Positions 1 to 64,000 are shown, counted from the first letter of the stretch. The stretch: 64,000 nucleotides of DNA from Halocatena salina (GCF_023115355.1 NZ_CP096023.1:62001-126000); one strand, 5' to 3'. Program-made: numbers and translations. The notes: generated from the sequence alone by a model not told the origin.

Positions 1-2
1 CC

Positions 3-527
3 ATCGTGAATGATGGGTTGCAAGGCCAAACAGTCGGTTTGGGGTTTCTCTTTGCAGGAACGCCAAAGTTCCTCACTGATTCAAAACGAGGGCTGTACAG
101 CTACGAAGCGTTGAAGTCCAGACTGTCTGAGAGCACCTTCGCCTCAGATGAACTTGTAGATATGAGTGGTCCAGTTATCCGTCTCTCCAGTCTAACACAG
201 GAGGATATGTTTGTCCTTCTCCAGAAGCTTCGACACGTTCACGCTGGCGGAAACCCTGAGAACTATGTCGTCCCAGACGAAGCACTGGAAGCTTTCATGC
301 GACATTGCAATGAACAGGTAGGTGCCGCGTATTTCCAAACTCCTCGAAACACAATCAAGGAATTCCTCGGTTTCCTTTCCATCCTTGAGCAGAATCCCCG
401 TGTCTCCTGGGAAGAACTGATCGGAGACATCGACATTGCATCAGATGTTGGCCAAACCACCCAAAGCGAAGAAACCGAGTCCACTGGGAGCGATGAGGAG
501 GATGATCTTGCCAACTTCGAACTGTAG
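3..527 (+). CDS. BrxD-like ATP-binding protein, C-terminal part
   Basis: Only the last ~173 residues lie in the window and the frame is open to the left edge, so the gene starts upstream. The visible part (FAGTPKFLTDSKRGLYSYEAL, a later long helix with YFQTPRNTIKEFLGFLSIL, and an acidic tail ending DDLANFEL) resembles the C-terminal end of the DUF2791 P-loop ATPases called BrxD in BREX defence systems; the Walker A part would lie outside. The partner downstream is an Lhr-like helicase overlapping this gene, the pairing known as brxD-brxHI in type 2 BREX and in related ATPase/helicase modules. Family placement is from memory of motifs and context; I cannot see a BREX methylase or PglZ here. 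Confidence 0.6.
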   Translation: MVNDGLQGQTVGLGFLFAGTPKFLTDSKRGLYSYEALKSRLSESTFASDELVDMSGPVIRLSSLTQEDMFVLLQKLRHVHAGGNPENYVVPDEALEAFMRHCNEQVGAAYFQTPRNTIKEFLGFLSILEQNPRVSWEELIGDIDIASDVGQTTQSEETESTGSDEEDDLANFEL

Positions 528-2754
528 CGACGGTGAAGAGGCTGCTTCACGGACGGCATCCTTCGAACTTCTTCACGAGGACATTCAACGATGGGTTTGG
601 AACCAAGAATGGGACACGCTCCGTTCGATTCAAGAGCAAGCTATTCCCACGGTTGTAGAAGGCGATTCGGATGTTATCCTTTCGGCACCCACGGCATCAG
701 GAAAGACTGAGGCCGCCTTTCTTCCTATCCTCTCACGGATTACTGCCCAACGAGAAACATCTCACAGCCCTAGTTCTGGGTTTGACGTGGTGTATGTCTC
801 TCCATTGAAGGCACTCATCAATGACCAATATGAGCGGCTTCAACACCTTTGTGACGCTTGCGATATACCGGTCCATCGACGGCACGGGGATGTTTCCTCA
901 AGTAAGAAACGGAAGGCGCTCGATGATCCAGATGGCCTTCTTCTCATCACGCCCGAGTCTGTTGAGGCCTTGTTACTCCGTCGGCCAGCGATGTTCCATC
1001 AAGCCTTACAGAACGTCTCGTATATCGTTGTTGATGAAGTACATTCGTTCATTGGAACGCCTCGAGGCAAACAATTACAATCTCTTCTTCATCGCATGGA
1101 AAAGGCGAAAGACGAGCAGATTCCACGCATTGCACTTTCTGCAACGATAGGTGATCCTGATATGACCGCAGAGTTTCTGCGTCCTGGCTCTGGAGGTGAG
1201 GTTGAAATCATCGAATCAGACGACTCCCGTCAGGAGCTCAAACTCTTAGTGAAGGGATATGAGAATCGCAACGATAGAGATGAAGATGGAGACAGTGATG
1301 ACCCATCAGGAACAGTCGTTGATATTGCTGAACATATTTTTACACATCTTCGTGGACAGGACAACCTCGTTTTTGCGAATAGTCGAAGCAACGTTGAGCT
1401 CTATACGGATCTGTTGAAGCGACTTTCAGAGGAAAGAGGTGTCCCGAACGAGTTCCATGCTCACCATGGAAGTCTTTCTAAAGAGATTAGAGAGGCCAGC
1501 GAACGAACTCTGAAAACAGAAAGCTCACCCGCGACTGTTGTCTGCACGACTACGCTCGAATTAGGTATCGATATCGGCTGGATGGACAGTATTAGTCAAG
1601 TTGGCTCCCCACCATCGGTATCCAGTCTACGACAACGACTGGGCCGATCAGGGCGGAATGATGCCCCCGCGATCCTGCGTGTCTATATTCAAGAGCCAGA
1701 GATCGGTGAATCAACGTCTCTTCAGGACACGCTACGACCAGAGCTTGTTCAGACAATCGCGATGGTTGACTTATTGCTCGAAAACTGGTATGAGCCACCG
1801 AACCTTGATGCGCTTGAACTCTCGACATTGATTCAACAGCTCCTCTCTCTCATCGCTGAGTATGGCGGGATCAAAGCAGACACTGCCTACCACACTCTCT
1901 GCAAGAGAGGTCCCTTTGCCAACATTTCAACCACTCAGTTTACGTCTCTTTTGCAGGCACTCGGAAACGAGGAACTCATCAGCCAAGCGGGTGACGGGGA
2001 TCTTATCATGGGATTAGCTGGAGAGAAGCTCACTCGGCACTATGATTTTTATGCCGCATTTTGGAGCCCGGACGAATATCGGCTTGTTGCTGATGAGAAA
2101 ACAATTGGGACGCTTCCAGTTACTAGCCCCTTGATGGAAGGCAGGCTTCTCATCTTTGGTGGACAACGCTGGGAAGTGGAGTCAGTTGACGAAGCCAAGC
2201 AAATTGTGTTCCTACGACAGGCACCCGGGGGCCAAGTTCCGCTATTTGGAGGAGAAGGTCCCATTCTTCACACTCGCGTCCGAGAGAAAATGTACTCGGT
2301 ATACACTGAAACGGATATTCCAAGATACTTAGATTCCGAAGGTATAGGCCTGCTTGAAGAGGGTAGAATCCACTTTGACAGGCTCAATTTAGCGGAGCGA
2401 ACTATCGTTCCACAAGGAAACCACACAGTACTTTTCCTTTGGACAGGAGATCGTATCGTGAATACGATACATGTACTTCTCACACAGATAGGGTTTCAGG
2501 TCTCAAAAACCGGCATGACGCTCCAAATCCGGGACTGCCACCCAGAGAAAGTATTCGAAGAACTTCAGCAAATAGCGGTTACAGAGCCGTCTGAGTCTGC
2601 CCAGCTAGCAGAATGTGTGGAAAACAAAATCGTCGACAAGCACGATCGCTACCTCACCAACGAACTCCTAAATGCAAATTATGCGTCTAAACTATTGGAT
2701 GTACCTGGTGCCTTAGATAGAATCAGTTCGATCGTAGAAGAATCACACCTCTAA
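502..2754 (+). CDS. BrxHI/Lhr-like superfamily 2 helicase
   Basis: A DEAD/DEAH-type ATP-dependent helicase of about 750 residues. Visible motifs in order: Q-like RSIQEQAIPT, Walker A SAPTASGKTEAAF near residue 65, motif Ia VSPLKALINDQ, DEVH box (VVDEVHSF), motif III SATIGD, motif V TTTLELGIDIG and motif VI RQRLGRSGR, followed by a C-terminal region without a recognised nuclease. This is the organisation of Lhr-type helicases, called BrxHI beside brxD in BREX-like clusters. The frame is open from 436, but starts at 436 or 493 would overlap the upstream gene more; ATG 502 leaves a 26-base overlap and translational coupling. It probably acts with the upstream ATPase in phage defence or DNA processing. 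Confidence 0.75.
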   Translation: MILPTSNCSDGEEAASRTASFELLHEDIQRWVWNQEWDTLRSIQEQAIPTVVEGDSDVILSAPTASGKTEAAFLPILSRITAQRETSHSPSSGFDVVYVSPLKALINDQYERLQHLCDACDIPVHRRHGDVSSSKKRKALDDPDGLLLITPESVEALLLRRPAMFHQALQNVSYIVVDEVHSFIGTPRGKQLQSLLHRMEKAKDEQIPRIALSATIGDPDMTAEFLRPGSGGEVEIIESDDSRQELKLLVKGYENRNDRDEDGDSDDPSGTVVDIAEHIFTHLRGQDNLVFANSRSNVELYTDLLKRLSEERGVPNEFHAHHGSLSKEIREASERTLKTESSPATVVCTTTLELGIDIGWMDSISQVGSPPSVSSLRQRLGRSGRNDAPAILRVYIQEPEIGESTSLQDTLRPELVQTIAMVDLLLENWYEPPNLDALELSTLIQQLLSLIAEYGGIKADTAYHTLCKRGPFANISTTQFTSLLQALGNEELISQAGDGDLIMGLAGEKLTRHYDFYAAFWSPDEYRLVADEKTIGTLPVTSPLMEGRLLIFGGQRWEVESVDEAKQIVFLRQAPGGQVPLFGGEGPILHTRVREKMYSVYTETDIPRYLDSEGIGLLEEGRIHFDRLNLAERTIVPQGNHTVLFLWTGDRIVNTIHVLLTQIGFQVSKTGMTLQIRDCHPEKVFEELQQIAVTEPSESAQLAECVENKIVDKHDRYLTNELLNANYASKLLDVPGALDRISSIVEESHL

Positions 2755-2845
2755 CGAAGATATACCTGCTCATCCCTTGTTCACGTACGAAGATTTTCTG
2801 CTAAAGGGCTCGTCCTGAGAGCGTCCCCTTGACTAACAAATAGTT

Positions 2846-3574
2846 CTATTCGAGGAGGTATTGGAAAATTTTGAGCGTTTTTTCGCCATCTTCTGCAAGC
2901 CAGATTCGTTTCTCCTGGCCTCGTCGCTGCTCCTTGATGTAGCCGCGGTCTCGGAGCGGCCGAAGGATCTCTCGATCCACCGGCTTGTACATATTTTTCA
3001 GTTCTTGCCGGTCATACTTCGAAAGCAGCGGGAACTCAGCGTCCTGCACGAATTCGACGATGTCCCCCTTCGTGACCTTATCCTCCGCCTGTTGAATGTA
3101 CTCCATGACCTCAAGGTACTGCTGGTCCGGCAGGCCGATCGGATATGCCGATAGAGTAACCGTATCGTCTACACCCTTGCTAACCGTTTCACCACTGTAC
3201 TCCTCTGCCTTTACATAGTAGGGTTTCGCTCCCGTCCCCATGCACGCAATCATTCCACTGATAGCAGTGATTTTACTGCCTGTAGATAGATTTACAAAGA
3301 TCTCATCATCGATATGCTCGTCAACAATCTCTGCAATCGCCCAGAGCGCACCATACATATCAAAAATATCGCATTCTTTATATTCGAAGGGAATTTCTTC
3401 CTCAGCGAGTGCTTCTTCCACCCTTGTCTGGCACTCATCTCCGTTTTCAGATTTCTCTTCGTGAAGGAGCAGCACTACTTTGTCAGCGTTGTTCTCGATC
3501 GGCGGCTTGTAGATGCGCTCGGTCTCATATCCCTGTGGGGCAACGTGTATTTGCTGTGTCCGATCAAGTCCCAT
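2846..3574 (-). CDS. DUF6293/HFX_2341-like regulator, CARF-like domain plus winged helix
   Basis: About 242 residues from MGLDRTQQIHVAPQGYETER; an upstream ATG at 3598 would add eight residues but the later start fits the family better. The N-terminal half has a Rossmann-like pattern with the glycine/serine signature VNLSTGSKITAISGM, typical of CARF-type ligand-binding folds. The C-terminal half (SKYDRQELKNMYKPVDREILRP, then RDRGYIKEQRRGQEKRIWL) is a winged-helix DNA-binding domain. This matches the haloarchaeal HFX_2341/DUF6293 regulators, distant relatives of Csa3. It is convergent with the BrxD/helicase pair, so a link to that defence module is possible but unproven. The nucleotide ligand, if any, is unknown. 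Confidence 0.7.
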   Translation of the reverse strand: MGLDRTQQIHVAPQGYETERIYKPPIENNADKVVLLLHEEKSENGDECQTRVEEALAEEEIPFEYKECDIFDMYGALWAIAEIVDEHIDDEIFVNLSTGSKITAISGMIACMGTGAKPYYVKAEEYSGETVSKGVDDTVTLSAYPIGLPDQQYLEVMEYIQQAEDKVTKGDIVEFVQDAEFPLLSKYDRQELKNMYKPVDREILRPLRDRGYIKEQRRGQEKRIWLAEDGEKTLKIFQYLLE

Positions 3575-3925
3575 TGATTCTTGGTGAAGAATTGGCAATA
3601 GTTAACTATTGCTAACACACCTCGTGCTGGCTAGAAAGGTCAAGATGTGCTATACTGTAGGAGATGGGGTAGAATCTTCGAGTAGTATTTATGCTTTATA
3701 ACTGCTCTCCGGCTAGTAGTCAGTAAGATGCTGTAACGAACCTAACTACAACTGGCACGCAGACTACAGAATTGCAGACCGCTGCCCGCTGGGACGGGCA
3801 GTGGTCGTCCCCCGACAGCCAAGCAATGTGTAATCTTATGGAACGTCACTCAGTTCATCACGGGATATCCACATAATTGCTTCGGTGGAACGGGGCGTAC
3901 TGCTGAACGCATCAGACACGACTTC
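3575..3925. promoter_or_regulatory. Divergent intergenic region with a short hairpin
   Basis: This spacer separates two diverging genes and should hold both promoters. I see an AT-rich stretch around 3600-3720 suited to archaeal TATA boxes, and a perfect 7-bp inverted repeat, CTGCCCG at 3782-3788 and CGGGCAG at 3795-3801, with a 6-base loop. The hairpin could be a regulatory structure or the end of an upstream transcript. No gene is apparent. Confidence 0.4.
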
Positions 3926-4582
3926 ATGACCAACACAGACCTCGAACGATACGTCCGCACTGAGAAATCGCGGACGAACAGTATTGACGAACAAGTAACG
4001 ATCGCCCACGCGCTGTGGAACGCTGGTATCGGACCAAAACACGATGGCGTCAAACGAACAGACCTAGAGGAGGAGCTTGACCTCGACTTAGACTACAACA
4101 TCGGCACATCTCTCAGCCATCTCAAAGAGATTGACATGATCGAAACCACGACGCCGGCCGGTCCATCTTGGTACGTGATCAGCGAACGCCGAGACACGAT
4201 CATCAACGGCGAGGTTGACGAAACGGCCGCAACTGACATTGAGCGTCTTATTGCCCACATCCAGGACGATAATCTGGCAGACGAGAGCGACGTTCCGGCT
4301 GTTGCAGACGGCGCCGGCGTCACGGTACAAACTGTTGTCGCCGACGAGTTCGACATCACGCCGGAGGCTGTCGAGCAGTTCCTTCGGAAAGGAGATCAGG
4401 TTGAGAAACTGAACAAGGCCATCGACGCCATCGACAAGCATAACGATGTGGATGTCCGTGATGACTACGGCAAGATCATTTTCCGAGCTGCTGCGTACCG
4501 CTACCGGCTGTCGGCGGAGGCCGTCGCTCTGTACGAGCAGGAAAATGAAGAGGACACGGAGGTAGGCGATGCCGATTCGTAG
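3926..4582 (+). CDS. Hypothetical winged-helix-like haloarchaeal protein
   Basis: A 218-residue acidic protein. Residues ~20-85 (ALWNAGIGPKHDGVKRTDLE, then YNIGTSLSHLKEIDMIE) look like a winged helix-turn-helix in which a recognition helix follows a short acidic linker. Residues ~100-180 are helical (IERLIAHIQDD, VEKLNKAIDAIDKHNDVD) and the tail is strongly acidic. I recognise it only as a haloarchaeal hypothetical, possibly a DNA-binding regulator found on mobile replicons. It stands alone, diverging from the DUF6293 regulator. The start at 3926 is the first ATG with good protein character after the intergenic region. Confidence 0.55.
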   Translation: MTNTDLERYVRTEKSRTNSIDEQVTIAHALWNAGIGPKHDGVKRTDLEEELDLDLDYNIGTSLSHLKEIDMIETTTPAGPSWYVISERRDTIINGEVDETAATDIERLIAHIQDDNLADESDVPAVADGAGVTVQTVVADEFDITPEAVEQFLRKGDQVEKLNKAIDAIDKHNDVDVRDDYGKIIFRAAAYRYRLSAEAVALYEQENEEDTEVGDADS

Positions 4583-5069
4583 GACGTTGCGTACGGCCAG
4601 CTAAAGCTCATTGGCCGCATCTGGATCGCTGCCGGTATGCACTGTCGACAGCATTCGAGCTGTTCACCAGCTGCGACAGCAGACCACAGATGATCCCTGG
4701 TGGGAGAATCGTTCACCGTATCTCGCCAGTCCGACGATCAACGGCCTATGTCGTCACTCGTTCGTCGGGTTGAAACTTCTCGGTCGGTATGTAATTGACT
4801 GGATCTTCACGAGGAGACAGATCTGAAGATATACATCATTATCGACTACCAACCCCGATTAATAGGGGCGTCTTCGCGGGGGTACTGATGGATCTTCTTC
4901 CGCATGTATGTCGCTCACATACCTCCGGCAACACTAATATCGAACAGTGACATGTGTGGGATATGCAGTGGCTCGTGATTGACAGATATTCACGCTACCA
5001 GTGAGTGGTTCGCGCGACCGCCCTCTCTGGCCGTAGCGGGCTGCGATGCTGGTAGCGTGAGAACAGACT
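4583..5069. other. Intergenic region, no convincing gene
   Basis: Short open frames occur (for example 4611-4826 on plus) but none has convincing composition or recognisable motifs. An AT-rich segment lies around 4830-4960. The only structured signal is the long inverted repeat listed separately at 4990-5060. Confidence 0.4.
4990..5060. repeat. 12-bp inverted repeat upstream of the 80-aa gene
   Basis: TCACGCTACCAG at 4990-5001 is repeated in perfect reverse complement as CTGGTAGCGTGA at 5049-5060. The 47 bases between are GC-rich. The right arm ends nine bases before the ATG at 5070, so the structure could mask or expose the start of that gene, mark the ends of a small element, or bind a dimeric regulator. 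Confidence 0.5.
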
Positions 5070-5312
5070 ATGGATGAGGCTGAACTACTTCAACGAGAAC
5101 TCCGTGCAGCGCGTGACGAACTGGTCCGCAAACAAGCCCAGCAGAGCGACTGTGAGACTGACTCGGAGAGTCGGCTTCCGCTCATGCCCGACCGCGACGA
5201 AGAGTTCCTTCGGCTCGCTCTGATGAGCGTCGACGACCTCGAAACGCACATCGAACGACTCGAACACGATCTCGAGGATTTCGAGCAGGACTGGACCGAT
5301 CCGGACGAGTAA
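5070..5312 (+). CDS. Small acidic coiled-coil protein, unknown function
   Basis: An 80-residue protein starting MDEAELLQRELRAARDELVR. It is almost entirely predicted helix in two segments (residues 2-25 and 50-75) with heptad-like Leu spacing, so a short coiled coil is likely. It is very acidic, as expected for a haloarchaeal cytoplasmic protein. I do not recognise a family. It stands alone beside a decayed transposase fragment, and a 12-bp inverted repeat ends just upstream of its start. Confidence 0.5.
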   Translation: MDEAELLQRELRAARDELVRKQAQQSDCETDSESRLPLMPDRDEEFLRLALMSVDDLETHIERLEHDLEDFEQDWTDPDE

Positions 5313-5748
5313 AGCACTGGCTGTCGCATCTGTTCGTCTCGATTGCCTGTCTAGTCAGAGTAGCGTCGCACCACCGTCGGACGTTGCGATGGTACTGATG
5401 GGGGACATTCTCATCCCACGCAGAACTCTCGATCACCGGCCCGACGCCGGGCACGATCGGCATATTCTTGCCAACCAGTGACAGTGTGGCGAACTTGTAG
5501 ACTCGCTCTTCAGAGTCATCGATGCCACAGACCTCACTAGGAAAATCTGCTTCAGCGTGGTACGGCTAGGTCGTGATGTCGATCACAACGGTGACCGGTG
5601 GTTGCAAGATTTGGAGGTGATTCATGTCATCGAGAAGATTTGCGATCGACTGTTTGAGAGGCTGTTCTTGTCCATCAATTCGGTCACTCCGACACTCTGG
5701 TATCGTCAGAACCGTCCTCGACAGCGAGAGCGTGGCATACGAGGGCAT
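5313..5748 (-). pseudogene. ISH-type transposase fragment with in-frame stop
   Basis: Read on the minus strand, the frame from 5748 gives a transposase middle section ending PPVTVVIDITT, then TAG at 5566-5568, then continues in the same frame with PYHAEADFPSEVCGIDDSEE and later PIVPGVGPVIESSAWDENVP and HQYHRNVRRWCDATL. The stop sits where the intact transposase at 22298-24037 has Trp in IDITPWP, so a TGG to TAG change explains it. The first catalytic Asp (IDIT) is present; the N-terminal third and the C-terminal DDE residues are missing. No terminal repeats are visible. Confidence 0.75.
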
Positions 5749-6019
5749 CTACTATGAGTGCGGACGTTCACGATATGGGTGTCGATCCGAGAGTTCAAAA
5801 CGGTGTGTGATCGCTTCTGGAGTGCGACGGATGGCCGAGTGACGATCGAATGAGTGAATCCGACAGGATGACATTTTCAAACCCAGAGCTATCGAGAGTT
5901 GTTAGTGGCCAGTACAGCACTGACTGTATCAACCACATATATTTTCGTATCAATATAATATAGATAAATAAATTTAATAGTAAAATACTTATTTTCAACA
6001 CTCAATGATATACCAATAG
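5749..6019 (+). promoter_or_regulatory. AT-rich upstream region of the first STAND gene
   Basis: From about 5925 to 6000 the sequence is strikingly AT-rich (TATATTTTCG, TAATATAGATAAATAAATTT), unlike the surrounding GC-rich DNA, and ends just before the ATG at 6020. It should contain the BRE/TATA promoter of the STAND gene. Such AT-rich promoters are common for horizontally acquired defence genes. Confidence 0.45.
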
Positions 6020-9000
6020 ATGATCGAGTCGATCGGGATAAACCTCGTTGCGACTGGACTCGCATGCGGTGGTGGGATTGGGCTAGATAGGGTCCGAAAA
6101 GCCCTTCTAGAGAAAAAATATTCCAATGATGTAAGTGAATTTACAACAATTTTCACCAATGTTTTAAAGAAAAACATCGAAGATTCGTTTGAGGAGGACG
6201 CTAGAATTGATCTCGCAACCGACGACATCGACTGGACGGCAATCGCCGAAGCGATGGGTAGTCGAACGGTTAGATTCGAAACCGAAACCGAAGCAATTGT
6301 GCGAATATCGACCGGCATCGGTGCAGGACTGCCGGTCGATTACGACTCGAATCCATCCGTGCGGAATGCCGTGGAAACGGCGGTTACGGACGCATTTAGA
6401 TGTATCATTCGAGAGTTCACTGAGCGAATCGCTGGAACTGAGCTGGCAGAACAATTCACGATGGAGACGGCTATCGACCTATCAACTGCTGCCGAATCAA
6501 TCATGAATAGACTCAAAGAAATCGAACGAGATCTGCGGCGACACCGAATCACTTCGCTGGGCAATGCCGGATTCGTCCGCCTGGATCAGTTATACTTCGA
6601 ACGTACCGAGCCGGGAGATCCAGAAAAAGCGTGGCGGACCGGATTCACCCTCGCTGATGTCAGTGCGGGATATGCATTGACCAGAAGACGACCATCGGAC
6701 ACTGACGACGATCGCACGATCGCAGAGGATGTGTACGGTCGCCTGTCGAGTGGTGAACACATCGTCGTGCTTGGTGAGGGAGGAACCGGAAAAAGTACGA
6801 CGTGTAAACAGGTCGCCTGTCGATGGTACGAAGACGAGGAAACCGGTAGCGTTTACTATCGGAGCAGTACAACGACGACGTCGTTCGAAACACCAGCAAC
6901 GCTGCTAAAGTCCATTCGATCAGAAACCGAACCCGTACTCGTTGTGGTGGAGGATGCAACGAGTGGAAGTGCGAGTACCATCTTCGAGGTACTGGCCGCA
7001 GTTAACGACAGCGACAACGTTACCTTTCTCTTCGATGCTCGATACGGCGAGTGGGAGGCCGCATCGGACATCGGACGACACGCGACCTTTGAACAACATC
7101 GACACGAGCTCAGTGTGGTAGAGATACCACCGTTCGATGAACGAGAATGTCAACGAGCGATTGATAAATTCGAATCGTTGACCGAGCGGCCGGTCAACCG
7201 AACCCCATCGCAACTCCACACAGAGATTCAGGACGCCGATATCGGTGGGCCCCTCGTCGTCGCCTATCGGCTCACGGGCCCATCGATCGACACCGACCGA
7301 CCGGTTTCTGCACTCCATTCCGACGTGATCCAGGCATACGAACGGATCAGAGAGTTCGCCGACGGACGTGATCTACCACAGACGGTCGCAGTGATGGTGA
7401 ACGTTCTAAACGCAGCTGGATTACCTGTCGATTCAGCTCTGGTTCACGCACTGGCACAGGACAGAGATGATCATCGGACCATCGATAATACGCTCTCGTT
7501 TCTCGAAGGAATCGCCTTAGAAACAGAGGGGCAGTCGTATCGAACACCCCATCAACTCTGGTCGTCGTTGTATCTCGAACGAACTCTCGAAGAAGCCGGC
7601 GAGCGGATCGCGAGTGATCGATTCGAACGGTCGATCGAAGCGCTCTTTCGAGTGATCGATAGCCCCGAGCGTCGCGAGCAGATTCGTCGATGGGAACGCT
7701 CCGACTCCGAACTGTTCGAAGGAATCGAATCATCACCAGAGGTGAGTGCAGACCGATATCTCGAACAGATAGCTACGATTGGGCGATCACATCCACCACT
7801 TGGAACCCTGTATGGCACGCCGAAAATGTGGCGAGTCACGCTTCCGAAACAATGTTCGGTGCTCGGCTCGGTTCGATGGTATATCAGCCGTGGAAATATC
7901 CATCTCGACCGGGGCGCATTCGAAGCCGCACGCGCCGAATTCGACTGTGCAGAAGAGATAATTACCGGAGCGACGGACGAACTCTCGGAAGCAGAACGGA
8001 GACGGGCAAGGATATTTGGCAAGCGTGGCGTTGTCGCACAGCTCAAAGGGGATCTAGAAGCAGCCGAAGAGTGGTACGAAAAATCACTCACGATACAGGA
8101 AAAGCTCGATATACCGATCGATCGAGCACGGAGCATCACCAATCTTGGCGTTGTTATATATCAACAAGGAGACTTGAGTGCCGCCAAAGAACGGTATGAA
8201 GAGGCGCTGTCGGTCCAGCGGTCGATCGACAACAAGCGTGGACAGGCACGGTGTCTCAGTGGACTTGGACTCATCGCTGCAGAAAGGGGATACTTCGATG
8301 AAGCAGAAGAGTATCATGAAACGGCATTATCTAAACACAGACAAATAGAGGGGCATCACGACGAAACGAGAACACTGAGCACCCCTCGAATGGTCTCCAC
8401 AGAGCGAGAGAACTTAGAAAGCACCAAAGTGTTTAACGAAGCGTGGCTCTCGACACAACACGGCTCAAATGAGAATTTCAACAAAGCGGAGAGTCTCAGC
8501 AATAGAGGGCTAGTTGCACTACGCCGGGAGAGATACGACGAAGCACGTGAGTATCTCGAACGGGCACTTGCTGTCAGACGCGACAGCGGCGATCGACATG
8601 GTGGAGCCAAAACGCTCGGTAATCTCGGTGTCGTTGCCTCAGAACGTGATAATTTATCGGTTGCCGAACAATATCATCGAGAGGCGATCGCTATCAAACG
8701 GGAGATCGGTGATCAACCAGGTCGTGCCCGAAGTCTCGGTAATCTCGGTGTTGTCGCGTTCAAACGAGGAGCACTTGATAAAGCCGAAGCCTATCACGAA
8801 AGTGCTCTCTCGATACACCAAGAAGTAGATGATGGGTATGGAATTGCCAGGAGTTTCACAAATCTCGGAATAATCGCAGCTGAACGGGACGATCTCTCTA
8901 CCGCGAAGCGTTATCATGAAATGGCACTTGAAGTCAATGAAGAGAAAGGTCGACGACACAGAAAAGCTCATTCACTATGTGATATCGCTCGCATCGAACG

Positions 9001-9244
9001 GTCGGAAGGTGATCTCATAACCGCTAGAGAGCGGTTCGAAGCAGCGAGAGAGATATTCAAAGACGACGATCTCGCTCAGTGTGTGTTCATCGGACTTCGC
9101 GACCTCGTCGAGATCTGCTGGACCCTCGATGACATCGAATCGGCGAAGGAATGGTGTCGTGAAGGCATCGAACTCTCGACTGGACGTGGGGCTGAGCCCA
9201 GAAAAGAGTGGTTTGTTGATCAACGCGAAAAGCTCCAGGAATAA
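6020..9244 (+). CDS. STAND-type P-loop ATPase with C-terminal TPR repeats
   Basis: A 1074-residue protein. An N-terminal helical region (1-180) precedes a P-loop NTPase: Walker A GEGGTGKST at about 252-260 and a Walker B-like EPVLVVVEDATS near 305. A winged-helix-like arm follows to about 620. The C-terminal 430 residues are tandem tetratricopeptide repeats (GDLEAAEEWYEKSLTIQEKL, then GNLGVVASERDNLSVAEQYH and similar). This order, N-terminal effector or adaptor, STAND switch, repeat sensor, is that of NLR-like immune proteins including bacterial and archaeal antiviral STANDs. The sensor ligand is unknown. It lies in a defence island with another STAND at 16261. The Met at 6020 directly follows an AT-rich promoter region. 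Confidence 0.75.
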   Translation: MIESIGINLVATGLACGGGIGLDRVRKALLEKKYSNDVSEFTTIFTNVLKKNIEDSFEEDARIDLATDDIDWTAIAEAMGSRTVRFETETEAIVRISTGIGAGLPVDYDSNPSVRNAVETAVTDAFRCIIREFTERIAGTELAEQFTMETAIDLSTAAESIMNRLKEIERDLRRHRITSLGNAGFVRLDQLYFERTEPGDPEKAWRTGFTLADVSAGYALTRRRPSDTDDDRTIAEDVYGRLSSGEHIVVLGEGGTGKSTTCKQVACRWYEDEETGSVYYRSSTTTTSFETPATLLKSIRSETEPVLVVVEDATSGSASTIFEVLAAVNDSDNVTFLFDARYGEWEAASDIGRHATFEQHRHELSVVEIPPFDERECQRAIDKFESLTERPVNRTPSQLHTEIQDADIGGPLVVAYRLTGPSIDTDRPVSALHSDVIQAYERIREFADGRDLPQTVAVMVNVLNAAGLPVDSALVHALAQDRDDHRTIDNTLSFLEGIALETEGQSYRTPHQLWSSLYLERTLEEAGERIASDRFERSIEALFRVIDSPERREQIRRWERSDSELFEGIESSPEVSADRYLEQIATIGRSHPPLGTLYGTPKMWRVTLPKQCSVLGSVRWYISRGNIHLDRGAFEAARAEFDCAEEIITGATDELSEAERRRARIFGKRGVVAQLKGDLEAAEEWYEKSLTIQEKLDIPIDRARSITNLGVVIYQQGDLSAAKERYEEALSVQRSIDNKRGQARCLSGLGLIAAERGYFDEAEEYHETALSKHRQIEGHHDETRTLSTPRMVSTERENLESTKVFNEAWLSTQHGSNENFNKAESLSNRGLVALRRERYDEAREYLERALAVRRDSGDRHGGAKTLGNLGVVASERDNLSVAEQYHREAIAIKREIGDQPGRARSLGNLGVVAFKRGALDKAEAYHESALSIHQEVDDGYGIARSFTNLGIIAAERDDLSTAKRYHEMALEVNEEKGRRHRKAHSLCDIARIERSEGDLITARERFEAAREIFKDDDLAQCVFIGLRDLVEICWTLDDIESAKEWCREGIELSTGRGAEPRKEWFVDQREKLQE

Positions 9245-9426
9245 TTAGCCGTCCTGATTGGCGACCAGAAACTGACGTACTCAGTTTGATCTGTTACTGT
9301 TAATAGATCACCGATCGTTTCTCGGATGGTGGAGAAGCACCACGATACGTACCAAGGCGGCAGCAGCCTGGCTGGACCGTCTGGTCGAGAACGACACTGA
9401 CACGGAAACCGAGAGGAGTTAACCAA

Positions 9427-9822
9427 ATGGAAATCACTGTAACAAGCGTACCCGTAGACGATCAGCAGAAAGCCATAGAGTTTTACACAAATATCCTTGG
9501 CTTCGAGAAGAAGACCGACGAACCAGTAGGCGAGGCGAGCTGGTTGACCGTGGTTGGGCCCAACTCGCTCGACGGCGTCGAGTTGCTCCTAGAACCCACG
9601 GAGAACCCAGCAGTGGTCGAGGAACTCGAGGCATACCGCGATGCGCTCGTCACCAACGGCATCCCCTGGACCATGTTCGGATGCGAGGATGTAGAGGCCG
9701 AATACGAACGCCTGAGCGAGCAAGGCGTCGAGTTCACTCAGGAGCCGATGACCGTCGGGGGCGCCACGATGGCCGTCTTCGACGACACGTGCGGGAACCT
9801 GATCCAGATCGCCCAACAGTGA
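9427..9822 (+). CDS. VOC (glyoxalase/extradiol dioxygenase fold) protein
   Basis: A 131-residue protein with the paired beta-alpha-beta-beta-beta modules of the vicinal oxygen chelate superfamily. It starts MEITVTSVPVDDQQKAIEFY, with the typical NILGFEKKTDEP loop, LLLEPTENPA at the end of module one and GNLIQIAQQ at the C-terminus. Candidate metal ligands are few; the Glu in VELLLEP is one. Haloarchaea carry many such single-domain proteins, usually of unknown substrate. It is monocistronic. The 30 codons before its ATG contain an unrelated C-terminal fragment of another gene in a different frame (AWLDRLVENDTDTETERS). Confidence 0.8.
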   Translation: MEITVTSVPVDDQQKAIEFYTNILGFEKKTDEPVGEASWLTVVGPNSLDGVELLLEPTENPAVVEELEAYRDALVTNGIPWTMFGCEDVEAEYERLSEQGVEFTQEPMTVGGATMAVFDDTCGNLIQIAQQ

Positions 9823-9971
9823 GATGGACGTGGTGGATCAAGCCAACCACCCGATGCCAACTGCGGCACGGTATCCTTGAGGTTTCAACCAATCTCTTAC
9901 CAGTGCTCCATCTGGGTGGTATGTACTTGCGCGGGCGCTCCGGAAAGCTGGTTGGACGGTCGTGCTGGATA

Positions 9972-10329
9972 CTACCTAACTGGGGATACTGTGAATCTTG
10001 GCCGGTCACGGATGAAAGTGGACGTCCACGAAGCAGACGGTGTCAAATGCACGGCGGGACGCAAGGAGAAGGGAAAGATAATCCGAACTACAAACACGGA
10101 GTCTACTTGAGCCACGCCCTGTCGGATCTCTCCGATCACGAGCAAGATGCTCACGATGCGATGACCGAAACGCTCGCTGAGGATGGCCCGAAGAGCAGCG
10201 AAGCTCATCGCCGAAGCAACTGCCCAGGACTGGTTGAAGTATAAGTGCTCGAGGGATACGAAACTCCCGAAGGAGTTTCGGATGTTTGCTGAGAAGTTCA
10301 ATCTCGCACCGAATGAAGAGGAACACTAG
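9972..10329 (+). pseudogene. Broken terminase small-subunit-like gene
   Basis: One frame reads GYCESWPVTDESGRPRSRRC, QMHGGTQGEGKDNPNYKHGV and HALSDLSDHEQDAHDAMTET, the HGG...NPNYKHG signature of haloarchaeal provirus small-terminase-like proteins. After TLAED it must change frame to continue as ARRAAKLIAEATAQDWLKYK and MFAEKFNLAPNEEEH before a TAG at about 10329. The shift near 10190 makes it a pseudogene. No convincing start is visible, so the N-terminus is probably lost as well. A broken terminase large subunit in the same orientation starts at about 12.7 kb. Confidence 0.65.
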
Positions 10330-10394
10330 CACTGGTCATGGATGACAAGGGACTACTATGCCGATGGTTTATAGCCGCCAACCATCATTGAGAA

Positions 10395-11153
10395 CTAATA
10401 TTGATCGAGGAAGGAATCTATTGAATGGATATCGAGGTAGCAACATTCATCATATCGACGTTGAATAGCGTCGTTGATCTTTTGAGGGAGTGACCGAGAG
10501 TCACCCGAAAGGAAGCTCACGAAACTATCTGGGAGTTCGGAACTCTCCTCTGATTCATTTTCATCCTCGGCAGTATCTGCCAGCATATCACCTGTATCAG
10601 AAGTTAGGAAAAGTCCCGAACCGCCGTCTCGTCTCCACTCAACAGCGTCACAAAGAATACGGGCATCAGCATCGTTCTGCACAATTCCAGATAAGTTTCC
10701 GAGGAGACTAGCATCACGAGATGGTACCTGTACAAGTATAACGTACGGTGAATCAAATTCAAAGATTTCCCGGTAGCCCTGTTTGAGTTGACGATTTCTT
10801 TCTTGTACTCGATGAGCAGCTTCAGCCGGTTTCAACTCACTCAGTGTGTCTCGGAAATCCTGGACGTATCCCCAATCATTCGGGGTAAGTGAATCAGGGT
10901 TCTCTGGCTCGAAGTGCTGAACTTCATTTCGTTTGATGTACGGAAGCAATTGCGTGTGAATCCGCTGACGTCGTTCCATCACACCCTCGAACTCCCGTTT
11001 TACGGTATCACTCGCAACGACGATACATTCATGGTGCACAAGTAGTTCATCGGCACGATGTTGTTGAACATCAAGAGCAAAGTTAAACAGAACAGATGTA
11101 TCAGTAAATACCTCTAGTTGGTCATTACTATGGTTATTTTTCCTCTTACTCAT
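10395..11153 (-). CDS. PIN-domain nuclease, second gene of a two-gene cassette
   Basis: A 252-residue protein with a PIN-like nuclease fold. It has the first acidic motif in EVFTDTSVLFNFALD, a central Glu in VKREFEGVMERR, and the later acidic cluster NDADARILCDAVEW followed by LFLTSDTGDM. It is longer than VapC toxins (~130 residues), with an inserted helical region (~75-150) and an acidic serine-rich tail. The start MSKRKNNHSN at 11153 overlaps the stop of the upstream gene by eight bases, so the two are translationally coupled; an ATG four codons upstream is less likely. Likely an RNase in a defence or toxin-antitoxin module; the target is unknown. Confidence 0.7.
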   Translation of the reverse strand: MSKRKNNHSNDQLEVFTDTSVLFNFALDVQQHRADELLVHHECIVVASDTVKREFEGVMERRQRIHTQLLPYIKRNEVQHFEPENPDSLTPNDWGYVQDFRDTLSELKPAEAAHRVQERNRQLKQGYREIFEFDSPYVILVQVPSRDASLLGNLSGIVQNDADARILCDAVEWRRDGGSGLFLTSDTGDMLADTAEDENESEESSELPDSFVSFLSGDSRSLPQKINDAIQRRYDECCYLDIHSIDSFLDQY

Positions 11154-12171
11154 CCATTTGATCAACAGTTCTCATCATTCCACTAATAGCCGATGCAACC
11201 TCATCATCACGAGAGGGATAATTCCGTACTCTTGGAAGTAGTTCTGCCTCTGCACAGAGACGCCGTTGATTTTTAAGTTTAGAAGTGTATGAATCACGTA
11301 GAAATTCCTGTTTCTCCTCCGCTTGGCTGATAACCCAATTAGAGTTCGGGCCTTCAGCTGTCTCTTGCATCATAAGTGCCGCTGGATATACCCATGTCCA
11401 CGTGTTATAGAACTCTTTGAGTGATTCAATCGTGGCCCTATGGCGAGCCTTCAAATCAGACTGTTCCACCCTAGCGAGTTCCATCAACACGTCTTCTACG
11501 AGATCGGTAAATTCTCGGACCGGCTCTAGTGCTTCTTCCAGTTCCGGAAGAGTCGCCAGTTCCATCTGCATACGAGCTGTAGTCCTGCCTGCTCGCTTGT
11601 AGTAATCGACCGCTGTACTACTGCCAAAATCACTGAGCGAAGTAGCCGAGCCACTTTGGCTCGCACGTAGACTACTGATTTCATGTATAGTATCTTCGAA
11701 TATACGCCGTAATTCGATGTTTTGGAGATAAAGTTCCAGATAACTATCAGGAGCGTAGATATTGTAGAATCGTTCTAAGAAGTCTAATGAGGACATGTAC
11801 CAATACTTTTCATTGAGTGGTGGCTTGTCAGCCTCATAGGTGAAAAAGTGGGCTATATCGTCAGGAGTTACATCAAAAATTTCGCTCTTTCGAATATTTG
11901 GACTCTGGAACTGTCCATCACTTAAATTCGCACCAGAAGGAGACGCAGGATATGTTTTACCGAATTTGTACCATGAGGAAGTTAGAACTGGACCATCATC
12001 GTTTTGCGTGAAATGGACGACTGCTTGTTCAGTGTATTTTTGACATCGGATGCGAGTTCCTTTCCCGTCATCTGGCCAGTCAAGGTCAGGATCATCCTTA
12101 ACTGCCCGCTTTAGACCGTTCTCAACCTTCTGGAGAATCGGTCGTTCAGCAGGAGGATGGTCAATGGACAT
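11146..12171 (-). CDS. Unknown 341-aa protein coupled to a PIN nuclease
   Basis: I do not recognise this family. From MSIDHPPAERPILQKVENGL it has a mixed N-terminal domain to about residue 120 with several aromatic positions (SSWYKFGKTYPAS, DDIAHFFTYEADKPP), then a long mainly helical region (SLDFLERFYNIYAPDSYLEL, RTTARMQMELATLPELEEAL) to the end. There is no transmembrane segment or signal peptide. The frame is open for another 79 codons upstream, but that part has poor composition. Its stop overlaps the start of the PIN gene, so it is the probable partner (antitoxin, sensor or adaptor) of that nuclease. The cassette lies antisense between broken terminase genes. Confidence 0.6.
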   Translation of the reverse strand: MSIDHPPAERPILQKVENGLKRAVKDDPDLDWPDDGKGTRIRCQKYTEQAVVHFTQNDDGPVLTSSWYKFGKTYPASPSGANLSDGQFQSPNIRKSEIFDVTPDDIAHFFTYEADKPPLNEKYWYMSSLDFLERFYNIYAPDSYLELYLQNIELRRIFEDTIHEISSLRASQSGSATSLSDFGSSTAVDYYKRAGRTTARMQMELATLPELEEALEPVREFTDLVEDVLMELARVEQSDLKARHRATIESLKEFYNTWTWVYPAALMMQETAEGPNSNWVISQAEEKQEFLRDSYTSKLKNQRRLCAEAELLPRVRNYPSRDDEVASAISGMMRTVDQMDE

Positions 12172-12468
12172 GAGAGTTGAGCGACTAGGACTGGTTGTTC
12201 TTGCGATACGCAGGTACATCAATCTTGATACTGCAGCCGCATAAATAATCGGTGTCCTTACTGAAAGTGAAAGAGGGTAGTCATCCAACCGACGTGTCCC
12301 GGAGAGATGACGATAGATCACTGTTAGGACGGACACTCCATATCTCCCCTCGAATGGCTTTTGAAATTTATGGCGACTGATAAATCGCACCCCGAAAGTA
12401 CCATGCACGCCAGTTAACTGGGGGCGAATCCCCCTATCGTTCGATAGAGACAGTAGATCCTACGTCTC

Positions 12469-12717
12469 TCAGCCAGAGGTACAGGTAATGCGTAGCACGA
12501 CACCCGATGGCGTTCCTCCGAGCTGCCGTCGCACTACTATAGTCGAGCGACTAGCGGTGACATCATCTGGCTTGAGAATGTGACCAAGGATTATCTCGGC
12601 CTGTTCGTCATCCCGGCTTAGCAACGAATCTGTCGGGCCCTCGTTCGAAACGAGAACCCCCTTGATTACGGTCAACAGGCTCGGAAAATCGTACATCTTG
12701 GTGGTGATCACGAACAT
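12469..12717 (-). CDS. Small unknown ORF at the edge of the terminase pseudogene
   Basis: An 82-codon frame starting MFVITTKMYDFPSLLTVIKG, with segments SRDDEQAEIILGHILKPDDV and TSGVVLRI-type beta strands near the end. Composition is protein-like, whereas the same frame further upstream is antisense to the terminase gene and looks random. It could be a genuine small protein or the C-terminal remnant of a longer gene cut at the junction near 12.72 kb. It shares orientation with the PIN cassette. Function unknown. Confidence 0.4.
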   Translation of the reverse strand: MFVITTKMYDFPSLLTVIKGVLVSNEGPTDSLLSRDDEQAEIILGHILKPDDVTASRSTIVVRRQLGGTPSGVVLRITCTSG

Positions 12718-12721
12718 CTGG

Positions 12722-13922
12722 CTGTGTTGTCTGTATCCGGCGGTCGCGTTTGCGATGAGCGGGACCGAGAAGAAGATGCGTCGGACGTACTGCCGCCCGG
12801 TCGAATTCCTCCATGACAACGCTCGGATTCCACTCCCAGGCACCAACAAGAAGCAACCCGATCGGATCGATGTCGACAGTGACCTGGAGCAGTACTTCGA
12901 GGCGAGCTCACCGAAGGATGCTGGCGAGCTCGAAGGTGTCCACTCGGCGTATACCTTAGCGATCATCAAGGAGGCCGACAAGGACGACGTCGACCACGAC
13001 GTGATCGGGGCGATGGAGTCGTTGGTGATTAACGAGCGCGACCGAATTATCGCGATCGCCAATCCCCCAGATAATGAGATCAACGTTGTGTATGACTTGA
13101 TGTACGACCCGGAGCGGGAGATCGACGGACTCGCCACCCTCCACAAGATCAAAAAAGACTGGCGTCGGTACAACGCGCTCGAGTGGCCGGGTGTCGAGGC
13201 TGCACGAAACTCCTACGGACAAGACGGCCTCGACGAGCGCTGGTACAAACGTGGGCTTGGCAAGATCCCACCCGATACCGCGAGCGTTCACCGGCCATTC
13301 TCTCCGACTCATGTCGAGGATGCGTTTGACCGGGAACCGATCACCGTCATCACCACCCCCTAAGGTACTAGCACTGGACGTCGCCCGCGATAGTAGTGAT
13401 TACAATGCGCTGTCTGCACTCTTCGGCGACGACCTCCGGGTACTCGACTACTGGCGGGGAATGGACCACGTCGCCAACGAGGACCACATCCGCGATCTCC
13501 TCGGTGACTGGCGATGTCCGTTCGCGATCGACGCGATCGGCGAGGGGTCGGCTCTCGCTGATAACATCAACACCTGGTACCCCAACGTGGTTCGATTCAA
13601 ATCGGGAGGGCTGCCCTTCGAACCGACCGAATACAAGAACGCGTGGTCAGAGGGTATGGGTTTCCTTGGGAAGCAGCTCAAGGACTCGCTCGCGATCGAT
13701 TCGACACGACTCCGTGAGGAGCTGTTCGCCGCTGCTCGGTCGGTCACCTTTGACGAAACCTACGTCGGGAAATACGACGCCGAGGTGTTCCGGCTCGACC
13801 CGAAAGACGACATCAAAGAGCGCCTCGAACGCTCACCGGACCTCCTCGATTCGGCGTACATGGTCGTCTGGATCGCAACCGGCGCTGAGGAAGGTTGCCG
13901 GTCCGTTCCATCCACGTGGTGA
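12722..13922 (+). pseudogene. Broken terminase large subunit (provirus relic)
   Basis: The frame from about 12722 encodes NNARIPLPGTNKKQPDRIDV-like sequence (here HDNARIPLPGTNKKQPDRID), Walker B-region YTLAIIKEADKDDVDHDVIG and RDRIIAIANPPDNE, the ATPase end of TerL. At the C5 run near 13358 one extra base shifts the frame. The product continues as PKVLALDVARDSSDYNALSA, the first acidic strand of the RNase H-like packaging nuclease, through FAIDAIGEGSALADNINTWY to a stop at 13922. The N-terminal Walker A region is absent. With the broken small-subunit-like gene at 10 kb it marks a decayed head-tail provirus interrupted by minus-strand genes. Confidence 0.7.
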
Positions 13923-13950
13923 CGGCGGGATCTATATAATCCGAGATCAG

Positions 13951-15264
13951 TCACAATTTGTGACGTCGGTTCTTTTTTAGTTTCTTCTTAATATGATCTG
14001 GATCAAGTCTTACTACTTTTAAAAGAATTACCTCAACCGCGACCTGAAGTTTTTCGGCCGTATCGCTCAGTTCATTGATGTTGTAGTCATTGTCGAGACC
14101 GTGAGCGATAGTGTGCCTGTTATTCTTTGCGTCACGAACCATCTGTTCTATATCGGTGAGATCCCCTAGAATGTCTTCGTATTCGTAGAGAACCATGCTC
14201 AATTGGTCGTGTAGCGATCCTTTGTTCCCGATACTCCGAAGCAGATTATTGATACGATCTTTGGCGGCTGCATCGTCAGGCATCGTCTCGCGTATCTGCT
14301 TGTGTAGGTCGTCATATTCGTCCTTGTTCATCAACCTGTGATTTGGGAAGAGATAGCTCTGGTAATGTTCGAGAGCGATGACCAATGAGAAAAAGCTATA
14401 TTCTTGAAACATGTTCTCGTTGTACTGCGTACCGAAGTAGAGGTTGTGGAGCATCTCCGCACCCTCGGCATCCTCAAACCAATTCTGGAGAGCCACCTCA
14501 AAGTTGATATCATGTAGATAGAATTGTACCCTGTTAGGATGTTTCTTATCAGGGACTTCAGGTAGATTAGATACTTGATAAACGATATCTGTCGTGTGTG
14601 TTTGCCCGTCCTCTTCATAGTATCCGGTGAGGTCCACTGGAGTAACTGGTTCGTCAACTGCTAAGCAAATGAAGTGCTGGAGATGGCGGATATAGTCGTT
14701 GAGATAGACATCAAACGAATCTGGCTCGTCTAATTCAATGTAGAAATACGCTTGTTGGGTGAGTTCTATTCCTTTCCACTCTTGTTGTTGGGTTGATTGT
14801 GTGATGTTAAGCCGTATTGTTGCATTGTTTAATCTAGCCTCTTTCGTTTCAAATTCCGATATTTCAGCTCCGATTATTTGACCCTCTGGTCTGTGGACAG
14901 TGTTCGTCGCAGTCCACATCTCAAGTAGAGGAAATGAAACGCAGACTTTTTCCAATTCAAAATTGTTTTCACTGAATAAGACATTGGTGAAGATCATTCC
15001 CACCTTGCACGATTGCGTCTGAAGTGTACTTGATCCCCCGCTGTGATTGATAAAACAATCTTGTAATGTGATAACTTTTCCGTTGGTGATTTCTCCATTA
15101 ATAACGTCGACTTCTCGAGAGCGGGTGTGTCCGATGTCGTCGAATGCCCCGATGAGTTCCAGTTCGTCTCCATCATTTGGATCGAATTCCAGTATTCCAG
15201 CAACCCGTTCTTCCTCTTCGTCCTTGGCAAGCCACCACTCGCCCCGGTACTCGAAACTGTTCAT
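13951..15264 (-). CDS. apeA: ApeA-like HEPN anti-phage protein
   Basis: A 437-residue protein. The N-terminal half matches the ApeA N-terminal beta-rich domain: MNSFEYRGEWWLAKDEEEER, then VAGILEFDPNDGDELELIGA. The C-terminal third is a HEPN domain with the RNase motif R-x4-H in RHTIAHG at about residues 383-389, preceded by a long helix (YEDILGDLTDIEQMVRDAKN). HEPN RNases of this class cleave RNA in response to phage and cause abortive infection. The gene is monocistronic, convergent with the terminase relic, and sits between two STAND genes. The start at 15264 gives the conserved N-terminus. The gene symbol reflects family membership; activity is not shown. Confidence 0.75.
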   Translation of the reverse strand: MNSFEYRGEWWLAKDEEEERVAGILEFDPNDGDELELIGAFDDIGHTRSREVDVINGEITNGKVITLQDCFINHSGGSSTLQTQSCKVGMIFTNVLFSENNFELEKVCVSFPLLEMWTATNTVHRPEGQIIGAEISEFETKEARLNNATIRLNITQSTQQQEWKGIELTQQAYFYIELDEPDSFDVYLNDYIRHLQHFICLAVDEPVTPVDLTGYYEEDGQTHTTDIVYQVSNLPEVPDKKHPNRVQFYLHDINFEVALQNWFEDAEGAEMLHNLYFGTQYNENMFQEYSFFSLVIALEHYQSYLFPNHRLMNKDEYDDLHKQIRETMPDDAAAKDRINNLLRSIGNKGSLHDQLSMVLYEYEDILGDLTDIEQMVRDAKNNRHTIAHGLDNDYNINELSDTAEKLQVAVEVILLKVVRLDPDHIKKKLKKNRRHKL

Positions 15265-15737
15265 AAGACAATTGTATCATACTATAATCCACTAGGTCAA
15301 GTAACATTTGGTCAGTATCGAGCAGCAAACTAGCCTGGAAGTTGAGTACGTTGATCCCAATGCAGGGATTGTGCGACTGACACTGATCCCTCGTGAGGCG
15401 AGCAGCCAGCTATCTGTGCGTGTATCCACCCCCAGTCGGTAATGAGTAATAAAGGACCCATTGCTGAATCGCAGCTCTCGTTTCGTCCCCTTTCATTCGT
15501 GGATGTCGTGGTGGCAGTGCCTGGAATAACTCTCCAACTCGACATCGAACAATCGAACCAGACAGGGATCCGTTCATTGGTCGAGCCACGGAGAAAAGGA
15601 GGAAAGAGGAAAACAATAGAGCGTACGTTTGAGATGGTAATATTTGTGTGGTAGTATATATTACAAAGAAATAAACAAAATAGATGCAGCCTCCTCGTGT
15701 CTTGAGGCACAGAGGACTATCGAGCAAGAGACCACAG

Positions 15738-15851
15738 CTATTCTTGATAGTCTGGTTTGTCACGCCATCTTGTCCAGTTTTCGGCGATCCTGTCAGCAAC
15801 GGCACGGCCGACGCGATAAGCGTTCTCGAAGGAGGCCCTTTCATCCGCCAT
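15738..15851 (-). CDS. Possible 37-aa protein
   Basis: The frame reads MADERASFENAYRVGRAVAD followed by RIAENWTRWRDKPDYQE and a TAG stop. It is one amphipathic helix with charged residues typical of haloarchaeal proteins, and the codon positions look coding. It may be a real small protein or the end of a broken longer gene. No family recognised. Confidence 0.3.
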   Translation of the reverse strand: MADERASFENAYRVGRAVADRIAENWTRWRDKPDYQE

Positions 15852-15992
15852 TCGTCATCTCCCCCGCTGGTGTCGATCGGTGGCCGGTCGAAGTTCGACG
15901 CCGCCCGGATGCTGAGATAGCAGTTGAGCATATCGAAGCAGTCACAGGCGCTACCAAACGATAAACATAATAACCACTATTAATAGCACCGG

Positions 15993-16208
15993 CAGAATCG
16001 AGAGACGCTCTCCGCGTTCGAAGAGCACATCGAAGAAGATGTCTTCAAGGCGGACAACCAGATACGGTAGTTCACATTCATTAAGAATCTCGATGTCAAC
16101 GAGCAGCAGGCACGACCGCTGTGGAACTACTATTGATACCGTTGGACCATTGGAAAACTGACTCTGGTTGATATATTCGCCATAGCAGAATCAAACATTC
16201 CGGCGTAG
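15993..16208 (+). pseudogene. Decayed coding fragment, unknown
   Basis: One frame has protein-like composition over 72 codons but two internal stops: TLSAFEEHIEEDVFKADNQI, a TAG at 16068-16070, then FTFIKNLDVNEQQARPLWNY, a TGA, and YRWTIGKLTLVDIFAIAESN before the final TAG. Either stop could be a former Trp codon. I cannot place the protein; a provirus gene downstream of the terminase is possible because of its position and orientation. Confidence 0.35.
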
Positions 16209-16260
16209 CTCTTCCCCCGAGGAAAGGGTTATTGAGAGGGAGCTCTATCCACAGAGAAAG

Positions 16261-19200
16261 ATGGTCGTGGAGGCACTCGGCGTTGGTGTTTTCGCAAACC
16301 TCGCCTACGACACGCTAAAACGCGGCAAGGCCGAAGTAGACGAGGAGCAATTCCTCCAGAACTCTATTGAGAACGCGATCGAAGATACCGCTAAGCAATA
16401 TGAAGTGTCACCCGCAGCCTTAGAAGCAATCTTTACTAAGGAACTCGACACGGATACGGTCGAGAACTTCCACCAGCAAGACCGAGAAGACGTGATGGCT
16501 GAGCTGGCTGCTGCGCTAGCTGAAGAGGCTGATAAAGACGTTGACGTAGAGGGTGCAGCTCGTGAATTTGTCGAACTATTCCAGCAGAACGTGGCTCGTC
16601 GTCCCTCTTCGGGAATCCCTCTTTTAGTTGATTACGTCCAGAAGCTGTCAGATAGACAGGCAGAGTTGTCCGGGTTGCGTGATCTGGTTCACGAGCTGCG
16701 GGACGAGCTCAGGGATGACCTTGGAGTACTCGAAAATCATACCAAGCGGGCACTTGAACGAGACGAGTTGTATCCCGGTATTGATTTTCAAATCCACGAG
16801 TCACAGGTCAATCGGATCGTTGAGAGACTGCGTGATCGGCGAGCAACGACAGTCGTAGGTCCTGGAGGCGTCGGTAAGTCGACTGTTCTCCGTACCGTTA
16901 TACGAAATTGGGAACCACCGGAACCTGTCTATTTCATCGATGCGAGAGAACTCGGTCGTGTCACAACCCGAGGTGGGCTGCGGGACGAGTTCGCCCTCCA
17001 CAATTCCCTACTACATGTCATCAAGCGCATGCGTGATGAATTCGGAGGGTGTCTGATTGCTTTCGACCAACTCGACAGCGTTCGAGGTCGCGGGACCGAC
17101 CAAGTACTTCGAGACGTGCTGCTCGATTGTGCCGACCTCGAAAACGTAAGCGTCCTTTGTGCGTGCCGGGCTTGGGACTACGAGGAACGCCGAGAGTACA
17201 GGCGGCTACGAGAGAGCGAGCGGTTCGCCTCGGTAGAACTCTCGCCGCTTGATGAAGCCAATTCGAGACGTGTGCTGATAGAGATGGGCGTTCCAGAACG
17301 TGATATCTCCGAGGAGTTGGTTGACCTCGGTACGAGCCCGCTACACCTCTCGCTCATTGCAAGCATCGGCTCGGATGATTCTGACGCAGAAGTGAATTAT
17401 TCGACTATCGAGGAAGATGTATCGTTATGGGAACAGTACCGGGAGTCCCTGATCCACCGAAAGTCTGACGTAGCAGATACCAAAAACTGGGACATAGTGC
17501 GACGAGCCGCGGAACTCGCCCGCGAATCGCTACGTAGTCGTGATCGGAGGGTTACTATCGAGCGAGGCCGGGACGAGGACGAGCGCTTAGTGAGCAGAGG
17601 AGTCCTCGAACACGTTCACGGCCGGCAACATCGGTTTTGGCACGAGCAGTTGGAGGCGTACTTCTACGCACGGGACGCGACTGATCAAGGGTGGTTCGCA
17701 GCTCAGGTTGTCAATGATAGGATCGACGAGCGTGTCGCGGCGGACGCTCTCTGTTGGATGGCGAAGATATATCGAACACAGGAACCTGAGCTAGCCGCGC
17801 AGTTCGTGCGTCGCGCTTTGAGCGAAACCGCAGGTAAGAAGCGGCATTCGCTCGGCTACTATGCCGGTGTACAACTCGTTGAGGAAATCGGGAGCTGGGA
17901 TGCAGAAATACTCGATGCATCAATCACCAACTCATTTCTCAATGCGTTAGAAGAGCGTTCGCGATTGGCCACAGCTTTCTACAATGGCCTATACAACCCC
18001 CTATGGATCTCACCACTGTTGGAGCAGAACCGACTCATCCAGCCGACGAGGCCGATGGCACAATACCTCGAACGCGTTGCGACCGAGGTGCCAGAAGCGG
18101 TTGAACGCGTAGTGCATATCACTGAAAGCGAAGATGAGCTAGTGCTGTGTCGTCTGCTCTCTGCTATCGAACAGTTGCCCGATGAGTTCGCTCGGCGCAA
18201 CGCCACGGTATTTGCGAGCTGGCTTAGACGCACGGCTAAAGCAAATCACTTCGGCGACAGACTTGTAGAGTTTACTACAACGCTTGTTGATGATGGGAGA
18301 GCGGTTGACGCGCTGCCCGTGTTTAAAGCGTTGTTACAGCCGCGGACCTCTTCACCGACCAAAAGTCAGTCTAATGAACCAACATCTGACAGTCTATTCT
18401 CCGCCCGCAAGAAGGCGGAACCGGTCGTCGCCATATATCTTGTAGAGGACGTTATTGAACGTACAATGAACGGATTCCTGCATCAAACAGGAACAGGCGT
18501 GATTGACGTTCTAACTAGAAATCTACGACTGGCGCTTGATTTTGAAACTGAGGTCAGAGAGATGGCGGTAGAAGACATAACTTGGCCGCGTGAAATAGAG
18601 TCTATCACTTCTGTTCGGAACTTAAATTTGAAAGAACACCTTCTTACAACTCTCCGAGATTCACTTCAGCAATGGATCGAAGGGAACCCATCATCAGAGG
18701 ATCGAGAACGGATCGTCGCATCGTATCTTGGGGGAATTGGCGTTTTCAAACGTCTTGGGCTTTACTTACTTCATGAAAATTTAGAGATATATCCAGGGTT
18801 GACGAAGCGGGAGCTGATGATCCGGTCAAACTACTTCGAACCTCGTATTCAATATGAATTTCTGCCGCTGCTCCGCGATGGTTTCAGTATTCTCTCGGAC
18901 GATGATCAGCATCGGATTCTCGAAATTATCGACGACGGTGCCAACCGAGAGGTACTTCGCAAACGCGCTGAGGAGGCGTTTCCTGAGCGTTCAAATCAAG
19001 AGCATGCTCAAAACATCAATGACTCTATCGACCGACAGCGATTGATATTCTGGTGGGTAATTCGGAACGAGCTTCCATCGAAATACACTCAAAAATTGGA
19101 CGAACTCGTTGACCAATACGGTGAGCCAAATGACCCGACGACTGCCCATATGATCTCAGAAGGTGGAGCAGTTGAAAGGAAAGGACCGGTCGACGAAGAA

Positions 19201-20742
19201 GAGTTAGCGCAATACACGCCACGAGAAGTTATCGATCTCTGTATCGACTGGGAGCCAGATTCTCACCCTGATGAAGGAGAAGGTGAGGAGTTTCTGATTG
19301 AACGAACTCCCCGCGGACTTAGCGAACAAGTCAGCAAGTTAATCAAGGAACAACCTGACGCGTTCGTCAGCGAACTGCCTCGACTCAGCCAAGCGGAAAA
19401 TCCGCTCTACGTAGCTGCCTGCCTTGGAGCGCTCAGATCCGCCGTTGAAGACGGACGGACATTTGACTGGAATCCCGTACTCAAACTGTGCGAGAGAATT
19501 GTCAAAGAAGGTTCGGACGAGTGGAGCGTTGAGGCCCGGATAAGTGTGTGCTGGTTGCTGCTGACGACATCACAGGAGAATCCAGGTATAGTCATCCGGC
19601 ATGCGAATCGTATAGAATCGATGCTACTCTCCCTTACAGCTGATCCGCACCCCGTTGATGACACTCCTTCTCCGAAAGAGACGAAGCAAAGCCGCGATCA
19701 TTTTAATGAAACCCACGACGCAGTTCGTCCACTTGCTTTGCTCGGATTAGCATCTTTTTCACTGAGGAAAGCAGACCGGCGAGATTTCGATGGATCTACC
19801 GCGGAGAATCGATCAGCCTTGGAACCAGATGTCCGTGAACGGATAGCAACGCTCTTTGAAGACTCAAGTTTGTCGGTACCCGCGGCTATCGGATCATGCT
19901 TATGGACACTTTGGCGGCTGGATCCCGCACTTGTCGAATCGAACCTTGATCGGGTCTTTCCGCTAGGCGACAGTCAAGTAGAACGGCAGCGATTTGGAGC
20001 TACCTGGAACGGCTACATTGCTCAAAATGGAGTCGTTGAACCAATATTCGAGCTGCTACGAGAGAGGTATTTTCGCGGCGTAGATCTTCTGCTCAAAGAA
20101 GAAGTCGACCATACGCCCGGAATGAAGCGGAGACAGGCGGGTCACGTTATGAAAGTGTACGTCAATGAGATCGAAGATCTGAGCGACGATAGCCTCGTCA
20201 ACCATTTTTATTCTGTCGCCTCTCCCGACGACGCGACTCAAGCAATAACGACACTTCTCAACTGGTCAGGCGAGCAGCCAAGCCCCTCTGAGAGCAGTTA
20301 CTGGCCCCTTGTAAGGGATTTGTGGCAGTGGCGTCTCCGGACTGTTGCCGACCCGACCGAGTATTCGCGTGAGTTCACGTATTTTATCCAGTATCTCAAC
20401 AGTATGGAGGAGGAACCTGACTTGTTGAGTGTAGAGCAACTATTAGTGTCGTCAATTCCCGCCGTAGTAACAGAAAGTTCCGGCTGGGATGAACTCGAAT
20501 CATATCTTCTGACGGAGATCTCAGAGCATACTGGAAAGACAATCAAGGTCTATTCCGAACTCGTGATGCAGGACGATTGGCCGCCACTGCGAGATTTTGA
20601 TGAGAAGTCGAAGAAGCTTGTTGAGACTGCCTTGCAGAATGAGCAAACACATGACCTCGGTCTTGATATTGCGGAGCGTATCGCTGAGCGTCAAGATCCT
20701 ACGTTCACAGAATTCATCACAGAGCATATTGACCGGACTTGA
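16261..20742 (+). CDS. Large STAND/NACHT-like NTPase, candidate antiviral sensor
   Basis: A 1493-residue protein. Residues 1-165 are helical, starting MVVEALGVGVFANLAYDTLK, with a coiled-coil-like stretch at 125-165. The NTPase follows: Walker A GPGGVGKST at 200-208, Walker B-like GGCLIAFDQLDSV near 262, and sensor strand VSVLCACRAWDY. The C-terminal ~1000 residues have no recognised enzyme domain and read as long helical solenoid sequence. Overall layout resembles antiviral STAND proteins (Avs-like), where the C-terminal solenoid binds a phage protein and the N-terminus triggers the effector. The N-terminus is not a recognised nuclease, so any effector would be a novel domain or a partner. 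ATG 16261 follows a purine-rich stretch (ACAGAGAAAG). Confidence 0.7.
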   Translation: MVVEALGVGVFANLAYDTLKRGKAEVDEEQFLQNSIENAIEDTAKQYEVSPAALEAIFTKELDTDTVENFHQQDREDVMAELAAALAEEADKDVDVEGAAREFVELFQQNVARRPSSGIPLLVDYVQKLSDRQAELSGLRDLVHELRDELRDDLGVLENHTKRALERDELYPGIDFQIHESQVNRIVERLRDRRATTVVGPGGVGKSTVLRTVIRNWEPPEPVYFIDARELGRVTTRGGLRDEFALHNSLLHVIKRMRDEFGGCLIAFDQLDSVRGRGTDQVLRDVLLDCADLENVSVLCACRAWDYEERREYRRLRESERFASVELSPLDEANSRRVLIEMGVPERDISEELVDLGTSPLHLSLIASIGSDDSDAEVNYSTIEEDVSLWEQYRESLIHRKSDVADTKNWDIVRRAAELARESLRSRDRRVTIERGRDEDERLVSRGVLEHVHGRQHRFWHEQLEAYFYARDATDQGWFAAQVVNDRIDERVAADALCWMAKIYRTQEPELAAQFVRRALSETAGKKRHSLGYYAGVQLVEEIGSWDAEILDASITNSFLNALEERSRLATAFYNGLYNPLWISPLLEQNRLIQPTRPMAQYLERVATEVPEAVERVVHITESEDELVLCRLLSAIEQLPDEFARRNATVFASWLRRTAKANHFGDRLVEFTTTLVDDGRAVDALPVFKALLQPRTSSPTKSQSNEPTSDSLFSARKKAEPVVAIYLVEDVIERTMNGFLHQTGTGVIDVLTRNLRLALDFETEVREMAVEDITWPREIESITSVRNLNLKEHLLTTLRDSLQQWIEGNPSSEDRERIVASYLGGIGVFKRLGLYLLHENLEIYPGLTKRELMIRSNYFEPRIQYEFLPLLRDGFSILSDDDQHRILEIIDDGANREVLRKRAEEAFPERSNQEHAQNINDSIDRQRLIFWWVIRNELPSKYTQKLDELVDQYGEPNDPTTAHMISEGGAVERKGPVDEEELAQYTPREVIDLCIDWEPDSHPDEGEGEEFLIERTPRGLSEQVSKLIKEQPDAFVSELPRLSQAENPLYVAACLGALRSAVEDGRTFDWNPVLKLCERIVKEGSDEWSVEARISVCWLLLTTSQENPGIVIRHANRIESMLLSLTADPHPVDDTPSPKETKQSRDHFNETHDAVRPLALLGLASFSLRKADRRDFDGSTAENRSALEPDVRERIATLFEDSSLSVPAAIGSCLWTLWRLDPALVESNLDRVFPLGDSQVERQRFGATWNGYIAQNGVVEPIFELLRERYFRGVDLLLKEEVDHTPGMKRRQAGHVMKVYVNEIEDLSDDSLVNHFYSVASPDDATQAITTLLNWSGEQPSPSESSYWPLVRDLWQWRLRTVADPTEYSREFTYFIQYLNSMEEEPDLLSVEQLLVSSIPAVVTESSGWDELESYLLTEISEHTGKTIKVYSELVMQDDWPPLRDFDEKSKKLVETALQNEQTHDLGLDIAERIAERQDPTFTEFITEHIDRT

Positions 20743-21186
20743 AGAAGGCGACTTGTGAAATCGGGGATAGATTTCTAAATTTACTAGCGGAGAAAGTGTC
20801 CCCGTCGCGATACTGGCGTGCTGTAGTGTCAACAACTTCGTCTCGGTGCTCTGGTCGCTATATTTCCCACCCTAAGTCAGTCGTCGATCCCGAACCTACT
20901 CCTGCTTGAAGAAGTCGCCTCGATGATACTATCTGCTGAGGTCAGCCACTGACGGGTGTCTAAGCGGGGAAACAGCACTCTTCGCCTCGAAAGACTAATA
21001 TCATAATATCAATAAATAAATAGTCATGAAGATCAATATACCGGACAGCTGGGGGATTCCAAGGGGCAGCGGAAGTTGAGACTACCGCTCTCAATGTATA
21101 GCCACTGCTTGGAACTGGTAATCGGCAATTCATCAGCACACAGGTGATTTATAGCTATCCAAACGCCGAACCTCTGGGGCAACAGA
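20743..21186. other. Intergenic region, no gene assigned
   Basis: About 440 bases between the second STAND gene and the insertion sequence. An AT-rich block near 20995-21030 precedes a 17-codon frame (MKINIPDSWGIPRGSGS), too short to call. No repeat or RNA gene recognised. Confidence 0.35.
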
Positions 21187-22082
21187 CTTTCGGAGGATGA
21201 CTGATTTGATAAACGAATCCAGCGATCGATGACTCGTTTCGCAGATAATGGAACGATTTCGCTGAATGTGACGCACTACTCGATGCGAACTTGATATCTA
21301 AACGAGAGTAACTGATAGTAATAAGTGGCGTGACCGGGTACAGCGGCTATCGAGAACGTGGTGAACACGAGAACGAACACAGATCCCGTCAGTCGCCCGG
21401 CACGAGGCAGAACGCAAGAATCTCAATGAACTCGCCCGCTGGAATCGGTGGGTGCTCTCCAAGATGCACCTCCACAGTATCCCGGAACAATAGGTTCGTC
21501 ACCCGTCACACGTTATACATGACGACGCCGATCACGAAATACAGAAACCGCACCGGTAATCCATGGACGCGACCGTCGGCAGAAAGTGTTGCTTGATGGT
21601 CTTGTATTCGTTCTCGATTGCCCAGCGATGCGTGTACTGGCCGGTGAATCCCTGTACCTGTTCCAGCGGTACATCACGATTCGTCGTGAACACGGCATGA
21701 TGTCCGTCGTCCTTCATCGAGGGGACGTACATGATGCTCCCGGTGTGAACCCGATCTTCATATCCGTGAGGTACGTTCCGTACAACGCCCACGTCGGTCA
21801 CGGACTCCCGTTCTAGCTCCTCGATATCTTCGATCTCGGCTTCGTATGTTCGTTTTGGGATGAGGTAGGTCATATCATGACGGGCGATTGCATCCCGGAC
21901 GCCGTTCGCATCGAATGCGCGATCACCGAACACCTTGTGGATGTCTACGTGTTGCTCGGCTTGTTTCAGTAACTGTTCGACGATACGTTCCTGTGACGTG
22001 TCTCCAGCATCTCCTGACTCCCACGCGGAGTCCCGACGCACCGGTTCAATGCCGAGAACGATTGGTGTGTCCTCTCCAACGA
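21187..22082 (-). mobile_element. Truncated copy of ISH-type insertion sequence
   Basis: This segment repeats, at a high but imperfect identity, the sequence from about 22092 to 22992: the non-coding right end (ACTTTCGGAGGATGACTGAT) and the 3' part of the transposase gene. It is cut at about 22082, where the right end of the second copy begins. The mismatches scattered through it show it is the older copy and not a fresh tandem duplication. Confidence 0.75.
21388..22082 (-). pseudogene. Truncated transposase, C-terminal part
   Basis: It encodes the end of the same DDE transposase as 22298-24037, from PIVGEDTPIVLGIEPVRRDS. A one-base deletion in a C run near 21551 (CACCGG instead of CACCCGG) shifts the frame after ASMDYR, and in the restored frame a TGG to TGA change gives a stop in MYNVWRVTN. 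It also lacks the N-terminal half, so it cannot make an active enzyme. Confidence 0.8.
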
Positions 22083-24100
22083 TGGGGGGATCAGACTTTC
22101 GGAGGATGACTGATTTGACAAACGAATCTAGCGATCGGGGACTCGTCTCGCGGATAATGGAACGATTTCGCTGAATGTGACGCACCACTCGATGCGAACT
22201 TGATATCTGAATGAGGATAACTGACAGGAACAAGGAGCGCGACTGGGTACAGCGGCTATCGAGAACGTGGTGAACACGAGAACGAACACAGATCCTGTCA
22301 GTCGCCCGGCACGAGGCAGAACGCAAGAAGCTCAATGAACTCGCCCGCTGGAATCGGTGGGTGCTCTCCAAGATGCACCTCCACAGTATCCCGGAACAAT
22401 AGGTTCGTCACCCGCCACACGTTATACATGACGACGCCGATCACGAAATACAGAAACCGCACCCGGTAATCCATGGACGCGACCGTCGGCAGAAAGTGTT
22501 GCTTGATGGTCTTGTATTCGTTCTCGATTGCCCAGCGATGCGTGTACTGGCCGGTGAATCCCTGTACCTGTTCCAGCGGTACATCACGATTCGTCGTGAA
22601 CACGGCATGATGTCCGTCGTCCTTCGTCGAGGGGACGTACATGATGCTCCCGGTGTGAACCCGATCTTCATATCCGTGAGGTACGTTCCGCACAATGCCT
22701 ACGCCGGTCACGGACTCCCGTTCTAGCTCCTCGATATCCTCGATCTCGGCTTCGTATGTTCGTTTTGGGATGAGGTAGGTCATATCATGACGATCGATTG
22801 CATCCCGGACGCCGTTCGCATCGAATGCGCGGTCACAGAACACCTTGTGGATGTCTACGTGTTGCTCGGCTTGTTTCAGTAACTGTTCGACGATACGTTC
22901 CTGTGACGTGTCTCCAGCATCTCCTGACTCCCACGCGGAGTCCCGACGCACCGGTTCAATGCCGAGAACGATTGGTGTGTCCTCTCCAACGATGGTGATC
23001 GTCGCCATCGCGTATCCGCGTTCGTGTTTTCCTTTCAGCCCATGTACCATCTCTGGGTAGTCAACTCGCGGGTACCGCTTTTCACCGTTCACGATTACGG
23101 ACTCGTCGTCCCATGCCACGTTGTCATCGTCTCTGTAGGGAGAAGCGTACACCGGCCACGGCGTGATATCAATGGCGGCAATGGCTGGCTCATGGAGCCC
23201 GCCGTTCTCCCTAACCTCGTCGAGGATCGTTTCGACACCTCGGTGAAAGGGAGTGAGTACCTCATCACGGATACGCTGCCAGTCTGTCGGTCGCCGCCCG
23301 TTCGCGTACTCGGTGAGCCTGGTCTGTTTCGGTGGGGTCGCGGTCTGTTTCATCGTGCGGAGATGGGTGTCTGGATGGGGCGTTTCCGCTCGGTCGCTGA
23401 GTCGTGCAAATCGCTGCGTTGCCCCGACAGATCGTGTCGTCGTTCCTCTGTCCGCCATGTTTAGGTAGGCTTGTCGCTCAAAAAAGACGAGATCCTCGAA
23501 CGTGACGTTGCTCGCCCGCTTCGTGTCGAACTCGTTCAGCCCATGCTCGCGTGCTGTCTCGACGGCGTCCATAACGTGATCGTCGGTGATCTCGGTGGCG
23601 TCCACCGTTTCAGGATCGAGGCGCGGCTCGCCGTCGGCGATGATGTCGTGGTCGCTGGCGACATCTCGAATCGCGTTGGCGGTCGCTTTGATTGTCCGGC
23701 GATCAGCGAGTGACAATCTATTGCGCCAGATGTAACTGATGGCTTGCTGGGTGGGTGGTCGGGGTAACTCGAAGCGGAGCCAGACGTACGCAGCCCCCTT
23801 CATTCGACGGTACAATTCTGTCTGGGTGACTCCGCGCGCATACTGGTAGAGGAACATCACAACGACCGAGTCGAACTCAAACGTCGCTTTGTTGGAATGA
23901 GGATACTGGTCGGAGAACATCTCTCGCGAAATTTCCAATCGAGCGATCACTCGTGTAATGTGATCGTGGAGATCGCACAGATTATCAGCTTGTTCAACGA
24001 GAGCATCTACCGCTGTCGTGTGGTTTATTGCCGACATAGTTGAATAATGATATTTTATTAATGGGTTTGGCAATAAGAACTCATATCCAGGGCGCCGATT
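22083..24100 (-). mobile_element. Intact-looking ISH-type insertion sequence
   Basis: The element comprises about 200 bases of non-coding right end, the 579-aa transposase gene, and a short left end after the start codon. The right boundary is set at about 22085 by comparison with the truncated copy; the left boundary near 24060-24100 is a guess because I could not confirm terminal inverted repeats or a target duplication. It lies directly against the truncated copy. Confidence 0.6.
22298..24037 (-). CDS. ISH-type DDE transposase (IS4-like superfamily)
   Basis: A 579-residue transposase from MSAINHTTAVDALVEQADNL; an ATG 12 codons upstream is less likely. The N-terminal third is helical and DNA-binding in character. 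The RNase H-like catalytic core has the first Asp in AIAAIDITPWPVYAS, the second Asp in KVFCDRAFDANGV, and the Glu in HRWAIENEYKTIKQH, the Y-x-x-R/W-x-IE-x-x-x-K context of IS4-related enzymes. No frameshift or stop is seen, so it is probably active and could have mobilised neighbouring DNA. Exact IS family name not assigned. Confidence 0.85.
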   Translation of the reverse strand: MSAINHTTAVDALVEQADNLCDLHDHITRVIARLEISREMFSDQYPHSNKATFEFDSVVVMFLYQYARGVTQTELYRRMKGAAYVWLRFELPRPPTQQAISYIWRNRLSLADRRTIKATANAIRDVASDHDIIADGEPRLDPETVDATEITDDHVMDAVETAREHGLNEFDTKRASNVTFEDLVFFERQAYLNMADRGTTTRSVGATQRFARLSDRAETPHPDTHLRTMKQTATPPKQTRLTEYANGRRPTDWQRIRDEVLTPFHRGVETILDEVRENGGLHEPAIAAIDITPWPVYASPYRDDDNVAWDDESVIVNGEKRYPRVDYPEMVHGLKGKHERGYAMATITIVGEDTPIVLGIEPVRRDSAWESGDAGDTSQERIVEQLLKQAEQHVDIHKVFCDRAFDANGVRDAIDRHDMTYLIPKRTYEAEIEDIEELERESVTGVGIVRNVPHGYEDRVHTGSIMYVPSTKDDGHHAVFTTNRDVPLEQVQGFTGQYTHRWAIENEYKTIKQHFLPTVASMDYRVRFLYFVIGVVMYNVWRVTNLLFRDTVEVHLGEHPPIPAGEFIELLAFCLVPGD

Positions 24101-24126
24101 TCTGTTATCATGTGCGACGTGTGAAG

Positions 24127-24507
24127 TCAGTCATCTCGTAGTAGTGCGGTCATTTCAGTACCAAGGATGAACGCACCGCCAAGGATGATCAATGCAACAG
24201 AGACGCGAAGTCCAGCAGTCGCGATCGCGTAGAGGCCCGGAAACACCAGGAATACGCCGAATGCAATCCGATAGTAAGGATATCTCCACACGGCATTGAT
24301 CGGCTCGATTATGAGAAGGCCAGTCGCACCGAGCACAACTAGGATCGTCGGAATATGCCGAGGATGACGTATAAGGATAAATGCAATGAGTATTCCAATC
24401 CAGAACCCGCTCCAAGCGAGACTGAGGACGCTTATCTCGTATCCGCCGATTGTCTTCACTAGAGACCCGTTCTTAGTGGTTACTTTCGTGTCATTCGTAT
24501 TATTCAT
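24127..24507 (-). CDS. Small membrane protein, four predicted TM helices
   Basis: A 126-residue protein with a polar N-terminus (~25 residues) and four hydrophobic segments: LAWSGFWIGILIAFILI, IPTILVVLGATGLLII, IAFGVFLVFPGLYAIA and VSVALIILGGAFILGT. No charged or catalytic residues suggest a transporter mechanism. It ends a probable two-gene minus-strand unit eight bases after the DMT exporter gene, so the two are likely co-transcribed. Function unknown. Confidence 0.6.
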   Translation of the reverse strand: MNNTNDTKVTTKNGSLVKTIGGYEISVLSLAWSGFWIGILIAFILIRHPRHIPTILVVLGATGLLIIEPINAVWRYPYYRIAFGVFLVFPGLYAIATAGLRVSVALIILGGAFILGTEMTALLRDD

Positions 24508-24515
24508 GTATTATT

Positions 24516-25448
24516 TTAGTCTCCATCGACTGATTTGGGGGCGAATTGCTGTCGGAATTCCTGATGAATCTCCTCTTTTTTGAGGAGTAAGAATCCGCCC
24601 ACGATCGCCAGATATCCTCCGACGGTAAAGAGACTAATCCGCTCGTCGAGGAGCAACCAGCCGAAAAACGCCCCAAACGCAGCTGATACGTACGTTATGA
24701 AGCTCATCTCGAATGCGCCGACTCGGTCGAGAAGATCAAAATAAATGAAATAGGCGACCGCACTCGCCACCACTCCCAAATACCCAATTAGCACGACCGA
24801 CGAGAGCGTCCACTCGACGGCAATGAAGCTCGTCGGGGACCGAACCATTGCAGTACCATGCAGCAGAATCGCGCCGACGATCATTGCCCACGCTTCCATC
24901 GTCTCGACCGGTTGTTCGGCGGTGAATCTCTCCGTGAGGACGCTTCCGAAGGCGAAGCTTGCCGCGGCAACCAGGAGCAGGAACTGCCCGAGAAGGTCGC
25001 TGGTAAGGAGGTTCGACGGATCCGGGCGTGAGATGAGCAAAATCCCCGCGAACCCGAGTACAATGCCACCGCTATCGACCAGCGTGATGCGTCCGCTCGG
25101 GAGGAGTGTACGTGAGAATACCGCTGTGAGAATTGGCATTGTAGCGACGACGATCCCAGCTATCGCACTTGGAACCGTTGTCTCTCCTATGAATAATAGT
25201 GCATTGTAAATAGCGATGATGAAGACCGCTCCGATACCGACAGTAAGCCAGTCAGCACGGGTTCGCGGTCGCCAGTAGTCCTTACGGTGCACCACGTACG
25301 CGAGCATGACGAGTGCCCCGATCTCGTACCGAAACGCGGCGAACAGAACCGGTGGCAGTTCATTAAGTCCGATCCTGATAGCTGGATATGTTCCGCCCCA
25401 AATAACTCCTAACAAAACGAAGAGAGTCAGGTTTCGGTATCGTACCAT
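24516..25448 (-). CDS. EamA/DMT-family transporter
   Basis: A 310-residue inner-membrane permease with ten hydrophobic segments arranged as two EamA repeats. The first begins LTLFVLLGVIWGGTYPAIRI with the GGTYPA motif of the family; the second begins at FLLLVAAASFAFGSVLTERF. A polar Lys-rich segment (LLLKKEEIHQEFRQQF) ends the protein in the cytoplasm. Members export amino acids, metabolites or drugs; the substrate cannot be read from sequence. Its start at 25448 lies 165 bases from the divergent Bat-type regulator, which may control it. Confidence 0.85.
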   Translation of the reverse strand: MVRYRNLTLFVLLGVIWGGTYPAIRIGLNELPPVLFAAFRYEIGALVMLAYVVHRKDYWRPRTRADWLTVGIGAVFIIAIYNALLFIGETTVPSAIAGIVVATMPILTAVFSRTLLPSGRITLVDSGGIVLGFAGILLISRPDPSNLLTSDLLGQFLLLVAAASFAFGSVLTERFTAEQPVETMEAWAMIVGAILLHGTAMVRSPTSFIAVEWTLSSVVLIGYLGVVASAVAYFIYFDLLDRVGAFEMSFITYVSAAFGAFFGWLLLDERISLFTVGGYLAIVGGFLLLKKEEIHQEFRQQFAPKSVDGD

Positions 25449-25613
25449 ACGCTATCGGGGGATCGGGAGGGGGGTAGAAACATGACCTGCTATAGCAGGA
25501 ATCACCTCCTTCGATGAACATCAATAGGAAGGCACAATGTGAGGGGCCAGCGGAGTCATGCTAAAATATAGCAACGCAGTTCCACTTTTACCTGTTCGCT
25601 ACTGAGGGAACGT

Positions 25614-26324
25614 ATGGACGCAATCAGTTCGGACGATGCCCTTCGTCTCACGTTCGACGTGTGGCATCCAGGCTGCTGGGTGCTGGAGGTGACCGAACAA
25701 ATCGATGTCGGATTCCTCGGCTATGGCGTCTACACGCGCGATGATGGCCAGGCGACAACGCACTTTACCACGTATGCTGATACGCAGGCGACGATCGAGG
25801 AAGCACTCGATCTGGTTCGAGCACACTCGTCGGTACATTCGGTTTCAGAGATGACGCAACAGTATCGACAGCAAGATTTCCCTGCCCCAGGGAACGCAAG
25901 GCGCGAGTTGCTCGTAGAACACGATGGGACGACCCAAATCAGCGAGGCGTTCACCTCTCGAGGATTCGTTTACGCTGAACCCGGCGACATACACGGTGAG
26001 AGTGAACGGTGGACGGTGTTCTCAACCGACGATCGATCGATGATTCGAGCACAGCTTGACGACATTCGAGACCAAGAAGGGGCAGAGATAGCTATCCAGT
26101 CGATTTCTCGTGCGGACCGGACGGTACCGGGCGATTCTCTCCCGATCGATCAGCTGACCCACCGACAGCGGGAGGTCTTCCAGTTGGCGCGCAAGCGAGG
26201 ATATTACCGCCAGCCGAAGGAGACATCCGCGGGCGAGCTCGCCACCGAACTGGAAATCACGACCTCGACGTTTCACGAACATTTACACAACGCTGAGGAG
26301 AAGCTCCTTGACCTCTCATACTGA
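25614..26324 (+). CDS. Bacterio-opsin activator-type HTH regulator
   Basis: A 236-residue haloarchaeal transcription factor. The N-terminal ~150 residues form a ligand- or stress-sensing domain (LRLTFDVWHPGCWVLEVTEQ). The C-terminal HTH_10 domain has the hallmark LTHRQREVFQLARKRGYYRQ followed by SAGELATELEITTSTFHEHL, the helix-turn-helix of Bat-like proteins. It diverges from the DMT exporter and membrane protein genes and is the obvious candidate regulator for them. A MITE-like element begins at the very stop codon (CTGA at 26321), so the present C-terminus may have been set by that insertion. Confidence 0.8.
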   Translation: MDAISSDDALRLTFDVWHPGCWVLEVTEQIDVGFLGYGVYTRDDGQATTHFTTYADTQATIEEALDLVRAHSSVHSVSEMTQQYRQQDFPAPGNARRELLVEHDGTTQISEAFTSRGFVYAEPGDIHGESERWTVFSTDDRSMIRAQLDDIRDQEGAEIAIQSISRADRTVPGDSLPIDQLTHRQREVFQLARKRGYYRQPKETSAGELATELEITTSTFHEHLHNAEEKLLDLSY

Positions 26325-26427
26325 AGTCAGGCAGGTTGATCTCTCATACGACTAGTCTCGAAATCTATATCGAGTGTCTAAATTTCGTAGGTGGATATGC
26401 ATGACGAACCCACCTACCCGACTTCTG
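26321..26427. mobile_element. 107-bp MITE-like element, copy A
   Basis: Imperfect terminal inverted repeats of about 28 bases: left CTGAAGTCAGGCAGGTTGAT, right end reading inwards CAGAAGTCGGGTAGGTGGGT. Similar elements of nearly the same length occur at 36449-36556 and 49302-49408. The centre is AT-rich and contains no gene. It overlaps the stop codon of the upstream regulator gene. Confidence 0.65.
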
Positions 26428-26456
26428 TTGATAAGGAAGAGAGGAACCAGATTGTG

Positions 26457-27737
26457 TTATTGCTCCTCTCGATACGACGGTGCGGATGCCTCCCCTGGGT
26501 GTCCCCCCTTGTAGACAGTGTTCGTTTCGCGAAGTGCACTGATGTCCGACAGAGGATCGATGTCGATTGCTACGAAATCAGCGTGATTACCGGGTTTGAT
26601 CCCCCCTACACGGGCATCAGGAATCGTACGGGCTGCGACGCTTGTTGCGGCCTTGACAACGTCCATTTCGGTCATACCGATTTCCTCAACGAATAATTCA
26701 GCCTCAAGCAAATTTTCCTTCCCGTAAGGCGTGAATTCGTTACCGAGGAAGTCCGTCGCAAGGGCGATTGGCACGCCGGCCTCATACGCCGATTGAGTGG
26801 ACTCAATGTGCGCTTCCCAGGCTTCGCGAGCCTTTCGGAGCCCGTACTCCGGCATGCCATGGTCTGATCCCTCAGTAACAATCTGGTGCATCACCGAGAG
26901 TGTCGGCACGAACGTAGCGTCGGTCTCCAACATCATCTCAATTGCCTTGTCATCCAAATAGAACCCGTGTTCGATTGTGTCGACCCCGTTGCGCAGGGCG
27001 GATTTAACTCCTTCACTCCCTTGGGCATGGGAGGCGACATCAATACCGACACGATGAGCCTCTTCGGTGATTGCTGCGATCTCATCGTCCGTATACTGCT
27101 GTTGTTGAGGATGATCCTTTTCCGATATTACTCCACCGGTCGTCGCGATCTTCAAGAGGTCGACGCCTTCTCTGATGTTTCGACGTGCCGCCTTCCGACA
27201 TTCGGCGGGACCATCCGCAAGAATTCGATCGCTGAACCAGTTCGAACGGGTATGCGGACTCTGGTCGATATCAAGCCATTCGATAGGAAGGAAATGGGCG
27301 TCTATGTGACCACCGGTCTGGTTGATAGGCGGCCCGCTTGAGAAGACGCGTGGACCGGGGATATCACCTGTATTGATTGCTGCTTTGAGTCCAAGAGCCG
27401 TTCCACTGCCAACATCACGGACAGTGGTGAAGCCTGCGTCGAGGAGTTTTCGGCAGTCGGCAGTTGCACGAGCAGCGCTTTCAACCCTTCCAGTTGTCAG
27501 TGCCTGAAACGGATTCATCGACTGCTTGCCGGTGAGATGCACATGCGCGTCGATCAAGCCGGGGATAACGATTTCATTGGAGTGGTCGATTTGCTCTGCG
27601 TTATCCGGTACGGAGACCGACTCTTGAGGGCCAATCTCTTCAATGATTCCGTCCTTGACGAGAACAACTGCGTCTCGTATCGGTTCATTAGCTATCCCAT
27701 CGATGAGCGTACCGCAGTCGAAAGATTTCATACTCAT
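26457..27737 (-). CDS. Metal-dependent amidohydrolase (imidazolonepropionase/prolidase-like)
   Basis: A 426-residue cytoplasmic hydrolase of the amidohydrolase superfamily. Metal ligands are visible: HVH in GLIDAHVHLTGK, the bridging Lys in VDLLKIATTGG, His in GIDVASHAQGSEG, His in VDTIEHGFYLD and the final Asp in IALATDFLGNEF. The N-terminal MKSFDCGTLIDGIANEPIRD is the usual small beta domain. The set resembles the Xaa-Pro-dipeptidase-like or imidazolonepropionase-like group that hydrolyses cyclic amides or N-acyl amino acids; the substrate is not known. It is a single gene converging on the Bat-type regulator. MSMK gives two nearby starts (27737 or 27731). Confidence 0.85.
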   Translation of the reverse strand: MSMKSFDCGTLIDGIANEPIRDAVVLVKDGIIEEIGPQESVSVPDNAEQIDHSNEIVIPGLIDAHVHLTGKQSMNPFQALTTGRVESAARATADCRKLLDAGFTTVRDVGSGTALGLKAAINTGDIPGPRVFSSGPPINQTGGHIDAHFLPIEWLDIDQSPHTRSNWFSDRILADGPAECRKAARRNIREGVDLLKIATTGGVISEKDHPQQQQYTDDEIAAITEEAHRVGIDVASHAQGSEGVKSALRNGVDTIEHGFYLDDKAIEMMLETDATFVPTLSVMHQIVTEGSDHGMPEYGLRKAREAWEAHIESTQSAYEAGVPIALATDFLGNEFTPYGKENLLEAELFVEEIGMTEMDVVKAATSVAARTIPDARVGGIKPGNHADFVAIDIDPLSDISALRETNTVYKGGHPGEASAPSYREEQ

Positions 27738-28413
27738 CCTTACCTTTACTATCGACCACCATGTTAAGTACGCTCATCTACCTGCACCGGATTACTCCGT
27801 AGACTCTGAGGGCAGGCAGATGAACTCCTCATGCACGACAAACGATGAAACCAACCATACTGGATTAAATTTCGCAGAGCTCTGAACATGACAAATCAAT
27901 CCAGCCGACACTAGAATCAGTGAAATGATGGTTTGTAGAAATCCATACTCCGAACCTCTAGTGCTTGCAACTGGCCCTTTCTATACAGTGGTATGCAGTT
28001 TATTCCTGTAGAGCATATTCCGACCGATACAGCGGTTTGTTGTGTTGTCGAAGCAGGACAACCGACTATACCAACTCTTAAGTATCTAGACTGTTTTGTG
28101 CTACGTACCGAAAATGACCCGCATCTCTGCCATCCCACAGGCAGCGAGCGCCCTTCTTCGACGAGTTCCGAAGACATCTCACCCACTTTCAGTGTTTCTG
28201 TAGGCCAATGACATTCCAGTGCATCACGAACGATCTTGAGCAGTTCTATTGGACGGAAATTGCCCCAGCGATGGAGGGCCAATAGCCGCGACCCGAGTTT
28301 CAGCAAGCTACCCTGCCGGGATCCGGCTAGAAGGATTCGAGATGCATCACATATGGAGTACCTATTGCGAATGGAAAAAGCAGTACTGGGGCCCCATAGA
28401 GATCTGATTGATA
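27738..28413. other. Intergenic region with a possible gene relic
   Basis: No intact gene. A minus-strand frame at about 27917-28306 contains a protein-like stretch (ALECHWPTETLKVGEMSSEL, then VEEGRSLPVGWQRCG) but loses character afterwards. A ~50-base block at 28098-28150 resembles one at 29637-29690 (both contain CATCCCACAG followed by CAGC), suggesting two relics of the same gene. Confidence 0.35.
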
Positions 28414-28962
28414 CTAATTTTTCTCCTCGAATCCACTATTGAGGAGGCCTTCCAGAAATCCTCTCCCTTCGATGACAGCCGTCTCATTCCCAACATCCAT
28501 CGCACAGAGCACATCGTCGATCGCTTGTTCGGCGATCGTGTCGCTCACTAACACAGTGACGTGGCTCGTCTGCTCGGTCGCGTACTGATAGGCTAAGCCT
28601 GTGAGAACGGTGTCTGTTTTCTCGATCTCGTCTTCTGTGACGTCCTCGGCAGAGAGGTTCAGCATTCGCTTTCGCGTTCGATCGATAACCTCCGACACAC
28701 GTGGATTCGAAAAATCGATGGTAGCCCGTTTGAGCCACCCTGCATCCTGTGCAGCACGGAGCCGATCACGCTGATATGTGTATGTCTCCGGACTCTCGCC
28801 GAGCTCTTCAGCCACGTGCGTTGGAATCCGGACGGAAATGTCCCGCTGCGTTACAACCCGCTCGAAGGCCTGGTATTTATCCGTAGACGGACCGCCCATG
28901 GCGATGAGCACACTACTATCGAGGATGACGATACTGTCACTCGGCAGCTCCTGTCCTACCAT
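28414..28962 (-). CDS. PIN-domain protein, probable toxin of an HTH/PIN pair
   Basis: A 182-residue PIN-like nuclease. The first acidic motif is in SIVILDSSVLIAMGGPSTDK, a central Glu in VAEELGESPE, and the later motif in EIEKTDTVLTGLAYQYATEQ followed by VTVLVSDTIAEQAIDDVL. The ATG at 28962 overlaps the TAA stop of the upstream HTH gene (TAATG), so the two are coupled. HTH/PIN pairs of this kind are common in haloarchaea and are thought to be toxin-antitoxin or stress modules; the PIN protein would cleave RNA and the HTH partner would repress the operon. Confidence 0.75.
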   Translation of the reverse strand: MVGQELPSDSIVILDSSVLIAMGGPSTDKYQAFERVVTQRDISVRIPTHVAEELGESPETYTYQRDRLRAAQDAGWLKRATIDFSNPRVSEVIDRTRKRMLNLSAEDVTEDEIEKTDTVLTGLAYQYATEQTSHVTVLVSDTIAEQAIDDVLCAMDVGNETAVIEGRGFLEGLLNSGFEEKN

Positions 28963-29528
28963 TACTCGTCAAGCTCCAAAATGGGATCGTCTGCCGTGGC
29001 TGCCTCAACCACGTCCTGGAGGGCCGTGATCACGGTGATGCCCTCGATCGCGTGGACCCCGAGCTTGTTCGCGGCCGTCCGCTGGGTAAGGTCACCGTCT
29101 TTCACCCGACGGGTGTAGTGCAGAGCCGCAGCGAGTTTGGCGATTCCCTGGCGCTCGACGAACACACGGATATCCTCCGTCTCGAGTTGGCGGGCGACGG
29201 CGTCGACGAGCGCGGGCGTTACGAGTACCTCACCCTGAGGGGTGTCAAGCGTGAGGTGAATCGAATCAACACCCACTGTTGTGGGTGTTTCCTCCTCGTG
29301 ACGGGTCAAGATATCCATCTCCTCGAGTTTGCCGACGTATTTGTACGTGGTCGAGTGGGGGAGATCAAGATCCGCTTTGATCGTCTCAATGCCAACCGGT
29401 CCGTTTCGGAGAGTGTAGATGTACAGCTGTGCCAGCTTGGGCGTGTTCAGCAGCTCGGCGTAGGTAAGGAGGTCTGCGATTGGTCCTTCGGGATTGGTAG
29501 TATTTGGCCGTCGATCGTCAACTGACAT
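28962..29528 (-). CDS. HTH regulator, probable antitoxin partner of PIN protein
   Basis: A 188-residue protein with a winged helix in residues ~25-75 (LAQLYIYTLRNGPVGIETIK, then LDLPHSTTYKYVGKLEEMDI). A C-terminal helical domain (VFVERQGIAKLAAALHYTRR) ends with a region presumably binding the PIN partner. It resembles the haloarchaeal DUF7437-type regulators that precede PIN genes. The start is MSVDDRRPNT at 29528; the preceding Met is possible. A direct repeat TATGTTCTATGT just upstream (29536-29547) could be an operator. A broken paralogue lies at 29816-30390 in the opposite direction. Confidence 0.7.
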   Translation of the reverse strand: MSVDDRRPNTTNPEGPIADLLTYAELLNTPKLAQLYIYTLRNGPVGIETIKADLDLPHSTTYKYVGKLEEMDILTRHEEETPTTVGVDSIHLTLDTPQGEVLVTPALVDAVARQLETEDIRVFVERQGIAKLAAALHYTRRVKDGDLTQRTAANKLGVHAIEGITVITALQDVVEAATADDPILELDE

Positions 29529-29792
29529 CACAATCTATGTTCTATGTATAGCATACTAACTCTTTCGCCAGAAGAAAGATGATTATTTTGTTTAATATAT
29601 AAATAAACTAATACTAGATAATTGGATTATTTTATACTACGTGCCGGGCATGGATCGCATCAACCATCCCACAGACAGCACACCGCCTTCTATGTCCAGA
29701 TCCGGCATATTCCACGCTTATATCCAGCATTGGACTTAGTCACCAATAGTAGTTGATCGACCAATCCATCATAACTGCCGAAATGTTTTGGA

Positions 29793-29812
29793 CCATAGTT
29801 CGCGTACTATGG
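29793..29812. promoter_or_regulatory. Palindromic operator candidate
   Basis: A 7-bp inverted repeat, CCATAGT at 29793-29799 and ACTATGG at 29806-29812, lies immediately before the ATG of the broken HTH paralogue at 29816. Its position suits autoregulation by an HTH antitoxin. Whether it still works is unclear because the gene is broken. Confidence 0.4.
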
Positions 29813-29815
29813 ACT

Positions 29816-30390
29816 ATGTCTGATGCTCAGACTCCTACCGACCCACCGGATGCAGACACCGCAGCCCCCGGTTCTTTGTCGTCCAGGAATTGCTAGACAC
29901 GCCAGCGCTGGCACGGATTTATACGGATGTATTAGTCAACTCTCCGACGACGATCACTGCTGTCCGTGACCGCCAAGATATCTCTAAGAGTACCGCCTAC
30001 AAGTACGCTAACACGCTGGCTGAGCTCGGTGTCACGGAAGAACTCGATGGGCACAAAGACAGGTCATCCCTCTGGCGTGCTGAACCTGTCAGTGGTATCT
30101 GGACCGATGAAACCTCCATCAAACTTGGGCCTGTTATCGTCGCTGTCTTTGGTGCGACCAGCGTCGATGATGATCTTGCACTCTTCATGGAGCGCCACGG
30201 GAAGGCGGCGCTCGCACCCGCAATCACAGCAATGATCGACTATCTCAACGGGGAGACCACGCGGCGCGGCGTCGCTGCTGCTCTCGGGGTACCTGCCGTG
30301 AAGGTATCGCCGTCTCGCAGGTAATCGAGCGGATCATCGGCCTGATCCGAACGCTCAGTGTAGTACTGACCTCGTTGCTCACGATCGTGT
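29816..30390 (+). pseudogene. Broken paralogue of the HTH/PIN-pair regulator
   Basis: The ATG at 29816 starts MSDAQTPTDPPDADTAAPGS but meets a stop after 26 codons. The homologous protein continues in another frame as LLDTPALARIYTDVLVNSPT, with HTH KSTAYKYANTLAELGVTEEL and FMERHGKAALAPAITAMIDY. A second shift after GVPAV is needed to reach GIAVSQVIERIIGLIRTL, which aligns with EGITVITALQDVVEAA of the intact copy at 28962-29528. No PIN gene follows, so the paralogous module has lost its nuclease. Confidence 0.7.
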
Positions 30391-31174
30391 CCTCCCGTTC
30401 TCTCCCAAAAGAAGCTGCCGTGCTGCGGTTGGGGGTGAATCTGAGTCGGTCATGTTCGCTTGGTAGCGGGATACAGACAGCTTACGTATAGTTATTGTGT
30501 GTATACAGACCGTCACAGTCTGTATATCCAACGGTTGATACCAAAAGAATATGCACCCAATGAATAAATTGTATGCCACTATAGCAAATTCCATTCCCGG
30601 CCACCCCTACTTCGGAGGATGGATTTCTGTAAATGGATCTCTCACTAGAACTAGCCTGGAATTTGTAGTGTGGTGCCAATAGAGGGTCGCATTCGGCATG
30701 CTACTCGATTTTCCACACTCGGTTCACTCCAGAGTACTCGCATAGGCATTGGTACTCCTGCCACGAGGTCAATATCCCGCTTTCGCCCAGGTCGCAGTAC
30801 CACTCGATCTCGGTGTCCTGTTCGGAGCCTGCGTACGTCTCACGGATCGCACGCATCTATCGGTTTGTGTTTTGGTTACCAGTGTTCCCGAAGCGCCGCA
30901 TTCGGGGAGGGTGGAGCACTGCTTCGGGTCCGATCTACTAAGAGGATCCAGAGACGATCGTATAGCCGCCCGGTAGACGGCCAGAGGCGTATCGCTCGAG
31001 AGCAACGTGAACGATGATCCTGCTAATGAAAGACGATGTTCGGACTGCTCACGAAGCCTCGACACCGACATTGTGCTCGACGAGCACATGATGTGTGGTA
31101 GTCACTGTCGATGGCGCTTCACGGGCGTCGTAGAATCGGCAACGAAGTGATACAGCCACCGCCGAAGACCGGTT
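30391..31174. other. Intergenic region, nothing recognised
   Basis: About 780 bases in which I find no convincing gene, repeat or RNA. Open frames on plus (30670-31017) are rich in Arg and Ser and look like out-of-frame readings. The last 100 bases precede the glpA relic and may include its old promoter. Confidence 0.3.
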
Positions 31175-32464
31175 ATGGGACTGGAGACCGACGTACTGGT
31201 CATCGGCGGTGGAGCAACCGGGACCGGCGTCGCCCGCGATCTCGCAATGCGCGGACTCGATACGACTCTCGTCGAAGAGGGGGCGCTTTCGAGCGGCCCG
31301 TGGTGCCGCTCGCACTGTCTGCTTCACAGCGGGGCGCGCTACGTGCCCGACGATCCCGCTGGTGCCGAGGCGTGTGTCCGGGAGAACCGAATCCTAAAGG
31401 AGATAGCCGGAGATTGCGTTGCCGACACCGGTGGATTGTTCGTCCAGCTCGCAGCCGACAGCGGAGCGTACTTCGAGGAGAAAGTCGAAGCGTGCCGCGA
31501 ACACGGCATCGAGACCGAGGTGCTCTCGAGCGAGACAGTCCGGGAAACGGTCCCGGTACTCGCTCCGGATGCAGAGCGCGCTGTCCGGGTTCCCGACGGT
31601 GTGATCTATCCCTCGCGGCTCACGGCGGCTACCGCTGCGAGCGCCCGTGAACACGGTGCGGAAATCGTTACTCGAGCACCCATCACCGATCTCCGCACCA
31701 CGGATGGCCGAGTCACGGGAGGAATCATCAGCCCCGAAGACGGCAGTACGGAGACGATCGACGCTGCTCACGTCGTCAATGCGACCGGCGCGTGGGCCGG
31801 GAAAGTCGCCGGGTTGGCTGGCGTTGACATCGATATGCGCCCAAGCCGGGGTGTGATGGTTGTGGTAGAGTACGATGGACTCGATACGGTGTTGAACCGC
31901 TGTCGGCCCCCGGCGGACGGTGACATCATCGTTCCACACGACGAGCGGGTGATCCTCGGCACAACCAGCGAGGGGGTCACCGACCCGGACGACTACCCGA
32001 AGGCGGACTGGGAGGTCGATCTCGTGTTCGAAGAGTGCGCAACCATGCTTCCGGATATCGACTCGGTCCAGATACTGCGAACCTACTGGGGTGTCAGACC
32101 GCTCTACGGCCCATCGGCAGAAACGGACGACGAGCGCGCCATCTCACGGGGGCTCACGCTGCTCGATCACGCAGAACGAGACGATACTGCCGGGTTCACC
32201 AGCATCGTCGGCGGGAAGCTCACGACTCACCGACGGATGGCTGAGATCGTTGCCGATCACGTCTGTGATCGACTCGGCGTCACCACCGATTGTCGCACGG
32301 CCACGGAACCCTTGCCCGGGAGCGACGATCCGTCCGTGCTCGACGGGTTCGTCCGGGAGTTTGGGGCCACAGCCCGTCCGATGCGGACGTTATCGACACC
32401 TGAACGAACCACACTCACGACGGGGAACCGTGATTCAGGAAGCACTGCACTAGGTCGCTGCTGA
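31175..32464 (+). pseudogene. glpA: Truncated glycerol-3-phosphate dehydrogenase subunit A
   Basis: An FAD-dependent glycerol-3-phosphate dehydrogenase. The N-terminus MGLETDVLVIGGGATGTGVA is the dinucleotide-binding GxGxxG fold; HCLLHSGARYV, RTYWGVRPLYG and SIVGGKLTTHRRMAE are conserved in GlpA. The normal protein is about 570 residues with a C-terminal iron-sulphur or Fer2-BFD-type region. Here homology stops near 32390 (REFGATARP) and the frame runs into unrelated sequence, because a minus-strand SDR relic begins at that junction. No glpB or glpC follows. The protein could fold in part but is unlikely to join an anaerobic GlpABC complex, so I call it a pseudogene. Confidence 0.75.
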
Positions 32465-32870
32465 TGATCCGGACGCCGGCGCGGGACGCTCGGTCTCGCA
32501 CTCGACCCCGCACCACGCTTGAGACGGCGGTACTGAGCGTGGCGAGGGGACCGACCCGGTAGGCCGGATTCGGACGGTCGGCCGTCGCTGCCCACAGGAT
32601 CACGTCGGTTACCCGATCCGGGCTATCGATCCCCGGCCTCCCTTCTCGATCGTGTCGACGGTGCCCAGCGCGCGATAGAGATCAGCGTCTGCCCCCATGT
32701 GGTCGATGGCGTCGATCCGAAAGCACGCGGTCGTAGAAGTCGGTAGCGACGACGCCGGGCTCGATCACCACCGTGTCGACCCCGAACTGCGAGACCTCCT
32801 GGCGGAGCGCGTCGGTCGCCAGTGCAGGGCGGAGGTACCGCTCGTCCAGCTGGCGATGGACCCGCCGAAC
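32415..32870 (-). pseudogene. Short-chain dehydrogenase relic, C-terminal part
   Basis: Read on minus in shifting frames, segments fit an SDR enzyme end: ALRQEVSQFGVDTVVIEPGV and VATDFYDRVL, the region after the catalytic Tyr-Lys, then VILWAATADRPNPAYRVGPL and ATLSTAVSSVVRGRVRD to a stop at 32415. At least two frameshifts separate these pieces, and neither the TGxxxGIG nucleotide-binding motif nor YxxxK is visible. Its tail abuts the truncated glpA, marking a recombination junction. Confidence 0.6.
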
Positions 32871-33357
32871 CGGGAGTCGAAGGCCCAGAGGAGAGGCTGG
32901 TGCTCCTCGTAGATGAGTTTCGGCCCCGACGCCTCGCTCTTGTCAGGAACGACCGACAACACGGCGAGCGCTGCCTCGCGGGCATCCCGGTCGGACGCTG
33001 AGGGGACGCTATTACAACCGGCAACGACCGATCAAGCGCTCGACGAACGAACTCCTGCGGAGGTCGTATGGACAGTGCCTCGTCACGCATGTCATATTAT
33101 TTTGATATTAGACATAACATTCGGAGGTCACCGACTACGCCGCATCGCTACCCAACGTTACGTAAACGTTCGGGAGTGGAGTTGCACCGTCATGCGGTTG
33201 CGTAATCCCATGTTGGTATCCGCTCCGGCCTACTCGCTCCCGCCGGTCGCTCCGTGCGGCCGGGGGCTCCACCTTGAATCATGCTGGGACCTTCAACACG
33301 GGTATTCATCGTTCGCCGACAACGTTGCATATGTCCAGACTGGCGGCCAAACTATGG

Positions 33358-34361
33358 CCCAGCATGCCGGCAGAAACGACCGCTCACGTGATCGAAGAGT
33401 ACGGCGATCCGGACGTTTTCACACGAACGACTGTCGAAATACCCGCTCTTGAAGCGAACGAGATCCGTATTAACGTTACTGCCTCCAGTGTAAATCCCGT
33501 CGACTACAAGATCCGTCAGGGACGCCTATCCGGCTTTACCCCCGACTTTCCTGCGATCCTTCACTGTGACGTCTCGGGTGTCGTCGACGCCGTCGGGGAG
33601 AACGTAGACCAGTTCGATGTAGGCAACGAGGTATATGGGATGCCCGGCGGAGCGGGCCACCAAGGCGCGCTCGCGGACTCCGTGGTCGGCCATGCCGGCA
33701 CGTTCGCTCATGCCCCGAGTCACTTCCGCTCGAACACGCCGCCGCGCTGCCGGTCGTTGCACTCACAGCATGGGAGATGCTTGCCGACAAGACAACGGTC
33801 AACATCGGCGACGGGGTGCTTGTCTACGGAGCGAGCGGTGGCGTGGGCCATATCGGGGTGCAACTTGCGGACTGATTCGGCGCGGACGTGACTGCAACAG
33901 CCTCTTCGGAGGAAAAGAGAGAGCTCGCTGCGAGCCTCGGGGCCGACGCCATCGTCGACTACACTACAACGGACGTGGAGACATACGTCGACGAACACGC
34001 CAGCGGCGACGGATTCGATGTCGTGTTCGATCCCATCGGCGACGATCACCTTGAAACGGCCTTCGATGCGGTCCGCTCGTACGGTACTGTGGTGACCACT
34101 GAGTCAAGCTCGACGCAGGATCTCTCCCCCATGCACGCCAACTCGCTTTCACTTGGGGTCGTGCTCGTCATTCTTCCCGTGCTCCTCGGCGAGCGGCAAG
34201 AACGTATCGGCGCGGAACTCGCGGATATCGCTGCACTCGTCGATGATGGAGTCGTCGAACCGCACATCGATGAACGTTTCAGCTTTGAGGAGGTTGCCGA
34301 CGCACATCGTCTAGCAGAAGACGGGGACTTCCGTGGGAAACTCCTTCTCATAAATGATTGA
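33358..34361 (+). pseudogene. NADP-dependent quinone reductase (MDR family), broken
   Basis: The protein starts near MPAETTAHVIEEYGDPDVFT and follows the medium-chain quinone reductase pattern: ASSVNPVDYKIRQGR, HCDVSGVVDAVGENV, then the NADPH-binding VLVYGASGGVGHIGVQLAD and GADAIVDYTTTDVETYVD. A one-base loss near 33717 shifts the frame after GTFAHAP, and TGA at 33872-33874 interrupts LAD-FGADVTATAS. The rest is intact to KLLLIND at 34361. Two lesions in an otherwise well-conserved gene indicate recent inactivation. Confidence 0.8.
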
Positions 34362-34624
34362 TGGTTAATTGCTCTTTCGAGTCCGCGCTGTGGATGGGGC
34401 AGGCTGTCATAGCATCAGTACCGATCCTTGATATATTAAGAATCCCACCTAGTGGCTCCAGACACGTTCTATCCTATTGGGAGCACGACCGTTGCTGTTT
34501 TTGAGTCGCTGGGTCGGAAAACGATCTAGGCCTGTATCAGTGGCCATACGAGTAGTGACGGACAGTACAGAACTCGTTAGAAGGACTTACTGTTCAGTTT
34601 CAAGCCCGCCGGACCCGCTATCGA

Positions 34625-35592
<968 letters not shown>

Positions 35593-35810
35593 TCAAGGTG
35601 GCAAGATTAAAACATATCGGTCGTGATGTTGTGACTCTGGTTACGATGGGTGCCGCGAACTCGTCCTGCTGTGTACCGTTCACACCATCAAGCAGGCTTT
35701 GATACCGAAATCCGCTTCCCGATGTCGATTCATCGTAACTGGCTGAGTGAAGACGGTATGAACACCTCACCCAAGTCGGAGCCACTGGGCCGATTCACTC
35801 TCCTATCTGT

Positions 35811-36445
35811 TTATGCAGCCGAGTCCTTCATAAACTCCCTGATAATCCGGCCTTCGGCGCGGTGAAGAATCCCGCTCGCAGCAGATTTGTTGACGTCGAA
35901 CGCTCCTGCAAACTCGGTGAGCGTACAACCGCGGGACTGTCGTAGTAGCCGCGCTCGATTGCTTCGGTGACGAACTGCCGTTGGCGCTCCGTGAGCAGTT
36001 CCACCGGATCGGGAGATTGCGTCAGCGACAGGATTTCACACGGAATGTCGGCTGTCGCTAGCTGTCGGTGAACTGTGACAAGCGCTCGTGTGAGGCCGTC
36101 AGTTCGGTGTGGAGCCCCCGTCCCGCATGAGCGCGGGAAATCGCGGAAAGTTTCCCGACGCCCGAAGCGCGTCGTACGACTCCGGTTTCGGGATTATGTA
36201 CTGAATCAACACAGTCTCCTCATCAGTATGTACGGCCTCGGACGAGCGCACCTCCGGAGCGTCGTCGAAGTGACGGACGATGATGGCTGTGTCCGGCGTC
36301 TCGATATCTGCGGTCCCGAGCAAACCATCGCCGGTGAGACGACTCGCCAGCAGATGAACTCTGTCGACAGATCGGCCAGCCAATCGTCGCTGGCCGCAGC
36401 GTCGAACTTCAGTTGTACGCGAGGTATCTCACGCCATCGTCTCGA
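35811..36445 (-). pseudogene. Bat-type HTH regulator, broken
   Basis: Fragments on minus assemble into a bacterio-opsin-activator-like regulator: REIPRVQLKFDAAASDDWLA, then ADIETPDTAIIVRHFDDAPE and QYIIPKPESYDALRASGNFP, later LTERQRQFVTEAIERGYYDS, and finally CTLTEFAGAFDVNKSAASGI plus RAEGRIIREFMKDSAA to a TAA at 35811. At least three frame changes are needed. The HTH_10 signature is clear. A MITE-like element starts just upstream at 36449. Confidence 0.65.
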
Positions 36446-36448
36446 TAG

Positions 36449-36556
36449 CTGAAACTAGGTAGGTCAATTCGTCATGTGCGGTCCCCTGTGAAATTTGAGT
36501 TGTGGATATATATTCAGCATATGATATGCATGAGAAAACCAGCTGCCTGACTTCAG
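36449..36556. mobile_element. 108-bp MITE-like element, copy B
   Basis: Left end CTGAAACTAGGTAGGTCAAT and right end, read inwards, CTGAAGTCAGGCAGCTGGTT are imperfect inverted repeats related to those of copies A and C. The interior is AT-rich (GGATATATATTCAGC). It lies four bases upstream of the broken Bat-type gene. Confidence 0.6.
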
Positions 36557-36664
36557 GTTCTTGCGTCCAAACAAGGCCCACTAGGTCTCACGATGATAGA
36601 CTGCTGCCCAGAGTGAGATTACGTCACGTCCCTTCTATCATCGGCTATCATGTGCGTTTCTGCC

Positions 36665-37244
36665 ATGGCGAGAATATTGTCGGGTTTCGACAGCCGATCA
36701 GGATCTTTCTCGTCAGCGTCAACTCACTAGCGAATACGCCACCGATCGCCTCGGAGTGGAGCCAGCCGAGATCGAGGACGGGGAGATCTCACAGGTGATC
36801 GCGTCAGAGGTGTCTCGGATCTCTCGGTCGGTGCGGGATTTCTCTGCGACCGTTGAGCGCATCGTCGACGAGCACAGCGTTGGGCTGCACATCCTCGACA
36901 TGGGAATTGCACTTGATCCCAATGACTCCGAGCCATACACACGCGCGTTCTTGACGGTTGCAGCGACGTTTACCGAACTGGAAGCGGAGATCAAACGGGA
37001 GAACGTACGTGAAGGGATCGCTGCGGCGCAGGAGCAGGGACAATGGCACGGACGGCCTCCGTTTGGGTTCGATGTTGGATCCGAAGGGTATCTCACACCG
37101 AACGACGACTACGAGAAGGCTGTTGTCGTGCTCGATGAACTCGATAAAGGCGCGAACAAGCGCGAATTAGCGCGCTCACTCGGTATTTCGCGCTCGACGG
37201 TGCGGACGATCGCGGAGAACCGCGAGCGATACACAGCCCAGTGA
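36665..37244 (+). pseudogene. Serine recombinase (resolvase family), broken
   Basis: The N-terminal catalytic section is recognisable as CRVSTADQDLSRQRQLTSEY after a frameshift behind MARI. The catalytic-helix region SEVSRISRSVRDF, the long E helix TRAFLTVAATFTELEAEIKR and ENVREGIAAAQEQGQWHGRP follow, then the C-terminal HTH ANKRELARSLGISRSTVRTI. About 20-25 residues between EPAEI and EISQVIASEV, expected to hold the DKxSGxxxxRxG section, are deleted. The enzyme would have cut and joined DNA for a plasmid or provirus; it is now inactive. Confidence 0.7.
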
Positions 37245-37251
37245 AGTACCT

Positions 37252-37564
37252 CGGGGACAAGCCCCAAGGCACCCTCCTTGGTTATCTGCGGATGATACAC
37301 ACAGACGATTCCAACCGAACTGTCCGAACGTGTGGTCCCAGCGGTGTGGATTCCGTACTGATCGGTCCCCCAGACACCGTCGCCGCCCTGTCGCTCCAGT
37401 TCGGAGTTGAGCGCATCGAGGAGGTATACCTCTTCAGGGGAGAGAATCGGATCGTTGCCTTCGAACAGTTCAGCGTACGCCTCTATCCGGGCACTTTTCG
37501 TCCATTGGTCCAACTGGGAGCGTGCCCGGACGACGAGCTGTCGTTCGTCTGGGAATCCGGCCAT
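37252..37564 (-). pseudogene. Truncated haloarchaeal hypothetical protein
   Basis: The first ~100 residues have good protein character: MAGFPDERQLVVRARSQLDQ, GNDPILSPEEVYLLDALNSE and GDGVWGTDQYGIHTAGTTRS. They resemble a conserved haloarchaeal protein of unknown function. After about HPQITKEGALG the frame runs antisense into the recombinase gene and loses character until a stop at 37109. The gene is therefore cut where the recombinase element begins. Confidence 0.55.
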
Positions 37565-37745
37565 GCATCAAAGAGGACGGCTGGGTCAATCAATGAACGT
37601 CCGACGCCTACGGGGGTGGGCATGATGGCGGTGGTCCTGAAATGAGTGAGAAAACGTCCGTTCGTATTCGTTATTGTCGATGTCCGTACTGGGGGGTCCG
37701 GCAGCATGGACTCTTTCCCAAGAACGTGGTCGTCGACGAATCTTC

Positions 37746-37892
37746 TTAGTCGTCGTGCGGAACGCTACTATTTACCAACCGGCCCCCACATTGGGGACAG
37801 CTGATCGTGTCCTCGGAGTCTTCGATACCGTTCCCACAGTCACGACACACGTATAGCGTTGGCTCGGAAACGGATTTGCTATTGACTGGCAT
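37746..37892 (-). CDS. Small rubrerythrin-like zinc-ribbon protein
   Basis: A 48-residue protein starting MPVNSKSVSEPTLYVCRDCG. Two CxxC knuckles (CRDCG and CPQCGG) bind one zinc, as in the DUF7129-type small proteins of haloarchaea. The longer open frame (to 37979) adds 29 residues of poor composition. Such microproteins are thought to bind nucleic acid or partner proteins. It is a single gene on minus. Confidence 0.65.
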   Translation of the reverse strand: MPVNSKSVSEPTLYVCRDCGNGIEDSEDTISCPQCGGRLVNSSVPHDD

Positions 37893-38124
37893 GGAATACC
37901 TAGATAGCCCGAGTGGTGATAATACCTGTGACTCGGTTACTCTGTCCCCATGCTGGCGAAAACATACTGTGATATCCAAATGGTCTGGTGTTTAGGAACC
38001 AATTCGACGGAACGCACAGTACTCAGCTCCGAACGAGTTCGTCCGTCCCTCATCCGTTTGACATTGTAGGGGTATCGCGATCCTCGGAAGGGCATTCTGT
38101 GACTGGGGACTACGTATGTTTGTA

Positions 38125-38319
38125 ATGGCAAAGGATACGGTTGATTTCTTCAAGCACTCTGCCGGCTACGGTTTCATTTCCACCGAGGATGCGGACGCCG
38201 AGGTGTTCTTCCACATGGAAGACGTTGGCGGCGCTGACCTCGAAGAGGAACCGGATATCGAGTTCGACATCGAACAAGCCCCGAAGGGCCCGCGCGCAAT
38301 GAACGTCGTCCACGTCTAA
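38125..38319 (+). CDS. Cold shock domain protein
   Basis: A 64-residue single cold shock domain (OB fold) from MAKDTVDFFKHSAGYGFIST; the ATG three codons upstream is less likely. RNP1 appears as GYGFIST and RNP2 as VFFHMEDV. It binds single-stranded RNA or DNA as an RNA chaperone. A close paralogue, with nearly identical RNP motifs, is encoded on minus at 42036-42230. Gene is monocistronic. Confidence 0.9.
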   Translation: MAKDTVDFFKHSAGYGFISTEDADAEVFFHMEDVGGADLEEEPDIEFDIEQAPKGPRAMNVVHV

Positions 38320-38430
38320 GACACCGACTGTCACCGCGCGGTGACGACCGGTTCAACCCAGTTTTTCGCGGAGCTTTTTCCTGAGCGGTAACAACGTCTC
38401 GAAGACAATCTCGTGGCGGGTGGGCTCGAA

Positions 38431-40251
38431 TCACACACGGACGCCCCAGAAGAACGCGATTCCGATGACCGTAACGACCGACAGCAGCAACTGTAACGGC
38501 GCGCCGACGCGGAGGAAGTCTGAAAACGTGTATCCACCGGGCCCGTAAACGAAGAGATTCGTCTGGTAGCCCACGGGTGTCATGAAGGCGGTTGAGGCTG
38601 CGAATGTCACGGCCAACACGAACGCGAACGCGTTCGCTCCGATTGACTGCGCAGTGCTGGCAGCGACGGGAATCATCAATACGACGCTCGCGTTGTTGCT
38701 GATGACGCTCGTCAACAGGCCGGTCGCGAGATAGAACACCCACAGGACGCCGATCGCTGGCAGGAATGTTGCCGTCGAGGCGACGGCGTTCCCGAGAAGC
38801 GCAGCAGCTCCCGTCTGCTGCAGGGCAATTCCCAGTGGGATAACACCTGCTAGGAGGAAGATTACGTTCCACTCGACTGACGAATAGAGTTCGGTCGGTT
38901 TGAGGACGCCGGTAAAGACCATCGCCACCACCCCCGCTAACGCCGAGACGACGAGCGGAAGGATGTTTAACGCTGGCAGTGAGACGACGCCGGCAATGAT
39001 ACCAACCGCGAACGGGATCTTCTCGGTCCGATAGGTCACCTCGTCGAACTCGTGTGCAACGATGAAGTCCTCGTTCTCGACGAGTCGAGTGAGGCTATCG
39101 GGCGGTGCCTGCACGAGGAGTGTGTCACCGACACGAATACGGATGTCTTCGAATCGATCCTGGACTACGTCACCACGGGTTCGAAAGGCGAGGACGTTCG
39201 CGTCGTAGCGGTGACGGAACGTCGAACTCGCGAGGGTTTCGCCGACGAGGAATGACCCTGACGGAATGACAACCTCGACGAGGACTGGTTCCTCCTCGTC
39301 CGGGTGGAGGCCGTCTTCGGTTCGGGGACCTCCCGCTAGCGTGAGTCCTTCCACATCTATGATGTGTTCGAGCGTCTCTCGGTGCGTTCTGAGTCGGAGC
39401 GTGTCATTCTCGCGAATCTCCTTGCGCGCCAGCAGGTTGGAGAAGCGCTCCCCGTCTCGAAGCAGCTGTAACACGTCGATGTCGAGGTCATCATCACCGA
39501 ACGCTTCCTCGACAGGCTGCCCGATCAACGACGAATTCGCAGGGACGACGACGTCTGCGAGGTACTCCTGGAGGGCATACTCCTCGACGAGGTCCTCGTC
39601 GGCTGAAACTCGCTCGGGAAGTAATCGAACGCCGATCGTCATGAGATAGATGGCGCCGACCGCGAAGACAACGACCCCGAGCTTGGTGAACTCGAACATT
39701 CCGAATGCGTGCAACCCGAGACCGGGGGACTCTGCACCGAGTTGGGCTGCGATATCGCTCGCGAGAATGTTCGTCGATGTCCCGATGAGCGTCAGCGTTC
39801 CTCCAAGCATCGAGGCGAACGACAGCGGGATGAGCAGCTTCGACGGTGAAGTCTTGCCGTTATGTGCGAGATCGTTGATAACTGGGACCAGAATAGCGAC
39901 GACCGGTGTATTGTTGATGGCCCCTGAGACCGGCCCGGTGATTCCGATCGTCGCGGCAAGTTGCTTGCGCCGGTCGGTACCGGCGAACGCGGCCATCCTC
40001 TGGCCGATCAGCTGGACGATGCCGGTTCGGTTGATTCCCGTGCTCAGAATGAGCATGGCCAGCACAGTAATCGTGGCCGGGTTGGCAAATCCCGAGATTC
40101 CCTCCTGCGGAGAAATTTGTGTCCATGGCTCGAGAACCATCAACAAAACCATCACCAGGATGGCGGTGACGTCAATCGGGAACCATTCGGTCACAAACAA
40201 AACGAGCGTGAGAAGAATGATGGCGAAAACGACGAGCATCCCAATAGTCAT
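38431..40251 (-). CDS. SLC13-family permease with two TrkA-C domains
   Basis: A ~606-residue anion transporter. N-terminal helices include MTIGMLVVFAIILLTLVLFV, and the conserved SLC13/DASS loops SGAINNTPVVAILVPV and GTSTNILASDIAAQLG mark the ion- and substrate-binding hairpins. Residues ~225-420 form two cytoplasmic RCK_C/TrkA-C domains (DDDLDIDVLQLLRDGERFSN and FEDIRIRVGDTLLVQAPPDS). The second helical half repeats the signature as SVISNNASVVLMIPVA and FMTPVGYQTNLFVYGPG. Members carry sulfate, phosphate or dicarboxylates. The start at 40251 leaves out 31 residues of weaker hydrophobic leader; 40344 is an alternative. Confidence 0.85.
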   Translation of the reverse strand: MTIGMLVVFAIILLTLVLFVTEWFPIDVTAILVMVLLMVLEPWTQISPQEGISGFANPATITVLAMLILSTGINRTGIVQLIGQRMAAFAGTDRRKQLAATIGITGPVSGAINNTPVVAILVPVINDLAHNGKTSPSKLLIPLSFASMLGGTLTLIGTSTNILASDIAAQLGAESPGLGLHAFGMFEFTKLGVVVFAVGAIYLMTIGVRLLPERVSADEDLVEEYALQEYLADVVVPANSSLIGQPVEEAFGDDDLDIDVLQLLRDGERFSNLLARKEIRENDTLRLRTHRETLEHIIDVEGLTLAGGPRTEDGLHPDEEEPVLVEVVIPSGSFLVGETLASSTFRHRYDANVLAFRTRGDVVQDRFEDIRIRVGDTLLVQAPPDSLTRLVENEDFIVAHEFDEVTYRTEKIPFAVGIIAGVVSLPALNILPLVVSALAGVVAMVFTGVLKPTELYSSVEWNVIFLLAGVIPLGIALQQTGAAALLGNAVASTATFLPAIGVLWVFYLATGLLTSVISNNASVVLMIPVAASTAQSIGANAFAFVLAVTFAASTAFMTPVGYQTNLFVYGPGGYTFSDFLRVGAPLQLLLSVVTVIGIAFFWGVRV

Positions 40252-40657
40252 TGGAGTCGACGCCAGGCCCTGAACTGCCAGAGATGTTGAAGAGAAGGAC
40301 ATACCGAAAAGAGACGCTAACAAGACAAAAGGACTGGTATCCACACCAACTGATTGACTGAGCGTTACAACCCGTGGAAGGATGGGTGATTAATTATGTA
40401 ACAATAATAGGAATCAATACCACCCACCAGAGACGTGTTATTGGCCAGGCGACTCGGACAGATTCGGCTCCTCTCGGCTCTTTTTGTTGTCGGCCATCAC
40501 CAGAGATAGGAGAGCGGCCGGGATAGCACCGGAGGCGTTCGTCGGTCACCTTACCGTGCCTCAGACGGTTATAGCGCATTCATTCGTCTTCGACATGGGA
40601 GATGCGACGCCTGACGACGAATCATCACATGACAGCCTGGCTTGTTCTCGTGATAGG
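40252..40657. other. Intergenic region, no firm gene
   Basis: Spacer between two minus-strand genes. A 19-codon frame on minus at 40438-40497 (MADNKKSREEPNLSESPGQ) has haloarchaeal composition but is too short to support. The promoter of the SLC13 gene should lie around 40270-40420, where an AT-rich patch (TTAATTATGTAACAATAATA) is seen. Confidence 0.35.
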
Positions 40658-41398
40658 TTACAGGTACGCCGCGTCCCAGCGAGTCGCCTTGCGTAGATTT
40701 CCACACTGATTGCACTTGATGTGTCCCATCGAATCCATGGCGTTGTCCGTTGTATCACAGTTCGAGCAGTACCAGCCGTAGAGCTGCGTTCGGTCTTGCT
40801 CCAGATACGATGGGTGGAACGGCCCGGACGATCCCCGAGAACTCTCCTCGAAGTCAACGTATATCTGCTCACCATCGGTCGCGGTTCGTGGTGCTAATTC
40901 GCCGAGTTCAGTTCCTTCCTCACCGTAGACGTTCTCGACGTGGACGTTGCCAGCGATCGTGATCGTCCGGTCGTAGAGTTTCTCGAAGCCGTGAGTCGTA
41001 TAGAAGTGGTTGCCCTCATCGTTCTCAGCCAGAACCAATCCCGTGATGCGCTCGGTGCCACGCTCTGTGAGCAGTTCTCGTGTCGCATCGAAGAGTTCCG
41101 TGGCGATGTGTCGTCCACGGTGCTCGGGAGCGACGTGTAGCCACAGGATCCGTCCTTTGTCGACCGTTTCGACAATGTGGCTCTGAGAAAAGCCGACGAC
41201 ATCGTCCTCGTCGGCCGCGACAAGAAACACCATCTCGTCACTAGCGAGGTATTCGTCGAACGCGTCTGCTGCATACCACTCCTCAATAGCCGTCTCGATT
41301 GTCTCATCACCAAGGACACCATACGACGCCGCTAACGACTCGCGAGCTATTCGCCGCACCGAATCGATCTCTGTTGCATCAAGCGGTCGAATCTCCAT
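40658..41398 (-). CDS. GNAT acetyltransferase with C-terminal zinc ribbon
   Basis: A 246-residue fusion. The N-terminal ~165 residues are a GNAT acetyltransferase: MEIRPLDATEIDSVRRIARE, acetyl-CoA-binding LHVAPEHRGRHIATELFDAT, and LVLAENDEGNHFYTTHGFEK. The C-terminal domain (PSYLEQDRTQLYGWYCSNCD and HIKCNQCGNLRKATRWDAAY) holds two CxxC pairs and probably binds zinc. This combination is known from haloarchaea (DUF5816-type tail). Substrate unknown. The open frame extends 67 codons upstream with poor composition, so the start is 41398 or 41404. Confidence 0.8.
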   Translation of the reverse strand: MEIRPLDATEIDSVRRIARESLAASYGVLGDETIETAIEEWYAADAFDEYLASDEMVFLVAADEDDVVGFSQSHIVETVDKGRILWLHVAPEHRGRHIATELFDATRELLTERGTERITGLVLAENDEGNHFYTTHGFEKLYDRTITIAGNVHVENVYGEEGTELGELAPRTATDGEQIYVDFEESSRGSSGPFHPSYLEQDRTQLYGWYCSNCDTTDNAMDSMGHIKCNQCGNLRKATRWDAAYL

Positions 41399-41624
41399 AC
41401 ACATCTGTGGTCGTGAAACCGCATAAACACCCGCCTTCAGCCAGTGTGAGCTCATTTCGATGTGATCGCGCAATCGGAGCGTCGGGGCACAGTGTTGGTC
41501 GCGATGTCGAGTACAGTGCGCAACGCTGCACAATGGGGTGCTCCGGACTCGTTTGTACGGCTCTCTCAGTGGCTGAATCGAATCGTGGCGACCGAGCACT
41601 TAGAATGGTATCACGGATGAGGTA

Positions 41625-41810
41625 CTACTCTCTCTCAAATAAGGTGTGTGGATCCGTCATTTTCACTGTGTAGACTCGGTCTCGGGGAAGATAGGTGTAC
41701 TCATCATCACCGTGATGAATCTGCCAGTGGTCTTCACGATAGTTCAGATCCTCATCATCAACGTCTTCTGAGACAGTGTCATCCGGCCCCTGATAGACAA
41801 TCGTTGCCAT
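41625..41810 (-). CDS. Small acidic hypothetical protein
   Basis: A 61-residue protein, MATIVYQGPDDTVSEDVDDE through NYREDHWQIHHGDDEYTYLP and RDRVYTVKMTDPHTLFERE. It looks like one small beta-sheet domain rich in Asp and His. An alternative start lies nine codons upstream (41837). It resembles conserved haloarchaeal hypotheticals of unknown role and lies alone upstream of the GNAT gene. Confidence 0.55.
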   Translation of the reverse strand: MATIVYQGPDDTVSEDVDDEDLNYREDHWQIHHGDDEYTYLPRDRVYTVKMTDPHTLFERE

Positions 41811-42035
41811 GAAATAGTGTTGGGGAGCCTCGTGCATAACGTATGGGTGAACGCTTCTCGATGGAACACTCACGCCCTCCTGTAGGACAGGGGTGACCGT
41901 CAGCAGGCTGCAGTGGGGATTCTAGGCTCCTGTTCCCCAATATGCACATACATCCAGGGCGTGGATGTCGCTCGGGGAAAGCGTATAAGAAAAATGAACT
42001 ACAACGCTCATCACCGTCCGGTGGCTGTTAGTGTC

Positions 42036-42230
42036 TCAGGCGCGGACGATGTTCGTCGCGCGGGGGCCCTTGGGGGCCTGTTCGATATCAAATTCGATGT
42101 CCGTTCCCTCGACGAGATCCGCGCCGCCAATATCCTCCATGTGAAAGAAGACATCCTCGTCCGCATCCTCAGTGGAAATGAACCCGTAACCGCCAGTATC
42201 GTTGAAGAAATCAACTGATCCGTTTGCCAT
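42036..42230 (-). CDS. Cold shock domain protein
   Basis: A 64-residue single OB-fold cold shock protein from MANGSVDFFNDTGGYGFIST with RNP2-like VFFHMEDIGG. It is about 80 percent similar to the protein at 38125-38319 and has the same length. The upstream part of the open frame, out to 42353, is not protein-like. An RNA chaperone role is expected. The presence of two near-identical genes within 4 kb suggests duplication. Confidence 0.9.
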   Translation of the reverse strand: MANGSVDFFNDTGGYGFISTEDADEDVFFHMEDIGGADLVEGTDIEFDIEQAPKGPRATNIVRA

Positions 42231-42484
42231 TGCGACTAGAGCCAGTGCCCATAGATGGATAGGCGTTCCGAGAGGACCGATGTCATGGCTCTTCATGTGA
42301 GGACGCTGCGCCGTGGGGGTTCCGAGACGTACGACAGCCCACGATCGGCACATCTAATACTGCTTTTCGAGCATCAAAAACGGTCGCCGATCACTCACGT
42401 ACGATACTTTGCTACATCTCAACCGGGACGCACTGACGTTCGTTGCTCGCCTTCCGCGCCATTACAGAAGAGCGATCTGGACCA

Positions 42485-42664
42485 TCACTCGCGCGTGCTC
42501 TTCTGGGTTATCGTCTCTGAGGTACATTCCGGACATTGTTTAGGAGGCTCACTGAAGCGCGCCCCACAGTTGTCGCACTGATAAACTACATGCTCTTCGG
42601 CCGCGGTCTTCGCTGTCTTTGTGAATTGTTCGACCTGGCGGCCAAGTTTTCTGAATAGTCCCAT
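42485..42664 (-). CDS. Small zinc-ribbon protein
   Basis: A 59-residue protein: a basic helix MGLFRKLGRQVEQFTKTAKT followed by a zinc ribbon with YQCDNCGARFSEPPKQCPEC, four cysteines in two CxxC pairs. The longer upstream frame lacks protein character, so the start at 42664 is chosen. The arrangement is typical of haloarchaeal zinc-finger microproteins. Function unknown; it diverges from a CBS-domain gene. Confidence 0.65.
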   Translation of the reverse strand: MGLFRKLGRQVEQFTKTAKTAAEEHVVYQCDNCGARFSEPPKQCPECTSETITQKSTRE

Positions 42665-42848
42665 TTCTATGTCGAAAAAGTGCGCCAGCGGGATAAGGAT
42701 TCGGCAGCCTGCTAGCAAGAAATCATACCGATAAGCGTGACGAATTAAAGGAGACGAACCGATGGAGAGAACTGAGACATTCGGTAGCAACTCGTATCTC
42801 TGGAGATACATTATCATTTAAATAGACGATGTTTTCATCGGGAATCCC

Positions 42849-43226
42849 ATGTCTTCTCCGATGCACACCGTCGGTGTCGACACATTGCTACGGAACGCTG
42901 GGGGACTGATGCTCGAACACGGTATCGGCTCGGTGATCGTCATTGACGACAACAATCGTCTCGAAGGAATCCTCACGGCCACTGATTTCATCCGCGCCGT
43001 CGCAGAGGGCGACAGTGACCCGGACACGACTGTTGCCGCATCCATGAGTACGACCATCACGACGACCACTGCGAACGAGTCCATTCGGACCATAGCGGAC
43101 ATGGTGCTTGAGAATAGCTTCCATCATATCCCGGTCGTTGACGAGACTGACGGCGTGATCGGTGTCATCACCACAACTGACCTGACGGCGTATCTCTCGC
43201 ACAGACAGGACCCGAGCCCGTCCTAG
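42849..43226 (+). CDS. CBS-domain pair protein
   Basis: A 125-residue protein made of two CBS motifs, a Bateman module: first MHTVGVDTLLRNAGGLMLEH with SVIVIDDNNRLEGILTATDF, second TTTTANESIRTIADMVLENS with IPVVDETDGVIGVITTTDL. It would bind adenine nucleotides and sense energy state. The reading frame carries family-like residues (DDVFIGNP) for several codons before the ATG at 42849, where an ATA stands at the position of an expected earlier start, so the start may have been shortened by mutation. Confidence 0.8.
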   Translation: MSSPMHTVGVDTLLRNAGGLMLEHGIGSVIVIDDNNRLEGILTATDFIRAVAEGDSDPDTTVAASMSTTITTTTANESIRTIADMVLENSFHHIPVVDETDGVIGVITTTDLTAYLSHRQDPSPS

Positions 43227-43371
43227 TTAACGAGCGGGCCATCAACATATCCCCCTGCGATTCGCTCGTGACGCCGTCTGTGGGCGTCGGGGGGGTGTGA
43301 CGTGGCCCGCATACGGGTCAAGAATAGATGCTTCATGGTCGGTCGGTACGGAGACTATCGTTTTTCCCTCA

Positions 43372-43737
43372 CTACCACCTCCTCTCTGTGCCCGCTCTAG
43401 CAGGACAGGGTGCGGCCCCGACCGCGGTGACGGCAGATATGTTCGTCCTCTCCCGCATCAATCTCTTCGTGGACAACAGCCCGAATATGCTCCTCTCAGG
43501 GTTCGATCGGATCGAGTGCCGTGTCGACCCGCTCATCGTCGGCGTCGGTGTTGTTGTCGCTGTGAGTGTGGCCGTGGGGTTAGTAGTCGTCACCGTTGCC
43601 GGTGGAGTGGCCGTCTGAGTCGGACTGGGTGTCGTCGTCTCGGTGTTAGTCGGAGCGACAGCGTCGTCCGATCCTGCACAGCCAGTTAATGGAACAATAA
43701 TCACAAGCACCACGACCGCGAGCGTCCGTTTCTGAAG
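43372..43737 (-). CDS. Thr-rich lipoprotein, probably truncated
   Basis: A signal peptide with lipobox opens the protein: MLQKRTLAVVVLVIIVPLTG then CAGSDD, the usual haloarchaeal surface-lipoprotein start, followed by a Thr/Pro-rich linker (TNTETTTPSPTQTATPPATV). After TPTPT the reading frame turns basic and unnatural, whereas the neighbouring frame reads DDERVDTALDPIEP and, past a stop, EEHIRAVVHEEIDAGEDEHI. A frameshift has therefore probably disconnected the folded domain. The remaining product would be a short anchored stalk. Confidence 0.5.
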   Translation of the reverse strand, partial: LQKRTLAVVVLVIIVPLTGCAGSDDAVAPTNTETTTPSPTQTATPPATVTTTNPTATLTATTTPTPTMSGSTRHSIRSNPERSIFGLLSTKRLMRERTNISAVTAVGAAPCPARAGTERRW

Positions 43738-44430
43738 CATTGTCTCAGCCCTCAAAACAGCCAATAATAAGCCTTCTGGCAGGTCCCCCCGTACCTATGA
43801 GTTACTCAGCATATTTCGCTCTCCTTACCGAACGCCTGATTGGCTTCAGGGACGGTTGGGCTGATGATAATCGATAGCAACTCCAATACGTCCTTAAAAA
43901 ACTTCAGCGGATAGAGAGCGAGAGGTCGGTTGGCAGTCATCGTGGGGATGGAATTCGGATATAGACGGTGTCCTCCTAACCTCACATCTCTCGTTTTCTG
44001 AGTAACTGCATATGGATACTACTATAATAATCGGCAGATATAAAAAAGCAGTATCTTACTCCAGAGTAGAGGCAAAAACGGATGGAACAATTCGAAATTG
44101 GCTCAATCAGCTGAATCTTAAGGGATCCTGACTGTTGGCGAAAAGAACATGGGACCGAGAGGAGGGAGTTATTGTGTCTATCAATTTGGATCCACCCTGA
44201 ACTAATTCAAAACGTACTTGAAAATCACGAACAAGTGAAGATGTAGCAATAAGCTACTAGAGAACGTGGTCGTCTCAATCAAAAGGAACGGAAATCCGTG
44301 TTGCCCTAGGTCTCAAAACCGACCAGCGTTTGAACGTTGGTCGGTGCCGTAACCAAGCGGCAGTAAAACAAATACCATCAATAGCAAAAAAAGTACTGGT
44401 TTATATAACATATGTTATGTCAGGTGGATA
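43738..44430. other. Intergenic region, AT-rich, with possible debris
   Basis: About 690 bases. A 39-codon plus frame from 44012 (MDTTIIIGRYKKAVSYSRVE, then AKTDGTIRNWLNQLNLKGS) and interrupted pieces after it (IQNVLENHEQVKM) may be remnants of an HTH or transposase gene. Near 44325-44357 a near-palindrome (CCAGCGTTTGAACGTTGG) is followed by CCGTAACCAAGC, a motif seen again at 45278. The TATA-like TTTATATAAC at 44400 probably serves the next gene. Confidence 0.4.
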
Positions 44431-45162
44431 GTGGACGATAACACCCTGTTCGTCCATGGTAAGACCGTTTGCACCATGACGCTTGTCGATAATAGTATGT
44501 ATCCTGCCACACAATATGGGTGTATGCAAGAGGAGCAGCGACAATTATTTGGGCAGTATATATCCCATCATCAGGAATATGGAGGTGATATCGGAGAACC
44601 ATTGCAGATGGCCCTTGTCTTGGGCGGTGAGAAGCCAGCGACAATGTTCGATCCGCCCGAAGAGATGTTTTCCCGATATCCCGATCTGAGTCCCTCCAAA
44701 TTGGTTAAAAAATGGGGACTTTATTATCGTCGATCGTCAATCAATTCCACATTGATGGTTTCGCCGTCATATTTTTGGTTTGATCTACTTCCAGCAGTCG
44801 AACTTGGTACCGAGATAGGTGCTCGGTGTCGAGGGCTGTTCTTTGGTTATCCATTTGACGCTATCAACCATTTTCTTCACGCCGAGGGAGCAATTCTACC
44901 GGGACGAAAGTACATCGTCCAAGGGGAATTTTCCGCTGAAGAACTCGCGTATAGCGTGTTTACGTTCTATCGTCCAGAAGATTCCAAAACAGGCTATGAA
45001 CGAGCGATCAATATTGGGAAAAAAAGGTATAATCGCCTTCACGAACTTGCCCATGAATGGGAATTGTCAAATTTAGCTGAGATGACGGATCGCCTCTACA
45101 GTGATTTTACCATACGATATTCTGAGGAGAGCGTTCCAGCAAACAACCCCAGTAATGATTGA
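44431..45162 (+). CDS. Unknown protein, paralogue of 45516-46184
   Basis: A 243-residue protein with no family I recognise. Three blocks are shared with the protein at 45516-46184: an N-terminal helix (QRQLFGQYISHHQEYGG), a central WGLYYRRSSINSTLMVSPSY with a strongly conserved FFGYPFDAINHF, and a C-terminal SAEELAYSVFTFYRPEDSKT with ERAINIGKKRYNRL. The repeated GYP motif and charged C-terminal helix suggest one compact alpha/beta domain. A start further in (MTLVDNSMYPAT) is possible. Its base composition is more AT-rich than its surroundings, hinting at recent arrival. Confidence 0.6.
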   Translation: MDDNTLFVHGKTVCTMTLVDNSMYPATQYGCMQEEQRQLFGQYISHHQEYGGDIGEPLQMALVLGGEKPATMFDPPEEMFSRYPDLSPSKLVKKWGLYYRRSSINSTLMVSPSYFWFDLLPAVELGTEIGARCRGLFFGYPFDAINHFLHAEGAILPGRKYIVQGEFSAEELAYSVFTFYRPEDSKTGYERAINIGKKRYNRLHELAHEWELSNLAEMTDRLYSDFTIRYSEESVPANNPSND

Positions 45163-45289
45163 CGTCCTATTTGGTGTTCATTAGCAGAAATATTTATCAA
45201 TTACACTTCCTAATATTTCATTGACCCCGAGAAGGGAGAAAAATGAGAATCCCTTGATGTTTTCCAACATCGGGTCGCCGTAACCAAGC

Positions 45290-45403
45290 ATGGCAAACGT
45301 AGAGCGAGGGGACGAATGTCCCGTAGAAGACTGTAACGGACGAATAATCAAATCAGGTCCCTATCTTGACTGCATCAAGTGCAGCTGGGGAAAAAGACTC
45401 TGA
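45290..45403 (+). CDS. 37-aa zinc-finger microprotein
   Basis: The frame reads MANVERGDECPVEDCNGRII then KSGPYLDCIKCSWGKRL and a TGA. It has four cysteines arranged as CPVEDC and CIKC, enough to bind one zinc, like the small zinc-finger proteins studied in Haloferax. It lies between the two paralogous unknown genes. A hairpin (GATGTT/AACATC around 45257-45272) and the motif CCGTAACCAAGC lead directly into its ATG, so a structured leader is likely. Confidence 0.6.
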   Translation: MANVERGDECPVEDCNGRIIKSGPYLDCIKCSWGKRL

Positions 45404-45515
45404 CGAACACGGATTGAGATGAAGTAGCGGGGATTATCCCCCACGACGACTGGCCTCCGTGGCTGGTATGACGAGATCGAAGGACCGTGAAGAACGAGTC
45501 GGCGACGACTCAATT

Positions 45516-46184
45516 TTACGCAAACGCAAAGCCTGACTGATTAGTGACCGTCTCTTGGAAGAGCTCTTCGGCATACTGTCCTAATCGAGGCATGTTCCAC
45601 AAATCAGCGTATTCGAGTACCGTTTCGTAGTTCTCTTTGCCGATTTGGATAGCCCGCTTTCGTCCCTCGTCTGTGTCTGCGTGCAGTTGCGGAGCAAATG
45701 TAGTATAGGCCGTCTCCCGAGGGGACATGTGATCGTTGCTTTCTTCTTGGACCTCCAGTGGCGCAATATGCTCTCCTTGAACGAACGCCTCGATATCCGG
45801 CTGTGGATAGCCGAGGAAGCACCCCAATCGTCGATGGTACCAAGCGGTGTCTTCGCAGGTTGTTGGTAGAAATTCAAGTCGCCACGTAGTACGAGCAACG
45901 AAAATCGAGTCGCTATCTGATTCGAGATAGTACAAACCAAATACTTCAGCGATCTCTTCTTTGGTAATCTCGAGCGTTGGACCCCATGATGATTGTAACG
46001 TCATCAAAACGATCCCCGGTCGGTTTCTCGCTACGAGGAGCACAAGCCATATCGGATCATAGCGATTGATCTCTGTCGCTTCTTGGTGATCCAGATACTC
46101 GTTCAAAATCCTTCGCTGACCCTCGGTTAACCTAGTCGGTGGAAATGATGTGAGTTGACATTCCGACTGTATCTCCGAGGACAT
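45516..46184 (-). CDS. Unknown protein, paralogue of 44431-45162
   Basis: A 222-residue protein that shares ordered blocks with 44431-45162: RRILNEYLDHQEATEINRYD with DPIWLVLLVARNRPGIVLM, then FGLYYLESDSDSIFVARTTW, RLGCFLGYPQPDIEAFVQGE and MSPRETAYTTFAPQLHADTD plus RKRAIQIGKENYETVLEYAD. The two genes converge on each other with a 37-aa zinc-finger gene between. No catalytic motif is evident. Because both copies stay intact in a region full of pseudogenes, the family is probably under selection here. Confidence 0.6.
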   Translation of the reverse strand: MSSEIQSECQLTSFPPTRLTEGQRRILNEYLDHQEATEINRYDPIWLVLLVARNRPGIVLMTLQSSWGPTLEITKEEIAEVFGLYYLESDSDSIFVARTTWRLEFLPTTCEDTAWYHRRLGCFLGYPQPDIEAFVQGEHIAPLEVQEESNDHMSPRETAYTTFAPQLHADTDEGRKRAIQIGKENYETVLEYADLWNMPRLGQYAEELFQETVTNQSGFAFA

Positions 46185-46201
46185 ACTATCTGATAACTAC
46201 C

Positions 46202-46390
46202 CTATCGTATTAAAGCCATGTGCTCGCGACAGGTCATTGAGTCTGGTACGACCGAATTATCTGAGTCCATTTCCTCATTGAGGATGAGATCCATCAACGA
46301 GTACTGATAGATTGATCCTCCATGTTTGAGTGCCTCGATTGGTGGCTGATTATCGAGCGCTTGATCTCCTGCAAACACTCCGTTGTCTCT
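46202..46390 (-). pseudogene. C-terminal fragment of an unknown gene
   Basis: A minus frame without a start reads GDQALDNQPPIEALKHGGSI then YQYSLMDLILNEEMDSDNSV and ends EHMALIR at a TAG (46202-46204). It looks like real protein but is cut at its N-terminal side, where frames become noisy. Family not recognised. Confidence 0.35.
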
Positions 46391-46510
46391 CTATCATTGT
46401 ATCGATGAGAACGTCGTTGTTTGACCCGGAAGAACGTTATAATGCCGTGGATCCGAGGCTGGACATGATACCATCTATATTATATCTCATATTGAAATCA
46501 TACGTGAAGT

Positions 46511-47986
46511 TCACGGTTTGTCGTTGTTCAGCCGCCGCGTAAATCGTTGGAACCGGTCCGTCGCTGATGTCCCTCCCTTTGAGCCAGCTTCAAGTGCAGG
46601 CTGGCCTGTCTCCATCGACGTAGAGGTACGCGGTTCTTCGAGCTTCCCGAGCCACCAGCCATCGCGGGATTGGATCAACGCCTCACCAACGGCGAGACTC
46701 ATCAACTCACCAGTAACCAGTGGCTGTTGGACAGCAATCGTCTTCGAAATTCGCTGATCGGTCGGATCAGATCCTGTTGAGAGCGACTGGCGTTGCATCT
46801 CGTGGCGCCCGATCCCCGACAGCACCAGCTCGGCGGTCTCCGTCTCACCGAGCCGGAAGGCAACCCGGTTCGGACAGTTCGTCCACAGCGAGCGCGCCAT
46901 CTCTCCGTATCGATCTTCGATTTGGTGGACGTCTTGGGCGACGAGCATGCCGACGACGCCCGCCGATCGCCCAGCGCTCGCGAGCCCCGGTAGGTTCTCG
47001 ATCTGTGGTAGCTTATCAAACTCATCAAGGAGGAACTGTTGACGACCGTCGATGCCGTACGAAAGGTCGATCGCTGACTGGAGGAATAGTCGCCAGAACG
47101 GACTCGCATGGCGATCGCGACGGATGTTATCACACACGAGAATCCGCCCCTCCGGTTCTGCGAGGTACTTCCGCAACGAGACACGAGGCAAGTCCTCGTC
47201 AACAATATCTGAGAGCAACAGTGGCCGGATCTGATTCAGCATCGTCGAGTGAACAGCCGTACGCTCTTCGTCACCGAGGTCGCGCAACGGTCGGGTGATC
47301 GTCTTGGTCCCCGAGATCGAGAGGTCTTCACACGCTTTGACGAGGCGCATCGGACTCCGTGCCGCCACATCAGGGAACGCCGCGAAATCCTTCTCCTCAA
47401 CTGTCGTCACCGCGAGCGCACACGTACACAGGGATTGGGCAGGATCCGACCAGCCTGTCTCGACGGCGTCACGAGTGTTGAACAGGCCCCGTGAGAGCGT
47501 TTCAAGCCCGCGCAGCGACTGGCCATAATCGACTAGTGGATCCCACCGGTGGGTGGACTCCCGTGAAGAGATCTTCACGACTTGCTGGCCGCGGCCCTCG
47601 AAAAAGTCCACGAACTCGTTTGTCTCGCTAGCCTCCGAGAGCGCATGCGCGATCACGGCCCCCTCGAAATCCCACTGCTCAAGGCGGGCCTTCACGAACG
47701 ATGTCTTGCCGTTACCCGTCTGCCCCAGCACCATACACGAGACATCGTCATCAAGCGACGGTGTCACCGGTCCCGCTGGATCGCGTTTGTCGATCCGTTC
47801 AACGGGAATATCACTGTCTGTGAGCTGGGAGCGAATCGACTCACTCATCCCTGTCGGTTCATACTGCTCGCGGCCCGACGTTGTCTGTGGCGGCGACCGT
47901 GACCGGAACAGCCACCACCCAAGCGCCACACCAAAACATAGTCCCCACATCCACAGCGGGAGGCGATCGAATAACAACAAAACCAT
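46511..47986 (-). CDS. VirD4/TraD-like coupling ATPase
   Basis: A 491-residue P-loop ATPase anchored by an N-terminal membrane segment (LWMWGLCFGVALGWWLFRSR). Walker A is VLGQTGNGKTSFV near residue 90 and Walker B is FLLDEFDKLPQIENL near 320; the region after it (SAGVVGMLVAQDVHQIEDRY) is the usual TraG/TraD C-terminal motor with its conserved Gln. Such proteins pump DNA in conjugation or couple substrates to type IV machinery. No relaxase or T4SS-like partner is visible nearby, so it is either the remainder of an integrated plasmid or a lone haloarchaeal VirD4 homologue. Confidence 0.75.
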   Translation of the reverse strand: MVLLLFDRLPLWMWGLCFGVALGWWLFRSRSPPQTTSGREQYEPTGMSESIRSQLTDSDIPVERIDKRDPAGPVTPSLDDDVSCMVLGQTGNGKTSFVKARLEQWDFEGAVIAHALSEASETNEFVDFFEGRGQQVVKISSRESTHRWDPLVDYGQSLRGLETLSRGLFNTRDAVETGWSDPAQSLCTCALAVTTVEEKDFAAFPDVAARSPMRLVKACEDLSISGTKTITRPLRDLGDEERTAVHSTMLNQIRPLLLSDIVDEDLPRVSLRKYLAEPEGRILVCDNIRRDRHASPFWRLFLQSAIDLSYGIDGRQQFLLDEFDKLPQIENLPGLASAGRSAGVVGMLVAQDVHQIEDRYGEMARSLWTNCPNRVAFRLGETETAELVLSGIGRHEMQRQSLSTGSDPTDQRISKTIAVQQPLVTGELMSLAVGEALIQSRDGWWLGKLEEPRTSTSMETGQPALEAGSKGGTSATDRFQRFTRRLNNDKP

Positions 47987-48139
47987 TCCTAGTAACTTCT
48001 ATATGATTACCAGCAAATAGGTATAAATCATGCGCCGAAAAAAGGATGGAGGCGACGCCTTTCGGGGCTCCACTCAAACCACTCCTGGCATGTTTCCGCC
48101 CATTCCGCCCTCGTCGACGAGGACGTGGTAATCTTTGCA

Positions 48140-48490
48140 TCCACTGAGTACCTCTCAATATCCAGTCCGTGTGCGTCTCCATGTCTCCCAAAGCACTCAT
48201 CGTTGTACCTGACTTGTGCCGAAAGAGACGAAGACGAACAGGGGGGAGTGCGGCGTCAGTCAGGCGGTCGAGACCGTCGCACTGCTTCACCACTGTCAGA
48301 AACTGGTTTGCGTCCACCAGCGGCTTGTAGATCCTGTGCTCGCTGTCGAGAGCGAGTTCCACCAACGGAGCGGCCAGCCGTCACACAGTGTTGCGACGCT
48401 TTTATCACTACCATCGGTCGCGGAAGGCCACTCTATATCAGGCGTCCCCGAACGGTTCACTATAAAGGCTACGTATCGGTCGTTGACTGC
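48140..48490 (-). pseudogene. Possible broken gene of unknown family
   Basis: Two neighbouring minus frames have protein-like parts that would join with one frameshift: AVNDRYVAFIVNRSGTPDIE then DKSVATLCDGWPLR, and next VELALDSEHRIYKPLVDANQ with FLTVVKQCDGLDRLTDAALP. No start is certain and I know no family. It lies between the VirD4-like gene and a GNAT gene. Confidence 0.3.
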
Positions 48491-49053
48491 TGATACTGGT
48501 CGTGCGTGACAGTATAGCGGTGATGGTTAGCGACCTTGTCATCGAGTGGTGTCCAATTCCGCAAGACGCCATCGTATCGCCCACCAACGGAATCGATGAA
48601 TGTCTCGATCATCCGTTTTGACCGCTCATTCTCATCATCATAACCGATAGCCACTACGTCAAGATCAAGAGAGTCAAACGCGATCTCGGTGAGTGCCGTC
48701 GCACACTCACCTGCATACCCTTGCCCCCAATATGGTGTAGCGAGAATGACTCCAAGCATCCCCGTTCGGCGCTCCCACTGTAATGACAACACAGCGTATC
48801 CCATCAGCGTCTCATCAGCTGAGTACACTGCATACTGCGCGGCGTCGCCATCATCCCACGCTGTCTCTGCCTTCTCCAGCCGGTCAGCGGCATCCTTTAC
48901 CGACGTATACGGCTCTTGCGGCACGTATTCGAACACATCTTCCATCCCTTCTTTCTTCTCTGCAAAGAGATCGTATAACTCGAATACATCTACATGTGCC
49001 TCGCACAGCTGGTGGAGGCTGAGGGAGTTCGTGTCGATGGTCTCAGGAAACAT
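48469..49053 (-). CDS. GNAT-family acetyltransferase (RimJ/RimL type)
   Basis: A ~194-residue acetyltransferase from MFPETIDTNSLSLHQLCEAH. The acetyl-CoA site is LGVILATPYWGQGYAGECAT, with WGQGYAGE in place of the common R/Q-G-x-G-x-G/A, and the following helix LDLDVVAIGYDDENERSKRM ends in the conserved NxxS region. Such enzymes modify N-termini of ribosomal proteins or small molecules; the substrate is not known. Earlier Met at 49098 adds a hydrophobic stretch unlikely to be native. Confidence 0.8.
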   Translation of the reverse strand: MFPETIDTNSLSLHQLCEAHVDVFELYDLFAEKKEGMEDVFEYVPQEPYTSVKDAADRLEKAETAWDDGDAAQYAVYSADETLMGYAVLSLQWERRTGMLGVILATPYWGQGYAGECATALTEIAFDSLDLDVVAIGYDDENERSKRMIETFIDSVGGRYDGVLRNWTPLDDKVANHHRYTVTHDQYQQSTTDT

Positions 49054-49256
49054 GAACAACAGTATAAGATGATGTTCAAAATAGTTGGGTGATACCACTA
49101 TTACGTTCGGTGGAGTTTGTGAAGGGAGTGGGCTTGTGGGCGAGTTCCTATGTCGCTTGAAGAACGTCTCAAGAAGAGCTTAGAACTAGATGTGACTTGA
49201 CTGGTACGAAACCGAACTGCCAGCAATTGCATCAGAGCGGTCGTCGTTCACCGCTA

Positions 49257-49408
49257 CAGAGGTCGGTTAGATCAATTCGTCATACATGGCTTCCTCCGAA
49301 ACTGAGGTCGGCTAGGTAGACCACGCATGCATACTGGTATAGAAATCAACACCTGACTCCTAAATTTTAGAGTTGGTATACATGATGAATCCACCTAGCC
49401 GACTTCTG
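49257..49408. mobile_element. MITE-like element, copy C, with an extra left end
   Basis: The complete 107-bp copy spans 49302-49408: left CTGAGGTCGGCTAGGTAGAC and right end, read inwards, CAGAAGTCGGCTAGGTGGAT. A second left-end sequence, CAGAGGTCGGTTAGATCAAT, occurs at 49257, and its next bases (TCGTCAT) match copy B. This suggests one element inserted into or beside the end of another. Confidence 0.6.
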
Positions 49409-49688
49409 GGTTGTAGGTTCCGTCCTGATTCTGTTCTATTTGTATGTTCATGATTCTCTTATGGGTAGCATGCAATATCGATTCATCAGCCGATCGGTTG
49501 ATGCTGTAAGAGTGTCGAAATCGGGTGTTTCAGAACGGTGGTTGCTCCTGATCAGCACGTCACTAGTACCCCCCGATTATTCTAGAATAGGGTGGAAGCC
49601 AGTGACAGCAAGCACAGGAGAGTCAAGGAGGTCAGCGACAAAACACAGGGTGGTAGGATTTTAACTGTTCTACAGTAGTTTTCATTCT

Positions 49689-50078
49689 ATGACCAATCCG
49701 ATCAAAGAGGAGATCGCTGGGGAACTCCATGCCGTGAGCTTCGGCGAAGCAATCTCGTGTGACTATCATCACCGTCCTAAGGAGATCTCCTTCGATGGCT
49801 CAGTGTTGGTTGAGTCGATCAGGCTCATCGATCACCCTCAACTCCAACTCGAAGAGTGGCCCGACAGCTGGCAGCTCAATGCAGTTCGCTGCTCGGATCA
49901 CTCCATGGAGGAGATCGCGCTGCCGACCAAAGGCTTCGAGGAGACTCTAGTATCGCCTCCAGTCAAGGAGACGAATACCGTCATGAGCGTGGATGCTCCG
50001 GAGAACGCTGATGTTCAGGTGCTGCCTACTCACCCGCGACTGAAGGTTCAGTCCCGATGTTGCTCGATCAGCAGCTGA
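49689..50078 (+). CDS. Hypothetical protein, possibly frameshifted
   Basis: A 129-codon frame from MTNPIKEEIAGELHAVSFGE with EEWPDSWQLNAVRCSDHSME reads like a real haloarchaeal protein until about residue 115. The tail (SRCCSISS) looks wrong, while the neighbouring frame continues MLLDQQLMDAAEPRDMGLSR then WTRVRAMVKRVGPLR. A frameshift near 50055 is therefore likely and the gene may once have reached about 50280. No family recognised. It precedes the CRISPR region on its leader-distal side. Confidence 0.45.
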   Translation: MTNPIKEEIAGELHAVSFGEAISCDYHHRPKEISFDGSVLVESIRLIDHPQLQLEEWPDSWQLNAVRCSDHSMEEIALPTKGFEETLVSPPVKETNTVMSVDAPENADVQVLPTHPRLKVQSRCCSISS

Positions 50079-50284
50079 TGGATGCAGCCGAGCCCAGAGA
50101 TATGGGTCTCTCCCGATGGACTCGCGTGCGCGCAATGGTAAAACGGGTAGGCCCGCTGAGACGTTTCGCGAGCACGTCGAGTCTCGGATCGAACGCTCGG
50201 CTGCGGTCCGCCACCGTTTGAGTGATTCGAGGGGTGTGGGGTACCGACGTGATTGTGGCGCAGCGCCGGTGATGAACGCGCAAT

Positions 50285-50626
50285 GATCAAATATGATAGT
50301 ATGGACGGCTCGAATACTTCGTTCGTGGGAGGTGATGATCGCTGCGCTGGCCATCTGATTCATTATGAAAAACTGCGCTGTTGTCCGGTGTGTGCAAGAG
50401 AAACCATTCTGTACCTCCAAAGAGCAAGGGACCACCCTGATCACTACGGAGCACGGGTGGGTGAGAGTGATCGAAACCTCGGTCAACAGAACTCTTCGAT
50501 TGTCTATCGGTCATTGACGAAAGACCTGTTTCTATCACATCAACGGTGAACATCTCACTCAGCGGATTGGTCTGTAGAGTATATAGTGAGATGTAGTATA
50601 CGTGACGTGGCAGCTCAGTAGCAACC
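50285..50626. other. Flank of CRISPR region, no gene assigned
   Basis: Open frames exist on both strands (plus 50253-50549 contains CPVCARETILYL), but neither is convincing over its length. The segment ends at decayed CRISPR repeats. Confidence 0.3.
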
Positions 50627-50784
50627 GTTCCCTGACGCACTCGGCGTCAGCTGAAACGCGGGGAGCCATCACAGTGAATATTGTCACCGGTGCTTCAATC
50701 CTACGTGGGCCGCTGAAACCACAACACAATGTCAACAGACCAACTCAAGAGCCAGCTTCAATCCGACTAGCGTTCTGCTGTAAC
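50627..50784. repeat. Decayed CRISPR repeats resembling haloarchaeal type I-B
   Basis: Two to three degenerate repeat units with regular spacing. Unit 2 at 50692-50719 begins GCTTCAATCC and ends GCTGAAAC; unit 3 at 50755-50784 begins GCTTCAATCC and ends GCTGTAAC, keeping an internal GTTC. The 35 bases between are spacer-like. A weaker unit 1 (50627-50657) ends CTGAAAC, 34 bases before unit 2. The common haloarchaeal I-B repeat read on this strand starts GCTTCAATCCCAC and ends GTCTGAAAC. These differ from the functioning I-D repeats beginning at 50808. Confidence 0.55.
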
Positions 50785-50807
50785 GAGGGAGGCACCCTCG
50801 ACCCCCT

Positions 50808-52004
50808 GTTTCAATCCCGTGGTGGGTTTCTAGGGTGCTGTGACGCAGTTCTTGCAGTGAACGTCGATGTTCGACAACGGTTTCAATCCCGTGGGGAGTT
50901 TCTAGGGTACTGTGACCGAGGCGCATCGCCAACTCACTGGAGATACTATATGTTTCAATCCCGTGGTGGGTTTCTAGGGTACTGTGACCCCCGAACGCTC
51001 CACCGTTGGGGTGCTCGACGCGCCGTTTCAATCCCGTGGTGGGTTTCTAGGGTACTGTGACTGGGACATCATCGTCGTACCCGATGGTCGTCCCGACGTT
51101 TCAATCCCGTGGTGGGTTTCTAGGGTACTGTGACGGCACGCCGTACCGCCGTAACGCAGGTTGCCGAATCGTTTCAATCCCGTGGTGGGTTTCTAGGGTA
51201 CTGTGACTCACCGACCTTTTCACGGAAGCAACTGCGGTGATAGTTTCAATCCCGTGGTGGGTTTCTAGGGTACTGTGACATCGCTGGATCACAGAACCCA
51301 GCGACGAGATCGACGCGTTTCAATCCCGTGGTGGGTTTCTAGGGTACTGTGACGGTCGATGAGTTGGATGGGAATGTTGTCGCGCGGCGTTTCAATCCCG
51401 TGGTGGGTTTCTAGGGTACTGTGACACTCCGGACAGCTCCGGATCACCGTCACCGCCAATGTTTCAATCCCGTGGTGGGTTTCTAGGGTACTGTGACGCT
51501 TCCCAGGGCATTGCATCGTCGATACTCGTTCGTTCGTTTCAATCCCGTGGTGGGTTTCTAGGGTACTGTGACCCGCTTGTGCCAGGCTCGGCAGCACGAG
51601 CAAGCGCGTTTCAATCCCGTGGTGGGTTTCTAGGGTACTGTGACGGATGAGATTGAGGAGATCGGCGCGGCGTTCAATTTCAATCCCGTGGTGGGTTTCT
51701 AGGGTACTGTGACCGACGGCTTCGGAATGCATACAGTCATCGCAACTGAATTTCAATCCCGTGGTGGGTTTCTAGGGTACTGTGACCCGCATCGGTTGCG
51801 AGTGGCGAGAGTGTAACCAAATATTTCAATCCCGTGGTGGGTTTCTAGGGTACTGTGACGGTTGCTTCTGGCACTATTCATCACTCTCCTCGTCATATTT
51901 CAATCCCGTGGTGGGTTTCTAGGGTACTGTGACTGAGTAACGAGGATATTTGCGGCTCAACGGATACATTTCAATCCCGTGGTGGGTTTCTAGGGTACTG
52001 TGAC
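50808..52004 (-). CRISPR. CRISPR array 1, 17 repeats of 37 bases
   Basis: Seventeen repeats and 16 spacers of about 35-39 bases. Read in the transcribed direction (minus) the repeat begins GTCACAGTACCCTAGAAACC and ends CACCACGGGATTGAAAC. The leader is on the right, next to cas2. The leader-distal repeat at 50808 has GCACCC instead of GTACCC, and the second (50880) has two changes. The five leader-proximal repeats, at 51677, 51750, 51823, 51897 and 51968, all end in T instead of C, so new repeats were copied from a mutated leader-side repeat. Regular spacing and mostly perfect repeats indicate an active array. Confidence 0.97.
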
Positions 52005-52120
52005 AGGGGGTGAATATGCGTCGATAGAGCCTATAAGCGTTTCTCATTCAGTGAGCAACAGGGGCATCTTCGTGGACCCCCCCTGTACACAGATCTTATA
52101 AAGGTCCACGTAGCCTCTCT
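52005..52120 (-). promoter_or_regulatory. Leader of CRISPR array 1
   Basis: In the transcribed direction the 116 bases between cas2 and the first repeat contain CGTGGACC then a TATA-like TTTATAAG, TGTGTACAGGGGGG, and GGTCCACG. GTGGACC and GGTCCAC form an inverted repeat. CTTATAGG about 30 bases before the repeat is a second TATA candidate for the crRNA promoter. The same sequence, in the opposite orientation, leads array 2 at 61749-61919. Confidence 0.8.
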
Positions 52121-52393
52121 TCACAAAACGTTCGACTGTTCCTCAGGTGGTGCGACGCCAAGATCAGTCACACTATCGCAGCAGGCCTCACAGAGCCGAT
52201 AGAGGCGGATTCGATCCCCATCCGTTGGCTCGATCTGTGTGGTGAGTTCATCTTCCAGTTCCACCCGTTCCGTTTTTGAGACGTCCAGTTCGAAGACGCT
52301 GTACTGTCGCCATGCTCCGTAGCGCTCTAACGTTCGATACACCTGCCGACGATTCGCATCATCACTCACATCGTAGGTTACAACGAGTCTCAT
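52121..52393 (-). CDS. cas2: Cas2 adaptation endonuclease/scaffold
   Basis: A 90-residue ferredoxin-fold protein from MRLVVTYDVSDDANRRQVYR with the conserved Asp at the end of strand one (YDVSDD). RYGAWRQYSVFELDVSKTE is the usual second strand region. It dimerises and bridges Cas1 dimers in spacer integration. The ATG overlaps the cas1 stop (ATGA). It is the last gene of the operon, 116 bases from the first repeat of array 1. Confidence 0.95.
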   Translation of the reverse strand: MRLVVTYDVSDDANRRQVYRTLERYGAWRQYSVFELDVSKTERVELEDELTTQIEPTDGDRIRLYRLCEACCDSVTDLGVAPPEEQSNVL

Positions 52394-53385
52394 CGACACA
52401 CCGCCAGCGCGTGATACTCGTCTAACTCTCCTGTAATCGCCTTCCGGAGGAGAATCGCCTGCTGGCGGATCGCCTTTCGACGGCTCACCTGATACTCGAA
52501 ATAGGGGTGGGTCAGTGTCTCACTCATGTAATCATCGAACTTGTCGAGATACAACTGGAACGCATCGTCGGTGAGATGATTGTTCTCGCGGAACTGATCG
52601 TGAGTGATCGTCCGACGGTTGACCAACCGCAGCACGAACGCATCACAGAACAGCGGCCGAAACTCCTCTTGGAGATCCAATGCGAGGGAGGGTCGGCCCT
52701 GTCGATCGGCGTGAAGCACGCCGAGAAACGGATCGAGGTTGTAACATCGCAACGCACTCAGCACCTCGTTTTTCATCATCACGTACGTCAACGACAACAG
52801 CGAGTTGATGTGATCCTCTGGCGGCCGTTTGCTCCGTGTCTCGAACGTCCAGCCCTCGATGAGCGTCTCATCGAGCCGATTGAAATATTGCTCCGCAGCT
52901 CCGCCCTCAACACCACGAAGATCGTCCTTGCTCGTCACCGACTTCGTGCGCTCGCGCAGAGTCGCGAGCTCGGCGGTGCCGTGAATCCCTTTGCGGGCGA
53001 GCAGCGTTTGCGCGTTGCGGATCTTCGCACCGATCATCGATGAGGCGATGGCGAGTTCCATCTTGTCCGACAGGGCATACTGTGCTCGACGAACTTCGGC
53101 GATCGTGTTCCGTTCGGGGACGAAACTTCCGCGATATTTCCCGGTCTCGGTGAAGTAGTTGAGTACGATACCGTGCTCGTTGGCCCGCGCGACGAACGGT
53201 GTCGAGAAGTTCACCCCACCGAAGACGTTGATCGTGTCGACCTTCTCGGTTGGGAATGTGCCCAGCTCGCCTTGATCGCCATCAACGTCGTAAACGACGA
53301 TCTGCCCGCCGTCGGTCTGGACTTGAGCCCCTTGAGTTGTGACGTAGATAACCGAGTCGGTGAACATGCCGTCGCTCGCTTTCAT
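52390..53385 (-). CDS. cas1: Cas1 integrase
   Basis: A 331-residue CRISPR integrase from MKASDGMFTDSVIYVTTQGA. The catalytic metal ligands are visible: Glu in RGVEGGAAEQYF, His in FLGVLHADRQGRP and Asp or Glu in LALDLQEEFRPLF. The N-terminal beta domain (TDGGQIVVYDVDG, VNFSTPFVARANEHG) precedes them. It integrates new spacers with Cas2. The ATG overlaps the cas4 stop by four bases (ATGA); the Met at 53400 is inside cas4 and unlikely. Confidence 0.97.
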   Translation of the reverse strand: MKASDGMFTDSVIYVTTQGAQVQTDGGQIVVYDVDGDQGELGTFPTEKVDTINVFGGVNFSTPFVARANEHGIVLNYFTETGKYRGSFVPERNTIAEVRRAQYALSDKMELAIASSMIGAKIRNAQTLLARKGIHGTAELATLRERTKSVTSKDDLRGVEGGAAEQYFNRLDETLIEGWTFETRSKRPPEDHINSLLSLTYVMMKNEVLSALRCYNLDPFLGVLHADRQGRPSLALDLQEEFRPLFCDAFVLRLVNRRTITHDQFRENNHLTDDAFQLYLDKFDDYMSETLTHPYFEYQVSRRKAIRQQAILLRKAITGELDEYHALAVCR

Positions 53386-53972
53386 ACGTATTCCTCCCAC
53401 GCCACGTCTGGCATCCGATCAGGTTCGAGCGTCAGCGTCTCCTGGGGCATACAATAGTCCCGCGTCGAACAGGCATCACACTTACTCGGGTTATCGATGA
53501 TCGGCGGTACTGTGTCGGCACTCATCGATCGCATCATCTGGATCTGCGCTTCGACAGCATCACGATGGTCGTCAGTGATACGGATGTGCATTCGTTGATC
53601 GGTTTCGTACAGATAGATCGCACCCTCCCGAACCGGTTCATCGAGCTGCGCTTCGAGCAAGAGACAATAGCCAGCGAGCTGGAGTTCATCATTCCGATAA
53701 TACTGGCCGCTCTCAGCGCGCTTTCGCTCGATTGGAATCGGCTTTCCATCGAGTTCAAGCACGTCGATCCGGCCTTTCAAACCGAGCTCTTCGTCCTCAA
53801 GGTACATCTCATTAATCCATCCACCCCGGCGTGATTTGGCGTCGTGCATGGCTTTGCCGTCAATCCGCTCATAATTCCGACCTTGCGTATCGAAGAAGTG
53901 GAGATACCAGTACCGACGGGGACAGTACCGAAACTGGTTGAGATCGGAGACGTTGATGAGTTCTTCAGTCAT
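53382..53972 (-). CDS. cas4: Cas4 nuclease
   Basis: A 196-residue RecB-like nuclease with an iron-sulphur cluster. The first cysteine is in FRYCPRRYWYLHF, the last three in KCDACSTRDYCMPQ. The nuclease core has Asp in GRIDVLELDGKPIPIERKRA with the Glu and Lys of the ExK motif (IERK). Cas4 trims prespacers and selects PAM for Cas1-Cas2. The gene overlaps cas3 upstream and cas1 downstream through shared stop/start bases. Confidence 0.95.
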   Translation of the reverse strand: MTEELINVSDLNQFRYCPRRYWYLHFFDTQGRNYERIDGKAMHDAKSRRGGWINEMYLEDEELGLKGRIDVLELDGKPIPIERKRAESGQYYRNDELQLAGYCLLLEAQLDEPVREGAIYLYETDQRMHIRITDDHRDAVEAQIQMMRSMSADTVPPIIDNPSKCDACSTRDYCMPQETLTLEPDRMPDVAWEEYV

Positions 53973-55852
53973 ATGTTGCGCCGTTCGACGGTCACCGATG
54001 GGATTCCGTCTTGTTCGACGTAAGCCACGTATCGGTCGTATCGGACCTCAATCGGGAGAACAGCTTTCGGAAGGGGGAGAACACTAATGAATCGTCGCAA
54101 CAATCCCTCATCAACCCTGGTTTGTTCGAGATCAGCCATGTCGATCTCCGGATAGAGCCACTTGTTAAATTGGTCTTGCAACGTTGCTCTCGACCCACTG
54201 TAATCCTTAGGACGATTCTCGTATCCTGGTACCCGTCCCGTAATCGCTACAGGCTGGTCCGTATCGCGACGGCGAAGCCGTGGGGTGCCGTCGGATGTGA
54301 TCGATTCAATATCGTAATACCGTAGAGCGGTGAGCAAATCATATGATGTCAATGCCTTTCGATCGCCTCGCGGATATTCGATATCGATAGATAGGGACCG
54401 CCCTCGAAGGCCACGGAACGCCCCGAGACAATGGCGAGTGAACGTTAGCATCTTTCGCGTCGGACTGTTTCGCGTAATCGGCGATCCGAATTCCCCTGCC
54501 TTTTTCAGTGTTGTATCTAGCGAGCGAATAAAGCCCCTCCAGCGGTCGAATTCGGGAGCCGATTCGAAGTCTGCTCGTAACTCTTCACCCATCCATTCCG
54601 GAGCATCCATGCGATCCTGTAACGCGTATGCAGCTCGTAGGCCGATCAGACTCCGGAGTTGGGATATTTCACTGTCGGCAGTGGGACCATCTCCCACTCT
54701 GTTGTAGATCGAACTAACGAAGTCCCGATACGCCATAGTCTCTGGCCAGGATATCTCTTTGAGCCCATACACGTGTACTGTCGCTTCGTGTTCTCGCCCT
54801 GCTCGTCCGAAGCGCTGGAGAAATGAACTCGGTGATCGTGGCGTTTCCATGAACAGCGTCTGGATATCGTGATCGAGTCCGACCTCGCCCTTACTCGTCG
54901 TATTCAGTATGAAATACGACTCCGTTTCGAGGTCGACATCGGGGTCGTTCGTATCGAACCCATTATCTTTAACCGTGTGTTTGAACACTTCTGGCGCCAC
55001 GTCACTGAGTGTCTGGTGGAAGTCGTTGCTTGCGGCGACGCTGTTGAACACGAGTGCCACCTGTGGTGTTTGCAGGTCGTCCGCGCTAGTGATCAGCTCC
55101 CGCAATCGATCGATGACAGCGTCGATCTCCTCATCGATCGTTCGTGTCTCGTGGCGCTTGACGGTGACTGGCTGTCTGAATCGATCGCCAGCGTCGTCGA
55201 ATACGACATCAATATCTCGTACAGAGTGGGCGAGTTCATCCGTCACGAACGAGACGAACGATTCGTTGGGGGTCGCTGATGCCAGCACGATATCGGCCGT
55301 CGGTCGCCGATCTAAGAAAATGTGTATTTGTAGCAACAGCCCACTTGCTGCCAACGGATCATAGAAGTGAAACTCGTCATAGATCACCGCATCAAAGCGG
55401 TCGTAGAACTGCATCGCCTTCGTAGTGCCGTGATACGTGTTCTGGATGATCGATTGGAGGATATCGGGGTTCGTGACCACGATATCGTGTCCGGAGTAGC
55501 GGTCAGTGAACGAGAGTATCTCCTCGACACGATCATCCCCATGCCCAGAGAGTGTATTCCCGGTCAAAGGCGCGACCGAGACACCGTTCGCTTCGAATCG
55601 GGAGATCTGTTGGTTGAGGAGCGCATTTGTCGGATAGACGACGAGCGTGAGGTTGTTCTCCTCGATAATCGAGTGGAATGCAGCCGTTTTTCCGGCTCCA
55701 GTGGGGGCGCGAAGGACGGCGACAGGCGCAGCATTATCGGACTGCACCCACTCAGCCGTTCGATTTTGGAACGTTCTGGCGTGCGAAAATCCCAGTCGAG
55801 CGTAGACATCGTTGGGCGGTTCGGTCGCCAGTCCAGCGCCGTCGACGATCAT
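53969..55852 (-). CDS. cas3: Cas3' helicase of type I-D
   Basis: A 627-residue SF2 helicase with no HD nuclease domain. Walker A is APTGAGKTAA at 49-58, motif Ia VVYPTNALLNQ, DEFH box in AVIYDEFHFYD at 157-165, motif III SATPNES, then motif V TSKGEVGLDHD and motif VI SFLQRFGRAGRE. The DEFH box and lack of HD are features of type I-D Cas3', because the nuclease resides in Cas10d. It unwinds target DNA recruited by the Cascade-like complex. ATG overlaps the csc1 stop (ATGA). Confidence 0.92.
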   Translation of the reverse strand: MIVDGAGLATEPPNDVYARLGFSHARTFQNRTAEWVQSDNAAPVAVLRAPTGAGKTAAFHSIIEENNLTLVVYPTNALLNQQISRFEANGVSVAPLTGNTLSGHGDDRVEEILSFTDRYSGHDIVVTNPDILQSIIQNTYHGTTKAMQFYDRFDAVIYDEFHFYDPLAASGLLLQIHIFLDRRPTADIVLASATPNESFVSFVTDELAHSVRDIDVVFDDAGDRFRQPVTVKRHETRTIDEEIDAVIDRLRELITSADDLQTPQVALVFNSVAASNDFHQTLSDVAPEVFKHTVKDNGFDTNDPDVDLETESYFILNTTSKGEVGLDHDIQTLFMETPRSPSSFLQRFGRAGREHEATVHVYGLKEISWPETMAYRDFVSSIYNRVGDGPTADSEISQLRSLIGLRAAYALQDRMDAPEWMGEELRADFESAPEFDRWRGFIRSLDTTLKKAGEFGSPITRNSPTRKMLTFTRHCLGAFRGLRGRSLSIDIEYPRGDRKALTSYDLLTALRYYDIESITSDGTPRLRRRDTDQPVAITGRVPGYENRPKDYSGSRATLQDQFNKWLYPEIDMADLEQTRVDEGLLRRFISVLPLPKAVLPIEVRYDRYVAYVEQDGIPSVTVERRNI

Positions 55853-56553
55853 CCCAGTACCTCCGGAACGACGTGATCACGGACGAATCCCCGGTCAACA
55901 TCAACGAAGTGCTGGAGTCGGGGATCGTTTCCGCGACTGAACGACTCACTCCGTTCAAGCGTTTTACTGAGTAGCTTCGATGGGATGTCGTAGGCGTTTT
56001 CGAGCAAGAATTTGTTCAGGATGAACTGCTCTGGGTCTGCCTCTTCGGCTCGAAACTCACCGGTTTGGTTGATACCCATCCGAAACGATGGACGGTTGGG
56101 AAGCGGATCCTCACTCCAGACGGTAAACTCGAACGTCGATCCCGGAGAAAGACCGAGATAGTTGCGAATGGTTTGCCAGCCCGCACCGGCTGCTTCAAGG
56201 ATTTCCGGCACGGATTTTTTCCCATTCACACGATCCGCAATCTCTGGATCGTTCGTCGTGAAATGGCGCTCTGACCGGTAATCGCTGCTTCTGAACGTTC
56301 GTTCTCTGGCGTCGACGGTGAGGGGGCGCATATCCGTCACGAACACCGGCAGTTCCCGAAGGTGATCGTACGACGGAGACGTGGCCTCCGATCCCAAGAG
56401 TGCATACCGTTTTTCGAGACCAAAGTAACGATATCCCAGCGCGTGCATGAGTGCCGTCGCGGAGAGGATTGGTTGCGTTCGGATCGAACGCCCCTCTGCA
56501 CTTGAGTAGAACAGCGGAGCGTACAATGTAGCTCGATACGTCTGTTCAATCAT
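55849..56553 (-). CDS. csc1: Csc1 (Cas5 of type I-D)
   Basis: A 234-residue RAMP protein, MIEQTYRATLYAPLFYSSAE then RTQPILSATALMHALGYRYF and MRPLTVDARERTFRSSDYRS. It lacks the glycine-rich Cas5 start of type I-B systems (GPFAxFRRF) and fits Csc1, which caps the crRNA 5' handle in the I-D complex. It follows csc2 with an eight-base overlap. The open frame continues 44 codons upstream inside csc2 in another frame, so the start is 56553. Identification rests on family pattern and on operon position. Confidence 0.85.
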   Translation of the reverse strand: MIEQTYRATLYAPLFYSSAEGRSIRTQPILSATALMHALGYRYFGLEKRYALLGSEATSPSYDHLRELPVFVTDMRPLTVDARERTFRSSDYRSERHFTTNDPEIADRVNGKKSVPEILEAAGAGWQTIRNYLGLSPGSTFEFTVWSEDPLPNRPSFRMGINQTGEFRAEEADPEQFILNKFLLENAYDIPSKLLSKTLERSESFSRGNDPRLQHFVDVDRGFVRDHVVPEVLG

Positions 56554-57493
56554 CGTCGTCGAAGAAGGCTTTTGCAGCCCTTGTGAGCGAATCGAATTCC
56601 TCACGGAGTACCTCATCAGCGTCGGCAGCTTCTCGGGATGCAACTTCTTCGAGCCGATCGTACCAGTCGGGGAACGGTTCTGCACCCTCTAAGTCACCGT
56701 AGACCTCCCAATCAGAGCGGCGTGCATCGTCGATATACGCATTCAAGCTGGTTTCGATCTGCGTCTCAGTGTCAGCGTCGGTATACTCCATCAGGAGTTC
56801 GCCCGTTGACAGTGACGTGTCGTGTTCCCCAAGAATGAGTCCCACAATCGAGTTCCTCACGTTTCGCCCTGTCCGCGTCTCTTTCGCCCCGTACCGACCG
56901 GTGTTGAGGAGATTGTGAAGAACGTAGAGCAACATTGGACCAGTCCCCGCTTCGAGCGTGATGAAGTGGACGAGGGAGTTCCCTGGTTGGACTTTGACGA
57001 ATTCGAACAAGGCTTCCGACTGGTCGTTTTCCTCGTTGCGCATCGTCCCAGACTCATACACTGCATTCCGAGTCTCCTTATTCATCAGATCGTACTCGTC
57101 CGTGGTGTAGGTGTATCCCTCGATCACACGGGATTTGATGGCGAAGTCCTGATCACCAGTCCCTGCGAGACCGTACGTGATGGTCCCGACGTTGAGTGAC
57201 TCGTCAAGTGTCGCTGGCTCGTTGTACGTGTACTCTTCAGCCACGAGATCGTCATCGAGTGACCGCAGGAGATCTAACCCCGTCAGTCGCTCTTTGCTAG
57301 TGAACTTCTCGCCGTTGACCTGCGCGTGGAGTTTTCCATCGAATTTTTGCGTCTCCGAACGATTCGTCTTCGAGTTCCGGAACAGGGTTGGTTCGGTAAT
57401 CTCTCGCTTTACCACCAGCGTAATGGATGGTTTTTCGCAGCGGTAGATGTCGAACGAGTCAACAAGGCCGATGTCTGGGTATGTGAGTGTCAT
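56546..57493 (-). CDS. csc2: Csc2 (Cas7 of type I-D)
   Basis: A 315-residue backbone RAMP protein from MTLTYPDIGLVDSFDIYRCE with LVVKREITEPTLFRNSKTNR, GLAGTGDQDFAIKSRVIEGY, then an internal GTGPMLLYVLHNLLNTGRYG and RNVRNSIVGLILGEHDTSLS. These are the patterns of Csc2, which polymerises along the crRNA. An upstream Met at 57529 would overlap cas10d; the start at 57493 follows the cas10d stop by 16 bases. It is the fourth gene of the operon reading from cas6 to csc1. Confidence 0.87.
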   Translation of the reverse strand: MTLTYPDIGLVDSFDIYRCEKPSITLVVKREITEPTLFRNSKTNRSETQKFDGKLHAQVNGEKFTSKERLTGLDLLRSLDDDLVAEEYTYNEPATLDESLNVGTITYGLAGTGDQDFAIKSRVIEGYTYTTDEYDLMNKETRNAVYESGTMRNEENDQSEALFEFVKVQPGNSLVHFITLEAGTGPMLLYVLHNLLNTGRYGAKETRTGRNVRNSIVGLILGEHDTSLSTGELLMEYTDADTETQIETSLNAYIDDARRSDWEVYGDLEGAEPFPDWYDRLEEVASREAADADEVLREEFDSLTRAAKAFFDDDD

Positions 57494-57509
57494 TGGTGTC
57501 TGCTTGGTG

Positions 57510-59963
57510 TTAGTCGTCGGATGCGTCACTGTTAATTTCGGTGAGACACTGTTCGTAGGCGTAGCGATAGGCGTTGACTAGGGCATTCTCCCAGTCAGAG
57601 AGCTTTTTCAGCTCGTACAGGTCATTCGCACGGAGATACGACCGGATCGCTTCGACGAACGCTTGGGCTTCGTCGGTGGTTGCATATCCAGCGTAATCCT
57701 CTCGATCTGCGGCGTCGTACACCTGTGCTTCAACGTAAGAGAGCGTGGCGTCTTCGTCCAGGCCCTGACTTTTCGCGCTGAGGAACGCCTCGATCGCCTC
57801 TCTGAACACCTTCGTCTTCTTGTATTTGCTATCATACTGTACGCCGAATAAGTCGATGCCCCGCTGGGCGACTGTTTTCATATCCATGAATTGTTGAGTG
57901 TGGTACGATTCGATGTAGTCCCTGAGCTCGTCTCGCCATATTGCCCGCTCGTCGTTGGAGAGGGCAAAATCAGTCAACTCGTGGAACGTGTCTTGTTCCA
58001 GTTGGAGGTACGGATTGTTCATCCCGGCCTGCTGGCCGATAATGCTGATGAGTCGGCATAATTCGAGAGTGCGTTGGAGGTGTGACTCCTCGTAATTCTC
58101 CTCACGCTCGATGAACGCCGGCAGCGGCCCAAACCGGTCTGCCTCATCGAGATGCAACAGTTCCTGTTCTCGGATCGGATCTTCATCGAGGAACGCTGCA
58201 TTCGAGCTCGCAAACCGAGTGAATGGCCGACCCAATACGACCTTCATCCCGGTTGATTGTGCAGCCTCTAACAGTTGGCGGACGACGACCATCCGGTGGT
58301 TTTTGTCTGCCATCGACGGATGGCCGCCAAACCGGAAGGGTTGCACGTAGTACTGTGGTCCGACGAGACTAGTTGTTACCTCCGTGTCGCCGAGATCGGG
58401 GATCTGGCCCTGTTGGAGGCCAATTCGGTCACTTCGAAGGCGAATATCCCCGACGAAGTCATCGAAGTAATAGTACGCCACGTCGACCTTGGAATTGAGT
58501 CCCACCCCGTGGCGATCACACAGATCCGCCAAAAGTGCGTATTCTAAATTACACACTTCACAAATCTGTTTAAATTCACCATGGGGCTCAACTCGCCGAG
58601 AGAACTCGTACGACCGGTATACGGTCGAATGGCCCTTCTGGTAGCTGGTATCGGTCTGCCCACCGCACAGGAAACACATCTGCTCTTTTCCTGGAAGCTC
58701 AGCCACGGATAGAGGGTCGAAAAACCGATCAACAGCAGTACCGATCGCGTCGTTTTCCGGCTCGAGATCTGCATGGAGTTCGGGGCGAATTGCAGCTGCG
58801 AACTCCGCAAGGAACGATCGATGCTCATCGAAATGCCGAATCAGATAGGCGATGAAGTGAATTTTGACCTTCTGTGGCCCCTCTCGCTCACGAATTCTAT
58901 CGTAGGCCTCTTGGATAGCGTCGTCGTCGAACTCCGATTGGCCGTCGATATAGATCGCCTTCGCAAGGATCGGGAAGTACTCATCAAACGCTTCGGGAAT
59001 CCATTCGAACCCTTCAACGCCAGCGGTTCCATCGTGGAGGAGTTCACGAAACGTCTGTGCGATAATCTCCTCTTTGAGTGTTGGATCGAGGGCGAACTCA
59101 GCTAGAATATCGTAATCGAAGGAGTTCCAGTTCAGTTTACACGAGAACGAATAGCGGTCGCTTTCGATGAGCTGCTCGCTCAATCTCGCGTGTACGTGCT
59201 TTTGGATCGTATCCCGATCAATTGACTCGCCCAGATAGAGAATTGTCTCGTCAGTGCTTCCGACGACGACGCCGTATTCGTCTTCGCCAGCTTCACCCGA
59301 GATGACTTCCTTGGTGGCACCGAGTAGCTCGTCGTTAAGAATGGGCTGTTCGATCGCGTGACAGTCGAAGCGGTGGACAGTATCCGTGTCAAACTTCTTC
59401 TGTAGCGCCGAGTGTCCCGCTTTGACACCATCGCGGAGAATGGCAGACGCGATCTGATCACCTGCACGGCAGTATCGTTCGAGACCAACGAAATCGGTTG
59501 GGGTGCCCCGCGTCTCTCGGCTGTCTTCGTTCACCTCGGTATGTTGCACGAGATAGTGGAGATCGTCGCGATAGCCCGAGCCAAGGAAGTCCTCAATGCC
59601 GAAATCATCACCATTCGAGAAATAGGCCTCGAACGCTTCACCTGTGTTGCCGTCTGTTTCGACATCGTAGGCTTCACGGACGTATTTGTTGGTATCGTGC
59701 AGCGCCAGTGCTGCGGCGAGCACTTTGATATCTTCTTCGAGCGTTTCGATGTCGTGGCCATTACTGACTGCCGTGTACACGAACGTATTCACACCGATCG
59801 TGATTGCGTTGATAAGGTGGGCAGCCAATGACGTGGTCTCATCGGGTGCGGTTTTAGCGTCATACGCACCAGCGTGTTCGATGATGTTTTCGATCAGTGG
59901 TGATTCTATGATGTAGCGGTGAGCATACCGTGCTGCGCTTGCTGGTGAATCTGCGAAGTTCAT
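57510..59963 (-). CDS. cas10d: Cas10d (Csc3), large subunit with HD nuclease
   Basis: An 817-residue protein from MNFADSPASAARYAHRYIIE. The N-terminal HD nuclease has His49 in SLAAHLINA, the HD pair at 89-90 in ALALHDTNKY, His141 in LVQHTEV and Asp169 in CRAGDQIAS. A zinc-binding pair follows, CFLCGG at 430-433 and CEVC at 468-471. Downstream are long helical palm- and thumb-like regions without a GGDD cyclase motif. This is the I-D hallmark: the large subunit cuts DNA while Cas3' only unwinds. The open frame continues to 60098 but overlaps cas6. The ATG at 59963 overlaps the cas6 stop (ATGA). Confidence 0.93.
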   Translation of the reverse strand: MNFADSPASAARYAHRYIIESPLIENIIEHAGAYDAKTAPDETTSLAAHLINAITIGVNTFVYTAVSNGHDIETLEEDIKVLAAALALHDTNKYVREAYDVETDGNTGEAFEAYFSNGDDFGIEDFLGSGYRDDLHYLVQHTEVNEDSRETRGTPTDFVGLERYCRAGDQIASAILRDGVKAGHSALQKKFDTDTVHRFDCHAIEQPILNDELLGATKEVISGEAGEDEYGVVVGSTDETILYLGESIDRDTIQKHVHARLSEQLIESDRYSFSCKLNWNSFDYDILAEFALDPTLKEEIIAQTFRELLHDGTAGVEGFEWIPEAFDEYFPILAKAIYIDGQSEFDDDAIQEAYDRIREREGPQKVKIHFIAYLIRHFDEHRSFLAEFAAAIRPELHADLEPENDAIGTAVDRFFDPLSVAELPGKEQMCFLCGGQTDTSYQKGHSTVYRSYEFSRRVEPHGEFKQICEVCNLEYALLADLCDRHGVGLNSKVDVAYYYFDDFVGDIRLRSDRIGLQQGQIPDLGDTEVTTSLVGPQYYVQPFRFGGHPSMADKNHRMVVVRQLLEAAQSTGMKVVLGRPFTRFASSNAAFLDEDPIREQELLHLDEADRFGPLPAFIEREENYEESHLQRTLELCRLISIIGQQAGMNNPYLQLEQDTFHELTDFALSNDERAIWRDELRDYIESYHTQQFMDMKTVAQRGIDLFGVQYDSKYKKTKVFREAIEAFLSAKSQGLDEDATLSYVEAQVYDAADREDYAGYATTDEAQAFVEAIRSYLRANDLYELKKLSDWENALVNAYRYAYEQCLTEINSDASDD

Positions 59964-60808
59964 TGACCAACCTCCACAGCGACAGCACCACACCCACGCG
60001 CGACGAAGCCACCGACGCCCCCGAATTCGCCAAACAGCGCGAGCGCTGTCACCGCCGTCCGAACCGCCTCGCTCGCGCCCTTGAACTTGTAGGTGCACTG
60101 CCCGGAGAAGCCCTGACGTTGGATGGGCCGACCGTCTTCGCCACGGTTCACGAGGACGCTGTGGGAGTCGAGCGACCGGAAGTCGGGCTTCTCGATGAGG
60201 TTTTCCTCGAAGTCCGCTCGGGTCAGGCCCAGTTCCAGTTCGTCGGCCTGTTCGGTCGGCACCGTCTTGTTCCAGCGACGCAGCAGCGAGCGGAACGTGC
60301 TCGCTCGATGAGGGAACATCGTGGTGATCTCAGCCGTTTCCCGAATACACGTCGGCGTCCGGAACGTCAGTTCGAGCTCGACATTCGGCGGAGCCTGCTC
60401 AACCAGTTCAGCTGCATCGGCTAGCAGTTCCTCGTGCGTCGCGTTCATGCTCGCGAAGTTCCGCACGTGGAAGCTGCCGCGATCAAGGTCCAACGAGTCA
60501 CCACTGAACACGAACGCGTCCGCGAGCGCTTCGAACACGTCTTGATCACGCGGATCGGTGACGCCGAGATCAAGCGTGTAGGTCTGGTCCGTGATCGTCC
60601 GTTGGTGATGCTTTCGCTCACTGTTCGCGAACGGTCCCACCAACCCACTGTTGTGGAGACTCCCGAGGGGGGCGTCGTGGAGCCGCTCGCTCACTCCCGC
60701 GGAAACGTCTCCGAGCGCCGAAAGCAGCGCTCCGTACACCTGATAGCCGTTCCATGTCGGCACAGCGAACGCACCCTCTGGCTCAAGTGTCAATGTAATC
60801 TGTCGCAT
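59960..60808 (-). CDS. cas6: Cas6 crRNA endoribonuclease
   Basis: A 282-residue RAMP endonuclease from MRQITLTLEPEGAFAVPTWN. It has two ferredoxin-like halves and the C-terminal glycine-rich loop GEFGGVGGFVARGCGAV characteristic of Cas6. His residues near the N-terminus (RLHDAPLGSLHNSG, ERKHHQRT) are candidates for the general base. It cleaves pre-crRNA in the repeat to leave an eight-base handle, here ending ATTGAAAC. First gene of the cas operon. Confidence 0.95.
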   Translation of the reverse strand: MRQITLTLEPEGAFAVPTWNGYQVYGALLSALGDVSAGVSERLHDAPLGSLHNSGLVGPFANSERKHHQRTITDQTYTLDLGVTDPRDQDVFEALADAFVFSGDSLDLDRGSFHVRNFASMNATHEELLADAAELVEQAPPNVELELTFRTPTCIRETAEITTMFPHRASTFRSLLRRWNKTVPTEQADELELGLTRADFEENLIEKPDFRSLDSHSVLVNRGEDGRPIQRQGFSGQCTYKFKGASEAVRTAVTALALFGEFGGVGGFVARGCGAVAVEVGQ

Positions 60809-61103
60809 GGTGTCACCTGAAGAGTCGGATTATTTCCGACGGGAATCGATCGACTGATGGCAGGAATTACGGCGCTATCCATTGCTGGAACCCTCCCTGA
60901 CAGCTCGGGCTGATAATCTCTGCCTGCTAGCCACAACTGTTATCCATCGGTGTTTCAATTTGTATCACACATCTCTGCATGGAGTATCACCCACTAAATC
61001 CTTTCGATATTCTGAGACGATCCAATGTATCTGAGATTCACGTCTTTGATCCCATTCTAATAGGACGGTGTTGTTTTATCGCTGCAGTTCGAGGAGCATG
61101 ACA
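60809..61103. promoter_or_regulatory. Divergent promoter region of cas operon and csa3
   Basis: The 295-base gap between cas6 (minus) and csa3 (plus) must carry both promoters. AT-rich candidates lie at about 60953-60970 (TTTCAATTTGTATCA), near 61000 and around 61068. I do not see the leader palindrome GTGGACC/GGTCCAC here, so any Csa3 operator would be a different sequence. Confidence 0.5.
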
Positions 61104-61748
61104 ATGCGAACATATCTTTCTCCGATCGGCTACAATAGCACGAGTGTGACTCGGACGGTGTTGAGTCATGGAGTAGATAGGGATGATCAGATCGTTCTGA
61201 TTCGGCCGACAGCGGAGACGGATACCAGTCGTGCAGACGAGGCGATCAACGATGTGCAGCGGCTGCTCGGGGAAGTCCAGCCGGAGATTGCGGTGACAAC
61301 GGAACGGATTCCACACGACGATTTTGAAACGGCTGTGGTCCGGTGTCAGGAGTTACTCCAGGCAGCTGGGGGCGCTGTGACGGTTAATCTGGGGGGTGGG
61401 GCGCGTGATATTCTGCTGCCGCTGATGACAGCTGTCCTCACAGAGATCCAGCAGATCGATAGCGTTCTCATTTTCAGCGATGTTGATGGCAAGGTCCGTG
61501 AATGGGAGCTGCCGACCCTCAGCACTACCGTGTCCGACACTGTGTATGAGACTCTTACCGCCATCGCCGAGGTCGACGGAGAGATCTCGATACCGCAACT
61601 CACGGAGACCACTGGCCGTCCAAAGAGCACGGTGGCCCGGCATGTTGATCTTCTCGAACAGAACGATGCTGTCGCCGGGCGGCGCGAGGGGAAAACGAAG
61701 CGTGTGTCACTGACCCTGACAGGGCGACTGGTGGTGAACGGTGAGTGA
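61104..61748 (+). CDS. csa3: Csa3-family CARF-HTH regulator
   Basis: A 214-residue transcription factor from MRTYLSPIGYNSTSVTRTVL; MTMRT two codons upstream is an alternative. The N-terminal CARF domain has the Rossmann-like VLIRPTAETDTSRADEA and the ligand-loop motif VTVNLGGGARDILLPLMTAV. The C-terminal winged helix has EISIPQLTETTGRPKSTVAR with HVDLLEQNDAVAGRREGKTK. Csa3 proteins sense cyclic oligoadenylate or other signals and regulate cas genes and adaptation. It lies between the cas operon, from which it diverges, and array 2, so both could be controlled by it. Confidence 0.93.
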   Translation: MRTYLSPIGYNSTSVTRTVLSHGVDRDDQIVLIRPTAETDTSRADEAINDVQRLLGEVQPEIAVTTERIPHDDFETAVVRCQELLQAAGGAVTVNLGGGARDILLPLMTAVLTEIQQIDSVLIFSDVDGKVREWELPTLSTTVSDTVYETLTAIAEVDGEISIPQLTETTGRPKSTVARHVDLLEQNDAVAGRREGKTKRVSLTLTGRLVVNGE

Positions 61749-61919
61749 GGGGGTGAGTTGGGAGACGAACGTCCCGACTCCACTCTCGGAGTCACCCCCG
61801 GGAGGAGAAGCTACGTGGACCTTTATAAGGTCTGTGTACAGGGGGGGTCCACGAAGACGGGGCGATTGCTCACGGAATGAGAAACGTTTATACGCTCTAT
61901 CGACGCATATTCACCCCCT
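61749..61919 (+). promoter_or_regulatory. Leader of CRISPR array 2
   Basis: From about 61809 it matches the array 1 leader in reverse orientation with few changes: CTACGTGGACC, TATA-like TTTATAAG at 61822-61829, TGTGTACAGGGGGG and GGTCCACGAAGA. GTGGACC/GGTCCAC is an inverted repeat in both leaders. A second TATA-like TTTATA at 61887-61892 is 28 bases before the first repeat and would start transcription at its edge. The region between 61749 and 61808 differs and lies directly after the csa3 stop. Confidence 0.8.
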
Positions 61920-63045
61920 GTCACAGTACCCTAGAAACCCAATACGGGATTGAAACAAGGCTCCAAAGAGGCGACCTCGAAGACTGATTACGTCACAGTA
62001 CCCTAGAAACCCAATACGGGATTGAAACTCGATTGCTGTCACCTGTCCATCCGCCTCTCGATGAGTCACAGTACCCTAGAAACCCAATACGGGATTGAAA
62101 CGAATTCAAAGCCACCGACGACGAGCGCCGTGTGGCGATGTCACAGTACCCTAGAAACCCAATACGGGATTGAAACGATGCGTGCCTGGGAGTCCTCACT
62201 CGAAGTCATTGGGTCACAGTACCCTAGAAACCCAATACGGGATTGAAACAGCGTTCCGTTCTCGATGAGGTCCCACAACGTTTGTCACAGTACCCTAGAA
62301 ACCCAATACGGGATTGAAACACCGATTAAGCGGAGGTCCGAGCGCAGGAGGATGTGGTCACAGTACCCTAGAAACCCAATACGGGATTGAAACCGTAGCA
62401 GAAGACTTATCCTCCGATAGTCATATCGCAGTCACAGTACCCTAGAAACCCAATACGGGATTGAAACAAAGGTCGGTCGTGACGGCCTATACCCCGGATT
62501 TCGTCACAGTACCCTAGAAACCCAATACGGGATTGAAACCTGGCTCGGGACGTAGTTCGGCGGGAAGTTAGCGACAGTCACAGTACCCTAGAAACCCAAT
62601 ACGGGATTGAAACTTTCTTGTCCGTCTCGGTCCATTCGCTACGGTCGTCACAGTACCCTAGAAACCCAATACGGGATTGAAACAACCAGAGATCCTCTTT
62701 GAACCCGTCGTCAGCCCGTCACAGTACCCTAGAAACCCAATACGGGATTGAAACGCCAGCGAGTCGAGATCAATGCACTTCCACCGTCCGTCACAGTACC
62801 CTAGAAACCCAATACGGGATTGAAACTGAACGAGGTCTTCCATTGATCTGAGAGCCCGTCTCGTCACAGTACCCTAGAAACCCAATACGGGATTGAAACG
62901 TCGATCCACCACCATGCCGCGATCGCGCCGGAGAGTCACAGTACCCTAGAAACCCAATACGGGATTGAAACCCTGCTGTACCCGCGGCAACACATGAGGC
63001 GTACAAAGGTCACAGCACCCTAGAAACCCACTACGGAATTGAAAC
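61920..63045 (+). CRISPR. CRISPR array 2, 16 repeats of 37 bases
   Basis: Sixteen repeats and 15 spacers of about 35-38 bases. The repeat begins GTCACAGTACCCTAGAAACC and ends CAATACGGGATTGAAAC; it differs from array 1 at two positions (CAAT versus CACC). The leader is on the left. The last repeat (63009-63045) is degenerate: GTCACAGCACCC, CACTACGG and GAATTG. Its GCACCC matches the leader-distal repeat of array 1, and its CACT is intermediate between the arrays, so both arrays probably descend from one ancestral repeat. Spacers share no obvious sequence with each other. Confidence 0.97.
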
Positions 63046-63143
63046 GATATCAGTGTCGATGTACACGGGAGTTCCGGCTCGAACTCGGCAGCGTCCATCA
63101 CAGCACATTACAGACGAATCTTCGCCGGGTTGAAGCACGTTCT

Positions 63144-63371
63144 TTATGGGCTATCGGTAATATGGAGGTCCCCATCGACGGCATACAGATACCCTTTCGA
63201 GAGCAACCGATCGAGGACGCTGTGGGCAACGGACGGCTCACAGTCGAGCTCTGCGAGTGCGGTGACGGCCACCGCTCGTGAAAAGCTGTCTGCAACCGGC
63301 TCGTAGTCTTCATACAGTCGCTCAAGCGCGGCTTGTTCGGTGCGGCCAAGCGGCGTCTGCTGGTTCCGCAT
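63144..63371 (-). CDS. Small winged-helix-like hypothetical protein
   Basis: A 75-residue protein from MRNQQTPLGRTEQAALERLY with AVTALAELDCEPSVAHSVLD and RLLSKGYLYAVDGDLHITDS. The pattern of three helices and a beta wing (GYLYAVDGDLHI) is that of a minimal winged helix. It may be a DNA-binding regulator. The frame extends 20 codons upstream with a hydrophobic stretch of doubtful reality. It lies downstream of array 2 and converges on it. Confidence 0.55.
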   Translation of the reverse strand: MRNQQTPLGRTEQAALERLYEDYEPVADSFSRAVAVTALAELDCEPSVAHSVLDRLLSKGYLYAVDGDLHITDSP

Positions 63372-63692
63372 AGAGACGTAAACGGTCCCAATTACCGAGA
63401 CTGTTCGGATACACGCCAGTATCGGCGACAACGAGACATCAAGGGGAGTTGCTCCGGGCTGTCGTCCCGTTCGTGGATCGCACGCCTGTTCAGTTCTCGG
63501 AGATCATCTCACAGACCACGGAGCATATCGAGGGGCAGAGTCGTGTAGTACCCCATCGCATATCTCATTCAGATCACAGTGATACAACGCTGTTCGAAGA
63601 GCATCCTCCAGAGTGAGCGGCCTCGCACAAACAGTCCGATCGTCGTCATATAGGTCGGTGTGTTTTACTTACTAGAGACTGATATTCTAACC
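63372..63692. other. Intergenic region with a possible gene relic
   Basis: A plus frame without a start reads HQGELLRAVVPFVDRTPVQF then SEIISQTTEHIEGQSRVVPH and RISHSDHSDTTLFEEHPPE to a TGA at 63614-63616. It has protein-like composition and may be the end of a lost gene. The promoter of the membrane-protein gene at 63693 should lie after about 63640. Confidence 0.35.
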
Positions 63693-64000
63693 ATGGATTC
63701 GTCCTCCGACAACCGTTCGATTGATGTCTTGTTTCCAGTACTTCCGGTACAAATCGGGATATCTAAAGCCGAACAGGTCTTGTGTCATGACCAGGTGCCG
63801 ATCGCGCAGCTTATCATGATCGGATTGGGGCTGTTCTCGATGTATCTGATTGTGAAGTTCGTGCTCCGGCTGATGAAGGGGCTCGACAAAGCCGGAAGCA
63901 TTCACGTCGATCGAGGCTATTTCACCCATCAAGTACAGGATAGCTTCTACTCGCTGGTGGCAGCCTTGCTGCCGGTAGTCGTTCCTGTGTTCCTGAACCT
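63693..64000 (+). CDS. Membrane protein, partial at right edge
   Basis: The frame starts MDSSSDNRSIDVLFPVLPVQ and stays open to the end of the window (102 codons). It contains a first membrane helix (PIAQLIMIGLGLFSMYLIVK), a charged loop (LRLMKGLDKAGSIHVDRGYF) and the start of a second (SFYSLVAALLPVVVPVFLN). ATG 63693 is preceded by an AT-rich region. I do not recognise the family; the C-terminal part is outside the window. Confidence 0.55.
   Translation, partial: MDSSSDNRSIDVLFPVLPVQIGISKAEQVLCHDQVPIAQLIMIGLGLFSMYLIVKFVLRLMKGLDKAGSIHVDRGYFTHQVQDSFYSLVAALLPVVVPVFLN

Follow-up and report, generated by a model that had tools for sequence, protein, structure and literature searches.

Positions 50808-63045 of the window (the 64,000-nucleotide stretch analyzed, C5:62001-126000, on a 172-kb contig of a 4.0-Mb haloarchaeal genome) hold a complete type I-D CRISPR-Cas locus that appears to be working, in which csa3 and cas6-cas10d-csc2-csc1-cas3'-cas4-cas1-cas2 lie between two arrays with inward-facing leaders. 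We favor, with a probability of roughly 0.85, a haloarchaeal I-D system that would insert spacers at two leaders, process with Cas6, assemble a Cascade and destroy DNA through the Cas10d HD domain and Cas3' under Csa3 regulation, its adaptation proteins and Cas6 probably being shared with orphan and type III-A arrays. The features of the locus are as follows, in window coordinates.

50808..52004, minus strand (crRNA strand): array A1, 17 repeats, GTCACAGTACCCTAGAAACCCACCACGGGATTGAAAC
52005..52120, minus strand: leader of A1, with the conserved inverted repeat at 52071-52110 and ACCCCCT at the junction
52121..52393, minus strand: cas2 (Cas2d), profile 1.9e-35
52390..53385, minus strand: cas1 (Cas1d), profile 2e-140
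53382..53972, minus strand: cas4 (Cas4d), profile 2.9e-106
53969..55852, minus strand: cas3' (Cas3d), helicase without an HD domain, profile 1.4e-294; GAGKT, DEFH and QRFGRAGR
55849..56553, minus strand: csc1 (Cas5d), profile 1.2e-131
56546..57493, minus strand: csc2 (Cas7d), profile 1.5e-182; match to Synechocystis Cas7d (7sba), 1.1e-10
57510..59963, minus strand: cas10d, 817 aa, profile E=0; HD motif at residue 89, no GGDD
57510..57887, minus strand: predicted internal ORF for Cas11d, 125 aa
59960..60808, minus strand: cas6 (Cas6d), profile 4.9e-121
60824..60840, no strand: 17-bp palindrome GTCGGAAATAATCCGAC directly upstream of cas6, present in a congener's locus and absent from other relatives
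61104..61748, plus strand: csa3 (CARF-winged HTH regulator), pointing away from the operon, CARF/Csa3 profile 2.8e-80
61809..61919, plus strand: leader of A2, with the conserved inverted repeat at 61814-61853
61920..63045, plus strand: array A2, 16 repeats, GTCACAGTACCCTAGAAACCCAATACGGGATTGAAAC

All nine ORFs were open and intact, as an earlier note on this DNA had claimed, and all nine proteins matched type I-D or Csa3 profiles. Gene starts were refined by profile alignment and homologues (cas10d ATG 59963, csc2 ATG 57493, csc1 ATG 56553, cas2 ATG 52393, csa3 ATG about 61104). After these corrections the described chain of stop/start overlaps was recovered, with 4-8 nt shared at each junction of the operon and a 16-nt gap between cas10d and csc2 as the sole exception. 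The subtype call also stood up, every effector subunit being assigned to an I-D model in the profile search. None of the effector proteins matched type I-B Cas8b, Cas7b or Cas5b in that search, which excludes type I-B; best matches to these families were the outcome the note had named as refuting. Cas1, Cas2, Cas4 and Cas6 all matched I-D-branch profiles. Among NCBIfam models, Csc2 (TIGR03157), cas3_cyano (TIGR03158) and cas_HTH scored above cut-off, Csc1 (TIGR03159) and Cas1d fell below their subtype cut-offs, and no family was found for Cas10d or Cas6. Cas10d was recognized by the PADLOC profile PDLC02022 but not detected by the cyanobacterial Csc3/Cas10d profile PDLC00921 at E<=1e-3; it represents a branch that the cyanobacterial model misses, yet PADLOC covers.

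The HD motif ALALHDTNK was kept in Cas10d homologues, and Cas3' carried its Walker A, DEFH and QRFGRAGR motifs. An AlphaFold model of Cas10d, although poor (pLDDT 56), ranked two solved Cas10d structures first of 350,542 PDB chains, which we take as weak support only; phmmer gave no match to solved Cas10d, sequence identity being too low. The candidate Cas11d start is an in-frame ATG at cas10d codon 693, invariant in 14/14 homologues and lacking a Shine-Dalgarno-like sequence, with a predicted product of 125 residues. Internal Cas11 starts are known in type I-D (PMC10212523), and one is reported for a haloarchaeal I-B system (PMC11899642).

In the favored reading, Cas4-Cas1-Cas2 would put new spacers into both inward-facing leaders, each of which would drive its own array, and Cas6 would cleave 3' of the repeat hairpin to leave the ATTGAAAC handle. 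The crRNA would join Cas10d, Csc2, Csc1 and the Cas11d made from the internal cas10d start in a Cascade that binds DNA at a probable GTN PAM. Bound DNA would then be destroyed by the Cas10d HD domain and Cas3', with Csa3 acting as regulator.

The two arrays have 37-nt repeats and 32-38-nt spacers, 31 of which are distinct. Repeats of A1 and A2 differ at two positions, both in the hairpin loop. The repeat stem (19-21/27-29) held its pairing in 100% of cells, one pair doing so through compensatory changes. Five leader-proximal A1 repeats (51677-52004) end ..GAAAT, the final base of the handle having changed from C to T; the change looks as though it had spread by copying of the first repeat. The locus could instead be a decaying or silent remnant, given that distal repeats are mutated in both arrays and that cas4 and the greater part of cas1 are gone from the corresponding locus of congener G338. 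We consider this very improbable: the nine genes are intact, catalytic motifs are present where checked, leader-proximal repeats are uniform, and the single change shared by the five A1 repeats is expected if new repeats copy the first one.

Two degenerate type I-B repeats (50692-50719 and 50755-50784) lie beyond the distal end of A1. They match this genome's I-B repeats at 26/30 and about 23/29 positions, with alignment scores of 22 and 15 where shuffled sequences reached at most 11 and 13, and are by sequence the relic of an I-B array. On C4 (161965-162001, L012), a lone I-D repeat is followed by a degenerate repeat and flank resembling the distal end of A2 (window 63009-63290), which suggests a duplicated array end. 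Two long I-B arrays with cas4-cas1 occupy C5 136400-138258 and 146971-151016 (L013, L039), on the window's own contig, and a cas1 fragment is found at C5:169336. A further cas1, carrying an in-frame TAG, sits beside a 44-repeat I-B array (C3 124935-125675; L036, L041).

Comparison of all 31 spacers with phage and plasmid records gave nothing convincing, the arrays of five relatives gave only short chance matches to phages, and three exact scans of viral contigs returned no protospacer match. Spacer A2s3 matched three sites in two haloarchaeal genomes at 84%, each with 5' GTC. A GTN PAM is known for type I-D (PMC10212523), and these flanks, from one good spacer, are consistent with it. Flanks for relatives' spacers were mixed, comprising GTG and GTC but also CTG, TCG and AGG; one spacer in that analysis matched a gene found in many genomes.

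The locus proved to be an ordinary member of its group. In the sample of 391 haloarchaeal genomes, cas10d occurred in 18 (about 5%). All 14 haloarchaeal loci fetched had the same operon order with divergent csa3, which was kept even in the most distant of them (G129), with Cas10d 35-38% identical. The operon is also carried by seven named species, including Halostella pelagica, Natrinema hispanicum, Halorussus halobius and Halococcus thailandensis; in loci such as these Cas10d was 58-69% identical, and repeats and leaders were species-specific. In G171, one of the 14, cas10d is interrupted by a stop codon, and the Natrialba hulunbeirensis contig stops within this gene. Arrays on both sides with inward leaders were detected in 11/14 relatives, the majority of the loci whose flanks were read. 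Any rarity implied by the earlier note was not borne out: the operon, csa3 and two inward arrays form the usual haloarchaeal I-D layout, and paired arrays are the rule. Since the layout is common to relatives, the paired-array architecture is probably ancestral in haloarchaeal I-D. Nor is this a clean single-system model, because the genome also holds type I-B and III-A systems.

Cyanobacterial I-D systems (Synechocystis PCC6803, Microcystis) have the same subunits and adaptation genes, an HD on Cas10d, a separate Cas3' and likewise about 35-nt spacers, and their GTN-type PAM is plausible here (PMC10212523). They differ in gene order and, reportedly, in having a WYL regulator where Csa3 stands here (PMC10212523). 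Saccharolobus/Sulfolobus I-D is likewise archaeal with Csa3 (PMC10212523), and its Cas10d structures were the top fold matches; here, in contrast, two arrays enclose one operon and the leaders carry a haloarchaeal inverted repeat.

The inward leaders are nearly identical, as first noted: alignment gave 90% identity over 104 nt for the leaders proper, and the inverted pair 51969-52122/61802-61955 was 91% complementary over 154 nt. Few haloarchaeal relatives are alike in this respect. Left and right leaders averaged 0.72 identity within genomes versus 0.56 across genomes (maximum 68%), a difference reached in 0/5000 permutations. Within-genome identity was highest here (0.90) and in L045 (0.94), L054 (0.84) and L055 (0.96), and other pairs such as L042/L043 clustered by side. 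Relatives have both arrays too, so the similarity is most simply read as an exchange of sequence, in some lineages, from one inverted leader to the other. For the repeats, concerted evolution was rejected, since wherever a genome had both arrays its left and right repeats were different. One locus (L044, G322) has a complete I-D operon and leader-like inverted repeats on both sides, with no adjoining array detected.

Within these leaders lies a 40-bp inverted repeat, CRTSGACC-N24-GGTCSAYG, with arm positions sometimes mismatched. It was found at the same register in the leaders of the compared I-D loci, distant G129 excepted, and ends 66 nt before the first repeat wherever present. Three I-B leaders of this genome, and I-B leaders in other genomes, carry the same element at a spacing of 55-57 nt. 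A motif scan was positive in 58/391 genomes, some matches lying away from arrays, and a reversed control pattern had no match among the genomes listed. The two spacings are about one helical turn apart, which suggests a factor that has to bind on the helical face shared with the integration site. Cyanobacterial I-D leaders, too, have conserved motifs, which increase spacer acquisition; in that case a bending factor of unknown identity is suspected (PMC10212523). In the literature searched, mostly outside subscription journals, no description of the haloarchaeal element was found.

The element also connects the locus to a complete type III-A operon on main chromosome C1 (L142 168-7458), which encodes Csm1-5, with GGDD retained in Csm1, and a CARF-HEPN Csx1. 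Directly downstream of the Csm operon are two mini-arrays with another 37-nt repeat, I-D-type leaders, 66-nt spacing and an ACCCCCT junction, and the III-A repeats end in the 8-nt I-D handle. Such mini-arrays, some beside a III-A operon, lie at C1 1968958-1982044, 2148751-2149975 and 2291300-2293212 (L086, L087, L088, L144). Their genus-restricted repeat has at least 32 copies on C1, one site consisting of a leader and a single repeat, and an orphan four-repeat array on C3 has an I-D-type leader outside the main locus. Because the orphan array and the III-A mini-arrays have leader register, junction motif and handle in common with the I-D locus, the I-D Cas1, Cas2, Cas4 and Cas6 probably serve both in trans. 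Cooperation in adaptation between CRISPR types is known elsewhere (PMC8092290).

Alternatively, the I-D locus may be normal but self-contained, the III-A mini-arrays resembling it by common descent and being served by other machinery (for example I-B Cas6 and Cas1) or no longer expanding. This is a real possibility, though less likely than not. Outside the handle the III-A repeats have a sequence of their own (CTTTCAACTGTGCC...), the mini-arrays are no longer than 1-11 repeats and include many degenerate copies, and other cas1 genes are present elsewhere in the genome. The only Cas6 detected by PF10040 was the I-D one, but this profile misses the Haloferax volcanii control, and processing of the III-A arrays might therefore fall to a separate I-B Cas6. 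Against self-containment, I-B arrays show a 55-57-nt leader spacing and repeats ending in GTTGAAG, whereas III-A leaders share the 66-nt spacing, ACCCCCT and handle of type I-D, and no cas1 match in the genome was found on the III-A contig. We keep service in trans as the preferred reading. Its fullest form is tentative: the I-D locus would be an adaptation and maturation hub whose Cas1-Cas2-Cas4 and Cas6 supply both the I-D arrays and the dispersed III-A mini-arrays through one leader element. A leader factor common to haloarchaeal CRISPR types would recognize that element, which would be held in helical phase with the integration site (66 versus about 56 nt, one turn), and III-A cyclic oligoadenylate would feed back on Csa3.

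Csa3 has both a CARF and a winged HTH domain, scored 75.0 bits against TIGR01884 (cut-off 60.2) and matched Csa3_N; its modest structural model (pLDDT 62) had Csa3 (2wte) and Csa3-cA4 (6wxq) as top fold matches. We asked whether the leader inverted repeat is its operator, with Csa3 controlling both arrays and perhaps answering cyclic oligoadenylate from the III-A Cas10. In all I-D loci compared csa3 has the leader as its neighbor, Csa3a of Sulfolobus binds both leaders and cA4 (PMC8699464, PMC9456107), and the GGDD of Csm1 is in place. The proposal nevertheless appears unlikely, as I-B leaders carry the inverted repeat too, even in genomes where no Csa3 passes the TIGR01884 cut-off (e.g. G319, G140, G089; 16/116 pass), and G183 has I-D-type leaders with no Csa3 above it. 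On the ground of these I-B leaders, Csa3 was down-weighted as obligate binder of the element. A Csa3-like global regulator, crr, has been described (PMC11434293), and a protein of this kind could be the binder. The CAPPa palindrome (TCCCN8GGGA), conserved in Sulfolobales CRISPR leaders and proposed as the Csa3a operator (PMC8699464), is likewise a conserved leader palindrome; the haloarchaeal element differs in sequence, has a much wider gap (24 nt) and extends to I-B leaders in genomes that have no clear Csa3. Since Saccharolobus Csa3 binds cA4 (PMC8699464), III-A feedback on the I-D Csa3 is possible by analogy. The palindrome GTCGGAAATAATCCGAC at the cas6 promoter was rejected as a conserved operator because it is present only at this locus and in the congener.

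In congener G338, sequence matching window 51969-52539 (A1 leader, cas2 and the end of cas1) was 95% identical and that matching 59970-62176 (cas6-csa3-leader-array) was 90% identical. Between these blocks the I-D effector is a different, deeply divergent one that belongs to the canonical Cas10d branch (1107 aa); cas4 is missing there and cas1 is reduced to 52 residues. Canonical-type effectors were found in the same frame in other haloarchaea (L097, L100), there with cas4-cas1-cas2 intact. That I-D effector genes are shuffled while the adaptation genes and cas6 stay conserved has been noted in general terms (PMC10212523), and G338 is, by sequence comparison, a fine-scale example.

The locus itself is a good but ordinary subtype member; the leader element and the III-A link are what merit experiments. 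A natural effector swap in closely related species separates the effector from adaptation and regulation. To this are added a defined 40-bp leader element whose distance from the integration site depends on subtype and a genome in which type III-A arrays appear dependent on type I-D genes. Less expectedly, the leader element is common to the III-A arrays, so that the memory of two immune systems may be run from a single locus.
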